From Pirellulales bacterium (GTDB lineage: Bacteria; Planctomycetota; Planctomycetia; Pirellulales; JADZDJ01): 49,428 bases of DNA. Below, in pieces: positions 1-49,428 of this stretch (within the stretch, counting starts at the first letter, position 1; the number at the start of each line of letters is the position of its first letter). Under the pieces are notes generated by a model, which searched no databases, was not told the DNA's origin, and was given only the letters and a program-made list of their open reading frames with translations. The position numbers and the translations under genes were made by a program. Where the stretch lies: NCBI GenBank assembly GCA_020851115.1, contig JADZDJ010000091.1, positions 1 through 49,428 on the forward strand, written 5' to 3'.

Positions 1-1750
1 CGGCGGCCTCGTCGTGGGCTGCGCGGAACGAGGGATTGGTGAGCTGATCGAAATCGCGGTAGCCTTGCTCCATCAACGAATTGAACCGCTCGACCAGCCC
101 GGTGATGCGGTCGTCTTTGCGGGTCAGATTGTCGGTCAGCCGCATCAAGTCGCGGGCCGCGGCAAGGTTCTTTTCGCGTTCGGCGTCGGCGACTTCCTTG
201 GCATCGCGCCGTTGCCGCGCCTGATCGATCATCACGGTTACGCGGTCGAGCAAATCGGCCCGCTCGTCGCTGCCCAGCGGCGGAGCGTTGCGGAGATTGT
301 CCAGCAGGATCTTCAGATCGTTCAGCACGCCAGCCGGATCGTCGGGCATTCTGCTGCGCAAGTGGTTCATCTCGACGGTTGCTTCGGTCATGATTTTTTG
401 CGCTTGCACGCGCTGCTGCTGCTCGAATTCCTTGAGCAGGTCTCCTTCGCTCTGATCGGCCGAAGCAGCACTGGTGCTTTCAATGCCGGATTGAGGCGGT
501 GAAATATCTGCCTGTGCCGGTATCACCTTTTCGTCGTCGAGCGCGCCCTTCAAAATCAGGGCATTGGAGTTGTTGGGATCTCGACGCAGCGATTCATCAG
601 CCAGTCGCTTCGCCTGGTGCTTGTCTCCTGCAGCCGCGGCTTGGCGGCTCAATTGAGCGAGCGCGTTGGCATTTTCGTCGAGCACTCGCTTTGCTTCCAG
701 CAACCCTTCGCGACCAAGGGTCGGCAGGCTGTATCCGCCATCGGCCTTGGCGGCCTCGACGAGCAGCGCCAAATACGCGTTTTCGTCGTCGGCCATTTTC
801 GCCGCGACTTTCCAATTCAATTCGACTGGCTTGCCCGCGGACTCGCCGAAAATCGCAACTTCAAATGCGCCTTCGACCACCCCTTTGCCGATTAAAACCG
901 CGTCACGATCGAGTCGCAATGGTGGTGTCTTCGATGGATACACCTCCCCGAATGTTTCGGGCAAGTTGCGGCCGGTTGGCCAGATGACCGGGCCATGCGA
1001 AGCCTGAGCCAACTGCGAGCCTATATCAGCTCCTTCGAGACGATCTCCATCGACGATCACAACGCCGCCGGTTTGATTGGCCAGCGCTGCCAATATGACC
1101 GTGTTGATTGCCGGCCCAACCGCGAAGCTGCTGATCGAAATGTGGCCCTTAATGAAGTTATTGATCAGTCCGACCGCATCGCTACCCGTGAGGTTGGCAT
1201 TGCTCATGCCATCGCCGATATACACCACCGTTCGCGGCGTGGCAGCTTGATCCGCTTGATCCTGGAACGCATTATGACCGGCTTCAAGTGCGGCTTCCAT
1301 GTCGGTCGAGCCCAGCGGTACGCGGCGATGAAGCTTCTCTAAGGCTGCCTTCATCTCAGGGCCATTGGGCGCTACAAATCCATTGCTCATCGGAACCGCA
1401 TTCAAATCGACCGCCATCAAGTTCACGCGATCTTTGTCTCCCATCATCGTGAGCAACCCCTGGAGCGACTCGATGGCTTTTTCGCGATACGGCCCGACTT
1501 GGCTGGCGGAAGTATCCATGAGTACAACGACTTCAGCGGTGCCGGAGCGCGGCAGTTTTGCACTGGGCGTAAGACTGATCGCAAAATACGACCCCTTGTC
1601 GCTCGTATACGCATCGAAGACAGAAGTTTCGACCTTCGGTTTAGCTGTTGGCGGTGCGGCCACGGCCAAGCAAGAACTGGCGATCGGCAATGGCACCGCC
1701 GCAAATACCGCCAGCGTGAAGATTAACAACTTGTAATGGGTCCGTGACAT
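1..1750 (-). CDS. Secreted von Willebrand factor A (VWA) domain protein, 3' end cut off by the window edge
   Basis: The frame is open from an ATG at 1750 to the left edge with no stop (583 codons), so the C-terminus is missing. Residues 1-32 form a signal peptide (KLLIFTLAVFAAVPLPIASS core). A VWA domain begins near residue 72: VVVLMDTSAS supplies the MIDAS residues D79, S81 and S83, followed by a GSTDMEAAL segment with the conserved Thr and by YIGDGMSN with the second Asp. The rest (about residues 270-583) is Ala/Glu/Gln-rich and helical, including TPR-like text (AKRLADESLRRDPNNSNALILKG). VWA proteins of this kind bind a metal-dependent ligand outside the cytoplasm. The ligand cannot be told here. 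It is divergent from the HtrA-type protease gene. The VWA call is firm; the biological role is unknown. Confidence 0.88.
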   Translation of the reverse strand, partial: MSRTHYKLLIFTLAVFAAVPLPIASSCLAVAAPPTAKPKVETSVFDAYTSDKGSYFAISLTPSAKLPRSGTAEVVVLMDTSASQVGPYREKAIESLQGLLTMMGDKDRVNLMAVDLNAVPMSNGFVAPNGPEMKAALEKLHRRVPLGSTDMEAALEAGHNAFQDQADQAATPRTVVYIGDGMSNANLTGSDAVGLINNFIKGHISISSFAVGPAINTVILAALANQTGGVVIVDGDRLEGADIGSQLAQASHGPVIWPTGRNLPETFGEVYPSKTPPLRLDRDAVLIGKGVVEGAFEVAIFGESAGKPVELNWKVAAKMADDENAYLALLVEAAKADGGYSLPTLGREGLLEAKRVLDENANALAQLSRQAAAAGDKHQAKRLADESLRRDPNNSNALILKGALDDEKVIPAQADISPPQSGIESTSAASADQSEGDLLKEFEQQQRVQAQKIMTEATVEMNHLRSRMPDDPAGVLNDLKILLDNLRNAPPLGSDERADLLDRVTVMIDQARQRRDAKEVADAEREKNLAAARDLMRLTDNLTRKDDRITGLVERFNSLMEQGYRDFDQLTNPSFRAAHDEAA

Positions 1751-2196
1751 GACTAGGTGCTCCACCCACAGAAAAGGCAATGCATGAGCTGCGTCGTGTT
1801 CCGGGAGCGACAATCCAGCGCACGCTTTTTGGTAAAATTCGGCGCCTGGTGCGTACCCCTAGCGGGCCCACCTGGGCGAATAAGCCTATTGTACTGACTC
1901 AGCAGGCTTTACGCTAACGAAAATTCCCCATTTTTCCCAGTCGATTATACCGATTCATCCTCTCCAGATCTGAGCGGGTCAAGATTTCCGGCAGGATGCC
2001 GATCGTCGGTTACGCGTATCCAGCTTGATTTCAGCGTTGCATTACGATTTTTTTCACTCAGCGAATGATGATTCCTAACCTGCTATCCGCCTACAACTTT
2101 CGTAACGCTTGACTTTGCCCTCCACCAAGCTGGAATAATTGCGTAGTGTATCTGCCTGCGGAAGCTCCCCCTTGCCCCAATTACGACGAATCGGCC
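1751..2196. other. Divergent intergenic region between the VWA and HtrA genes
   Basis: 446 bp with no supportable gene. It is AT-richer than its neighbours and must hold the promoters for both divergent genes. The only plus-strand promoter candidate I can point to is listed separately at 2109-2139. I see no strong hairpin or repeat. Confidence 0.6.
2109..2139 (+). promoter_or_regulatory. Candidate promoter for the HtrA-type protease gene
   Basis: TTGACT at 2109-2114 and AATAAT at 2134-2139 resemble -35 and -10 boxes (5/6 matches each), but the 19-bp spacer is long. Transcription would begin near 2146, leaving a leader of about 50 nt before the ATG at 2197. This argues against the in-frame GTG at 2146 as the start. 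Confidence 0.35.
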
Positions 2197-3432
2197 ATGC
2201 GTATACCCAGCTCGAAATTGCTGTTAAGTCTTATGTCGGCGGCTTTTGGCGCGATCGCCGCCATGATCTGGTGCAATACGCCCAATCACGGCCGCGAGGC
2301 CCAGGCTCAAGAAGCGTTTCGGGTTGTCAATCCCAACGCAGTTCCCGGCCCAACTGTGCGGCTTGTACCGGGCGACCGCAGCCAAGAAACCGAACCGGTG
2401 CCGCGACCGATCGGTCCGGCCCATATACCCGATGGCGTGGACGAGCTGACGTCCGAAGAGCGGATCAACGTCGCGGTTTATGAAACGTGCAATCGCAGCG
2501 TCGTGAACATCAAGACCGAAGTCGCGGCGGCGTCATTGTTTCTGGTTGACATGGTGCAAGAAGGCGCTGGCTCCGGCTCGGTGCTCGACAAGCAAGGGCA
2601 CGTTCTCACGAACTTTCACGTCGTCGAGAACGCTCGCGAAATTCAGGTCACGCTGTTCGACGGCAAAGACTACGAGGCCCGCGTCGTCGGTCGCGATGCG
2701 ACGACCGACGTTTGCGTACTCAAGATCGATGCGCCAGCCGATTCACTCTTTCCGGTGCGGTTCGGCGACTCGACTAAATTAAAAGTCGGACAGCGCGTGT
2801 TTGCGATCGGTAATCCATTCAGCTTCGAGCGCACGATGACCACCGGAATTGTTTCGAGCCTCAACCGCACTTTGCCGTCGCGCGACTCGCATCGTTCGAT
2901 CAAGTCGATCATCCAGATCGATGCCGCGATCAATCCCGGCAACTCTGGCGGCCCGCTACTCGATAGCCACGGCCGACTGATCGGGATGAACACCGCCATT
3001 GCCAGCAAGACTGGCCAAAGCACCGGTGTGGGGTTCGCGATTCCATCGAGCCATATCGCGCGAGTTGTGCCAGAGTTGATCGCCAACGGTCGCGTTATCC
3101 GCCCCGATCATGGTATTCACAAAGTCGCCGAAACCGAACGCGGAATACTGATTGTCTCGTTGGTTCCTGGCGGACCTGCCGAGCAAGCCGGCCTGCGCGG
3201 CGTGAAAATCACGAAGCAGCGCAAGCGGCAAGGTGTGTTCGTCTACGAAACCACGAACGTCGATCGCAATGCCGCCGACATGATCGTTGCCGTGGACGAA
3301 CAGCCGACGACCAAGGCCGACGATTTTCTATCTGCGGTCGATAGCCACCGACCGGGCGATGAAATCACCGTGACGGTCATCCGCCAAGGGAGACAGGTCC
3401 AGGTGAGAATGCGACTGGCGGCAGGGGAATAA
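2197..3432 (+). CDS. HtrA/DegP-type serine protease with PDZ domain, exported
   Basis: 411 residues from the ATG at 2197. An in-frame GTG at 2146 would only add a poor N-terminus. Residues 1-38 form a signal sequence or membrane anchor (LLLSLMSAAFGAIAAMIW). The trypsin-like domain covers about residues 90-300 with an intact triad: H141 in LTNFHVVEN, D171 in DATTDVCVLKID and S250 in NPGNSGGPLLD. One PDZ domain follows (about 310-411, GILIVSLVPGGPAEQAGL), interrupted by an insert around KITKQRKRQGVFVYETTNVDR. Family members degrade or refold damaged envelope proteins, and the PDZ domain senses exposed C-termini. A single PDZ makes it DegS/MucD-like rather than DegP-like in layout. It stands alone, convergent with the GH5-like gene. 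Confidence 0.93.
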   Translation: MRIPSSKLLLSLMSAAFGAIAAMIWCNTPNHGREAQAQEAFRVVNPNAVPGPTVRLVPGDRSQETEPVPRPIGPAHIPDGVDELTSEERINVAVYETCNRSVVNIKTEVAAASLFLVDMVQEGAGSGSVLDKQGHVLTNFHVVENAREIQVTLFDGKDYEARVVGRDATTDVCVLKIDAPADSLFPVRFGDSTKLKVGQRVFAIGNPFSFERTMTTGIVSSLNRTLPSRDSHRSIKSIIQIDAAINPGNSGGPLLDSHGRLIGMNTAIASKTGQSTGVGFAIPSSHIARVVPELIANGRVIRPDHGIHKVAETERGILIVSLVPGGPAEQAGLRGVKITKQRKRQGVFVYETTNVDRNAADMIVAVDEQPTTKADDFLSAVDSHRPGDEITVTVIRQGRQVQVRMRLAAGE

Positions 3433-3521
3433 CGCCCAATTCAGCGGTACGATTCGTGCGCAATCGCGGTGCTTCGACGCGGAGACCCATTCGAGATTCG
3501 CGACGTCAATCGAACAATCAA

Positions 3522-4643
3522 CTACAAAGATTGGCCAGTTGTACGGCGAATATATTCAACCTCTTTGCTCGAGTACGGCGTTCCATCGTGGTGAAAAATA
3601 TCGTGGAACCACGTCTCCGGCTTCGCGGTGTACGTGTTCGCCCAAGTCTCCCACGGGTAGATCGTTTGCGATTTCCCATCGACGAAACCCCAGCAATAAG
3701 CACCGATGCGCTGCGATTTGAGGTAGCCGAGCACGGGGTCGAAAGTGCTACCGAGAGGCCGGGCCATGTATTCGGTGCAAATCACCGGGCGATTGAATTT
3801 TTGCTTGATCGCTTCGACCTCCTGCTTCACGTTTTCCACACGACTATAATTGTGAAAACTGATCACATCGGAGTTGGTTAGCATCGACTGGAAAATGGGC
3901 GGGCTTTCCCTGAAGCCGCCAAAATCGCGCCAGATGCCCGAAGTTAGTGGCTGTGAAGGACGAACTTCGCGGGCCCAGGCGAAGGTCTTTTCAAGCAATT
4001 GCCGGGCGGCTTCGGCTTTGTTGGGTAGTTCCTGCTTCCCGTAAGAATTTGTGTTGGGATTGTCGGGCTCATTAAACAGATCCCAGACTTGCACACGGCG
4101 ATCATCTTTGAACTCACCGACCACACCCTGCACATAAGGCTTGAGCGCGTCGAGCTTTACCGGATCACTCAAAACATCTGCTCCCGGACTTTGCACCCAG
4201 CCCGAATTGTGCACGTGCGGCCGCGGCGCGTGTTGTTTGCCAGGCTTCGGATTTGGATCCCACACCGCATCGAACACGACCAACATCACGCCGATCTTGT
4301 GCTTGTCGGCAACTGCGAGAAACTGCTCGATGCGCTGTAAGAACCCCAGGGAATCTTGTTCCCACGGCAAGTGATGCAGAAATACCCGAATGCTGGTAAA
4401 CCCCAACGATTCGGCCCAACCCAGTTCACGGTCGATTGTTTTCAAATCAAACGTCTCGACCTGCCACATTTCGAGCTGATTGATCGCGCTGCTCGGTATA
4501 TAGTTGCAGCCGACGAGCCAGGGTTGTTTGGCGAACCATTCGTTGGCCCTCTGTTCGGACCAGCGGCCCGATGGAGCATCGTCGGCGATGGCGCAGCACC
4601 AAGCGATCGAAACAAGCACGACTGCCAGAATGCAGTTTTTCAT
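3522..4643 (-). CDS. Secreted GH5-like glycoside hydrolase (TIM-barrel)
   Basis: 373 residues from the ATG at 4643. The longer frame to 4790 adds a basic non-signal stretch overlapping the next gene, so it was rejected. Residues 1-20 form a signal peptide (KNCILAVVLVSIAWCCAIA). The fold reads as a clan-A TIM barrel: GFTSIRVFLHHLPW on an early strand, WDLFNEPDNPN with the acid/base Glu after strand 4, ISFHNYSR, and ICTEYMARP with the nucleophile Glu after strand 7. GH5 and related enzymes cut beta-1,4-linked glycans with retention of configuration. The polysaccharide acted on cannot be read from sequence. It lies 110 bp downstream of the dipeptide epimerase gene on the same strand, possibly co-transcribed by chance. 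Confidence 0.8.
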   Translation of the reverse strand: MKNCILAVVLVSIAWCCAIADDAPSGRWSEQRANEWFAKQPWLVGCNYIPSSAINQLEMWQVETFDLKTIDRELGWAESLGFTSIRVFLHHLPWEQDSLGFLQRIEQFLAVADKHKIGVMLVVFDAVWDPNPKPGKQHAPRPHVHNSGWVQSPGADVLSDPVKLDALKPYVQGVVGEFKDDRRVQVWDLFNEPDNPNTNSYGKQELPNKAEAARQLLEKTFAWAREVRPSQPLTSGIWRDFGGFRESPPIFQSMLTNSDVISFHNYSRVENVKQEVEAIKQKFNRPVICTEYMARPLGSTFDPVLGYLKSQRIGAYCWGFVDGKSQTIYPWETWANTYTAKPETWFHDIFHHDGTPYSSKEVEYIRRTTGQSL

Positions 4644-4753
4644 TGAAGAAACCACGAGATTGAATGATGCCGCGTGCAAAGTCGTAAAGGAAAAATTCAA
4701 CAGCGAAACCAAACATCCGTCTGCTACTCTGCGCCTTGCGCGACTGTGCGAGG

Positions 4754-5797
4754 CTATCCTTCGCGAAATTCGCTCATGGAACCCAACCATGTGACGCCGT
4801 TGCCGTTCACACTCGGCATCATCGGCCGCCCTTTGTGGAGCTTAACCCCCGTCGCCACGTCTTTGGCAATCAGTATGATGCCATCCATGTCGACATAATC
4901 CAACAACGGCAAAAGCTGAGCGATCGCGGAAATGCCGACGCTCGACTCGGTCATGCAGCCAATCATCACTTGCAGGTTGTTCTGTCGCGCTTTCTCAATC
5001 ATTCGCTTCGCGGGCGTCATACCTCCGGCTTTCGTTAGCTTGACATTGATGCCGTGAAAATAGCCGACGCAGCGATCGACATCTTCCTCGATAATGCAAC
5101 TCTCGTCGGCAATGATCGGCAGCGCCGATTCGCGAAAGACACGCTTGTGATCATCCCATCGATCAGCCGGTAGCGGCTGCTCGATGAATTCGACGCCGAG
5201 CTTTTTCAACTCTTGGGAATACTCGATTGTCTGATCAGCCGTCCAACCCGTGTTCGCATCGACTCGAAAAACGGCATCGCTGTGTTTGCGCAACGTCCGC
5301 ACGATTTCCAAATCGTGATCGGTGCCGAGCTTGATCTTGTAAATCGGCCAGCCGTCGAACTCTCTGAGCTTTTCCACCATCTTGTCGATCGAGTCGATGC
5401 CGATCGTATAGTCGCTCATCGGAATATTGTCGATGCTCAGCCCCCATAGCTTCCAAACCGGCGCGCCGCGGATTTTTCCCCATAGGTCGTGTGCGGCCTC
5501 ATCGAGCGCGCATAGTGCGAACCGATTGTTTTTTAGTTTGGGAAAAGTCCGATCCCAGAGTTTGGTCGGGTCGTCCAGTTCATCATTCTCAACGGTCGAG
5601 CGAACCGCATCGAGCGCCTGTTTCATGCTATCCGACGTAACCGCGTAGTAGTCGTTTACCGTGGCCGCTTCGCCGTAGCCGCTGATGTCTCCTTCGCGCA
5701 GTTCGACGATCAAGTTGTGTTGTACGTTGGTCGAGCCGTGCGTAATGGTGAACGTATGCCGAAGCGGCAGTTGAATTTCGTGGACAAGGAGTTTCAC
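4754..5797 (-). CDS. Dipeptide epimerase (L-Ala-D/L-Glu epimerase type), enolase superfamily
   Basis: 347 residues. It starts at a GTG (5797) preceded by CGGAG eight bases away. It has the muconate-lactonizing-enzyme layout: an N-terminal capping domain (1-120), then the barrel with the KIKLG lysines (K154/K156), metal ligands D180 (RVDANTGW), E206 (FIEQPL) and D231 (IADES), and the opposite-face lysine in KLTKAGG. The DMDG motif at 303-306 near the barrel end is the DxD that binds the dipeptide amino group in dipeptide epimerases, which separates this from other superfamily members. Such enzymes invert the alpha carbon of dipeptides, typically murein-derived L-Ala-D-Glu, for recycling. Cytoplasmic; no signal peptide. 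The exact dipeptide is inferred only by family. Confidence 0.88.
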   Translation of the reverse strand: MKLLVHEIQLPLRHTFTITHGSTNVQHNLIVELREGDISGYGEAATVNDYYAVTSDSMKQALDAVRSTVENDELDDPTKLWDRTFPKLKNNRFALCALDEAAHDLWGKIRGAPVWKLWGLSIDNIPMSDYTIGIDSIDKMVEKLREFDGWPIYKIKLGTDHDLEIVRTLRKHSDAVFRVDANTGWTADQTIEYSQELKKLGVEFIEQPLPADRWDDHKRVFRESALPIIADESCIIEEDVDRCVGYFHGINVKLTKAGGMTPAKRMIEKARQNNLQVMIGCMTESSVGISAIAQLLPLLDYVDMDGIILIAKDVATGVKLHKGRPMMPSVNGNGVTWLGSMSEFREG

Positions 5798-6116
5798 GGC
5801 GCGTACTCCGAGGTAAATTGAGAGAAGCGGTTACAATAACACGATTGCTAGGAAAGGTTAAGTCGGCGGGATGTTCGATTCTGGATGCTCGAGACTGGAA
5901 AAATCGAGCATCGCGCATCGAACGGCCAACTTCGAAACGGCCTTTGCCAGGCCACTGCTTCGCGGATTAAACTAGAGAATCTGGATCAACTAACGATGGT
6001 TCTCGCATTAGGAGGAGTATCTTTTCGCCGGCGATTTGCGATTCGGCGGCTTTAGCTCCTGCTTCGAGAAAGGGTTCATCTTCCATCAATCCTCGTTCAT
6101 CCTGCATTTACGCTCC
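5798..6116. other. Intergenic region with hairpin-forming repeat
   Basis: 319 bp between divergently transcribed genes. It contains the compound inverted repeat listed at 5873-5923, a purine tract GGAGGAG at 6011-6017 too far from any good start, and at 6077-6110 a degenerate run of TTCATC/ATCC units (ttcatcttccatcaatcc... ) immediately before the pseudokinase ATG. Confidence 0.6.
5873..5923. repeat. Compound inverted repeat (REP-like hairpin)
   Basis: Two nested perfect arms: GTTCGAT (5873-5879) with ATCGAAC (5917-5923), and inside them GATGCTCGA (5884-5892) with TCGAGCATC (5904-5912). They are separated by 4-nt symmetric internal loops and an 11-nt apical loop, giving 16 base pairs in all. 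There is no T-run on either strand, so it is not an ordinary intrinsic terminator. Confidence 0.75.
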
Positions 6117-9100
6117 ATGCCCGTCTCGGTTGCCGAATTCTGGAAGTTACTCATCGAAAGCCGGCTGGCGACGGTCGAGCAATTGCGTCCGATTAAAGAA
6201 AAGTTCGCGACGGTGAAAGGAGCCGAGACACAGGGCAATTCGCTGACGCTTTCGGAGTGGCTAGTGGCCAACGGGGTTGTCAGTCGTTATCAGGCAAAAG
6301 TGCTGATGGCCGGTCGGCCGGGGCCGTTTCGTTTTGGCGAATACGTGGTCTACGATCGCCACGGCGGGCCGTTCAAAGGGGCGTTCAAAGCAATTCATCC
6401 CGCGACGCGACAACAAGTGGTCCTGTCGTTCTTTACCGGCGCGGCCACTCAGAATCCGCACATGTGGTCCATCATCGTGCAGCAAATGGCGGTCCTGTCG
6501 CGCGCGGTTCATCCAAATATCTGCCGCGTGTTTCAACTGTGCGACACCGGCTCGTACAAATTTGCCGTCGTGGAATACCTGCGCGGCCAAAGTGTCGACG
6601 CACAGTTGGCTGGCGGTGGAATGAACTGGCCCGTGGCATGCCGAATTGTTCGACAAGTAGCCCTCGGCCTGATAAAACTGCTCGAAGTGGGCCAACTGCA
6701 TGGCGAAGTACGTCCGGCGAATATCTGGCTTGACCGCCAAGAAAACGCAAAGCTTTTGCTGCCGCCACTGGCGCGCGATCCGTTGGCACTGCCTAGGCCA
6801 ATCAACATTGCATCCACCGATCCAAATCGAATTGCTATCATCGCAGATTTTCTTGCGCCTGAATTGGTGCGGGACGGCCAAGCCCCAAGCGCCTCGACCG
6901 ACATTTATGCGCTCGGTTGTATGCTGTTTCAATTGATCGCCGGCTGTCCTCCCTTCTCCAGGGGCGATGTCGCAACAAAACTGCGGAGCCATGTCGCCGA
7001 GGCATTCCCGTCGCTCGAATCGCTCAGAGTGCCACCGCTCGTGTCGCACGTGCTGGCATCGATGACAGCGAAGAATCCGGTTTTGCGCTTTCAGCATCCG
7101 CAACTTGTCGTCGACGCGCTCGCGGGAATTCTAGAGCAGTTCGAGCCGGCCCAATTGGCGTGGCCTGCTTCGCCAGTTGCGCCGACGCAGGAAAAATATG
7201 ATGTTTGGCTCGGACAGCAGCCGATCGTACCTACCTTGCCGCAGGTGGAATCGCCGCCGATCTCGATCGATGTTGCTCCATCGCCGATCGACCCGGCGGA
7301 AATGCCGTTGATTCACGAGCCGGTGGTTCAAACGTCTGCCGCCGCGCCAATCGCTGCGGCGTCGATCACCTTGCCCCAGTCTGATTTCCTGGCCGTCATG
7401 GCCACCAGCGCTGCGCCGCCGTCCGAACCAGCGTTTGAATTTGACCTTGCCGATCACCCTGCCAGCGGATCTGCGACAGCGATGGATTTAGCTTTTCCGC
7501 TTTCCGTCGAAGGCGCAGATTCGGCAGCAAATGTGTCGCAGCGAGTCGTCGAGAAGCGTAAGCAACAGCGTCGAAGGTTGCTGAAATTTGTCGGCGGAAT
7601 GATCGCGTTAGGCCTCGCCGCTGGAACAGTTTTTTTCATATCGACGCAAGTGAGCAATTCAGACCCAAAAAGTGAAAGCCTTCCAACAGCGGCAACTCCG
7701 CCGTCCGACGATTTATCGGCGATCAAAGACGATTCGCTCGACGGCCAAAGCGACAACGCTGCTCGGCATGTCGGTGCATCAGGTGCCCAGAGCGACGAAA
7801 TCGCCATCGTCGCCGACGACGGTGCTACGCTTTGGGAATCTCCCACTCACGGATCGCCGCCGAAGCTTGAGTATATCGCCCCTGCTGCGCAATCGCTGCT
7901 ATTCGTGCGGCCCTCCGAATTGCTGAAGCACCCCGAAGGCGAAAAGCTGCTGACCGCGCTAGGACCGCGCGGAGAAGCAGCGCGAAAAGAACTTGAATCA
8001 GTAGTCGGTCCGCTTGGCGAGATCGAACGTTTGACGATCGCGTGGGTCGATCCGCTGACGGCCGATTCGACCGGCGCTGGCGGTTGGCCACTCGTGCCGA
8101 TGTTTGTCGTTCGATTTGCCAAGCCGCATCGCGACTTGCTGACAGCGAAATGGGGCAACCCACAAGGGGTCGACGAAGCTGGCGAGAAGGTTTATCCAAC
8201 GCCAATCGGTTCGGCTTTTTTCCCGGCGAAATTTGAACAGAAGACGCTTGTCGTCGGCCCGGCTGCCCAGATTAAAGACGTCATCAAGTTGAACGGTTCT
8301 ACGTCGCCGGTTCGCTTGGAACTGGCAAAGTTGCTGACAGGAACCGACGAGCAGCGGTTGGCGACGCTGTTGGTCGTTCCGGAGGTCGCTTTCGGTTCGC
8401 AGTCCACGTTTCTCAGCGGCGAATTGCAAAGTCTTGCCCGGCCGGCTCACGAGTTCGTCGGCGTCGACAGCCGCGGAGCGAATCTCAGCTTGCATTTCGC
8501 CGGCGACAATTTGTTTCTTGAATTGCGGGTGCTAAACGCGGCCGGCACCGCCGCAAATGTTGCCGCGGATCGCATCAGAGCGCGGACGGCAAACCTGCCC
8601 GAAGCGATCGAGCGATTGATCGCCGGACTGCAACCCCATCCCTATGGTGCTTATGTTCTCATGCGATTTCCGCAAATGATTGAACTACTCAAGGAATTCA
8701 CTCGGGTCGGCATCGACGACGGTGAAACGGTCTTGCGCTGCTATCTGCCCGCTGCTGCTGCCCATAATTTGGCGTTAGGTGCAGAATTGGCCTTCGCCGA
8801 AGCAAGCGAGCCGGCAGCCGTCAACCGTGCCGCCAACTCAGCCAGCGGCGGCTCGACCCCACCTTCGCAGTCGGTTGCCGAGCGACTGAAACGTAAAACC
8901 TCGCTCAATTTTGCCCGCGATACTCTGGAAAAGGCCTTGGTAATGCTAGCCGACGATGTGGAGGTGAAAATTGAAATCCTCGGTGGAGATTTGCAACTGG
9001 AAGGGATTACGAAGAACCAATCGTTCGGCCTGAGCGAGCAAGACAAGCCGGCCGACGAAATCCTGCGAAACATCATGCTGAAAGCGAATCCAGACGGTAA

Positions 9101-9224
9101 ACTGGTATATGTCATTAAGCCCAAGGTGCCTGGGGGTGAGGAAATGCTCTTCATCACCACCCGTTCCGCAGTGGCCAAGCGAGGTGACAAACTACCGGCG
9201 GAACTCGCGTTACCGGAAAAATGA
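6117..9224 (+). CDS. Membrane-anchored pseudokinase with periplasmic STN-like C-terminus
   Basis: 1035 residues from the ATG at 6117. Upstream in-frame codons encode a translated intergenic repeat, so they were excluded. Residues 1-65 (VAEFWKLLIESRL, LVANGVVSRYQAKVLM) are the helical module seen before planctomycete Ser/Thr kinases. Residues 70-345 have a kinase fold, but the catalytic residues are gone. The beta-3 lysine is replaced (VVLSFF), the HRDxKxxN loop reads HGEVRPAN (195-202), and there is no DFG. The C-lobe is well kept (LAPELV, STDIYALGCMLFQLIAGCPPF). After a Pro/Ala linker comes one membrane helix (about 489-510). The outside part ends in an STN/secretin-like domain (about 918-1005). 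It probably works as a scaffold or ATP-independent sensor. It precedes the zinc-ribbon gene by 116 bp on the same strand. Confidence 0.82.
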   Translation: MPVSVAEFWKLLIESRLATVEQLRPIKEKFATVKGAETQGNSLTLSEWLVANGVVSRYQAKVLMAGRPGPFRFGEYVVYDRHGGPFKGAFKAIHPATRQQVVLSFFTGAATQNPHMWSIIVQQMAVLSRAVHPNICRVFQLCDTGSYKFAVVEYLRGQSVDAQLAGGGMNWPVACRIVRQVALGLIKLLEVGQLHGEVRPANIWLDRQENAKLLLPPLARDPLALPRPINIASTDPNRIAIIADFLAPELVRDGQAPSASTDIYALGCMLFQLIAGCPPFSRGDVATKLRSHVAEAFPSLESLRVPPLVSHVLASMTAKNPVLRFQHPQLVVDALAGILEQFEPAQLAWPASPVAPTQEKYDVWLGQQPIVPTLPQVESPPISIDVAPSPIDPAEMPLIHEPVVQTSAAAPIAAASITLPQSDFLAVMATSAAPPSEPAFEFDLADHPASGSATAMDLAFPLSVEGADSAANVSQRVVEKRKQQRRRLLKFVGGMIALGLAAGTVFFISTQVSNSDPKSESLPTAATPPSDDLSAIKDDSLDGQSDNAARHVGASGAQSDEIAIVADDGATLWESPTHGSPPKLEYIAPAAQSLLFVRPSELLKHPEGEKLLTALGPRGEAARKELESVVGPLGEIERLTIAWVDPLTADSTGAGGWPLVPMFVVRFAKPHRDLLTAKWGNPQGVDEAGEKVYPTPIGSAFFPAKFEQKTLVVGPAAQIKDVIKLNGSTSPVRLELAKLLTGTDEQRLATLLVVPEVAFGSQSTFLSGELQSLARPAHEFVGVDSRGANLSLHFAGDNLFLELRVLNAAGTAANVAADRIRARTANLPEAIERLIAGLQPHPYGAYVLMRFPQMIELLKEFTRVGIDDGETVLRCYLPAAAAHNLALGAELAFAEASEPAAVNRAANSASGGSTPPSQSVAERLKRKTSLNFARDTLEKALVMLADDVEVKIEILGGDLQLEGITKNQSFGLSEQDKPADEILRNIMLKANPDGKLVYVIKPKVPGGEEMLFITTRSAVAKRGDKLPAELALPEK

Positions 9225-9340
9225 CGGTAGATTGTTGGTTGTTTGTCTGTGGTCAGTTGTGGCTGCCAATTTCTCCAATTGACTATCGACAGCGGACATC
9301 AATGATGCACTAGATACCATTCTCGGAAGAGGCCCAGCTG

Positions 9341-11485
9341 GTGCAGCCCTTTACCATCCAATGTACGACTTGCCGGCGCAGCCTTCGGGTGACCAGCCCA
9401 GAAGCCGTGGGGCAAATTCTCGGGTGTCCCAAGTGCGGCAGCATGGTGCTGATCGAAGCGCCGCCAGGGTGGTCGCTCGATGCAGCGCCATCGGCTGTCA
9501 GCGCGGGTGCCCCGATGTTGTTCTCCGCATCGACGTTCGTTTCTCCCAAGCCAAGCCATACTCCACCGCCATCGGCGACACCGACGAGTGCCGTCGCAAA
9601 CATCGTCAGCAATTCATTGGCATTGCCGAAGGGAGCGGCTTGGAAAGATCCGCCGTCGAGTGCGACGCCGCCCGAAGTGGTTTTGTCGAATGGGCTCGAA
9701 GCGAACACAGGCGCAAGCCGAAGCGAGACGATGGCTGCCAGCGTTGGAAAGCCTACACTCGCTTCGATTCCCAACTCGGTTGATGTGCAAGCTGCCGCGG
9801 TGCAAGTTGCTGGCGAAATCAATGATCCGATTCGTGGCGACCAACTAGCCGCTGAATCGCAGCAGACCGTGGATGCTTGGCCGCGTTGGTTCTTACCTGG
9901 CGCGGCGGCGACGGTTGCGATTGGAGTCGTGTTGTTCGTTTTGCGACTGCTATTGCAATCGCCTGAAGCCGCGCCAATAGGCGTTGACGGATCGCGGCCA
10001 AATCAGCCGATCGTTGAATCGGCGCCTCAGCCAAGGCAACTGCCATCGGATGCCACGATGGTAGCGGATACGCCGAATCCCGACGCCGATTCGACACATC
10101 CAAGCGACGCTGCAAACGGTTTCAATTTGCCGGCTGCCAAATCTCCTACCGACAACCCGCAACCAGCCAACGAAGCTGCGCCGGATAAATCCTCCGTCGC
10201 TCAATCGCCCGCGGCAATGAGTACACCGGCCGTCGCACCATCTTCGAGCCCAAATGTTCCATCTGAACCTGCGTCAGCGGGAACCGCTGACATCGCAAAT
10301 GCGGAGCCCGCTTCCGTAGTCTCCACGGTATTGGAAACTTCGCCAGGCCATTCAGCCTCAACGGCCAGCGTTCCGCCAATGCCGACGTTGCAACGCGTTC
10401 CGCCGCGGCAAATCAGTCTCGAAGCGCGGTTGGCCGATTCAGTTCGCGGGATCGAGGTGCGTAATCTGCCTCTGAACCAGTTTCTCGAACTGCTGAGTAA
10501 CTTGAGCGCGGTACCGATCTCTTTCGATCTCGACGCGCTGGAACAACTGGGCCACACACCGACCGAGCCTATCACTTTGCAATTGAACTACAAGACACTG
10601 GCTGAAGTCTTGGACGCTGCGCTCGGGCCGAAAGGACTGGGCTACGATATCGGCCGCGGCGTGATTGTCGTCGGCCGGCCGCAGGTCGAAACGCCGCGGC
10701 AAGTGCCATACACCGTCGATGATTTGGCAGGCGACGATGCTTCACTCGCGGAGTTGGCCAACGTAATTTGCCAATTGATCACGCCGCAATCTTGGCAGCA
10801 AAACGGCGGCAAATCCAGTATGACCGCTGGGAGTGGAAAAATTGTCGTCGATCAAACCCCCGCGATCCAATATAAGCTGCTGGTCTTCTGCGAAAAGCTA
10901 CGAGTCGCCCGCGGTCTGCCGATCAAAAGCAGATATGATCCGGCGACGTTTTTGCTGACGACTCGCCATGCGAAGGCCAACGGCTTGCTCAAGCGGCCGA
11001 TGAAGGCGAATTTCAGTACGCCTCAGCCGCTCGCCGGAGTCGTCGAGTGGCTGCGGCACGCGACCAAGGCCGCCATCCTCGTCGATCACGCCGCGCTGAC
11101 CGATGCGGAAACTTCAATCGAAAGCCATTGCTCGGCAGTGTCCAACGGCAAGTCTCTCGCAATGCTGTTCGACGACCTACTTACGCCGATGGGACTTAGC
11201 TGGCGTGTCGTAAATGCTACGACGATCGAAATCACCACGCCGGAGGCTGCTGTCGAGCACGGCGAGATCGAATTTTTTCCGGTCAAGGATTTGGCTGCCG
11301 ATGTTGCCGCCGGCAAGGCGCTCGCCGATCAAGTTCGATCCCAACTCGGCCCGTCGGCGGCTAACCCACTACTGGGCGTGGTGATCTATTTCGACGCGCC
11401 AAGCAAATCGCTCATCGTCCGAGCGCCGCAGCAGATGCAGGGGCAGGTTGAAAGCTATTTGAACTCGCAGCGAGCAGAGAAGTAA
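9341..11485 (+). CDS. Zinc-ribbon membrane protein with periplasmic STN/secretin-like domains
   Basis: 714 residues starting at GTG 9341, supported by GGAAGAGG eight bases upstream. The N-terminus is a four-cysteine ribbon (C8, C11, C29, C32: IQCTTCRR... LGCPKCG), which should bind zinc in the cytoplasm. A disordered Pro/Ser/Ala stretch and a single transmembrane helix (about 183-206) follow, then another Pro/Ala/Ser linker to about residue 350. The last part (350-714) holds two or three repeats resembling secretin/TonB short N-terminal domains (VRNLPLNQFLELLSNLSAVPISFD..., and a second at about 535-645). Its neighbour upstream has the same layout: a cytoplasmic head, one helix and an STN-like tail. 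I infer they work together at the cell envelope. Function is otherwise unknown. Confidence 0.75.
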   Translation: MQPFTIQCTTCRRSLRVTSPEAVGQILGCPKCGSMVLIEAPPGWSLDAAPSAVSAGAPMLFSASTFVSPKPSHTPPPSATPTSAVANIVSNSLALPKGAAWKDPPSSATPPEVVLSNGLEANTGASRSETMAASVGKPTLASIPNSVDVQAAAVQVAGEINDPIRGDQLAAESQQTVDAWPRWFLPGAAATVAIGVVLFVLRLLLQSPEAAPIGVDGSRPNQPIVESAPQPRQLPSDATMVADTPNPDADSTHPSDAANGFNLPAAKSPTDNPQPANEAAPDKSSVAQSPAAMSTPAVAPSSSPNVPSEPASAGTADIANAEPASVVSTVLETSPGHSASTASVPPMPTLQRVPPRQISLEARLADSVRGIEVRNLPLNQFLELLSNLSAVPISFDLDALEQLGHTPTEPITLQLNYKTLAEVLDAALGPKGLGYDIGRGVIVVGRPQVETPRQVPYTVDDLAGDDASLAELANVICQLITPQSWQQNGGKSSMTAGSGKIVVDQTPAIQYKLLVFCEKLRVARGLPIKSRYDPATFLLTTRHAKANGLLKRPMKANFSTPQPLAGVVEWLRHATKAAILVDHAALTDAETSIESHCSAVSNGKSLAMLFDDLLTPMGLSWRVVNATTIEITTPEAAVEHGEIEFFPVKDLAADVAAGKALADQVRSQLGPSAANPLLGVVIYFDAPSKSLIVRAPQQMQGQVESYLNSQRAEK

Positions 11486-11951
11486 TCGCAACGGGAGCGC
11501 CGATGGGCGGAATTTGGAGGTCGTTCAACCTAAGGGAACTTTCATCGCGGTGCTCTGTTTCGCGATCGCGAGCGCGCAGTTTACCGCGGAGATTAAGTGA
11601 TTGTTTCTCAATCGAGACCATGAAGCTGGCTGGGAAGTGCTGCTTATGCTGAGCCAATCTAACAGAAGCGTGTTGCTGGGTGTTGGGTTTGGATTTCTCA
11701 TGGGTCGGCCGCTGGTGGGAATGTGGGGTTGGGTTCGCCGTTTCCCTTGCTTGGATGGCGCAGTTCTTATGGAGGATATGCCCTATGTAGAGCGACGCGC
11801 TTTTAGTCACTGCAAAACATCGATCACAGTGAACAAACTCAGGGCGTTGATGCGTGCCGGCTTTGGAATAAACGATCGAAGAATTCATTTCTGCCTCTCT
11901 GTCTTCCAAACGGCTCTTGCAATTCACCAACTGACAAGCCACAATTCTGAA
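11486..11951. other. Long leader/intergenic region upstream of the attenuator
   Basis: 466 bp with no supportable protein. Both long frames here read as Cys/His/Trp/Arg-rich non-protein text. Around 11680-11735 the plus strand is G-rich, with several GGG runs. The promoter for the leader peptide and DAHP synthase should lie here. TTGATG at 11847-11852 with TAAACG sixteen bases later is the best I can find, and it is weak. Confidence 0.5.
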
Positions 11952-12029
11952 ATGAGTACGTTTGCGAACCACTTCGGTTTTAGGTTTTACTTTAGCCCGC
12001 CAGGTTGCGGGGCCGAGGAAGGTTTGTAA
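11952..12029 (+). CDS. Putative Phe/Tyr-rich leader peptide controlling DAHP synthase
   Basis: 25 codons from the ATG at 11952 to the TAA at 12027-12029. Residues 4-14 read FANHFGFRFYF: five Phe (four TTT, one TTC) and one Tyr (TAC) within eleven codons, then an ordinary tail (SPPGCGAEEGL). It lies directly before an antiterminator/terminator pair and the gene for the first enzyme of aromatic synthesis, as in classical pheA-type leaders. The stop codon falls in the middle of the hairpin at 12014-12039, so a ribosome finishing the peptide would cover that region. Weak points: no clear ribosome-binding site is visible before the ATG, and the frame is open further upstream. Confidence 0.6.
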   Translation: MSTFANHFGFRFYFSPPGCGAEEGL

Positions 12030-12075
12030 CCGTTCCTCGATACGCCAAACAGGCAACCCAAGCCCCGAGACCTGG
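12000..12075 (+). promoter_or_regulatory. aroF: Antiterminator and competing structures of the DAHP synthase attenuator
   Basis: Antiterminator: CCAGG (12000-12004) pairs with CCTGG (12071-12075), and GGGGC (12009-12013) with GCCCC (12062-12066), with TTGC opposite GAGA as an internal loop. It encloses a strong local hairpin, CGAGGAA-GGTT (12014-12024) with AACC-G-TTCCTCG (12028-12039). It uses the left arm of the terminator, so the two exclude each other. A third pairing, GGTTGC (12003-12008) with GCAACC (12053-12058), excludes the antiterminator and would leave the terminator free to form. All pairings were read by eye. Confidence 0.6.
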
Positions 12076-12108
12076 CAAGAATGCCGAGTCTCGGGGCTTT
12101 TTATTTTT
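12060..12108 (+). terminator. Strong intrinsic terminator in the DAHP synthase leader
   Basis: A perfect 12-bp stem, AAGCCCCGAGAC (12060-12071) with GTCTCGGGGCTT (12088-12099). It is capped by GGCA/TGCC (12074-12077 / 12082-12085) around an AGAA loop and followed by TTTTTATTTTT (12098-12108). The T-run is only on the plus strand. It ends 79 bases before the DAHP synthase ATG, so it must be read through for that gene to be expressed from upstream. Confidence 0.88.
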
Positions 12109-12186
12109 AGCAACTAGCACTTAGCAATTGGCTAGCAGTGCCTCGCTATTTGCTCATCGCTTCCTCCCACACAGGATCCACAAGCC

Positions 12187-13212
12187 ATGATCGTCGTCAT
12201 GAAACCCACTGCTACCGAGGTCGATGTCGAACACATTGTTGGCCGCGTCCACAAGCTCGGCCTCAAGCCGCACGTCATCAAAGGAACCGAACGCACCGTG
12301 ATCGCGGTGGTCGGCGACGACCGAAAAACTTTCAAAGACCAGTTTGAAAGCGGTCCTGGCGTGGCGGAAGTCGTGCCGATTCTCGCGCCTTACAAAATGG
12401 CCAGCCGCGAAATGTACCCCGAGCCCACCACGATCAAAGCCGGCAGCCTCACCGTCGGTGATAATTCGATTGGAATGATCGCCGGTCCATGCTCGGTCGA
12501 AAGTGAAGAGCAAATTCTAATCACCGCCAAGGCCGTGAAAGCAGCCGGCGCGACTGCCCTGCGCGGCGGTGCATTCAAGCCGCGCACCAGCCCTTATAGC
12601 TTTCAGGGAATGAAAGAAGAAGGACTCAAGCTGCTGGCAATGGCCCGCGAAACGACCGGTTTGGCAATTGTCACCGAGGTCGTTGCGACCGAAGATGTCG
12701 AACTTGTCGCCCGTTATGCTGATGTGCTGCAAATCGGCGCTCGCAACATGCAAAACTACCGCTTACTCGAAGCAGTCGGAAAAACCGACCGCGCGGTACT
12801 TCTCAAGCGCGGGCCCAGCGCCACGATCGATGAACTGCTGCTAGCGGCCGAGTACATTCTCGATGCGGGCAATCCGAGCGTCATGCTCTGCGAACGCGGT
12901 ATCCGCACGTTTGAAACCCACACTCGCTTTACACTGCCACTGGCCACGGTCGTCTATTTACATGGCAAAACCCATTTGCCGGTGATCGTCGATCCCAGTC
13001 ACGGCACCGGCCACACTTGGCTGGTCCCCCAGATGTGCGCCGCCAGCATTGCCGCCGGCGCCGACGGCCTAATTGTCGAAGTTCATCCGTGTCCTGAACA
13101 AGCCATGTCCGACGGCGGACAATCGATGAACCTTCAGCAGTTCCGCGATACGATGGCCACTTGCCGCAAAGTGGCGGAAGCGCTGGGACGAAGGCTTGGA
13201 GCAAAAATCTGA
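12187..13212 (+). CDS. aroF: 3-deoxy-7-phosphoheptulonate (DAHP) synthase, type I-beta
   Basis: 341 residues. It condenses phosphoenolpyruvate and erythrose 4-phosphate to DAHP, the first step of the shikimate pathway, in the cytoplasm. Residues 1-70 form the ferredoxin-like (ACT-like) regulatory domain found in Thermotoga-type enzymes, where Tyr/Phe bind for feedback inhibition. The barrel carries IAGPCSVES (about 98-106), [17 protein letters not shown] (125-141), [21 protein letters not shown] and DPSHGTGH, all hallmarks of the family including the metal-binding Cys and His. Two ATGs (12187 and 12202) are close together; the first keeps the full regulatory strand. It is preceded by a putative Phe/Tyr attenuator, so it may be controlled by both allostery and transcription attenuation. 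Confidence 0.96.
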
Positions 13213-13259
13213 CCGAGCTCTGCAGAGAATTTTAGCCTAGGAAAGCCGCAGTTACTCGA

Positions 13260-14474
13260 TTAGTACACGCTGTTCGTATCGACCAAAAAAACACCGTTGT
13301 TGGCCACGGGCAATTGTGGCATCCAGCAGCGGCCGGCAACGGTGCGGCTACGGGCGGCATAATCAAAGTAGAAGGCGATGCCGACGGTGAAATTCCACGC
13401 ATCTTCGGTGGAAGCGATCGGGCCGGCGCGACCGGATTGGTGCATGTAGGCGACCATTGAATAAACGCTGAATCGATCGTTGAGCGGAGCATTGGCTAAT
13501 GCTCCAACGGTGTAGTCGCCCAGACTGCCGTTGCCGCTTAATCGGTTCCGCTCGGGTACGCCGACCCAAAGCCAGGTATCGACGCCATTTTCAGCCCATT
13601 TGTAATGCCAGTAGCCATTGAGCTGGTCGATCGATCGCCACTGGATATTGCCGAAACCTTGCACGTTGCGCGAATCGTCTTGAAACCGCCAGGCGCCCCA
13701 GACGCCAATTTCGTTCCAAGCGCTGGTCGCGTAGCCGAGTTGGACTCGCCACTGGCTGAGCGTAGGATTCTGGGCAAACACGCCGTAATTGGCGTTGAGC
13801 ATCCAGTCTTGCACCACTGCGGCGATCCAGGGCGAACGGTCGTTCGCCTTGCGGAAGAAGCCGTAGGTGACAAAGCCTTGTGGTTGGGCTTGATCGTTGT
13901 TCTTGAAGCGGTAGTCGGTGCCTGCCCAGTTGTATGCGCCTGCGCTGCCGCCGATTTGGAAGCCGATACCCGTCAAATCGCTGAACGCACCCAGCCGCGT
14001 ACCAAAGTTCGCGCCGCTACTGATGCCCCAGTTGCCCCAATCGCCGTCGGGATGTCCGCGCCAGGCATCGTAACCCTCGAAGATATACAGGCCATGCGTC
14101 GGGCAGTCTTGACAGATGGCGTCCAAGTCGTAGCTGCCGCTGCATGCATCGCACGACGGACACGTCTGACACGGTGAGCCTTGGTAGCGAGGGATAAAAT
14201 GGCCGTCGAGTGGCTCGGCGGCGCTTGCTGTCACCAATATGCCAATGGAAGCACCGTTGCTTTCAGCAGCTTCACCCGTAACCGATGACAGTTCGTCGAT
14301 GTCGAGATTGTCGGCTGGCAAATCATTGCGGCTGCGATGAAGAAGCTGGGCCGAATTTGTGGTCTGCTGGGCAATTCCGACGTGCGCAACCCACATCGAA
14401 AAGGCGAGGCTGGCACCAAGTCGCGCCATCCGTAAGGACATCGCAACGGCAAGCAGTGAGCGGAAAACTTGCAT
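13260..14474 (-). CDS. Exported outer-membrane beta-barrel-like protein (planctomycete type)
   Basis: 404 residues from the ATG at 14474, which has GGAGGAG just upstream; the longer frame was rejected. The signal peptide is about residues 1-36 (MQVFRSLLAVAMSLRMARLGASLAFSMWVAHVG). A Cys cluster (PCQTCPSCDACSGSYDLD...CQDCP) at about 100-125 suggests disulfides or a metal site. The remainder alternates aromatic strands and Gly/Asn/Asp turns (GDWGNWGISSGANFGTRLGAF, QLGYATSAWNEIGVWGAWRF, FTVGIAFYFDY), the pattern of a barrel, and it ends in Tyr. It resembles planctomycete barrel proteins of unknown function (DUF6666-like, from memory and not checked). Convergent with DAHP synthase. It probably resides in the outer membrane. 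Confidence 0.7.
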   Translation of the reverse strand: MQVFRSLLAVAMSLRMARLGASLAFSMWVAHVGIAQQTTNSAQLLHRSRNDLPADNLDIDELSSVTGEAAESNGASIGILVTASAAEPLDGHFIPRYQGSPCQTCPSCDACSGSYDLDAICQDCPTHGLYIFEGYDAWRGHPDGDWGNWGISSGANFGTRLGAFSDLTGIGFQIGGSAGAYNWAGTDYRFKNNDQAQPQGFVTYGFFRKANDRSPWIAAVVQDWMLNANYGVFAQNPTLSQWRVQLGYATSAWNEIGVWGAWRFQDDSRNVQGFGNIQWRSIDQLNGYWHYKWAENGVDTWLWVGVPERNRLSGNGSLGDYTVGALANAPLNDRFSVYSMVAYMHQSGRAGPIASTEDAWNFTVGIAFYFDYAARSRTVAGRCWMPQLPVANNGVFLVDTNSVY

Positions 14475-14669
14475 AGCTCCTCCATGGCGCGTGGCATTCC
14501 GCGGCAGTTCAGAGCGCAATTCATGCGCTGATCGTCGCATCATGCCGCGCATCATCCCTTCGGTTGAAGTGGCGCAAGTTTGACAGTTTTTATCGCCCGA
14601 AGGCTTGGGCGGAATGCAAGGCGTATTGGCGGCAATCGCTTCGCCTTGCGCAGGCGTCAAAGTTACAAT

Positions 14670-16139
14670 TCAAACGGCCGTTAGCATTCGGTCGAGTTCG
14701 CGCAGTTGGGCGTCGACGCGCGGCCCTAATTCATTGCGGTCGTGCCATCGAGCCAGGGCTTCGATACAGTCGGCATCTAACCCTTTGTGGGCGTCTTTGT
14801 TCATCATCTCGTATATTTGCGACCACGGCATGGCATCTCGGTAGGGGCGTTTTGCGGAGAGTGCTTCGTAAACGTCGGCGACCGTCAGCACGCGCACAAC
14901 CCACGAAATTTTCGGGCCCTGCAGCCCACGGTGGTAGCCGCGACCGTCGAGCCGTTCGTGATGCGCGCCGGCTACTTCGGCCAGCATTTCGAAGGCTTCG
15001 ACCTGCCGGAGAATTTGTTGTGTATATGCTGGGTGCTTGCGAATTTCGTCGTACTCCTGTGGCGTCGGGCGGGTGGGCTTGTCCCAGATTGTGTTTGAGA
15101 TTCCCAATTTGCCAATATCGTGTAGTAATGCTGCACGACGCAGATCGCGTTCGAGTTCGGGAAAGTGGCCAAACTGTTTTGCGACGCCAACGGCAATTTC
15201 GGCGACGCGAGTCGAATGTTGATACGTCCATGGCGATTTGGCATCGACGACTCTCGCAAATGCCTCAGCGACGAGGTCGAGGCACGGCTCGTCGGCCAAT
15301 AGCACGGCGTCGTCCGGTTCCCAGCGGCTTAATTCGCCAATGACGTCGTTGCTGAGCAGTTGGCTCCAAAAATCGGATTCCTGCCTAAATGCCAGCAACG
15401 CATCGACGAGTCTGGGGTCGAACCATTGACCACGACGCCGCTGGGCGACGTCGATCGCCGATTCAAATCCATACGCAGAAAAGAAGACTTCGACCGTTTG
15501 TGCTAGGCAGCAAATGCGTCCGAGCAGTGAAATCTCATCGTGGTGCAGGCCATGGGGATTTCCGCGGCCGTTCCAATGCTCGTCTAAATCGATGATGGCT
15601 TGTGCCGTGGCCTCCGGCAAACGCAACATGCGGGTGATTTCGGCGCCTCGCTCGCAACGGATTTCGGCAATTTGCTTAGCGCCTTTTGCGCCCAATCGGG
15701 CGATCGCCGCAATCCGCAGCAGTTTTTGGGCGGTCGAGCCGTTCGGCGCGCAGTGGCTCCAGCAGTGCCTTACACTTTGGCTCGGCTTCGACCAGTCGAT
15801 CATTCTCGCCGATCGCTTGACCAAGCGATCGTCGGCGCCAAACAGATAGGCGATTTTTGCAGCGTTGCTCGAGCAGCCGAGATCCTTGAGCAGCAATGCG
15901 TAGAATAAAGCAGATCGGTCGGTCGTCGTCAGGTGAAGTTCGTCGGCCAATCGCATACCGATCAATGCCGTGCGCATCGCGTGGCCTTGTGGGTGGCCTT
16001 GCGTAATGTCGAGCGCCACCGAAAGAGCAGAGATGATTTCGGAGAATCGAATTTTGTCGGCGACAATCAGTCGCTGTCCTGACGGCGAATAACCGCAAGC
16101 ATTGTCGTTAGATTGATCGCTGCACAATTTTACCGACAT
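14670..16139 (-). CDS. Tandem HD / HD-GYP phosphohydrolase-like protein
   Basis: 489 residues from the ATG at 16139; upstream text in the frame is Cys/His-rich and not protein-like. Two HD-type halves are visible. The N-terminal half (about 30-225) is degenerate: KDLG at 85-88 replaces HDIG, but DEHWNGRGNPHGL (186-198) still mirrors the HHExxDGxGYP region. The C-terminal half (about 285-489) is near-canonical: H309, H340-D341 with DIGKLGI, H370, HHERLDGRGYHRG (393-405) and VLTVADVYEALSAKRPYR. The GYP proline is a His. HD-GYP domains hydrolyse cyclic di-GMP or related cyclic dinucleotides; whether this one does is uncertain. It has no receiver or membrane segment, so it is likely cytoplasmic. 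Divergent from the following coiled secreted protein. Confidence 0.85.
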   Translation of the reverse strand: MSVKLCSDQSNDNACGYSPSGQRLIVADKIRFSEIISALSVALDITQGHPQGHAMRTALIGMRLADELHLTTTDRSALFYALLLKDLGCSSNAAKIAYLFGADDRLVKRSARMIDWSKPSQSVRHCWSHCAPNGSTAQKLLRIAAIARLGAKGAKQIAEIRCERGAEITRMLRLPEATAQAIIDLDEHWNGRGNPHGLHHDEISLLGRICCLAQTVEVFFSAYGFESAIDVAQRRRGQWFDPRLVDALLAFRQESDFWSQLLSNDVIGELSRWEPDDAVLLADEPCLDLVAEAFARVVDAKSPWTYQHSTRVAEIAVGVAKQFGHFPELERDLRRAALLHDIGKLGISNTIWDKPTRPTPQEYDEIRKHPAYTQQILRQVEAFEMLAEVAGAHHERLDGRGYHRGLQGPKISWVVRVLTVADVYEALSAKRPYRDAMPWSQIYEMMNKDAHKGLDADCIEALARWHDRNELGPRVDAQLRELDRMLTAV

Positions 16140-16397
16140 CACGTTTGCCCCTGGATGAGTCGCGCAGATTGAAAAGTCCGGAAGCCAAACGAAATATACG
16201 CTACGCTCGGCGCAGTATAGAGATCGCATTTCGCCGTGAATTCGTGGACAATGGCAACAACGATCGCGCTTTCGGACGCCAAGGTGGTTGACATGCACGG
16301 CAATCAACGTAGCGTTTAATTGGTGGGGTTTCGCAATGTGCGGATCGCGACCTGTGTCGCGCTACGCTGTAGCTAAAATTGCGTCGAGGTAGCGAAT

Positions 16398-17666
16398 ATG
16401 CATCAACTCCTGTGGCTTTCGTTTCTTTCTGGATGCTTGCTCGCGCGGTTAGCCGCCGGTGCCGATGAACACGGCGGTGATCAAGGGTTCGCAACACCGA
16501 ACTCAGAACAGCAGGCCCTGGATGATTTGGTTCGGATCGAACGAATGGCGCGATTTTACCGGATTCAAAATTTCGAAATGAATCGCCTCGATCGCGCGGA
16601 ATACGACCGCCGCAGCGAAGAGTTGCAGCGAAAAATGGATGCTTGGCAGCAATCGGGACGAAGCGCCCAGCAAACGCAAGAACTATTCCATTGGTTAACG
16701 CGATCGCTGGAAGGCGAACTCGCTTCGCCACCAGGCGTTTGGCCAGTTGAACGGTCGCCGGTGCCATCGACACCGATCATTGCAAGCCCGAACGCTCCAT
16801 CGCCCATTGCCGAGGGCTTGGCACCTCAATTTAGCCTTCGTAGCACCCATGACGCGGCCGGACGCTTCCAAACCCATCGAGAACAGGACATCGGCTCGGC
16901 GGCGGTTCCAATACCCCAGGATCAAACGGTTATTCTCCGGCCGAAGCCCGCGCCAACAGCCGCTCTGACTGCGCCTCGGTTGTCGGCGACCGCGGACAGA
17001 ATTCCCGCGAATAATCCGATCCTCAACGGCGTTCGCTCGACTATCGAAGATCTTGCGAAACGGGTCGCGCAGATTCCAGCAATTTCAAGCATCCCCGATT
17101 CGGTGCCGCCGCCGGTCATGCTGCCGCAAATGGCCGATGTGCCCGACGCTCCTCCATTTGTATCGCCGGCCTTCGTGCCGCAGGCAGTGCCGAAGCTGGA
17201 TATCAGTGTGCCGAAAATCGGCGGATTGGCCGAAATGCGCCGCAATCCGCGATCTGTCGGCAGATTGCACCCCAATGCGTCTGGCGAGGAAGGCAGAGTT
17301 AATTTCACGGAAGTGGCGGCAATGACGCGTTCATACAATGTGTCGCTTGGAGAACTCGAAACGAAGCTGTCCATCGATACAAACTGGACCACCGATCGGC
17401 TTGAGCCAATGATCGGCGAATTGGAAGATTTGGCCAGACGATATAGCGATTTGGAATTATATAACAAAGCTCTGACGCGAGAAGAAAGTTCGCAATTGGC
17501 CGACCGCGACCCGCTCGATCAGGCCATTCGGCTAATGGGGAAGCGGATTGCGGAAGTGCGAAGGGAGCTTACTGAGCGGGCTGATGGCAGTCCGAAAGCA
17601 CGCCAGATTTCAGCCGAACTCGACGGCTTTTCGCGGCGCCTGGCTGCGCTAGCAGGTCAGAAATAG
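16398..17666 (+). CDS. Secreted coiled/proline-rich hypothetical protein
   Basis: 422 residues, start at ATG 16398 with GAGGT seven bases before it. The signal peptide is residues 1-21 (LLWLSFLSGCLLARLAAGA). Residues 30-110 are charged and helical, probably coiled coil (RIERMARFYRIQNFEMNRLDRAEYD...). Residues 110-290 are Pro/Ala/Ser-rich and look disordered. Residues 310-422 are again helical (LGELETKLSIDTNWTTDRLEPMIGELEDLARRY, MGKRIAEVRRELTER). I do not recognise a family. The middle linker and two helical ends suggest an envelope spacer or adaptor, but that is a guess. It stands alone between the HD-GYP and STAS genes. Confidence 0.7.
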   Translation: MHQLLWLSFLSGCLLARLAAGADEHGGDQGFATPNSEQQALDDLVRIERMARFYRIQNFEMNRLDRAEYDRRSEELQRKMDAWQQSGRSAQQTQELFHWLTRSLEGELASPPGVWPVERSPVPSTPIIASPNAPSPIAEGLAPQFSLRSTHDAAGRFQTHREQDIGSAAVPIPQDQTVILRPKPAPTAALTAPRLSATADRIPANNPILNGVRSTIEDLAKRVAQIPAISSIPDSVPPPVMLPQMADVPDAPPFVSPAFVPQAVPKLDISVPKIGGLAEMRRNPRSVGRLHPNASGEEGRVNFTEVAAMTRSYNVSLGELETKLSIDTNWTTDRLEPMIGELEDLARRYSDLELYNKALTREESSQLADRDPLDQAIRLMGKRIAEVRRELTERADGSPKARQISAELDGFSRRLAALAGQK

Positions 17667-17858
17667 TGCTAGCATCGTCGAGAAGCCAGGCTAGAGAAAC
17701 GCACAGTCATGTCTTCGTCATTGTGCATCGCGAATCGATTCTTTCCATTTCGGCTTCGCTACTTGCGTCTCCATTAGAATCGCTTATGATAGTTGTCCGG
17801 GTGGAACGGGTTTTCAGGGCGGTCCTGCTGGTAGCGGGGTAAAGGAGCGGTTTTTCTT

Positions 17859-18236
17859 ATGGTGCAAACCGATATCAGTTGGCGGTACGACGTAGATCGT
17901 GGTCCCGATTGGGTTTTTGTACGACTGCACCCCAATGATGGCGGATCGTCCGACTTGGATACTTTGGCGGAACGACTTTGGTCGGTTCTGGAACAAAACT
18001 TCGTATACCGATTAGTGCTCGAACTCGACGAAGTGCCGGTGATCCAGAGTTACTTGATTGCCCAGCTTGTGCTGCTTGGCAAACGGATCCATTCGCACGG
18101 TGGATTGCTGCGACTCTGCGGACTGTCGACGGCTAATCAAGAAGTGATTCGGCTTTGCCGATTGGATGGCTGTTTGCCGTACTTCGGCAACCGCGGCGAC
18201 GCAGTGATGGGGCACAGGCCAATGCAACCGCGATAA
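17859..18236 (+). CDS. STAS-domain protein (anti-sigma-factor-antagonist-like)
   Basis: 125 residues, ATG at 17859 with AAAGGAG upstream. A single STAS fold: DWVFVRLHP, LDTLAERLWSVLEQNFVYRLVLELDEV, SYLIAQLVLLGKRIHSHGGLLRLCGLS, EVIRLCRLDGCLPYFGNRGDAV. STAS proteins switch partner anti-sigma kinases or organise signalling complexes. The phosphoacceptor loop, DSSG in SpoIIAA-type proteins, here reads VIQSYL, so the Asp and Gly are missing and normal Ser-phosphorylation control is doubtful. No kinase or sigma factor gene lies next to it. Convergent with the BON gene. Confidence 0.8.
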   Translation: MVQTDISWRYDVDRGPDWVFVRLHPNDGGSSDLDTLAERLWSVLEQNFVYRLVLELDEVPVIQSYLIAQLVLLGKRIHSHGGLLRLCGLSTANQEVIRLCRLDGCLPYFGNRGDAVMGHRPMQPR

Positions 18237-18341
18237 GCGACAGGCCAGCCGGAAGTTGGCAGGCGATCGTCAACCCTCGATGGAATTCGACTGCCAAATA
18301 CCAAGCTGAGCGCTTGATGCCCAACGCGTGGCTGCCAACGC

Positions 18342-18563
18342 TTAGGCCCAGCACACTTCCAGGTTGTTCTCCACCATCTCGATACCCTCCATGCGCATCA
18401 ATAGCTCTTGGGCCATCTGCTTTTGATACCAAGAACTGACGCGGCCATGCAGCCGAACTCGGCCTTCACTGGTTTCAAATCGCAAATTTCGGCTCGAAAC
18501 GTAAGGATTGGTTTTTAGCGCGGTAGAGACGCGCTGATCGAGCATAATGGTAGAGTGCGACAT
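18342..18563 (-). CDS. Small BON-domain protein
   Basis: 73 residues, essentially one BON module: LDQRVSTALKTNPYVSSRNLRFETSEGRVRLHGRVSSW then QKQMAQELLMRMEGIEMVENNLEV, with the conserved Gly-x-Val-x-Leu-x-Gly strand pair and the closing Val-Asn-x-Leu. BON domains often bind membranes or lipids and occur in envelope and osmotic-stress proteins. There is no signal peptide, so it is cytoplasmic or relies on a partner. No convincing ribosome-binding site is seen. It stands alone in a short spacer-rich region. Confidence 0.82.
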   Translation of the reverse strand: MSHSTIMLDQRVSTALKTNPYVSSRNLRFETSEGRVRLHGRVSSWYQKQMAQELLMRMEGIEMVENNLEVCWA

Positions 18564-18760
18564 GTTGCGCGGATCAAATCTCTGTGTGGTGTTACGCGGG
18601 ATAGGTTGAAGCAGTCAGCCCATCCATGGTGCTTCGCCTGGCCATAGAAATATCGGCCACAGCAAGTGCGAATGTTAAATTGCACCCGTTGCGAAAAGGC
18701 GAGAATTTGGGTTGCCCGATGCGATTGTAGTGGATATGCTGACCCTAGCCGCCAGGCCGG

Positions 18761-19501
18761 TTATGCAGCCCGCAAAATCGAGGTCGCGGCGGTGATCGTG
18801 CGCTTGGGTTGCAACCGAATCACCGTTTCGCGCAGCGTAACTACCTCAATGGATCGCGCCAGCTTCAGATGGTTGAGGTGAGCGAGAAACCTTTCGACCA
18901 TTCGCAAGCCGATGGCCGCATCGGCACGGGCGATCGACGGCGCATCAATGCATGCGTGCCAAATGCCCAGTTTCCAAATGCCGCGATCGAGTGCGCGCCT
19001 CAGACGCTGCAATTGAGCGAAATACGGCATCCATCCGCCCCCGTGAAGTGTGGCGCAGATGGGCACTCGCCACACCCCATAACGCACACCCTGGATGCTG
19101 TGCGTGCCACTTTGCGACGTAGATCCGCGAATGATCGTTATTCCATGCTTCGCCACTAGATCGACATCGCGCTGCCGCCATTGAGGGTTTTCGGCAATTG
19201 TGGTGATATGAAGTCCCGCGCGACGACATTGAAGCAATTGCGCGATAGGGCTTTGATTGGCGTGGCTAGTGGCCTCGATCGCCAGTGCCAGCTCGTGGCT
19301 ATTGCTGCCAGCAATTCGCCCGACCAGCGAGTGCCGAATGGGATCGCTCACCATCCACGTTGCCGGAAGCTGCTGTTTTTGAAAGCGGTCGTAGAGTTCA
19401 ATGACGACCGATTCGGTGGCTTCCGCGGATGAGGCAGAATTCGTTGCGGCTTCAGCATTGATGGAGACGGCAATGACCCCACCAGTTGAGGCAGTTGGCA
19501 T
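18761..19501 (-). CDS. Polysaccharide-deacetylase-fold protein, apparently catalytically degenerate
   Basis: 246 residues from the ATG at 19501, which has GGAGG seven bases upstream; the much longer upstream frame is not protein-like. The layout follows NodB-type deacetylases: an opening strand (VIAVSINAEA), a helix and strand YDRFQKQQLPATWMVSDPI, SHELALAIEATSHANQ in the place of the HxxSH metal motif, AGLHITTIAENP and a late barrel. The usual TFDD start is replaced by SINA, and the His pair is displaced, so metal binding and hydrolysis are doubtful. It may bind sugar without cutting it. There is no signal peptide. The fold assignment is by eye and only moderately sure. Confidence 0.55.
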   Translation of the reverse strand: MPTASTGGVIAVSINAEAATNSASSAEATESVVIELYDRFQKQQLPATWMVSDPIRHSLVGRIAGSNSHELALAIEATSHANQSPIAQLLQCRRAGLHITTIAENPQWRQRDVDLVAKHGITIIRGSTSQSGTHSIQGVRYGVWRVPICATLHGGGWMPYFAQLQRLRRALDRGIWKLGIWHACIDAPSIARADAAIGLRMVERFLAHLNHLKLARSIEVVTLRETVIRLQPKRTITAATSILRAA

Positions 19502-19712
19502 TGTTGATCCTCCGTGCTTCACGTAGGCCAGTCTCTCCAAGACCGTCCCGTGCTGGGGTTCGAAATGGATGCTTCTGGGTCTCGTAAGAGACTCAGCGAT
19601 GCGCATCTTGCAAAATCGGCGTTTTACGCGCATCGGCTGAAAGGAATCGCAGGCCGCTGCCGTAAGCGGGGTTGGTTTGGCGAAGTGGGGTAAATTTTGC
19701 CGGATCGGCCGA

Positions 19713-20261
19713 TCAAATACCGCCCGCTTGGCAATATTCAGGAAGCATGAACTCCTGCCCGCGACTAGCATCGGTCAGCAAATAAGTGCCCATCCTCATC
19801 AGTGGAGGCGAGTATACATGCAGAGTCACCGGTTCACGGCCACCGGCTTGCAGATTAGAAATCTGATGCATGTCTTGATCTTCGCTCGCCGTGCGATGAC
19901 CTTGCGGAAGGTCGCGCGAAAACGTGGCTTTCACGGCGCCGTTCGGCGCAAAGTCGAACAGCGTTTCCGTGGCGGTGCCTAGGAGAATTCTTACGCCGCA
20001 GCTTGAGCCGGCATGATCGTGAATCGGTGAACGTTGCCCATTCCTCCAGCACAAGACCAGCACGCTATACCAATCGCCCATCCGAACCAAGTTGCGAGCG
20101 TATGCTTTTTCGGAAAACCGCAAATGGCTGGCAACGTCTTCGAGTTCGATTTCTAGCTCTTTCATTTCGCGCATCAAATCATCGACCGGCGCTCGGCCAG
20201 TGAGCGTTTCGAGATAGCCGATGAGTTCGTCAAGCGTGCGCGCCATGGATGCTTCGATCAT
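19713..20261 (-). CDS. Cysteine dioxygenase, cupin type
   Basis: 182 residues. It oxidises L-cysteine to cysteine sulfinate using non-haem iron and O2, in the cytoplasm. The cupin carries the three-His site: IHDHAGSSCGVRILLG gives two His ligands, and TLHVYSPPL the third. The Cys five residues after the second His matches the position of the cross-linking Cys of mammalian enzymes. Length is typical (about 180-200). Two starts are possible (20261 and 20246); the first is kept. The M24 peptidase gene lies upstream on the same strand, separated by a spacer that contains a perfect 12-bp inverted repeat, so co-transcription is not certain. A thiol dioxygenase with another thiol substrate is the main alternative. 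Confidence 0.9.
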   Translation of the reverse strand: MIEASMARTLDELIGYLETLTGRAPVDDLMREMKELEIELEDVASHLRFSEKAYARNLVRMGDWYSVLVLCWRNGQRSPIHDHAGSSCGVRILLGTATETLFDFAPNGAVKATFSRDLPQGHRTASEDQDMHQISNLQAGGREPVTLHVYSPPLMRMGTYLLTDASRGQEFMLPEYCQAGGI

Positions 20262-20317
20262 AGTGCAGACGCGCAGCGAAGGTCAATGTTTTCGCTGACG
20301 CCATTTGCCAGCAGTTA

Positions 20318-20366
20318 GTTGTCGTTGGTAACACTTTCAATGGCGATGCCGCAAACCAACGACAAC
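20318..20366. repeat. Perfect 12-bp inverted repeat in spacer
   Basis: GTTGTCGTTGGT (20318-20329) and ACCAACGACAAC (20355-20366) are exact complements, separated by 25 nt. There is no T-run. It lies between the M24 peptidase and cysteine dioxygenase genes and resembles the GTCAGT-type spacer repeats elsewhere in the window. Confidence 0.8.
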
Positions 20367-20387
20367 GGACCTCCACTCACAGGGTAA

Positions 20388-21488
20388 TCACGCCAAAGAT
20401 GATGGAAATTCTGATAATCGAATTAAGCCCGAATTTGTCAGTGCATAGTTTTGTTCAATCCGCATCCCAGCGCGAAGTTCCTTGCCGTAAAGTCCCGGTT
20501 CCATCGTGAAGACATCGCCGATTTCTAAGGTGTCGTCCCAGTTAGGATTCAGCCGTGGCGCTTCGTGTGGGCACAGTCCGATGCCATGGCCGAGGTGATG
20601 GCCGAATTTCCATCCGCGAAAGCCGTCCAGCATTTCAGCGGCCAAGTCAAAAAGTTGCTGACAGCGCATGCCCGGTCGACACTTGGCCTCGAGCGCCGCG
20701 ATGGTTTGCTCGATCTGCCGCCACGCGGCTAGTTGAGGTTCACTCGGCTGCCGACCGACAACGAAGCTGCGGCAGAGGTCGCTGTTGTAACCGCGCAAAA
20801 CGATGGAGAGATCGAGCACCGCAATCTCGCCCGCTTGGCCGGCGCGACGGCGCGGCGGTCCGCCAGGCGAGCAGATTTGGAAATCGTTGCCGATTTCGCC
20901 AATGAATTCGCCGACTGCTTCGGCCATGGCGCCTTGAATGACGGCAAACAGTTCCACTTCGGTAATGCCGGGCCGCAGTGCGTCGAAAGCTGCTCGATAG
21001 GCGCGCTCAGTGGCCGCGACGGCACAGCGCAGCAGCGCCAACTCGTCTTCATCTTTGGTGCGACGGAGTGTCCAAATCGCCGGTCGTAAGTCTTCGCAGG
21101 CCGCCATTGGCCCGAGCGTAAACGGAATGACTCCGTCGCCTCCGAGGCGCTGCGATGAAGAAAGGTCCGGCCGCAGGCAATCGAGCGCTGCACTCCACTG
21201 ATCGTCCACCAGCGTGCAGAAGCGGTTCGATTCATAGGTGAAAACTTTGTCGGCGGCGATTTCGTGTTCGCCCGCAAAGGGAACGCTAATCGTCGTGCCT
21301 CCGTTCCGTTCGATCAGCACAAGTGGATTGTAGAGCGGCCGGCACCAAAATCCGGTAAAATAATAAACGTGCCGTCGGTCGCCGATCAGGGCCACATCCA
21401 GCTTGCGTTCGGTTAGCACTTCACGCAAGCGAGCTTGCCGGCCACGGCAGCCCGAAACAGTGAGATTAGGTACATTGAGTGGTTCCAT
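20388..21488 (-). CDS. M24 metallopeptidase, Xaa-Pro aminopeptidase family
   Basis: 366 residues, ATG at 21488 with GGAG ten bases upstream. It removes N-terminal residues from peptides, usually before proline, using two metal ions in the cytoplasm. The N-terminal creatinase-like domain (1-135) includes RRHVYYFTGF. The pita-bread domain holds all five metal ligands: D226 (VLDLSIVLRGYNSD), D237, H301 (GHHLGHGIGL), E330 (TMEPGLYG) and E345 (RIEQNYAL). The first ligand segment reads DLSI rather than the common DxG, a small departure. Length is normal for the family. Divergent from the second GH5 gene. A proline-specific substrate is inferred from family only. Confidence 0.9.
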   Translation of the reverse strand: MEPLNVPNLTVSGCRGRQARLREVLTERKLDVALIGDRRHVYYFTGFWCRPLYNPLVLIERNGGTTISVPFAGEHEIAADKVFTYESNRFCTLVDDQWSAALDCLRPDLSSSQRLGGDGVIPFTLGPMAACEDLRPAIWTLRRTKDEDELALLRCAVAATERAYRAAFDALRPGITEVELFAVIQGAMAEAVGEFIGEIGNDFQICSPGGPPRRRAGQAGEIAVLDLSIVLRGYNSDLCRSFVVGRQPSEPQLAAWRQIEQTIAALEAKCRPGMRCQQLFDLAAEMLDGFRGWKFGHHLGHGIGLCPHEAPRLNPNWDDTLEIGDVFTMEPGLYGKELRAGMRIEQNYALTNSGLIRLSEFPSSLA

Positions 21489-21575
21489 GTTTGTTTCACT
21501 CCGTGAATAGCATCAATCGCAATTTTAACAATGTCGTTGCACCATCCTACCTCGACCTGCCATTGAGAGGAAGCA

Positions 21576-22739
21576 ATGCGAACCAATTGCCGCAACGGTC
21601 TTTTCGCTGGTTTCGCCAAACGGCTCCTCGGTGCAACGATTTTCTTCGCCGTCGGCGAAATGTTGTTGGCCGATGACGTCGTCCAGATGCCCTGGATTGC
21701 GGTTTCGGCCGATAGGCGTGGGTTTGCTACCCTGCCCAGCGGCAAATCGTTTGTTCCGTACGGCTTCAATTACGATCACGATGAAGCGGGCCGCCTGATT
21801 GAAGACTATTGGGGGGCCGAGTGGAAAAAAATCGAGGACGATTTTGCGGAAATGAAAACGCTGGGTGCGAATGTCGTGCGGGTTCATTTACAGCTCGGTA
21901 AATTCATGGCCACCGCCGATCGGCCCAACGAGCAGTCGCTCGCACGACTGGCGAAGCTGATGTCGCTCGCCGAGCAAATGGAGTTGTATCTCGATCTCAC
22001 CGGGCTTGGCTGTTATCACAAGCATGATGTGCCAGCATGGTACGAAAAGCTGGATGAGTCCGCGCGCTGGGAAGTTCAAGCGAATTTTTGGAAAGCGGTC
22101 GCGGCGCAATGTGCCGACAGCCCAGCGGTTTTTTGCTTCGATCTCATGAACGAACCCGTCGCGCCGGCGAATAACGATCATCAAGATTGGCTAGGCCCGG
22201 CGTTTGCCGGCAAACATTTTGTCCAGATGATCGGGCTAGAGACTCGCGACCGCCCGCGCTCAGAAATCGCCCGCGCGTGGATTGCCAAGCTCGTCGCGGC
22301 AATTCGCACGGTCGATCGGCGGCATTTGGTGACAGTGGGCTTGGTCGACTGGAGCCTCGACCGGCCGGGGCTAACCTCTGGTTTTGTGCCCAAGCAAATT
22401 GCCGGCGAGTTGGATTTCCTGTGCGTGCACTTGTACCCAGAAAAAGATCGCGTCGATGCAGCGCTAAAAACGCTTCAAGGCTTTGCTGTCGGCAAGCCGG
22501 TCGTGATCGAAGAAACCTTTCCGCTAAAATGTTCGCAAGCAGAATTTCGCCGTTTTCTCAATCGTTCAGAGGAAATGGCGGCTGGTTGGATCATGTTCTA
22601 CTGGGGTACGCCTGTGGGTGAATTGCGCAGCTCGACAGGGATCGAAGATGCGATACTACTGCAATCGCTGGAAGCGTTCCAGCAACATCTTGAACAGTTG
22701 CGATCTGCGCAAGCGACACCGCCATGCAACCAGGGTTGA
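21576..22739 (+). CDS. Secreted GH5 family glycoside hydrolase
   Basis: 387 residues, ATG at 21576 with AGAGG five bases upstream. The signal peptide is about 1-32 (KRLLGATIFFAVGEMLLAD). TIM-barrel landmarks: LGANVVRVHLQLG, ELYLDLTGLGCYHKHD, CFDLMNEPV with the acid/base Glu, LDFLCVHLYPEKD and VVIEETFPL with the nucleophile Glu. GH5 enzymes hydrolyse beta-glucans, mannans and related glycans with retention of configuration. The specificity is not readable. It sits head-to-tail with the next secreted protein, the two frames overlapping by 16 bp if that gene uses its first ATG. The pair is probably an operon for extracellular polysaccharide processing. Confidence 0.87.
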   Translation: MRTNCRNGLFAGFAKRLLGATIFFAVGEMLLADDVVQMPWIAVSADRRGFATLPSGKSFVPYGFNYDHDEAGRLIEDYWGAEWKKIEDDFAEMKTLGANVVRVHLQLGKFMATADRPNEQSLARLAKLMSLAEQMELYLDLTGLGCYHKHDVPAWYEKLDESARWEVQANFWKAVAAQCADSPAVFCFDLMNEPVAPANNDHQDWLGPAFAGKHFVQMIGLETRDRPRSEIARAWIAKLVAAIRTVDRRHLVTVGLVDWSLDRPGLTSGFVPKQIAGELDFLCVHLYPEKDRVDAALKTLQGFAVGKPVVIEETFPLKCSQAEFRRFLNRSEEMAAGWIMFYWGTPVGELRSSTGIEDAILLQSLEAFQQHLEQLRSAQATPPCNQG

Positions 22740-22753
22740 TTCGGAGTCGGTTG

Positions 22754-24301
22754 ATGCAGCAGATATGCCTCGCATTGGTCGTTCTTGCGCTGGTCGCGCT
22801 TCGCGGCATCGCGTCGGATTATTACGCGATTGAGGTTGTCGACGCCGACACCGATCGTGGCGTTCCGATGGTTGAGCTGCGCACGGTGAATGACATCGTT
22901 TACTATACCGATTCAGCCGGATGGGTTGCGTTTCGCGAGCCGGGACTGATGGATCGCCAGGTGTTTTTTGCCGTAAAGAGCCACGGCTACGAATATGCGG
23001 CCGATGGGTTTGGCATCTGCGGCGCGCGGTTGAAGCCCGTGGCCGGCGAAAAGGCGACACTAAAGATCAAGCGTTTGAATATTGCCGAACGTTTGTATCG
23101 AGTGACTGGCGAGGGCATTTATCGCGATAGTGTGCTCCTCGGCCGCAAGTCGCCGATCGAGCAGCCGCTCTTGAATGGCGGCGTCCTTGGGCAAGACAGC
23201 GTTCGAGCGGCGATCTATCGCAACAAATTGTTTTGGATTTGGGGCGATACGACGCGTGCGAAATATCCACTGGGAAATTTCCGCACGACGGCGGCGACTT
23301 CCCTTCTTCCTGGCACAGCGGCAAACCGCGGAGGGCTAGATCCTTCCCTCGGCGTAAACTTGCACTACTTCGTCGACACCCGCGGCGTCAATCGCGCCAT
23401 GGCGCCGGTCGAATCGATCGAAGGGCCAGGAATGGTTTGGCTCGGCGGATTGGTCGTGCTGGCCGACAACGAAGGACGCGACCGATTAATCGCCAGCTAT
23501 GCGCGACTGAAATCCCTCAACAAGCCGCAGGAGCGCGGATTGGTGGTCTTCGACGACCAAGCAGAGATCTTTCGCCGACTTTGCCAGTTCGACGTGGATG
23601 CGCCGATGTATCTGGAAGGGCATCCGATCCGAGTCGAAGAGCGCGGCACGCCCTATTTCTATTGCAACTATAGCGTTCCCTATACAATGCGCGTGCGAGC
23701 CGATTGGGATGCGATCCAAGACCCGGCAGAGTTCGAAGGCTTTACATGCCTGCTACCGCAGACGCGATTTGCCGGCGCTCAGAGCCAGATCGAACGAGAC
23801 GCCGCAGGCAAACCGGTTTGGGCGTGGAAAAAGAACACGCCACCACTTTCCGCCGACGATCAAGCGGCACTCCTCAAGGCCCGTCTTCTTGCCGACGACG
23901 AAACGCGACTGCTCTTCCGAGACATCGACAGCGGCAAACCGGTGAAGGCGCACGCCGGCTCGATCCGCTGGAACGAGTTTCGCAAAAACTGGATTGCCAT
24001 CTTCAGCGAGTACGGCGGCCACTCGATGCTCGGTGAGATCTGGTTCGCCGAAGCCCCGCAGCTTACGGGGCCGTGGTCGGGGGCCAAGAAAATCATCACC
24101 CATGACGCCTACAGCTTCTACAATCCCGTGCAGCACCCTTTCTTCGACCAAGACGGCGGCCGGCTGATTTACTTGGAAGGCACGTACTCGGCCACGTTCT
24201 CAGGCAACAGCAACCACACGCCGCGGTACGATTACAACCAGATAATGTACCGGCTGGATTTGGGCGACCCTCGGCTGAAGCTGATGACAGGCGAACGGTA
24301 G
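22754..24301 (+). CDS. Secreted propeller-like protein (DUF4185-like), partner of the GH5 gene
   Basis: 515 residues from the ATG at 22754, which has GGAG seven bases upstream and a clean signal peptide (ICLALVVLALVALRGIAS). An earlier ATG at 22724 overlaps the GH5 stop and is the alternative. An N-terminal beta-sandwich (about 20-115, VVDADTDRGVPMVELRTVND...) is followed by blades with WIWGDTTRAKYPLGNF, MVWLGGLVVLADN, WNEFRKNWIAIFSEYGG and YNPVQHPFFDQDGGRLIYLEGTYS. This is the pattern of five-bladed, GH43-like or DUF4185-like propellers. No catalytic acid could be assigned. The context suggests a glycan-binding or glycan-cleaving partner of the upstream enzyme. Confidence 0.65.
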   Translation: MQQICLALVVLALVALRGIASDYYAIEVVDADTDRGVPMVELRTVNDIVYYTDSAGWVAFREPGLMDRQVFFAVKSHGYEYAADGFGICGARLKPVAGEKATLKIKRLNIAERLYRVTGEGIYRDSVLLGRKSPIEQPLLNGGVLGQDSVRAAIYRNKLFWIWGDTTRAKYPLGNFRTTAATSLLPGTAANRGGLDPSLGVNLHYFVDTRGVNRAMAPVESIEGPGMVWLGGLVVLADNEGRDRLIASYARLKSLNKPQERGLVVFDDQAEIFRRLCQFDVDAPMYLEGHPIRVEERGTPYFYCNYSVPYTMRVRADWDAIQDPAEFEGFTCLLPQTRFAGAQSQIERDAAGKPVWAWKKNTPPLSADDQAALLKARLLADDETRLLFRDIDSGKPVKAHAGSIRWNEFRKNWIAIFSEYGGHSMLGEIWFAEAPQLTGPWSGAKKIITHDAYSFYNPVQHPFFDQDGGRLIYLEGTYSATFSGNSNHTPRYDYNQIMYRLDLGDPRLKLMTGER

Positions 24302-24614
24302 TCATAGTTCCGCGCCGCGACCGTCAATGATCGCCCCGTGTTGACTGGTTGTGGCACGGTCTCCCTCTCCCGAACGTGCCAATTGCTCGACCTATGGCTG
24401 CCGAGAATTGCGCAGAAACGGGCCTTAGGAGACCTTTGGTCGAGTCCGCGATGTGGTTGTCGGGAGAACCGCACACAGCAAGAGAAATCGACGATTTTCC
24501 AGGGCATTTCGGCGTCTAATTCGTCTGGCGAGCGTTTTCTACAGCCGTTATGATGCTAGAAAGCCCACGAAACCGCGGGCCGTTGCAGGGGGTGCCTATT
24601 GTGGGAGATTTGCC
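24302..24614. other. Intergenic region
   Basis: 313 bp without a supportable gene. It contains a short inverted repeat, GGCACG (24353-24358) with CGTGCC (24375-24380), on a C/T-rich loop. The right end holds the ribosome-binding region of the next gene. Confidence 0.5.
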
Positions 24615-25139
24615 GTGTTGCAAGCTTTCAATCGTCAGCGTTTGGCGTGGGTGTCGGTAGGGGTTTTGATTGGTTTCTTGCTGGCGGCGCTGATGCCCGC
24701 GCGGCCGCTCCATGCAGTGGCTACGCACGGTGCCGATGGCTTCGCACTGGCCACCGGCTTGATCGACGCCAATATCGAAGGCGTTTATTTTCTCGACTAT
24801 CTGACGGGCGACTTGAAAGGTGCCGTGCTGAACTTGAACAACGGTCAATTCACCACCTTCTACGAATACAACGTACTGAGAGACCTGCAAGTGGAAGGAG
24901 GCAAAGCGCCGAAATTTTTGATGGTCACCGGTCTAGGCGAACTACGACTGCGAGCGAATCAGTTTCAGCCAGGCGAATCGATCATCTACGTGATGGAAGC
25001 GACCAGCGGCACACTGGCCGCCTATGCGGTTCCGTGGAATCGCGGCAGGGCAACCTTGCCTAGTTCTGCGCCGCAGAACAACGGCTTTGTGTTGCTCAAT
25101 GTGACAAAGTTCCGCAACATCGCCGTGCGACCGCAATGA
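24615..25139 (+). CDS. Small exported protein, conserved in planctomycetes
   Basis: 174 residues starting at GTG 24615 with GGGAG seven bases before it; the longer frame is rejected because its N-terminus is Arg-rich and not protein-like. One N-terminal hydrophobic segment (about 9-31, LAWVSVGVLIGFLLAALMPARPLHA) is a signal peptide or anchor. The mature part reads ADGFALATGLIDANIEGVYFLDYLTGDLKGAVLN, FLMVTGLGELR, SIIYVMEATSGTLAAYAVPW and a closing FRNIAVRPQ. I know proteins with this pattern only from other planctomycetes and know no function. The repeated strand-turn text suggests a half-propeller or beta-sandwich. Confidence 0.75.
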   Translation: MLQAFNRQRLAWVSVGVLIGFLLAALMPARPLHAVATHGADGFALATGLIDANIEGVYFLDYLTGDLKGAVLNLNNGQFTTFYEYNVLRDLQVEGGKAPKFLMVTGLGELRLRANQFQPGESIIYVMEATSGTLAAYAVPWNRGRATLPSSAPQNNGFVLLNVTKFRNIAVRPQ

Positions 25140-25482
25140 GCTGGCAGGCATCGTATGCACGGTAGTCCGCGACTTTTCGCGTAATATTCTCATCGTCCAA
25201 CGAGTATATCGCCCGAACGAACATCGATTGCCATGGCGACGTGGACGGGGCCGACTTCATCGTCGCTTGGCAGACTTATTTTCCGCAAGCGCCGAGCGCT
25301 GCATTCGTGTCGGAACCGGCGGCGATGTGGCTTGTAAGGATAGGCTACCTCATTGCTATCATCGATCATCGACTGCGGATGCCTGAGGTCAACTGGTGCG
25401 ATGGCAAGCATGGATCGATGGCGATATCTCGGACGCTTGAGGGTCCGCGATGAATTGTATTGCGCTTAATACGGAACTGGGC
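25140..25482. other. Convergent intergenic region
   Basis: 343 bp between the exported protein and comEC stop codons. A 70-codon plus-strand frame inside it has no protein-like character. I see no terminator with a T-run and no strong repeat. Confidence 0.5.
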
Positions 25483-28047
25483 CTACCATGGGGTTGCCGA
25501 GTGCGACCGTTGAGAATCGCGGAATGACTCTACGAAGAGGTTGCCTTCGCGAACCCTTGCCGTCACGGCCCCTGACATCGCCGTATTCCATACTTTCGCG
25601 GCACGTCGTTCATACGCCTGCCTCACCGATGCCGAATCATCTCCGCGCCCGCCGCTGATTACGACATGATTCGGCAAGCACCAGGCAGCGAAACCCGGTG
25701 GGTCGCTGTGGGAACTGCCGTGGTGAGGCGCGAGAACGATATTGCAATCCAGACGCGGTTCGTTCATCAGCGCTTCGAGGCCGGGCGATTCCAAATCGCC
25801 TGTCAACAAAATGCGTTTGCCGGAGTACTCCAGGAGCAACACGATACTGTTCGCGTTGTCGGAACCCGCGATGCGATGCTGCGGCGGATGTAGAACATCA
25901 ATGCTCACGTCGTTATCGATTTGCAATCGATCGCCGGCAAACAATTCGTGAAGCTGCGCACCACTGCGATCGAAGCTTTGCCGCAGAGCGCGCAGAGCGG
26001 GAGTTTGGTCTTCAAACATTCCCGGACCAACGTAGATGACCCCGACATTAAACTTGTCGAGCAAGCCGGGCAGTGCATTGAAATGATCGGCGTCGGCATG
26101 AGACACAATGATTGCATCGAGATGCATGATCCGCCGCGACCAAAGGTAACTGCTGATCGACCGTTCGGCAGCCAACGGCGAGCCGAGGGAGCCGGCATCG
26201 TAGAGCAGTGTTTTGCCGTCGGGGAATTCCATCACGACCGCGCAGCCGTGACCTACGGAAACGAACGTGCAGCGCAATTCACTCGCCTCCCGCGGCCCTG
26301 GCAACGCTGCCAGCAAGGCCGCCCCTCCCCAGCCACATGCCAATGCCACGCGCCAGCGTGCTGGCCAAGTCGCGGGCGGAAATGCGAGTGTGACAACAGC
26401 CACCAGATACAGACCTGCGAGCCAGCCATCGCTCGGCCCGGGCGTCCAGAAATAACTTCCTGACCAATGGGAAGCCGATTGAACCGCTGAATTCAACAGA
26501 CTCAGGTTCAAATCGCACAGCCAGCCCAAGGCTGCCCCCAATGGCGGCACAAGACCGCCAACGATTAAGATGGCAAAACCGGCGGCCATCAGCAACATCA
26601 CAATTGGCGCGAGCAGCAGATTCAAGATCAAACCGGCCGGCGACAGCATATGAAATCGCGCCATGGTCAGGGGTGCAATCAACAGCCACAACACCGCACT
26701 GATGAAAAATGTTCTCGTAAGATAGCGGCCGAACCGCGCAGCGATGCGCTGCGGCAGCGGTCGCGTGGCCGAAATCAAGCGGTCAAGCGGATTGGCAGCT
26801 CGAAGCGGCAGCACCTTTGGCACTACCCAAATCAGCACCCCCACCGACAAAAACGACAATTGCACGCCAGTGCGGAACAAGTCGGCGGGATTCATCGCAA
26901 CGATAACGAGCGCCGCCAGTGCCAGGCTATTTAGCCCAGCACTGCTGCGACCGAGTAAAATCGATCCACAGACGATCCAGACCAGGATCGTCGCCCGAAC
27001 CACCGGCGGCTCGGCTCCGGTTAGCAGCATATAAATTCCAGTAACGATGGCGACCGCCGCCAGCGCTGCCCGCCGCGACATCCAACCGGTGCGAAACGCT
27101 TTAAACAGTATCCACGCTAGAATAGCGACGTGCAGCCCCGAAATGCTCAAGATGTGAATGGTCCCCGTCTGCAAGAACGCGTCGTTGGTTTCGCGATCGA
27201 TTTGCTCGCGCTGCCCCAGCAACAATGCCGACGCCAACGCCGTATTGTTCGCCGATAGATAGCGATGCAATAATCGGCTGCCGCGCTGTCGAACTTCGTG
27301 AAGCCAAGAGGACGGTGCCCAGGGCGATGCCCGGCCAACGATTTGTGCGCACTGTGGAAATTCGACGCGCACCGCGCTCAATTGGCGGTCGGCGCGGGAA
27401 TGCTCGGCAAAATCAAACTCGCCGGGATTCGCCGGTGGCGCTGGCCGCGCGAGTTGGCCAAACAGTCGCAACCGATCTCCCACTTGTATTTCGTCGAACG
27501 AGCCGTTCAGCACAATTCGTGTTCGACCGCTCGCCGGCCTCCACGACTGGCCATCGCGGGCGGCAACGACTGCGGCGATGAATCGGCTTTCCGGCCGTGC
27601 AGGAATCGATCGCAGCGGATCAAGCGGCGGCATTGGAATCGCTTGCGACGTTGTTGTCGCGACGACTTCCACGCAAACGGGCTGAGGGTCGTTGGATGCC
27701 GACCGCCCCAGTTCATCCTCGGCGAATAGATTCCACCGGAGATGATGCCAAGCTCCACCGCAGGCGACCAGCGAGATTGCAAGCACAATCGCCGCGGCTG
27801 TTACTCGCCCACTGCGCCACATCAGCAGCCAGCCAATCCACGCCGTCACGGCCATCAACCACCAACTCTCGAAGGTGCGCGGCAGCCAATGCACGGAACA
27901 ACGGTCGGCTATCAGGCCAGCACCAACAGCGACCGCTGCAATGACCAACGGTTGATAACGAGCGATTGGCGCAAGGTTCAGCGGCGCGTCTCCTGCGCGC
28001 GAAGTGCTCGTGGTCGGCCGCGTCGAGTCGAGCAGCACTCTCGACAT
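25483..28047 (-). CDS. comEC: ComEC/Rec2 DNA-uptake channel with metallo-beta-lactamase domain
   Basis: 854 residues from the ATG at 28047, which has AAGG nine bases upstream. It forms the inner-membrane channel that takes up single-stranded DNA in natural competence. The N-terminal segments include membrane helices and an OB-like domain (RTRIVLNGSFDEIQVGDRLRLFGQL). The competence core carries ALLLGQREQI, TGTIHILSISGLHVAIL and about eight helices. The C-terminal domain is beta-lactamase-like with intact metal motifs: SHADADHFNALPG, ILLTGDLES and LAPHHGSSHS. This three-part form is the full-length type. No other competence gene is adjacent. Intact motifs argue that it is functional. Confidence 0.93.
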   Translation of the reverse strand: MSRVLLDSTRPTTSTSRAGDAPLNLAPIARYQPLVIAAVAVGAGLIADRCSVHWLPRTFESWWLMAVTAWIGWLLMWRSGRVTAAAIVLAISLVACGGAWHHLRWNLFAEDELGRSASNDPQPVCVEVVATTTSQAIPMPPLDPLRSIPARPESRFIAAVVAARDGQSWRPASGRTRIVLNGSFDEIQVGDRLRLFGQLARPAPPANPGEFDFAEHSRADRQLSAVRVEFPQCAQIVGRASPWAPSSWLHEVRQRGSRLLHRYLSANNTALASALLLGQREQIDRETNDAFLQTGTIHILSISGLHVAILAWILFKAFRTGWMSRRAALAAVAIVTGIYMLLTGAEPPVVRATILVWIVCGSILLGRSSAGLNSLALAALVIVAMNPADLFRTGVQLSFLSVGVLIWVVPKVLPLRAANPLDRLISATRPLPQRIAARFGRYLTRTFFISAVLWLLIAPLTMARFHMLSPAGLILNLLLAPIVMLLMAAGFAILIVGGLVPPLGAALGWLCDLNLSLLNSAVQSASHWSGSYFWTPGPSDGWLAGLYLVAVVTLAFPPATWPARWRVALACGWGGAALLAALPGPREASELRCTFVSVGHGCAVVMEFPDGKTLLYDAGSLGSPLAAERSISSYLWSRRIMHLDAIIVSHADADHFNALPGLLDKFNVGVIYVGPGMFEDQTPALRALRQSFDRSGAQLHELFAGDRLQIDNDVSIDVLHPPQHRIAGSDNANSIVLLLEYSGKRILLTGDLESPGLEALMNEPRLDCNIVLAPHHGSSHSDPPGFAAWCLPNHVVISGGRGDDSASVRQAYERRAAKVWNTAMSGAVTARVREGNLFVESFRDSQRSHSATPW

Positions 28048-28201
28048 GAAAAACATCCTTGCCGATGAAACCGAGGCGAAAGTCCAACGCCAACGTTGGC
28101 CGAAATCTACCACATTTGGGTCAAGACGTGAATTGTCCGCGAAAATCGCCGAAATGCGGCCGCCGCCGAGCAACGGGCCATCGGCGAGCTACCCAAAAGA
28201 A

Positions 28202-29122
28202 TTATCGCCCGCGCCGCGCGGCTTTCCTTGCCTGTCGACGGTTGAGATAGCGTGGGCCGTTGTCGTCTTTACCCTCTTCGAGTTCAACGTGATAATCAAC
28301 CAGTTCCAACGTACTGCGGCGAAGTAACTTGCCCTTCTCATCGAGTTCCTTCGAAGTGCGAGAGACGATGCCGCCGGGGACATCGACGCACGTCCAATCA
28401 AGCGTTTCGCTGGTTCCCTGCGGCGTGTGCTGAATGGTCCGCTCGATCGCGGCGGATTTCATTTCTCGCTGCACGTGTACCGGCATGTCGAGCGCGATGA
28501 CTTCGACGGTGCTTGTCAAATTTGTTGCCGGCTTGCCGTTGGCTTCAATCGTCGCTGTTTCGCGCTTTAGGACAAACGGTTCGATGGAATCGGACAAGTA
28601 CAACTTCGTCACATGACGCGTGCCGCCGCTAGAGGCTGTCACTTGGCGCACCTGGCATGGCAATCGCCGATCGCCGATGGTTACGTGGCCGGTGCCGACC
28701 CATTGCATCTCTGCCGACGCGCTCGGCTGCGGACTGAAAAAGCCGTACTCGATCACACGGCTTTGGCTAGTGAAACGTTTGCCGTCGAGATCGACCGTCG
28801 CTTCGATTTTCAAACGGAGCGACTTGGAATTGACGCCAAGCAATGTGGTTTTCGTTTCAGTCGTCGCGGCGCTTGAAACTTCGCCGTGGTCGTTCAACGT
28901 TTCGGTCACGATCCGTACTCGTTTCCAAGAGCCGGCGTCAAAGCGACCCCAAACGTGTAAATCGCGTGTCGCAAGTGGTGCGTTATCGAGCGTGTCGGCC
29001 GCCGCGAAAGGCAACGAGCTTTGCGCCAGGACTGCCCCGAGCGCGACGAAAATCCCCATTGGCACAGCCTTGGCTTGTGCTGGAATACTTCGCACCCGCT
29101 GGGATGCAATCAATTCACGCAT
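28202..29122 (-). CDS. Exported hypothetical protein
   Basis: 306 residues from the ATG at 29122; the ATG at 29182 adds a poor extension. The signal peptide is about 1-42 (VPMGIFVALGAVLAQSSLPFAAA). The mature part is a run of beta strands: HVWGRFDAGSWKRVRIVTETL, TTLLGVNSKSLRLKIEATVDL, QWVGTGHVTIGDRRLPCQVRQVT, KLYLSDSIEPFVLKRETATIE, then YHVELEEGKDDN and a basic tail. I do not recognise a family. The pattern of a measured difference plus a modification of intensity resembles lipoprotein-carrier-like sandwiches, but this is weak. It lies 154 bp upstream of comEC on the same strand. Confidence 0.7.
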   Translation of the reverse strand: MRELIASQRVRSIPAQAKAVPMGIFVALGAVLAQSSLPFAAADTLDNAPLATRDLHVWGRFDAGSWKRVRIVTETLNDHGEVSSAATTETKTTLLGVNSKSLRLKIEATVDLDGKRFTSQSRVIEYGFFSPQPSASAEMQWVGTGHVTIGDRRLPCQVRQVTASSGGTRHVTKLYLSDSIEPFVLKRETATIEANGKPATNLTSTVEVIALDMPVHVQREMKSAAIERTIQHTPQGTSETLDWTCVDVPGGIVSRTSKELDEKGKLLRRSTLELVDYHVELEEGKDDNGPRYLNRRQARKAARRGR

Positions 29123-29331
29123 GACGAGGCGGCATAAAAGCGAGGCACTTATTGATTCACAGCCTCCTTGCAACCAGACCAACTACGACCATAGCAAAAT
29201 CGTGTCAAGTTGGGAAGAGCAGGCGGGAGGGGCTGTTTGTAGCTGCGCGGCAAGAACACTAACATTCCGCCTCGGCGAATCGAATTTGCGGTTCAATCCG
29301 AGACAGTCACCAGTTCTACGTCAAGAATCCC

Positions 29332-29532
29332 TCAATCCCTCAATCTCGAAGCTCTGCTCGATTTCAACGCCCGTTTGTCGGCCGCTTTTGTGATATTTAC
29401 GCGTGGCTGGCTCATCCACTCCTCCACCGTTTTGTCTTTCGGTTCTTCTTGAAAGGTAGCGCAGCCCGACGCCCCGATAAATGTACATAGAATTACTATA
29501 TAGGCCAATGCGATTCGAAAGAGATGGTGCAT
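29332..29532 (-). CDS. Small lipoprotein
   Basis: 66 residues from the ATG at 29532 (AGGA six bases upstream). The N-terminus is a type II signal peptide, FRIALAYIVILCTFIGASGC, with a lipobox GASGC giving Cys24 as the lipid-bearing residue. The mature part of about 43 residues is charged (EEPKDKTVEEWMSQPRVNITKAADKRALKSSR). This short reading frame sits inside two longer overlapping frames that are not protein-like. It is divergent from proC. Its function is unknown. Confidence 0.72.
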   Translation of the reverse strand: MHHLFRIALAYIVILCTFIGASGCATFQEEPKDKTVEEWMSQPRVNITKAADKRALKSSRASRLRD

Positions 29533-29870
29533 CGTACGTCCTGCGCTGAGGCAAGTCGGTGGCAACTCGCCAGAAATGAACCAACGACGGCAGCCGACGA
29601 GGTATCGGCGGGACTTGCTCGATGAAAGACACGACACCCGCGCCACCGTCCAGAAAAGGTGGCGAAGTCTCGCAAAAGCGGCCGCTGCCGTCCAGGGCAA
29701 GTTGAGCGGAAAGATATGCTGATATGCTATGGGACCAACGAAGACCAATCGAATATGCCGATTTTCCGTGTCTCTCGATCTCCCCTTCACTCCACCCGCC
29801 CTGTGACGTAGCATTGGTGGTAGCATTGCTGGCAAAATTCGACCCGAAAGCGGGACTGGCTTTGAGCGAA
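29533..29870. other. Divergent region between the lipoprotein and proC genes
   Basis: 338 bp. It contains a tandem pair of 8-mers, GATATGCT (29713-29720 and 29721-29728). The in-frame extension of proC through this stretch is Pro/Ser-rich and not typical of the enzyme, so I treat it as non-coding. No clear promoter was recognised. Confidence 0.5.
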
Positions 29871-30683
29871 ATGCTAAATCGAACCATCGGATTCGTCGGC
29901 GCAGGACAAATGGCCCGCGCGCTGGCCCAAGGACTCGTCCGCACCAATCTGCTGGCAGAGCGCCAAATCGTCGCGGCCGATCCGGTGGCTGCCGCGCTCG
30001 ACGAGTTTCACCACTTATTGCCGGCAAGCGGATCGGCGACGAACAACGCCGATCTTGCCCAAAGCTGTGAAATCATCGTACTAGCGGTCAAACCGCAACA
30101 GGCCGCGGCAGCATTGAGCGAGCTTCGCCCGTCGATGTCTCCTGACAAGCTCGTGATCTCGATCGTCACCGGGGTCCGCTTGGCAGCGCTCGCCGAAGGT
30201 TTAGGCCCGTGTCGGCTGATTCGCGTCATGCCGAACACTCCCTGCCTGGTCGGACAAAGCGCCAGTGCCTATTGCCTCGGCAAAGGCGCAACTCCCGACG
30301 ACGCTCGATTGATCGCACAATTGCTGGGTGCCGTCGGGCTGGCAATCTCCGTCGAGGAAAAGCTGCTCGATGCGGTCACGGGCCTTTCAGGCTCCGGCCC
30401 GGCGTTTGTCTACTTGATGATCGAAGCGCTGGCCGATGGCGGAGTACGGATGGGCTTGCCACGAGAAGTTGCGCTGCGACTAGCCGCCCAAACCGTCAAA
30501 GGCGCAGCCGAAATGGTGATCGTTACCGGCGAGCACCCCGGGCTGCTGAAAGACCGCGTAGCCAGCCCTGGCGGGACTACGATTGCGGGCTTGGCGGCGA
30601 TCGAACAGCACGGCGTCCGTGGAGCGTTGATTGCGGCCGTCGAAGCCGCCGCCCGCCGAGCGACGGAGTTGGCAGGCGGATAA
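29871..30683 (+). CDS. proC: Pyrroline-5-carboxylate reductase
   Basis: 270 residues from the ATG at 29871, the family-typical N-terminus (MLNRTIGFVGAGQMA). It reduces pyrroline-5-carboxylate to L-proline with NAD(P)H, the last step of proline synthesis, in the cytoplasm. The Rossmann motif GFVGAGQMARAL is at 7-18, VLAVKPQQ follows, then RVMPNTPCLVGQSASAY and the catalytic-region signature AVTGLSGSGPAFVYLMIEALADGGVRMGLPR, ending in SPGGTTIAGLAAIEQHGVRGALIAAV. Length matches the family (about 270). No other proline genes lie nearby. Confident call. Confidence 0.97.
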   Translation: MLNRTIGFVGAGQMARALAQGLVRTNLLAERQIVAADPVAAALDEFHHLLPASGSATNNADLAQSCEIIVLAVKPQQAAAALSELRPSMSPDKLVISIVTGVRLAALAEGLGPCRLIRVMPNTPCLVGQSASAYCLGKGATPDDARLIAQLLGAVGLAISVEEKLLDAVTGLSGSGPAFVYLMIEALADGGVRMGLPREVALRLAAQTVKGAAEMVIVTGEHPGLLKDRVASPGGTTIAGLAAIEQHGVRGALIAAVEAAARRATELAGG

Positions 30684-30838
30684 GTGAACCGTATAACGGG
30701 AAAGGCGACCGAGGAATGTTAAAGAAGAAAACCCCCATCGTGAGAACCTCTTTGCTCAGGTTGCGGCACGGCCTCCGGATCGTGCAACGTATGTTGAAGC
30801 CGCAAGATTAATAAACCGAACTGCCCCGAACTCGTCTC

Positions 30839-31084
30839 ATGTCCATCTTCTGCGTTGTTGACGACAAGCACATCCCGCTGTATCGCATCTTGTGGGTCTC
30901 CGCCGTCCCGCACTTTTGCGGAAACGAAGATTGCACGCAGGAAGGCAATTATGAAGTCCGCCTTGAGCAAGGCGAGAGTATTTGGGCCAACCGCGAAGAA
31001 CGCGACGCCGTTTTGCATGCCCTTGAGAATTGGCAAGGTGCCATTGGCGACGAAGACGACGATTGGGACGAGGAGCCGACTTAG
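30839..31084 (+). CDS. Small acidic conserved protein
   Basis: 81 residues from the ATG at 30839. The text is SIFCVVDDKHIPLYRILWVSAVPHFCGNEDCTQEGNYEVRLEQGESIWAN followed by a short helix and an acidic tail (GDEDDDWDEEPT). Two Cys (CGNEDC) could bind metal, but only two are present. From memory this resembles a small protein found in many planctomycetes. I know of no function. It precedes another small acidic protein on the same strand, possibly in one transcript. A 13-bp palindrome lies right after its stop (31085-31097). Confidence 0.72.
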   Translation: MSIFCVVDDKHIPLYRILWVSAVPHFCGNEDCTQEGNYEVRLEQGESIWANREERDAVLHALENWQGAIGDEDDDWDEEPT

Positions 31085-31097
31085 ACGTGATTCACGT
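31085..31097. repeat. 13-bp palindrome after the small acidic gene
   Basis: ACGTGA-T-TCACGT, perfect around a central T, starts the base after the stop codon. There is no loop for a hairpin, so a protein-binding operator is more likely than a terminator. A second palindrome of the same build, TGAAGC-T-GCTTCA, is at 31134-31146 in the same spacer. Confidence 0.45.
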
Positions 31098-31261
31098 TTA
31101 CCGCATTCAACTGGGCGACCTCGGAGTATTGTATGAAGCTGCTTCATTCGCATATTTGGTACCCGTTTACAGCTTGAAGCCATCAACGATGTCCTCTGAA
31201 TTCCATCCGTTTCCTTTCTGCGTCGTCGCGCCCATGCGGTGAACCCATCTTTCGCGCGCCA

Positions 31262-31744
31262 ATGTCAACCTTCGAAAATCACGACTACAAATGGCGCGAA
31301 ACGTATATCGTGCTGTTCCACGCCCAACGCAGGCCAACGCTGGAGAAAGTTCAGCAGCGACTCGTCGACTTGAATTCGCGGTTTGAACTGGTCAATCCTG
31401 AAGCGGACGAAAAGGGGCGGTTTCAGTCGATCACGATTCAGTCACCGCAAGATTTTGCCGCGATGGATATTTGCTACGACGACGGCAGTGAAGTGCTCGA
31501 GCAAGCGGCCGAACTGCAGAGGGAATTGAAAAGTGCCGCCAGTGCCGACGAGCGTCCCAAGATCGCCGGCCTGGCGAACTGTGATGCGAAGTTCGACGTT
31601 CTGCATTTCGAGCAAGTCACCGGCGAGGCCTCGGACGACGAAGATGACATGCTCGACCCGAGCGCGCTGCTGGGCGTGCTCAATGTGCTGGCGGACCTTA
31701 CCAGCGGCATGGCCATCGACCCGCAATCGGGCAGTTTGATGTAA
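31262..31744 (+). CDS. Conserved acidic hypothetical protein
   Basis: 160 residues, ATG at 31262. The text includes ENHDYKWRETYIVLFHAQRRPTLEKVQQRLVDL, a small alpha/beta core, then FELVNPEADEKGRFQSITIQSPQDFAAMDICYDDG and an acidic tail of 40 residues (TGEASDDEDDMLDPSALLGVLNVLADLT). There are no signal peptide and no membrane segment, so it is cytoplasmic. I recognise it only as a planctomycete-type protein without function. It follows the other small acidic protein by 177 bp. Confidence 0.75.
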   Translation: MSTFENHDYKWRETYIVLFHAQRRPTLEKVQQRLVDLNSRFELVNPEADEKGRFQSITIQSPQDFAAMDICYDDGSEVLEQAAELQRELKSAASADERPKIAGLANCDAKFDVLHFEQVTGEASDDEDDMLDPSALLGVLNVLADLTSGMAIDPQSGSLM

Positions 31745-31861
31745 CCGCGATCACGCAGCCGCGCGAACTTGCAAATGGTGCCACCCGGTTCTTGAGCCAG
31801 GATCATCGAAGCAACGATGGATGGTATCGTGCGCAGAACACCGTTCCGCCTGATCGATCCT

Positions 31862-32011
31862 TCATTTTTTCTTCTTGGCCCCCCGTTTTTTCGCAGCGGG
31901 TTTCTTTTTTACCACCTTCTTCGCCGCCGGTTTGGCGCTTTTCTTCCCGCCAAACGCCCGTTCAAAATTGTTCGAATACTTTTGCGTCGCTCCCACTCGC
32001 AGAATTGTCAC
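31862..32011 (-). CDS. 49-residue small basic protein (GTG start)
   Basis: A short gene from GTG 32011 to TGA 31862-31864, with AGGAG ten bases upstream (complement of CTCCT at 32022-32026). The N-terminus is MTILRVGATQKYSNNF, followed by ERAFGGKKSA. The last 27 residues are nearly all Lys/Ala/Pro/Arg (KPAAKKVVKKKPAAKKRGAKKKK), like the tails of histone H1 and bacterial HU-type proteins. From memory, close relatives are found across planctomycetes, so I think it is real despite its size. A nucleic-acid-binding role is inferred from the tail. Convergent with the acidic protein upstream. Confidence 0.8.
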   Translation of the reverse strand: MTILRVGATQKYSNNFERAFGGKKSAKPAAKKVVKKKPAAKKRGAKKKK

Positions 32012-32616
32012 GGCTCGAACTCTCCTCACAAAAAGTTGTCAAAAAATTGTTTCGTCGCCACGGGCGCAACCGCTCGCAGCATCCAATGTTAATTACCGAG
32101 TTGGCCGCGGTCGGTCAAGAGGCCCTAGAGCCGACAAAATCTGGCAAACGCCGCAGGTACCGTCACAGCGACTGATTTAGGCTGTCACTTGCTCTCACGA
32201 CTCGACGAATTTCGCAATCGCTCTTCGCCAACCTTCCACCACGATCGATCAATATGCAAATCGTCACTCGGACAGCCAATGGCTTGGGTTCGAGGCGTTT
32301 CGACTGGCTTGCCTGCCAGTGTCGATTCGGTTGCGTCGGCCAGTTCGAGCGTCGTTGGTTCCGGTCTGGAAGAGCCAAAGTCGGTGTACGAATCGCTGCC
32401 GCCGTCATCGGCGATGCTGTACGAAGTCACGCCATTTGACCAGCCAAAGGTGATGGAGTATCCGAGGCTCCCTGCAAGCACTGCGCACGAATAGTGGCCG
32501 AGCGGTTGTAATTCGTGCCGAATTACCGTGCGCGGGGATGCAATTCAGCGGTTGCAGAAGATATTATGCCGTTATTGATGTACGCCATGAATATCACCTT
32601 CCCATGTCGTTGCCGA
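32012..32616. other. Divergent intergenic region upstream of the SGNH hydrolase
   Basis: 605 bp. Two overlapping frames at 32185-32494 (one per strand) are of roughly equal quality, and neither has a ribosome-binding site or a recognisable domain. I leave them uncalled. A TTGACC box (minus strand) occurs 17 bases before TAATTA upstream of the small basic gene; the -10 match is poor. The in-frame codons before 32617 look like leader sequence, not signal peptide. Confidence 0.5.
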
Positions 32617-33618
32617 ATGTACGGTGCGATTCTGCGCCGCGCGAACGTCTGGATCGCTGCTATGATCGTGTTCGCGGGAAATGACTGCTGCACGGCGACG
32701 CCGCTGCGGTTGGGGATGATGGGAGACAGCGTCTCTGCCGGCAATGGATCCGCCAACGGTGAGTTTCCGAATTGGCATACACAATTGGCCACGGTCGGGC
32801 GGGTCACGGTCGGCCCAACGGCAAACCAAGCGGTTGATGGCGCCAGCAGTAGCGATTTGGCCCATCAGCAGGGACCGATCGCCGGCCTGGTGCAAACCGG
32901 GCAACTCGACGCTAGCGTGTTGATCCTTGGAGGCATCGATGCCGTACAGGTTGGCTACGGCTTGGTGCTGGGAGGGGATCCCGCTGGATTGCCGTCGATC
33001 CTCTCCGATCGCGTTGTTCCCAGCATTGCCGCGACGATCGCCGAGATCGGCAATGCAGGCGCGGTGCAACAAGTGGTCGCGAACATCCCTGATATTGTGC
33101 TGTCGCCGCTTGTGCAAGCGGTCGTTCAATCGTCGGGAACCAGCCCGCAAGTCGTGGCGCAGTTTGAAAGCGCGATCGGCTATACGAACCAACGGATTGC
33201 GGCCGATGTTCTAGCCCGCGGCATACCGGTGCTCGATTTGTTTCGCCTCGGCCGCGATTTGGCGGCGAGCTCATCGCTGACACTCGGCGGCGTGACCATC
33301 GCGGACTTGTTCGCTCCCGATGGTTTCCATCCGGCGCCCATCATGCATGGACTGATTGCCAACTTGTTCATCGAGGCCATGAACAGGGCCTACGACGCAG
33401 AACTGGAGCCACTCAGCGATCAGCAGCTTCTGGAAAATGCCGGTTATACTCCACTGTCCGGCGGGCCGACGTACTTCGACGTTGGGCCGTATGTCATCGT
33501 GTCGGAGCCTGGAACGAACGGATTGGCGATTTTGGCCTCGGCAATAATCGCGTTATACCGGAGACAAGTAGGCACTTGTCGATCGCGCCAATGGGCGCGT
33601 CCTACGAAAGCCGCTTGA
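32617..33618 (+). CDS. Secreted SGNH/GDSL hydrolase with PEP-CTERM-like tail
   Basis: 333 residues from the ATG at 32617, chosen because RRANVWIAAMIVFAG then starts a normal signal peptide; ATGs at 32566, 32578 and 32587 are alternatives. The catalytic Ser block is LGMMGDSVSAGNG and the Asp/His block is APDGFHPAPIMHG, the SGNH pattern of esterases and lipases. The C-terminus reads VSEPGTNGLAILASAIIALYRRQ, a PEP-CTERM-like sorting signal, but 16 further residues follow where such proteins normally stop. Those codons overlap the convergent NHL gene by 17 bp, so the extra tail may be recent. The substrate is unknown. Confidence 0.78.
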   Translation: MYGAILRRANVWIAAMIVFAGNDCCTATPLRLGMMGDSVSAGNGSANGEFPNWHTQLATVGRVTVGPTANQAVDGASSSDLAHQQGPIAGLVQTGQLDASVLILGGIDAVQVGYGLVLGGDPAGLPSILSDRVVPSIAATIAEIGNAGAVQQVVANIPDIVLSPLVQAVVQSSGTSPQVVAQFESAIGYTNQRIAADVLARGIPVLDLFRLGRDLAASSSLTLGGVTIADLFAPDGFHPAPIMHGLIANLFIEAMNRAYDAELEPLSDQQLLENAGYTPLSGGPTYFDVGPYVIVSEPGTNGLAILASAIIALYRRQVGTCRSRQWARPTKAA

Positions 33619-34702
33619 GCTTTGAAATTCGCCCCGTGCCAACCCATTCGGCCACGTAGATGCTGCCGTCGTGGCCGAAGCAGGCGTCGTGCGGGTGGAC
33701 GAATTTGCCCGGCAGCCAGGCCTGTGGGTTCGAACGAACGCTGCCGCCGTCTTTGCCGGTGATGCGGGCAACGTCGTCCCCCATCCGCGCGACGACTTCG
33801 TTCTTCTCGTTCAACAGTGTCACGCGAGCATGCAATTCGGGAACCACGAGCAAGTTTTTCCACGTCTCTGCGTTGGCGGGCAGTCCATAGCCACGGAGCG
33901 TTTCCAGGTACTTTCCATCCATCGTGAAATATTGCAGTGTGTTGTTCGCGCGGTCGCAAACGACGATGGCAGGCTCTCGGCCGGAACGCTTATCGACCCA
34001 AAGCCCGTGAGGCGTATCGAACTTGCCTTCTCCGTCGCCGGGGCCGCCGAAGCACGACACCCATTTTGCGGCATTGTCGTAGCGATGGATGTAGAACGAG
34101 CCATAGCCGTCCGCCAGTAGAAAGCCGCCGTCTTCGAGAAAGGCGAAATTGGTGGGCATAAAGCGGTCGCGTCCCCATTGTTTCGTGCGCTTCGTGTCTT
34201 CGTCGGGTGCATAGACACCCGATTGCATCGGTGCGTACTGCTGCCACACGGTTTCACCCTGCTTGTCAAGCTTGGCAAAAGTCTTAAGCGCTTGATAAGC
34301 GGTCACATATAGAAATTCTTGCCCATCTTCCTTGCGGATTTCCAATCCGTGTCCGCCGCCTTGAAATTGCTTGCCGAACGATCGGATATATTTTCCTTCT
34401 GGGTCGAACACAAATATCGACGGATGATCGGGCAGATCCTCGCGTCCTTCGTGAATCACATACAGGCAGCCGTCTCGATCGACCGCCACATTGTGAGTGG
34501 TTTGCCACTTGAACTTGTCGGGCAACTGCGGCCAATCGTGATGTACTTCAAACTGATACTCTCCTGCACCTACGACCAGCGGCGAATCATCGGTCTTCTT
34601 GGCGGAAAGTACCATGGGAGCGGCGAGCAGTGCCGCGCCGCCGGCAGCCGCGGTCGAAAGGAACCGGCGGCGCGACGATTGGTGAGGCTGGGAAGCGTTC
34701 AT
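33602..34702 (-). CDS. Tat-exported NHL-repeat (six-bladed propeller) protein
   Basis: 366 residues from the ATG at 34702, with GGAGA about nine bases upstream. The N-terminus carries a twin-arginine signal (SSRRRFLSTAAAGGAALLAAPMVLSA), so the protein is folded before export. The rest is a propeller of NHL-type repeats: HNVAVDRDGCLYVIHEG, IFVFDPEGKYIRSFGKQFQGGGHGLEI, NFAFLEDGGFLLADGYG, FDTPHGLWVD, IVVCDRANNTLQYFTMDGKYL and FVHPHDACFGHDGSIYVAEW. Such propellers bind ligands or act as lyases such as peptidylglycine amidating enzymes; no catalytic set was identified. It overlaps the convergent SGNH gene by 17 bp. Confidence 0.85.
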   Translation of the reverse strand: MNASQPHQSSRRRFLSTAAAGGAALLAAPMVLSAKKTDDSPLVVGAGEYQFEVHHDWPQLPDKFKWQTTHNVAVDRDGCLYVIHEGREDLPDHPSIFVFDPEGKYIRSFGKQFQGGGHGLEIRKEDGQEFLYVTAYQALKTFAKLDKQGETVWQQYAPMQSGVYAPDEDTKRTKQWGRDRFMPTNFAFLEDGGFLLADGYGSFYIHRYDNAAKWVSCFGGPGDGEGKFDTPHGLWVDKRSGREPAIVVCDRANNTLQYFTMDGKYLETLRGYGLPANAETWKNLLVVPELHARVTLLNEKNEVVARMGDDVARITGKDGGSVRSNPQAWLPGKFVHPHDACFGHDGSIYVAEWVGTGRISKLKRLS

Positions 34703-34937
34703 GTCGTTGGTCTCCGATAGCAAAGGGCGAGGCGGGCGTGTCTTTAGAGTATTCGATTTGACCGTGAGTTGCAAAATCGCCTCGCAAGCTCGCAAGCCCG
34801 CATCGATTCCGTGGGTCAGTTCGACCGATACAGCAACGGCTGCCGCCAGCCGACTTCTTGAAGTTGGGCCAATCGCGGACGAGAATCACCGGCGCAACAG
34901 TTTCAGAGGTTGTTGCGACTCGGGAACCACGAGTCAT

Positions 34938-36086
34938 TCAAAAGGTGTAGACCAGCCCCACGGTTGTTCCATTCCCCACGGACACCGTTTGGACCGACCA
35001 TTGCGAATGTTCGTCGCGATTGGTGAGGTCGACCGCGGTGGCGGCCCAGTAGGCCATCCACCAGCCGAGAAACACCTGCGAAGTAAAGTGGGCATCGTCG
35101 TTGATCCGCGACCAGCCGGGCGCGAACGAACAGGCGTAGCAGCCGAGTTTTAGCGGAATGTTGTCGGTCATCTTGGCCGCGTTGATGAAGGGAGTCGCAC
35201 CCATGAAGCTGTGGCCGCTGACGCCGTTGTTGTCGTGAAACGGACGCCAACGGCTGCCGGCGTGGCTTTCGCCGGGTCGCGGGCCGCCGGTGATATGTTG
35301 AAAGATCAGCAGCGGCGGCGTGCCGACCAGCAGGGTACGAAAGGTGCGTCCGCCCCACTCGCCCAGCGCATCGCCGGCCGGCCGATCGTACAGCGCCTCG
35401 CCGGCCAACCAACCGGTTGCTGCCGCGGCGACGACGTATTGCCCCTCGCCGAAGACTTTGGCCCAACGCGAGAAGTCGTCGGTGGTGCTGCTGCGTGAAT
35501 CAATTTGATAATGGTCGCGGAGGTCGTAGTCGATGTTTGTATTGGCGGCGATTGCGCCCAGCCCGACGCCGATCGCCAGCATTCCCAAACTGTCGCACGA
35601 ATAGTAATGCTTGTAATCCTGTTTCACGCGTTGCCACTCGCAACAAAGATCTTCATGACAAAGATGGCGCACGATCGCCCATCGCGAGATTAAATCACTC
35701 TCCTCCTCGCCGTCATCGAAAAACGATCGTGCGCGCGGCGAAAGCGTGTCGAGAAAGTCGCATGGCGGTGTATCGGCAAGGATGGTCTGTGCTGGCATGG
35801 AATTTGGCGCAGGCGAATCGATCGCTTCAAACGGCAGATCGGCGTAAGGCTCGCCGGCAATCTCTCCTTTGGTCGCCGGCGTAACGATTTTCTCGGCGAC
35901 ATCGAACGTGGTCGCACGCACGCTAGCGATGCTGGCGCGCGGCGGCGGGCGGGGCGATGATGAATCAGAAGGAGCAACGACCGATGGGCTTTCCCAAACC
36001 GCGATCTCTGATGGATGCTCAGCAACGTGGCAGCCAACGCTGCCAGCGAGCAACAGGAATGTGGCCACGCACCAGAACTTGGTCAT
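34938..36086 (-). CDS. PAP2-superfamily phosphatase-like lipoprotein
   Basis: 382 residues, ATG at 36086. A lipoprotein signal, CVATFLLLAGSVGC, places the lipid on Cys19. After a Ser/Pro-rich stretch, the core (about 175-382) has the acid phosphatase / PAP2 motifs in recognisable form: HITGGPRPGES, NGVSGHSFMGATPF (SGH box) and SRINDDAHFTSQVFLGW (SRxxxxxHxxxD box). Family enzymes dephosphorylate lipid phosphates such as undecaprenyl diphosphate or small phosphates in the envelope. The first motif is weaker than usual (K side missing), so activity is likely but not assured. It lies between the NHL and Dabb genes, all on the minus strand with wide spacers. Confidence 0.82.
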   Translation of the reverse strand: MTKFWCVATFLLLAGSVGCHVAEHPSEIAVWESPSVVAPSDSSSPRPPPRASIASVRATTFDVAEKIVTPATKGEIAGEPYADLPFEAIDSPAPNSMPAQTILADTPPCDFLDTLSPRARSFFDDGEEESDLISRWAIVRHLCHEDLCCEWQRVKQDYKHYYSCDSLGMLAIGVGLGAIAANTNIDYDLRDHYQIDSRSSTTDDFSRWAKVFGEGQYVVAAAATGWLAGEALYDRPAGDALGEWGGRTFRTLLVGTPPLLIFQHITGGPRPGESHAGSRWRPFHDNNGVSGHSFMGATPFINAAKMTDNIPLKLGCYACSFAPGWSRINDDAHFTSQVFLGWWMAYWAATAVDLTNRDEHSQWSVQTVSVGNGTTVGLVYTF

Positions 36087-36455
36087 GAAATCTCACAGGA
36101 CACGGCAACAACGAGCAATATGCGGTCGTTGGCTGCGTCAGGAAAGCGACTTCATCGGGGCCACCGTTGAAAAGATGTTGCCAGCAATTGCTAGTAATCC
36201 CCACGGCAGAGCGTGAGCGGGCCGTTGGTAATCGCGTCAAAACATTGCCGACAGCGCGCGATGCGATTGCGCCAAGGATTAGATCGAACCTTGCGGCTTG
36301 TAACGGTAAATCCGGCATGCTTTGTCGAAATAACCCGCTCAACCGTCAAAGTCGAGCGCAGGTTGCCCATGCTGTGCTGGCCGGGAGAGAAGCCGGGCGG
36401 TGGGGGAGAATGGTGGGTTTCGACGCCGAGCAGCAGTTCGCTCCCCATCACTCTT
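36087..36455. other. Intergenic region
   Basis: 369 bp without a supportable gene. The minus-strand 86-codon frame inside it is not protein-like. No repeat or terminator stands out. Confidence 0.5.
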
Positions 36456-36764
36456 TTAGACGCCTGTCACGTCCGCATCAAAAACTCGTACTTTCTTCCA
36501 CATGGACTTGCAGTTTTCGATGAACTCCAAGTGCCGTGGTGTCGTTTGATACGCGTCGTGGGCTGCTCGATCGGTGAACACAACCTGCAAGGCAATCTCG
36601 AAATCGCGATCGTTCACCGGCCGGTCATACGGAGCGCAAGTCCCGGCGGCATACAGCACCACGCCAGGGTGGCTAGACAAGTACCTATGGCACGCGTCGA
36701 GCATCTTCTGCTTATTCGCCGCCGTCGGATCGTGCAGCGAAAAATAAACCATGTGGGCGAGCAT
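36456..36764 (-). CDS. Dabb (stress-responsive A/B barrel) domain protein
   Basis: 102 residues. Dabb proteins are small ferredoxin-like dimers; some are enzymes, most have no known function. The domain fills the chain: HMVYFSLHDPTAANKQKMLDACHRYLSSHPGV opens with the conserved His at the first strand, then GTCAPYDRPVNDRDFEIALQVVFTDRAAHDAYQTTPRHLEFIE with the HDAYQ-xxx-H signature, ending in VRVFDAD. A second ATG five codons in is possible. Cytoplasmic, stand-alone. Confidence 0.9.
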   Translation of the reverse strand: MLAHMVYFSLHDPTAANKQKMLDACHRYLSSHPGVVLYAAGTCAPYDRPVNDRDFEIALQVVFTDRAAHDAYQTTPRHLEFIENCKSMWKKVRVFDADVTGV

Positions 36765-37368
36765 TGGTTGTTATACTTTCTTCTACGAGTGCCAAACGTG
36801 GGTTAGCCAACGCTCCGTCTGACGAATTCGAAGGACTGTGCTTCCTTGGCAGTATTTTTTGAACAGGAGGCATCAGAAAGAGCAAAGAAAAACCACCTCT
36901 CGACGGCCCCTGCTATCTCCGCTGCCTTCTGCAGGGATGGTTGGGGTCTTACGGCCGCGCCGTACATTCTGAAATGGAATTCCGCATTGCGTGACCGATT
37001 ATAGAGTTGATTGTCACCAGACGCTATTGCCTGAATCTGTCGCCGAATCAATCGAATTTCAAATCTTCGACCCACGATCGGCCGTCGGATATAATCATTC
37101 TTTATGGCTCGACTCAGGCACAACCCACCACCGCTCGTCAGGCCGCTGCCGAGGATGTTCCGCGGTGCCCGGCGGCTATGGACGCCGGTTTCGCTGGATC
37201 TCGGGTAGTCGATCGACCCCGATGATTCACCGGATCTCGAATCGAAGAATCGCCGGCTCAGTCAGTGGAGTTGAGTTAAGCACGAAGATGATTGCTCGCA
37301 AGGTGATTCAGTGCCCGGTGATTCGTTCGCCAGCCGGCCCTAGGTCTTTTTCGGAAAGGACTACTTCC
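36765..37368. other. Long leader region upstream of the HIT-dgt pair
   Basis: 604 bp. It holds the good promoter candidate at 37067-37095 and a 34-codon frame directly after it (ATG 37104 to TAG 37206-37208, Arg/Pro-rich). The longer frames on both strands are not protein-like. The leader before the HIT gene would be about 265 nt. Confidence 0.55.
37067..37095 (+). promoter_or_regulatory. Candidate promoter for the HIT-dgt pair
   Basis: TCGACC (37067-37072, 4/6 to TTGACA), a 17-bp spacer, and a perfect TATAAT (37090-37095). This is the best sigma-70-like promoter I see in the window. Transcription would start near 37102, just before the ATG of a 34-codon frame at 37104. Confidence 0.5.
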
Positions 37369-37917
37369 TTGTCAAACGAACAACTCTGGGCCCCCTGGCG
37401 AATTGGATACATTCTGGGCGATAAGGATGCACGGGTTTCGCAATTTCCAGATACGCTTACGTGGCTGCCAGGCGCTGTCCGAGAGTGCTTTCTTTGTCGT
37501 GATGCAGCCGACGACAGCCCCGCTGGAGAGCGTGAAAACCTTGTGGTCGGCCGTGGTGGATCGGCCATTGGTGTACTCAACCGCTATCCGTATAACAACG
37601 GTCATTTATTAGTTGCGCCCCAGCGGCATGTCGCCCGACTGCAAGACTTAAACGACCAGGAGCATCTCGATCTGATGCGGCTGATTTCCCGTTTGTGCGA
37701 CATCTTCGAGGCGCAGATGAAGCCTGCGGGCTTCAACGTCGGCCTCAACCTCGGTCGAGTCGCCGGGGCGGGCGTACCAGGTCACCTCCATTGGCACATT
37801 GTTCCGCGCTGGCACGGCGACGTAAACTTCATGCCGATCTTGGCTGGGACGAGCGTATTGCCACAATCGCTCGACGCGCTGTACGATTTTCTGAAAGCCC
37901 ACATGCCTTCAAAGTGA
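37369..37917 (+). CDS. HIT-family nucleotide-binding protein
   Basis: 182 residues starting at TTG 37369, supported by AAGGA eight bases before it and by the family-like opening NEQLWAPWRIGYI. Upstream codons are Arg/Ser-rich and excluded. The catalytic HIT triad is HLHWHIVPRWHGD (HxHxH). Four Cys-type positions typical of the family are partly present (CFLC near residue 40), with NRYPYNNGHLLVAPQRHV as the ligand loop. Such proteins hydrolyse or transfer nucleotidyl groups (AMP phosphoramidates, Ap4A). Its last codons overlap the start of the dGTPase gene by four bases (GTGA), so the two are translationally coupled. Confidence 0.92.
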   Translation: MSNEQLWAPWRIGYILGDKDARVSQFPDTLTWLPGAVRECFLCRDAADDSPAGERENLVVGRGGSAIGVLNRYPYNNGHLLVAPQRHVARLQDLNDQEHLDLMRLISRLCDIFEAQMKPAGFNVGLNLGRVAGAGVPGHLHWHIVPRWHGDVNFMPILAGTSVLPQSLDALYDFLKAHMPSK

Positions 37918-39047
37918 TCGCGCCTCAATCCGCCATCGAACCATCGACTCTCCCGACGCGCGAAGCCGCGCTGTTGGCCTCTTACGCTACGCACAGTACA
38001 GATACTGGCGGCCGACGATACCCAGAGCCGTCGCATCCGTATCGCGGGCCGTTTCAGCGAGATCGCGACCGCATCGTTCACAGTTCCGCGTTCCGCCGCC
38101 TGAGCCACAAGACGCAGGTCTTCACGGGGGAGTTGGGCGATTATCACCGCAGCCGACTGACACATACGCTCGAATGTAGTTCGATCGCCCGCACGGTCGC
38201 TCGCTCGTTGCGATTGAATGAAGATTTAGTCGAAGCGTTGGCATTGGCCCACGACATCGGCCACCCGCCATTCGGCCATGCCGGCGAATATGTGCTCGAT
38301 CATTGCCTACAGCATCACGGCGGCTTCAATCACAACGCGCAAGCCCTGCGGCTGGTCGAGCAATTAGAGACGCGGTATGCCGGATTTCCCGGATTGAATC
38401 TTTCGCTGGAAGTGCTTGAAGGGCAAAGGACGCGAGTCGACAAGCAGGCTCCTGGACCGTCACCTCGATTGGAATCGCAAGTGGTTGATGCGGCCGACAG
38501 CGCAGCCTACGATACCCACGATGCCGACGATGCGCTAGTGTTGGGCCTGTTGAAGCTCGCCGATTTAGAGCGTGAACCGCTGTGGCGGGAAGCGGCGCGC
38601 CGAGTGCGGCAGAGATATTCGGCGCTGGAAGCAACCGAATTGCGCCGCGCGGTGGTGCATGAAATGGTCGATTGGCAAGTCAGCGATTTGTTGGAAACGA
38701 CTCGTCAGCGAATTGTTGCGAATCACATCGAAACCATCGAGCAAGTTCGCCGTGCTGCGCCGCTGGCACTTCCGAGCAGCGAAATGGCCGAGTTGAAGCG
38801 CCAGTTCGAGGTGGTCTTGAAAGATCGAGTCTATCGACATCCTCAAGTCCTGCGTGTGCGAGATCGCGTCCAGGCGCATCTCGAGGCCGCTTTCCAGTAT
38901 TACCTGAGCCGGCCCGATCAACTCCCCGACGAATCTCAACAGCGGATTGCCGCCGATGGCGTCCACCGAACCGTCGCCGACTATCTCGCCTGCCTGACCG
39001 ATCGGGCCGCATCCAGTGAGTTTGAACGATTACTGGGAGGCGAGTGA
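37914..39047 (+). CDS. dgt: Deoxyguanosinetriphosphate triphosphohydrolase-like protein (dGTPase)
   Basis: 377 residues from GTG 37914, inside the HIT stop (GTGA). It removes triphosphate from dGTP or other dNTPs, keeping nucleotide pools balanced. The HD-domain motifs are intact: YRGPFQRDRDRIVHSSAFRRLSHKTQVF, HTLECSSIARTVARSL, ALAHDIGHPPFGHAGE (HD) and DAADSAAYDTHDADDAL (late Asp). This short form (about 375-390 residues) is the type 2 family. The long 450-codon frame starts inside the HIT gene and is not supported. Co-expressed with the HIT nucleotide hydrolase, which fits a nucleotide-pool theme. Actual dNTP preference cannot be told. Confidence 0.92.
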   Translation: MIAPQSAIEPSTLPTREAALLASYATHSTDTGGRRYPEPSHPYRGPFQRDRDRIVHSSAFRRLSHKTQVFTGELGDYHRSRLTHTLECSSIARTVARSLRLNEDLVEALALAHDIGHPPFGHAGEYVLDHCLQHHGGFNHNAQALRLVEQLETRYAGFPGLNLSLEVLEGQRTRVDKQAPGPSPRLESQVVDAADSAAYDTHDADDALVLGLLKLADLEREPLWREAARRVRQRYSALEATELRRAVVHEMVDWQVSDLLETTRQRIVANHIETIEQVRRAAPLALPSSEMAELKRQFEVVLKDRVYRHPQVLRVRDRVQAHLEAAFQYYLSRPDQLPDESQQRIAADGVHRTVADYLACLTDRAASSEFERLLGGE

Positions 39048-39207
39048 GCGTTCGCGGCTCGGCGGCACGAGCCGTTCATGGGCAGGAATACTTCGGCAGA
39101 AACAAAAATTCCCCCATTTTAACGAAGCCCTGCGACTTCCTTGCCCCATTTTCAGCAGCTAAACTAGCGAAGATTGGTTTCGTCATGCTCCAGCCGGCAG
39201 GGTACGA

Positions 39208-39248
39208 TGCATGATACAAGCCCGATGCATCAGCGCTGATATCATGCA
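39208..39248. promoter_or_regulatory. Overlapping palindromes upstream of the S1-domain gene
   Basis: A 12-bp perfect palindrome, ATCAGCGCTGAT (39229-39240), overlaps an inverted pair, TGCATGATA (39208-39216) with TATCATGCA (39240-39248). It begins about 160 bp downstream of the dgt stop and ends about 100 bp before the S1 start. No T-run follows, so an operator or mRNA structure is more likely than a terminator. Confidence 0.45.
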
Positions 39249-39345
39249 CTGAATGTACGAGAGACAGTTTCAGCACTCGCATCGATAGTACCTCGCGTTC
39301 GTATCGTTAGACGTTTTCCTCGCACCACGTATCTTAGCCGCCGCG

Positions 39346-40974
39346 ATGTCCTCCGATCAAGAACGACTGCCGACACCCGACAACGCCCCCGCTATGGCAG
39401 TTTCAACTGCACCGCCCTCCGCACCGGCAATGCCGCTACCCGATCCTGCCGCTGCCAACGAAAAAACCGGCGACAGCCATGCATTGGACTTGGCAGGAGA
39501 TTCGCCATCGCCGCGAATCAAGATCGGCACGCAGCGCGCCGGCGTTCTCGCGCCAAAGGTCGAGCCGCGCACGCAAATTGCCTATCGCACGCCGCCGCCA
39601 TCGCCGACGGAAACGCCACCAAGCGCCGCCGAAGCCCCTTCGCCGCGGCCGCAGATTCTCCGCAAGGCCGGTCCGCAAAAATCGAGGTTCGACATTGCAT
39701 CACCGCCGCAAGGAAAAGTGGAAAAACCCAACTTGCGACACGCCTTGTCGCCGGAGTTGGAAATCGAATTGGCCGAAGCGCTCGGGGACTCCACGCTCGA
39801 TGAACTTATCGCGGCCGAGGCAAGCGGGCCGGCAGCGACCGAGGGGTTGGAAGCGGAGTCGCGCCACCAGGCCCGCGTGCTGCGCATTTTTCGCGACCAT
39901 GTATTCGTCGATTTGGGAGGACGTAATCAGGGCGTGCTGGCGTTCCATCAGTTCCCCGAAGAGCCGCCCATCGGTGCGGAAATTGAGATTGTCGTCAACC
40001 GGTTCAATCCCGACGATGGTTTGTATGAATGTACGCTGTCGGGCGCAAGCGTCGACGTTGGCGACTGGTCGGACATCTCAGAAGGCATTACCGTCGATGC
40101 CCGCATCACCGGCCATAATAAGGGCGGGCTGGAATGTGAGGTTGGCAAAATCCACGGCTTCATTCCGGCCGGTCAGATTTCGATCTACCGCGTGGAGAAT
40201 TTTGAAGAATTCGTCGGCCAGAATTGGCCGTGCGTCGTAGTGGAAGCCAATCGCGAACGGCGCAATTTGGTGCTTAGCCGCCGTGCGGTCTTGGAGCGCG
40301 AACAGGCCGAAGCGAAAAAACAATTGCTCGAAACACTTCAAGTCGGCGATGTACGCGAGGGCATCGTGCGCTCGGTTCGAGATTTCGGCGCGTTCGTCGA
40401 TTTAGGCGGCGTCGACGGTATGATCCACGTCAGCCAAATGAGTTGGGACCGGGTCAAGCATCCGAGCGAAGTGTTGGAGGTCGGCCAAAAAGTGAAGGTC
40501 AAGATCCACAAGATCGACCCCGACACGCACAAGATCAGTCTCGCCTATCGCGATTTGTTCGAAAGTCCTTGGACCAACGCCGCCGCGAAATACCCCGTGA
40601 CGGCCAAAGTCGGCGGCAAGGTCTCGAAGATCATGGATTTTGGCGCGTTTGTAAAATTGGAGCCCGGCGTCGAGGGGCTGGTTCACATTTCTGAATTGTC
40701 GTTCAAGCGGGTGTTTCGCGTGACCGACGTAGTCCAAGAAGGGCAGGAGATCGAAGCGAAAGTGCTGTCGGTCGACCCGGAGAATCAGCGCATCAGCCTG
40801 TCGATGAAAGCGCTGGAAGCGCGACCGGAGCCGCCGAAGAAGCAGGATCAACCGCCCGAACCAGAACCAGAGGCCGAAGCGTCTCCGCCGCCACGCAGGG
40901 CCAAGCGTAAAGTGCCGCTGCAGGGCGGACTGGGCCGCTCGCCAATGGGCGAAAAGTTCGGCCTGAAGTGGTGA
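39346..40974 (+). CDS. S1 RNA-binding repeat protein, ribosomal S1-like
   Basis: 542 residues, ATG at 39346. The first 140 residues are Pro/Ala/Ser-rich and disordered. Four S1 OB-fold repeats follow: about 172-245 ([23 protein letters not shown]), 252-320 ([28 protein letters not shown]), 336-405 ([33 protein letters not shown]) and 420-490 ([31 protein letters not shown]). The first two are degenerate, as in ribosomal protein S1, where they dock on the ribosome. The C-terminus is basic. S1 binds mRNA and helps recruit it. It is convergent with the FG-GAP gene, with 28 bp between stops. Confidence 0.88.
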
Positions 40975-41002
40975 TGCGATGGACGCGTACCTCGGACCTA
41001 AT

Positions 41003-42529
41003 TTATGCCAGCGACCATCCGAAATAGTCGTACGAATCGGCGTGTCCGAGCAAGCCGGTCAAACCCATTCGCCACAATTGGTCGTCGATCGTCGAAAGGG
41101 CGTTGTTCTCCGATCCATAGTAGGCCCAGGCAATGCCCGTGGCGATGTTCGAGTTCCAAGTGATCGTCGGCACGCCGACGGCCAGGTCGGAAAGGCCGTC
41201 ACCGTTGTAATCGCCCACCGCCAGGGCGTGACCGTAGAGCGTGTCGCTCGGGGTTTTGTCGTGCACGCCGGGGCCTTGGGTGAATTGCCGGGTATCGTTC
41301 GCTGTCAGACCATTCAGGACCGTGCCGTAAACGACTTGAACAAGGCCGGCATGCTTGACGCCGTCGGCAGTCGCCCGCGGTGCGCCAATCACCAAGTCAC
41401 TTGCCAGATCGCCGTTGAAATCGCCGCTTGCCAATGTCGCGCCGAACGAATCGCCGACCGCCGACGTTTCGCCGAGTGTCGCCAGGGTCATCACTTGTCG
41501 CGTGCGTTGGGGCAAGCCGTCGTCGCTACCGTAGATCACCGATACCATGCCGCGGGTCTGGTTTCGATTCCGGATCGATCCAATAGCCAGGTCGTCGAAT
41601 TCGTCGGCATCGAAGTCGCCACTGGCCAGCGCCGAGCCGCCGTAGTTGAACCGTTGATTTCCGATCGAACTAAGGCCGACCCACGTGCCGTAAACGACGT
41701 TGGTGGTTGCGAAGGGCTTATTATCCGGCGCGCCGATCGCCAAGTCGTCGATGTCGTTGCCATCGTAGTCGCCGGCGGCGAGGACAGCGCCAAATTGAGA
41801 TCCGCGGCGCGGGGTTGCCTTGATGGTAGTCGTCGCCTGACTCCAGATTTGCGCCCCTGTGTCATCCAGACCGAGGATCGTTCCATACAGCACATAGACG
41901 GCGCCAATTTCCTTTTTCGAGCCGTGGTCTTGCGACGGCGAACCGATGGCCAAATCGGCAATGCCATCGCCGTCGAAGTCGCCGGTGGTCAAAGCCGATC
42001 CAAAGCCAGCATCCTCTTGTGCTCCGCCGCCAACGGAAATATCGTCGGCTGTCCAAAACTGGCTGAAAGTCGCGACCAGACCGTTGATCGAGCCGTAAAG
42101 AACTGTCACGGCGCCAGCCCCTTCCAGGCCAACAACTTCCTTTCCAGGCGCGCCGATGGCCAGGTCGTCAAAACCGTCGGCGTTGAAATCGCCGACAGTC
42201 AAACTCGAACCAAACAAATCGAGACTGTGCGCATTGCCGCGCACCCCGGGCCGCGTCAAATCCCAAAGCTGATTTTTCGTCGTCGCCAGACCGCTGTTCA
42301 CGTTGCCGTACAAAACACTCACCTGACCAGCGTCGATGAATTGCCCGATGTCCTTTCCCGGCAGGCCGATGGCAAGGTCTTGCACGCCGTCGCCGTTAAA
42401 ATCGCCGCTACTAGTCATCATTTGTCGCGATTCGAGCGATTCGAAGCGCCCGAACATGCGGGTCGATCGCCTGCGATCTGTGCGGAAATTCGAGCGAGCC
42501 TTCGACTTCCACCATTGGAAAGGAAACAT
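41003..42529 (-). CDS. FG-GAP repeat (integrin-like propeller) protein with LEPR-like N-terminal motif
   Basis: 508 residues from the ATG at 42529, with GGAGG eight bases upstream; upstream codons are rejected. Near the N-terminus RMFGRFESLESRQMM matches the LEPRxLL-type motif that planctomycetes put on large surface proteins. About seven FG-GAP blades follow, each with a calcium-binding DxNxDxxxD loop: GDFNGDGVQDLAIG, GDFNADGFDDLAIG, GDFDGDGIADLAIG, GDYDGNDIDDLAIG, GDFDADEFDDLAIG, GDFNGDLASDLVIG and GDYNGDGLSDLAVG. This makes a seven-bladed, Ca-stabilised propeller, likely exported. The opposite strand also has a long frame (578 codons), but it is the mirror of these repeats. Confidence 0.9.
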   Translation of the reverse strand: MFPFQWWKSKARSNFRTDRRRSTRMFGRFESLESRQMMTSSGDFNGDGVQDLAIGLPGKDIGQFIDAGQVSVLYGNVNSGLATTKNQLWDLTRPGVRGNAHSLDLFGSSLTVGDFNADGFDDLAIGAPGKEVVGLEGAGAVTVLYGSINGLVATFSQFWTADDISVGGGAQEDAGFGSALTTGDFDGDGIADLAIGSPSQDHGSKKEIGAVYVLYGTILGLDDTGAQIWSQATTTIKATPRRGSQFGAVLAAGDYDGNDIDDLAIGAPDNKPFATTNVVYGTWVGLSSIGNQRFNYGGSALASGDFDADEFDDLAIGSIRNRNQTRGMVSVIYGSDDGLPQRTRQVMTLATLGETSAVGDSFGATLASGDFNGDLASDLVIGAPRATADGVKHAGLVQVVYGTVLNGLTANDTRQFTQGPGVHDKTPSDTLYGHALAVGDYNGDGLSDLAVGVPTITWNSNIATGIAWAYYGSENNALSTIDDQLWRMGLTGLLGHADSYDYFGWSLA

Positions 42530-42846
42530 CGGCGAGACCTCCCAAGACGAACCGGGCGGTTCCAAGAAGGGACAAGTGGTGGGAAAATTGTGAATCTTTG
42601 CGGGCGGGGCAATCTCTGCCGCAGCAATGGATCTAAGGCTTACTCGGCAGCGGGCGAAAAGGTCTGCCCAGACGGTCGAAACCGAACGCCTGGCGCGCGC
42701 GGCACAATCCGCTAATTCGTTACTCGGCACGGAGGCGCAAGAGACTTAACCCGTTCATCGGAGGAACTGCGAGGCAAGCGGATCCTGAATTGCCGCATGA
42801 CCGCCCGCTTCAGACCTCACTCGACTCACTGGATCGACGTCACTGC
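42530..42846. other. Divergent region between the FG-GAP and polA genes
   Basis: 317 bp. It holds the ribosome-binding site of the FG-GAP gene. Upstream in-frame codons of polA (from TTG 42790) are present but not preferred. No clear promoter or repeat was recognised. Confidence 0.5.
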
Positions 42847-45765
42847 ATGGCCACATCACGACAAACTCGCTTGCCTGGCATGGAGAATGGCACGGAACAG
42901 AAACCGGCCATATCCGCCGGCGCGCCGGCGTCGGCGGTCCCTGTGGCCTGCCCGGTCGAGGCAGCTTGCGCCCAGTTCAATTCGGCAACAATCGACGATT
43001 CCACGTTCGCGCTGCCAGAGCCAGTGGAGCCATCAGCCATCGAGGCGATGCCCATGCCCGAGCTGAGCGGAAAGTCGGTTTATGTCGTCGATGCCCATTC
43101 GTTGATCTTTCAGGTGTTCCATGCTCTGCCGGAAATGACCGGCCCGCGCGGAGAACCGACCGGCGCCATCTTTGGATTCTCACGCGACATGGTCAACGTG
43201 CTCGACCAGCGAAAGCCCGATTACCTGTTGGCGGCCTTTGATTTGCCGGGGCCGACTTTTCGCGACGAGTTGTTTGCCGATTACAAGAAAGACCGCCGTG
43301 AAATGCCCAGCGAATTGCGGCCGCAGATTCCGAATATCCGCCGCGTGCTGGGCGCGCTGGGCATTCCGGTGCTAGAGTGCCAAAGATACGAAGCCGACGA
43401 TATTTTGGCCACGCTCGCTCGTATGGTCGATGAAGCCGGCGGCGAGTGCTACATCGTTTCCGGCGACAAAGATTGTCGTCAACTGCTGACCGACCGCGTG
43501 AAGATTTTCAATATTCGCAAGAACCTTGTGTTTGACGCGGCAGCATTGAAGGACGAATGGGGTATTCGTCCCGATCAAGTCGTCGATTTCCAGGCCCTGG
43601 TGGGTGATTCGGTCGACAACATTCCCGGCGTGCCGCTCGTGGGGCCAAAGATTGCGGGCGAGTGGCTAAACAAGTTCGATTCGATCGACAACTTGCTGGC
43701 ACAGGCGAGCGAATTGCCCAAGGGCAAGCGGAAAGATAACTTGCTTGCCGCTCGGGAGATGATTCCGATGAGTCAGCAACTTGCGCGGCTCGATGTGCAT
43801 GTGCCGATCGCCGTCGATTGGAAACAAAGCCGCGCGGGGGATTTCGATCCTGTGGGGGCCGCGGAGCTGTTCGCCGAGTTTGGCTTTCATGCACTGACCA
43901 ACCAGATGCGCGAGCGAGTGAAGACCGCTGCGGCGGAGTTCAATCATCGCTACGAAACGATCGCCACGCGCGAAAGGCTGGAGTGGCTCGTCGGCGAAAT
44001 GAGCCAGCAAAAGCAGATCTCCGTCGATACGGAAACGACGAGCATCGATCCACGATGGGCCGAAATCGTCGGCTATTCATTTGCGTGGAATCCAGGCGAG
44101 GCGTATTACGTTCCCGTCCGGGCACCGGCTGGCGAAGCGTGCCTCGATCCGACGCAAGCGCTCGAAACGCTGCGTCCGGTGCTGGAAAATCCAGCGATCG
44201 AAAAAATCGGCCAAAACCTGAAGTACGATATGATCGTGCTCCGATCGGCCGGCGTGAGACTGGCCAGGGCGACGTTCGACACGATGATCGCCAGCTATTT
44301 GCTCGAAGCAGGCGAACGAAATCACAGTCTCGACGAACTGGCCGCGCGGTATCTTAATCATACGACAACGAAGATCTCCGCGCTGATCGGCAGCGGCAAG
44401 AGTCAGAAAACGATGGATCAGGTGCCGGTGGCGGCAATTACGCATTACGCGGCTGAGGATGCCGATGTGGCGCTGCGACTGGTCCCCGTGCTTCAGCCAA
44501 GACTGGCCGAGGCAAAGCTGACGGGTCTGCTTGCCGACCTTGAGATGCCGCTCGTAGAGGTTTTGGTCGAAATCGAATCGAACGGCATTAAAGTCGATCT
44601 CGATCGGCTCGGCGCGTTAAGTAAGCAATATGGCGAGCGATTGAAATCGCTGGAATTCGAGATTTTCCAACTCGCCGGCCGCGATTTCAACATCGCCTCG
44701 CCAAAGCAACTGCAGGAAGTGTTGTTTACCGAGCAGAAGTTGCCGGTGATCAAGAAGACAAAGACCGGGCCGAGTACCGATGCCGAAGTGCTGGAAGAAC
44801 TCGCCCATCGCCATCCGCTGCCAGCGAAAATCATTCAGTATCGGCAGTTCTCGAAGCTGCTGGGCACCTACATTGATGCGCTGCCGCGGCTGGTGCATCC
44901 GCAGACGGGGCGCGTGCATGCGTCGTTCAATCAAGTCGTGGCGGCGACAGGGCGACTGAGTTCGAGCGACCCCAACTTACAAAATATCCCGATCCGCACC
45001 GCTGAAGGGCGCGAAATTCGTTCGGCTTTTCTACCGGGCTACCCGAATTGGTCGCTGTTGGCGGCCGACTACTCGCAAATCGAGCTACGCGTGCTGGCGC
45101 ATTATTCTGGGGACGAACAATTGCGGGCCGCGTTCGCGCGCGACGAAGACATTCACGCCCGCGTCGCCAGCCAGGTCTACGGCGTGCCGCTCGACGCGGT
45201 CGATTCGTCGATGCGCCGCGTTGCCAAGGCGGTGAATTTCGGCGTGATCTACGGCCAAAGCCCGTTTGGCCTGTCGAAGCTGCTCGACATTGAGCAAGAC
45301 GAGGCTGCCAAGTTCATCGACGCCTACTTCAATGGATATCCGGGGGTCGAAGCGTTTTTGCGCGATGTACTTGTCGCTTGTCGCAAGCAAGGCTATGTAA
45401 CGACGATTCTCGGCCGTCGGCGCGCGATCCAAGGCGTGCGGGACATCATGCTCACGACGCCCGGCGATCCTGCTTCTCGCCAGCGCACGCTGCCGGAGCG
45501 CACCGCGATCAACACGGTCATTCAGGGCAGCGCGGCCGATTTGATCAAACTGGCGATGCTACAGATCCACCGGCGAATGTCGCGCGAAAATCGTCGCTCT
45601 CAAATGCTACTGCAAATTCACGACGAGTTGATCTTCGAAACGCCGCCAGAGGAATTGGCCGCGATGCAAGAACTGGTGCGGGATGAAATGGGCGGCGTGA
45701 TGCCGCTGGCCGTGCCACTCAAAGTCGATGTGAAAACCGGCCGGAATTGGGCGGAATGCGAATAA
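42847..45765 (+). CDS. polA: DNA polymerase I
   Basis: 972 residues from the ATG at 42847; an upstream TTG (42790) is possible. It removes RNA primers and fills gaps in lagging-strand synthesis and repair. All three modules are visible. The 5'-3' exonuclease is at about 70-345 (VYVVDAHSLIFQVFHAL, YEADDILATLA, GDKDCRQLL, GDSVDNIPGVPLVGPKIA). The 3'-5' proofreading domain starts at about residue 390 with intact DTETTS (D394, E396), YDMIVLRSAG and YAAEDADVAL. The polymerase has GRLSSSDPNLQNIPIR, DYSQIELR (D741), RRVAKAVNFGVIYGQS and QIHDELIFE (H925-D926-E927). A 70-residue N-terminal tail before the exonuclease is unusual. Confident. Confidence 0.97.
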   Translation: MATSRQTRLPGMENGTEQKPAISAGAPASAVPVACPVEAACAQFNSATIDDSTFALPEPVEPSAIEAMPMPELSGKSVYVVDAHSLIFQVFHALPEMTGPRGEPTGAIFGFSRDMVNVLDQRKPDYLLAAFDLPGPTFRDELFADYKKDRREMPSELRPQIPNIRRVLGALGIPVLECQRYEADDILATLARMVDEAGGECYIVSGDKDCRQLLTDRVKIFNIRKNLVFDAAALKDEWGIRPDQVVDFQALVGDSVDNIPGVPLVGPKIAGEWLNKFDSIDNLLAQASELPKGKRKDNLLAAREMIPMSQQLARLDVHVPIAVDWKQSRAGDFDPVGAAELFAEFGFHALTNQMRERVKTAAAEFNHRYETIATRERLEWLVGEMSQQKQISVDTETTSIDPRWAEIVGYSFAWNPGEAYYVPVRAPAGEACLDPTQALETLRPVLENPAIEKIGQNLKYDMIVLRSAGVRLARATFDTMIASYLLEAGERNHSLDELAARYLNHTTTKISALIGSGKSQKTMDQVPVAAITHYAAEDADVALRLVPVLQPRLAEAKLTGLLADLEMPLVEVLVEIESNGIKVDLDRLGALSKQYGERLKSLEFEIFQLAGRDFNIASPKQLQEVLFTEQKLPVIKKTKTGPSTDAEVLEELAHRHPLPAKIIQYRQFSKLLGTYIDALPRLVHPQTGRVHASFNQVVAATGRLSSSDPNLQNIPIRTAEGREIRSAFLPGYPNWSLLAADYSQIELRVLAHYSGDEQLRAAFARDEDIHARVASQVYGVPLDAVDSSMRRVAKAVNFGVIYGQSPFGLSKLLDIEQDEAAKFIDAYFNGYPGVEAFLRDVLVACRKQGYVTTILGRRRAIQGVRDIMLTTPGDPASRQRTLPERTAINTVIQGSAADLIKLAMLQIHRRMSRENRRSQMLLQIHDELIFETPPEELAAMQELVRDEMGGVMPLAVPLKVDVKTGRNWAECE

Positions 45766-45977
45766 AGCTGGTTGCTGACAGCCGTGGGATTTGGTTGTTG
45801 GCGGCAGGGGATGATCGAGGTGGTAGAATCTGATCGAAATCCATGCCGGTTTCCATCTGGTCCCACTGGCAAGTGTTTACCCTATGATTCCTCTCCCGCA
45901 GCGCTTTCAGCCATCCGCGGCATCGGAAAACCTCGCCAGGCGCGCAGCTTCGTAAACGAATTGCCACAGGCCGCTGG

Positions 45978-46382
45978 CTACTCCCCCAGCACGTCGCTCA
46001 GCACGTCTTCCGAAACGTAAATCGGCAACGGCGGATCAGCGGTCACGGCCACGGCAATGGCGTCCGAAGGTCGCGCGTCGATTTCGATGAACTCTCCTTC
46101 TCGCCGCACTCGCAACTGTGCGAAATAGGTGTGCTCCTTCAGCTCGGTAATCACCACATCCTGCAACTCGCCGCCGAGCGCCTCGATCGATGGCACCACT
46201 AGGTCGTGCGTCAGAGGCCGCGGCGACGCGATTTGCTTAACTCGCCGGTCAATGCTGGTGGCTTCACAAAGGCCAATGAAGATTGGGAACGTTCGGTCGC
46301 CGTCCACCTCGCGCAGGTAAATCACCTGCTGGTCGTTGATTTCACTGATGATGATCCGCGACAACTCCATCTGCACAGGCAT
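45978..46382 (-). CDS. Bifunctional nuclease family (DUF151) protein
   Basis: 134 residues, ATG at 46382 with AAGGA six bases upstream. BFN-domain proteins have been reported to cleave RNA and DNA in some relatives and are common in planctomycetes, Actinobacteria and plants. The chain is one domain: MELSRIIISEINDQQVIYLREVDGDRTFPIFIGLCEATSIDR, then SIEALGGELQDVVITELKEHTYFAQLRV and the signature EIDARPSDAIAVAVTADPPLPIYVSEDVL. Convergent with polA. Its own activity is not shown by sequence. Confidence 0.93.
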   Translation of the reverse strand: MPVQMELSRIIISEINDQQVIYLREVDGDRTFPIFIGLCEATSIDRRVKQIASPRPLTHDLVVPSIEALGGELQDVVITELKEHTYFAQLRVRREGEFIEIDARPSDAIAVAVTADPPLPIYVSEDVLSDVLGE

Positions 46383-46792
46383 GGGAGTTCCTTTGGGCTA
46401 AAATCTGACAATCCGACTCTAAATATTTTCTGCTCGACCTGCTACTGTTGCTAGCATGAATTATAAATTGCCGTAGGGGATTCACGCCAGACAGTTAGCC
46501 CCGCGAGCCGTACGGATTCGGGCCACATCCGGTGAGTTGGCAGTTTCGGCTGTTGCACGCCGCGCGGAACCTACTTTTCTTCTCGCCGCTGTCGATTTTC
46601 AGCCGATACAAGCCAGAGACCCTGTAGTGACGCTGCGCGCTGCTAGCATCGCTCACGAGCCGGAAAGATAGCAGGGCGATTCGCCACTTTGTGTTGAAGT
46701 GACGTCGTTCCGTGGGCACATCCGACCGGTGATTTTCCGGCGACTTCCTCGGCAGAGAGCTTCCACCACTAATCGACTCTGGACTAGGACCA
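46383..46792. other. Divergent region between the BFN and WD40 genes
   Basis: 410 bp. On the minus strand a perfect TATAAT (46460-46465) lies about 80 bases before the BFN start, with only a weak -35. The right half contains two non-protein-like frames and no clear signal. Confidence 0.5.
46460..46465 (-). promoter_or_regulatory. Candidate -10 box for the BFN gene
   Basis: TATAAT on the minus strand (ATTATA at 46460-46465 on plus). The best -35 is CTGGCG, 19 bp upstream, a poor match, so this is only a possible promoter. Confidence 0.35.
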
Positions 46793-47881
46793 ATGATTCG
46801 ATTTCTGTCGCGTCGCACGTTCATCGCCGCCAGCGCCTCCGTCATTGTCGGCGGTTGCTTTCCGGCGCAGTCGCTGGCGCAACACCTTGCGGCAGAAACG
46901 GCCGCCGCCCCTGCGCCTTCACCGGCAACCGGCGATGCGTTTCGCACTTTCGAATCGCGCTCCAGCCAACCGGCCGCAGTCGCTCCGGTCGTGACGGCCG
47001 TCGCAATCAATTTCGACGGGAAGCTGCTGGCTACCGGCGGCGACGACCATTTGATCCATCTATGGCGAATCGAGGACGGCTCGCTCGCACACACTTTGCA
47101 CAGCCACACCGATTGGGTTCGCGCTGTCGCGTTCAGTCCCGATGGAAAAACCTTGGCCTCCGCCGGCGATGATCGCGCCGTTCGGCTTTGGAATGCAGAG
47201 AGCGGCGAGCTGATCCGCACGTTTGGCAAGCATTCAGCTTCGATCTACGCCTTGCAGTTTCATCCCGATGGCACCACCATTGTAGCCGCTGGATTCGAAA
47301 AGCTGCTGCGGCAATACGACGTGCAATCCGGCGAACTGAAGAAGCAATTCGATTGCGATTGCAACGATATCCGTGCGATTGCGTTCTCCGGCGATGGCGT
47401 TCGCTTAGCTGGAGGTGGGCGCGACGGCCGAATTCGCGTTTGGAACACCGCTGACGGCCAAGTCGAGCAGCAATGGATCGCCCACGGGCAACGAATTCGC
47501 ACATTGGCACTATCGCCCGACGCAGGGAAATTGGCCTCGGCCGGCGAAGATCGACGAGTCCGAATTTGGGACATCGCCACCGGACGAGAACAAGGCGCTG
47601 TCGATAACGGTGCCGGCAAAGCTCTTGCGCTGTGTTTTTGCGGGCCAGGACGCCTAGCCATCGGCGGCAGTGATAATCTGGTCCATGTGTGGGACTTGAA
47701 CCTGCAAACCTTCACGGCCCATTTCACCGGACACACCGGTTCGATTGCCGCTCTAGCTTGCGATCCGCACGCCAAGCTGCTCGTTTCAGGCAGTTTCGAT
47801 ACCACGGTGCGCTTGTGGCGGCTCGACGAAGCGGGCGACGCAAGAGCGGAGCGGTTGAATGAGGAGATTCGTTCGAGATAA
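46793..47881 (+). CDS. Tat-exported WD40-repeat protein
   Basis: 362 residues, ATG at 46793. The N-terminus has a twin-arginine-like signal (RFLSRRTFIAASASVIVGGCFPAQSLAQ). Residues 65-345 are seven WD40 repeats with regular GH/WD spacing: LLATGGDDHLIHLWRIEDG, TLASAGDDRAVRLWNAESG, IVAAGFEKLLRQYDVQSG, RLAGGGRDGRIRVWNTADG, KLASAGEDRRVRIWDIATG, RLAIGGSDNLVHVWDLN and LLVSGSFDTTVRLWRLDEA. It makes a seven-bladed propeller for protein contacts, with partners unknown. The SRR signal predicts folded export, but the Cys at about 22 could also make it a lipoprotein. Not obviously tied to its neighbours. Confidence 0.9.
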   Translation: MIRFLSRRTFIAASASVIVGGCFPAQSLAQHLAAETAAAPAPSPATGDAFRTFESRSSQPAAVAPVVTAVAINFDGKLLATGGDDHLIHLWRIEDGSLAHTLHSHTDWVRAVAFSPDGKTLASAGDDRAVRLWNAESGELIRTFGKHSASIYALQFHPDGTTIVAAGFEKLLRQYDVQSGELKKQFDCDCNDIRAIAFSGDGVRLAGGGRDGRIRVWNTADGQVEQQWIAHGQRIRTLALSPDAGKLASAGEDRRVRIWDIATGREQGAVDNGAGKALALCFCGPGRLAIGGSDNLVHVWDLNLQTFTAHFTGHTGSIAALACDPHAKLLVSGSFDTTVRLWRLDEAGDARAERLNEEIRSR

Positions 47882-47904
47882 AAGGGGCAATTTGTCAAGG
47901 GTTC

Positions 47905-47964
47905 GTCAGTTGTCAGTTGTGAGTTGCTGATACCGTTGGCTGCAATAGACCACTGACGACTGAC
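47905..47964. repeat. GTCAGT-type inverted repeat
   Basis: GTCAGTTGTCAGT (47905-47917) pairs with ACTGACGACTGAC (47952-47964) with a single T-G wobble, over a 34-nt loop. The arms are themselves tandem GTCAGT units. It lies between the WD40 and SdrD-B genes. A similar run, ggtcagttgtgg, occurs at 9252-9263, ahead of the zinc-ribbon gene. Confidence 0.7.
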
Positions 47965-47996
47965 CACTGCCCAACAAGCAACAGGGAGGTTGCGTC

Positions 47997-49428
47997 GTGG
48001 GAATTCTGCGAAATTTTATCAATTGGCGCCGGTTCGTGCAGGGTTCGAGCGCGTTGCGGATCGACGATGTGCAACGCGCCACCCGCGATTTGCGCGCCTG
48101 CAGATTCGAGCAACTCGAAGACCGCAAACTGATGGCTGGCGACGTTCATTTGGGCGCCGTCTATTATGAACCAGCGAGCGGCGACGACAGCACACCCAAT
48201 CTCATCCAAGTGACGTTTCAAGGCGGGGTGCCGTCTACGCAGCTTACGCAAATCGTCATCGACGGCGACAAAAATCACGACGGCAAATACTCCAGCGGAG
48301 AGATTTTCTTCGATACCGACGACGGCGGCATGGGGGAATTCGGCCACTCCCCATTCAAAATAGTTGACTCCAGCGGGTTTACGGTCACCGGCTGGAGCGT
48401 CGTCGATGGAGGGCAGAAGCTGGTCATCGACCTAACCGGCTTCGATCCGGGGGAGAAGCTGACTTTTTCGATCGACGTCGATGAAGTGCAATTTGTCGAC
48501 GCGGGCGACGGAGGCATCGATGTCAATTCGCTGGTCGAAGGCAATGAGTTTCAACGCTCGATCCTGACCGGATACTTCCATGCGCCTCATTTTGAGGACG
48601 CCAACGGTAGCGCACTTTTTTGGGACGCCTACGATAAAAACTTTGCCAATGCCAACGCCAGCGCCGGCAGCACGCTGAATTTGCCGAAAGATTCTTATAT
48701 TCCTCCGTCCAATAGCGACCAAACCGATCTGACCGCGGGCGCCGTCCTTACACTCAAGCAAGTACCGCTACCGATCACGATCGGCGGTAAAGTCTATCAC
48801 GACCGCAACAAGAGCAATTCGATCAACGTCGGCGAACAAGGCATCGCCAATGTCACCCTAACGCTGTTGCAATGGAACGGCTCGCAATGGGTCTCCACCG
48901 GTAAGACCACAGAAACCGATACCCAGGGCAATTACAAATTCACCGCCATCCTGCCGGGAACATACCGCGTCTCTGAAACACAGCCCAGCGGCTGGTTGAG
49001 CGTCAGCTCGCAGCCGGGAACGGTCGATGGCGCGGTCGACGGAATCTCGCTCGACCCCGACAATCTGGCGAACATCATTCTTGTCGGCGGCCAAGACGGC
49101 ATGAACTATAACTTCGGTGAATCGCTCCCCAACAGCATTAGCGGCTACGTCCATGCCGACCCGGAAGGAGATTGTGAAATCGGTCCCAACGACATCATGC
49201 TAAAAGGCGTGAAGATCGATCTGCTCGATGCCCAAGGCAAAGTGATCGGTACCACCTTCACCGACGAAAACGGCTTCTACAAGTTCGACAACCTCGGCCC
49301 CGGCACTTACGGCATCCGCGAGTACACCCCCGATGGCTATTTCGACTCTGAAGAAGAAGTCGGTTCGCTGGGCGGCGTCCACTCGGCCAATGACGAATTC
49401 ACCCAGATCGTCACGCTCTCCGGCGATC
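47997..49428 (+). CDS. SdrD-B-repeat surface protein, 3' end cut off by the window edge
   Basis: Open from GTG 47997 (GGGAGG seven bases upstream) to the right edge with no stop, 477 codons. At about residues 38-48, CRFEQLEDRKLMAG is the LEPR-like motif of planctomycete surface proteins. It is followed by an N-terminal domain with Asp-rich text (IDGDKNHDGKYSSGEIFFDTDDGG). Then come SdrD-B / Cna-B-like beta-sandwich repeats: GGKVYHDRNKSNSINVGEQGIANVTLTLL with GNYKFTAILPGTYRVSE, then SGYVHADPEGDCEIGPND with GFYKFDNLGPGTYGIREYTP. Such repeats make long adhesin stalks that often end in a dockerin or cell-wall anchor, which is outside the window. Certain on type, unknown in ligand. Confidence 0.9.
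   Translation, partial: MGILRNFINWRRFVQGSSALRIDDVQRATRDLRACRFEQLEDRKLMAGDVHLGAVYYEPASGDDSTPNLIQVTFQGGVPSTQLTQIVIDGDKNHDGKYSSGEIFFDTDDGGMGEFGHSPFKIVDSSGFTVTGWSVVDGGQKLVIDLTGFDPGEKLTFSIDVDEVQFVDAGDGGIDVNSLVEGNEFQRSILTGYFHAPHFEDANGSALFWDAYDKNFANANASAGSTLNLPKDSYIPPSNSDQTDLTAGAVLTLKQVPLPITIGGKVYHDRNKSNSINVGEQGIANVTLTLLQWNGSQWVSTGKTTETDTQGNYKFTAILPGTYRVSETQPSGWLSVSSQPGTVDGAVDGISLDPDNLANIILVGGQDGMNYNFGESLPNSISGYVHADPEGDCEIGPNDIMLKGVKIDLLDAQGKVIGTTFTDENGFYKFDNLGPGTYGIREYTPDGYFDSEEEVGSLGGVHSANDEFTQIVTLSGD

Follow-up and report, generated by a model that had tools for sequence, protein, structure and literature searches.

A probable ribosome-mediated transcription attenuator with aromatic codons upstream of aroF in Planctomycetota

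The aroF leader region and its alternative structures

The window analyzed here is a whole stretch of 49,428 nucleotides from a Pirellulales bacterium, a placement that its closest aroF relatives agree with. It carries an aroF gene whose 341-residue product matches PF00793, PF18152 and TIGR01361, the last at 370 bits (cut-off 268), so that the aroF-type gene originally placed 79 nt past a terminator does encode a DAHP (3-deoxy-7-phosphoheptulonate) synthase. The gene upstream of the leader region (9341-11485, 714 aa) has a match to STN (secretin/TonB N-terminal) that is sub-threshold only. The features of the region are:

11917..11945, + strand: putative leader promoter, from aligned leaders (TTGCAA at 11917-11922, 17-nt spacer, CACAAT at 11940-11945)
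11952..12029, + strand: leader peptide ORF of 25 codons, MSTFANHFGFRFYFSPPGCGAEEGL
11961..11993, + strand: regulatory codons, five Phe and one Tyr, a cluster of aromatics kept in relatives
11996..12000, + strand: segment 1, CCCGC, pairing with 12007-12011 as hairpin 1:2, the anti-antiterminator
11999..12013, + strand: segment 2, the antiterminator 5' arm, within the leader ORF, with core CGGGGC at 12008-12013
12014..12039, + strand: hairpin around the leader stop codon, from the fold, CGAGGAAGGTT / AACC-TTCCTCG
12060..12077, + strand: segment 3, terminator 5' arm and 3' partner of segment 2, with pairing bases 12062-12067 and 12069-12076
12082..12108, + strand: segment 4, the terminator 3' arm (12082-12099), and U-tract (12098-12108), from the fold
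12187..13212, + strand: aroF, DAHP synthase, the putative regulated gene (TIGR01361, PF00793 and PF18152)

The original prediction described a 25-codon frame with five Phe codons and one Tyr codon in residues 4-14, and this is what MSTFANHFGFRFYFSPPGCGAEEGL holds, four of the five Phe codons being TTT. It is the sole ORF of 7-60 codons in the whole 49-kb window with at least six aromatics per 11 residues. Since the leader ORF is unique in 49 kb and the arrangement recurs across the phylum (see below), a chance origin of the arrangement in the window is dismissed.

The region 11940-12110 has a folding energy of -70 kcal/mol, with z = -5.75 relative to dinucleotide shuffles. The exclusive intrinsic terminator with a T-run that had been proposed at 12060-12108 is present in the minimum-free-energy structure, with a stem at 12060-12099, a U-tract to 12108 and a stability of about -31 kcal/mol. 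The proposed antiterminator is present as well, but it is stronger than the 10-bp helix first described: 11999-12006 and 12008-12013 pair with 12062-12067 and 12069-12076, giving 14 pairs with one G.A mismatch and a duplex of about -31 kcal/mol. Hairpin 1:2 and the stop-codon hairpin, whose arms are 12014-12024 and 12028-12039, were both absent from the original prediction and were found here. The leader tails of relatives often read GGAGG(A/T)GG, an SD-like string that might act in pausing or release, right before the stop codon. A generic promoter/terminator scan of the window gave no match for either element. The terminator was missed because its stem is interrupted and its loop is longer than the scan permits, and the promoter because it has only 8 of 12 consensus matches; it took a comparative alignment to see them.

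Recurrence, covariation and promoter geometry in planctomycete aroF loci

We compared the 350 nt upstream of 111 planctomycete aroF loci. An aromatic-rich ORF (at least six F/Y/W per 11 residues) is found in 58% of these regions. The same criterion picks out 0.3% of shuffles and, among 2906 control windows taken from these contigs, 0.1%. By automatic criteria, leader and terminator occur together in 68 of the 111 loci, neither occurs in 27, and each occurs alone in 8 (Fisher p = 5e-12 for co-occurrence). Some of these single cases are complete or partial misses by the script, which overlooked parts of L091, where a leader (MSSHVTYRPSFIFSFTRYTSGAGGGV), promoter and terminator are all present, and L104, where FYFY is present. 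A second sample, which spans 16 families of the class with 60 upstream regions and shares some genomes with the first set, gave 39 with both leader and terminator. Leaders are also found in two loci titled Phycisphaerales, L082 and L086, the latter without a called terminator.

The original prediction had named loci that keep the terminator and lack the aromatic frame or the antiterminator pairing as evidence that would count against it. The eight automatic cases of this kind reduce to two clear exceptions (L037 and L085), in which a terminator stands without a visible aromatic leader, besides one weak terminator-only case seen twice (L012/L105). About a quarter of aroF loci have neither leader nor terminator (L019, L026, L031, L033, L038, L039, L040, L050, L051, L053, L062, L065, L068, L074 and others). 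In several of these lineages only a short distance separates aroF from a long ORF upstream, which would fit a move into another transcription unit with loss of the attenuator.

All 94 distinct leader peptides contain Phe; Tyr is present in 90 and Trp in 82, and 78 have the full set. The means per leader are 4.0 for Phe, 2.0 for Tyr and 1.5 for Trp. Trp is no by-product of selection, because leaders picked on Phe and Tyr alone still contain it in 79 of 92 cases. The leader of the window is without Trp, and its same-family relatives L003 and L004 have it. DAHP synthase is the shared entry step to all three aromatic amino acids, and the combination of Phe, Tyr and Trp in most leaders would be fitting for regulation of that common step. 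Sensing of Phe, as first proposed, is thus retained but not sensing of Phe alone: over the phylum the sensed set appears to be Phe, Tyr and Trp, although we hold this trivalent sensing with less confidence than the mechanism itself. The leader tail is Gly/Ala-rich and conserved in part. The leader of L217, MIYTHDFYSLRQFYFASGQFYFASGQTV, contains the unit QFYFASG twice; its regulatory codons were apparently duplicated in tandem in the recent past.

Aligning related leaders, as had been suggested, reveals conserved aromatic codons and covariation in the stems. For 64 loci the cognate pairing of segments 2 and 3 has a mean of -17.7 kcal/mol, versus -14.0 kcal/mol for swapped segments (z = -11.5), and it beats shuffled pairing in 62 of the 64. 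Because this swap test re-optimizes every pairing, the choice of the best duplex cannot explain the signal; a row-shuffle covariation test on anchored segments is inflated by that choice, and the swap test was relied on instead. Several lineages have wholly different sequences that still match, for example GGTTTCAGG with CCTGAAACC in L043 and L063, GAGTTCCAGG with CCTGGAACTC in L079, and TGAGGACCT with AGGTCCTCA in L064. When 15 leaders are aligned (alignment A1), 84%, 88% and 85% of cells are paired in 1:2, 2:3 and 3:4, each more than in slid versions, and compensatory changes are found in all three. In 51 of 58 loci, hairpin 1:2 is stronger than synonymous recodings are on average (p = 2e-8). 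Measured from the first base of the last aromatic codon, segment 2 most often ends 22 nt further on; measured back from the end of the stop codon, its modal end is at 16 nt (exactly 16 in 25 of 62 loci). With this spacing, a ribosome that stalls at the aromatic codons would leave segment 2 free, whereas one that reaches the stop codon would cover the 3' core of the segment. The parts of the arrangement, their alternative pairings, covariation and spacing can thus be read directly from the sequence and its comparison.

The putative promoter of the window is weak, with its 8 of 12 consensus matches, and ends 6 nt before the ATG at 11952. A promoter of the type TTG-N16..18-TANNNT, with the -10 box starting at -14 to -11 from the leader start, is found in 35 of 94 leaders, the window included, when 0.33 are expected from shuffles (maximum 3), and CTTG peaks at -37 to -35 before leader starts. 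SD-like motifs precede 8 of 94 leaders versus 79 of 111 aroF starts, with start codons assigned automatically and those of GTG/TTG leaders less certain. The promoter position predicts a transcription start at or beside the leader ATG, and the leader mRNA is probably leaderless. The predicted leaderless start would explain the missing ribosome-binding site that the original prediction had pointed out. Our confidence in the leaderless start is lower than in the mechanism. Planctomycetes are described as having few SD genes and signs of leaderless mRNA or RPS1 use (PMC5397173).

In many Pirellulales, leuA is preceded by a Leu-rich short ORF and a terminator; 13 such loci were found among relatives, the same genome as the window included:

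L162:1108-1167, contig C92: leuA leader of the same genome, MTNLQLSLSSSLLLAPSRP, then an intrinsic terminator

The other leuA loci with leader and terminator are L161, L163, L165, L166, L168, L169, L171, L172, L175, L177, L179 and L180. At the leuA leader stop a conserved AGGCCGTAGGGTTC is largely complementary to GAACCCCAAGGCC of the terminator 5' arm (for example in L163 and L168), and the leuA leader appears to be another attenuator of this type. For trpE, pheA and hisG, the loci of 20 relatives gave no leader with terminator at the thresholds used, at which milder leaders could be missed.

Ribosome position, proposed mechanism and rival explanations

To follow the alternative pairings along the leader, the RNA ahead of the ribosome was folded at every codon and the RNA behind it was left out. 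In these model folds of the window, pairing of segment 3 to the leader stays at 0.76 as far as codon 11985. With the ribosome at Tyr 11988 it drops to 0.59, and at the last Phe codon (11991) to 0.36; it is 0.02 by 11997 and 0 once the stop is reached. Averaged over 64 loci, the fraction of segment 3 bases predicted to pair with the leader is 0.61 with a ribosome stalled at the aromatic codons and 0.00 with one at the stop codon. Without a ribosome the mean is 0.47, which suggests that the block on antitermination by hairpin 1:2 is only partial, and in the window it is 0.76, where hairpin 1:2 would give no block. A stall at the very last aromatic codon already costs part of the antiterminator in some loci (0.36 in the window), and over all loci there is no sharply fixed distance between the last aromatic codon and the point at which the antiterminator breaks. 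The modelled stop-codon ribosome covers the 3' half of segment 2 only; some residual pairing of 11999-12008 with 12069-12076 may therefore form with the ribosome at the stop, this RNA being behind the ribosome and outside the folds.

Taken together, aroF is very probably controlled by a ribosome-mediated transcription attenuator. The original prediction of ribosome-mediated attenuation is borne out insofar as the conserved aromatic codons, the conserved terminator, the covarying antiterminator and the spacing relative to the ribosome match what such a mechanism predicts. From these features we infer ribosome stalling, a leaderless start and termination in the cell, as follows. With transcription beginning at the leader ATG or right next to it, a ribosome would probably load on a leaderless mRNA. 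A shortage of charged tRNA-Phe or tRNA-Tyr (or, in most relatives, of tRNA-Trp as well) would stall the ribosome at 11961-11993, where it covers segment 1 and leaves segment 2 free to pair with segment 3, so that no terminator forms and aroF is transcribed. With ample aromatics, the ribosome would go on to the stop at 12027, where it covers the stop hairpin together with the 3' core of segment 2; segments 3 and 4 would then pair, and transcription would end near 12108. If the leader is not translated, hairpin 1:2 would compete with the antiterminator.

A simpler reading is that the terminator merely closes the upstream unit (the 714-aa gene at 9341-11485) and that the aromatic ORF is a chance frame. 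The terminator does sit between two same-strand genes, and in several leader-free lineages aroF follows soon after an upstream ORF. However, most of the phylum retains the aromatic ORF together with its spacing and its pairing to the terminator arm, and the leader is separated from the upstream gene by a conserved promoter; the comparison rules this reading out, and we consider it scarcely credible. The same terminator could also be driven without translation, by tRNA or an aromatic ligand that binds to a T-box or riboswitch, since alternative structures and a terminator before an amino acid gene are typical of T-boxes too. Against this, no Rfam family, T-box included, reaches the gathering threshold in the window, the aromatic-coding frame is the most conserved feature, and segment 2 is part of that frame, with a preferred distance to both the last aromatic codon and the stop. 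Given the Rfam result and a conserved coding frame that holds segment 2, we reject such a switch as extremely improbable.

Variants of attenuation were also weighed, in which, for instance, the leader ribosome would act on Rho-dependent termination or on aroF translation, or a tna-like peptide would arrest the ribosome on a free aromatic ligand. The partly conserved Gly/Ala-rich tail could point to such a variant, and Actinobacteria attenuators lacking some classical parts have been described (PMC1262725). However, segment 2 accounts for the conservation of the tail, the order and number of aromatic residues vary, unlike those of an arrest peptide, and a canonical intrinsic terminator and a covarying antiterminator are present, which makes these variants very unlikely.

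For the phylum as a whole, we favor with some reserve a broader picture: an old and widespread leaderless attenuator of Planctomycetota, trivalent for Phe, Tyr and Trp, acting at the entry step within a regulon that includes leuA.

Relation to known attenuators

Every sequence-level feature of a trp/pheA-type attenuator that was tested is found at the aroF leader. End-product codons stand in a short leader ORF (five Phe and one Tyr per 11 residues, conserved), a hairpin 1:2 adjoins the regulatory codons and is weak or absent in some loci, the exclusive 2:3 antiterminator covaries (z = -11.5 and compensatory pairs), and an intrinsic terminator at 12060-12108 separates the leader ORF from the structural gene; in the model folds, a stalled ribosome frees segment 2 and a ribosome at the stop masks it. 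The likeness to E. coli pheL and trpL extends to the 1:2, 2:3 and 3:4 alternatives, the regulatory codons before segment 1 and the intrinsic terminator. pheL and trpL sense one amino acid each, have other target genes, and have an ordinary 5' UTR with a Shine-Dalgarno site. The E. coli ilvGMEDA attenuator is multivalent, its codons standing for several amino acids made by one pathway, and the aroF leader is likewise a multi-product leader, for aromatic rather than branched-chain amino acids.

The attenuation mechanism itself is already known (trp, pheA; C. glutamicum aroR-aroF); what appears new from the sequences is its occurrence in this phylum, with codons for three amino acids and a predicted leaderless start. 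The open-access literature searched yielded no account of amino acid attenuation from Planctomycetota. The closest functional match is aroR-aroF of Corynebacterium glutamicum, where a leader with Phe and Tyr codons precedes a DAHP synthase gene and Phe-limited ribosome stalling raises transcription (Neshat et al., 2014, as cited in PMC11802643). Compared by that published description, aroR of this actinobacterium has a short Phe-Tyr-Phe, whereas Planctomycetota have longer clusters, mostly with Trp. Mycobacterial leaderless short ORFs rich in cysteine codons act as attenuators (Canestrari et al., 2020, as cited in PMC9031893); the predicted leaderless start of the aroF leader would resemble theirs, but their enriched residue is cysteine and the downstream genes are others, and no homology is implied.

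Because attenuation of this kind works only if a ribosome follows RNA polymerase closely, the aroF leader makes transcription-translation coupling in planctomycetes directly testable, and it would serve as a native sensor of aromatic supply. The known aromatic attenuators sense a single amino acid, unlike a leader that covers all three at the first committed step, and the leaderless start, if true, would extend the leaderless attenuators of mycobacteria to another phylum.
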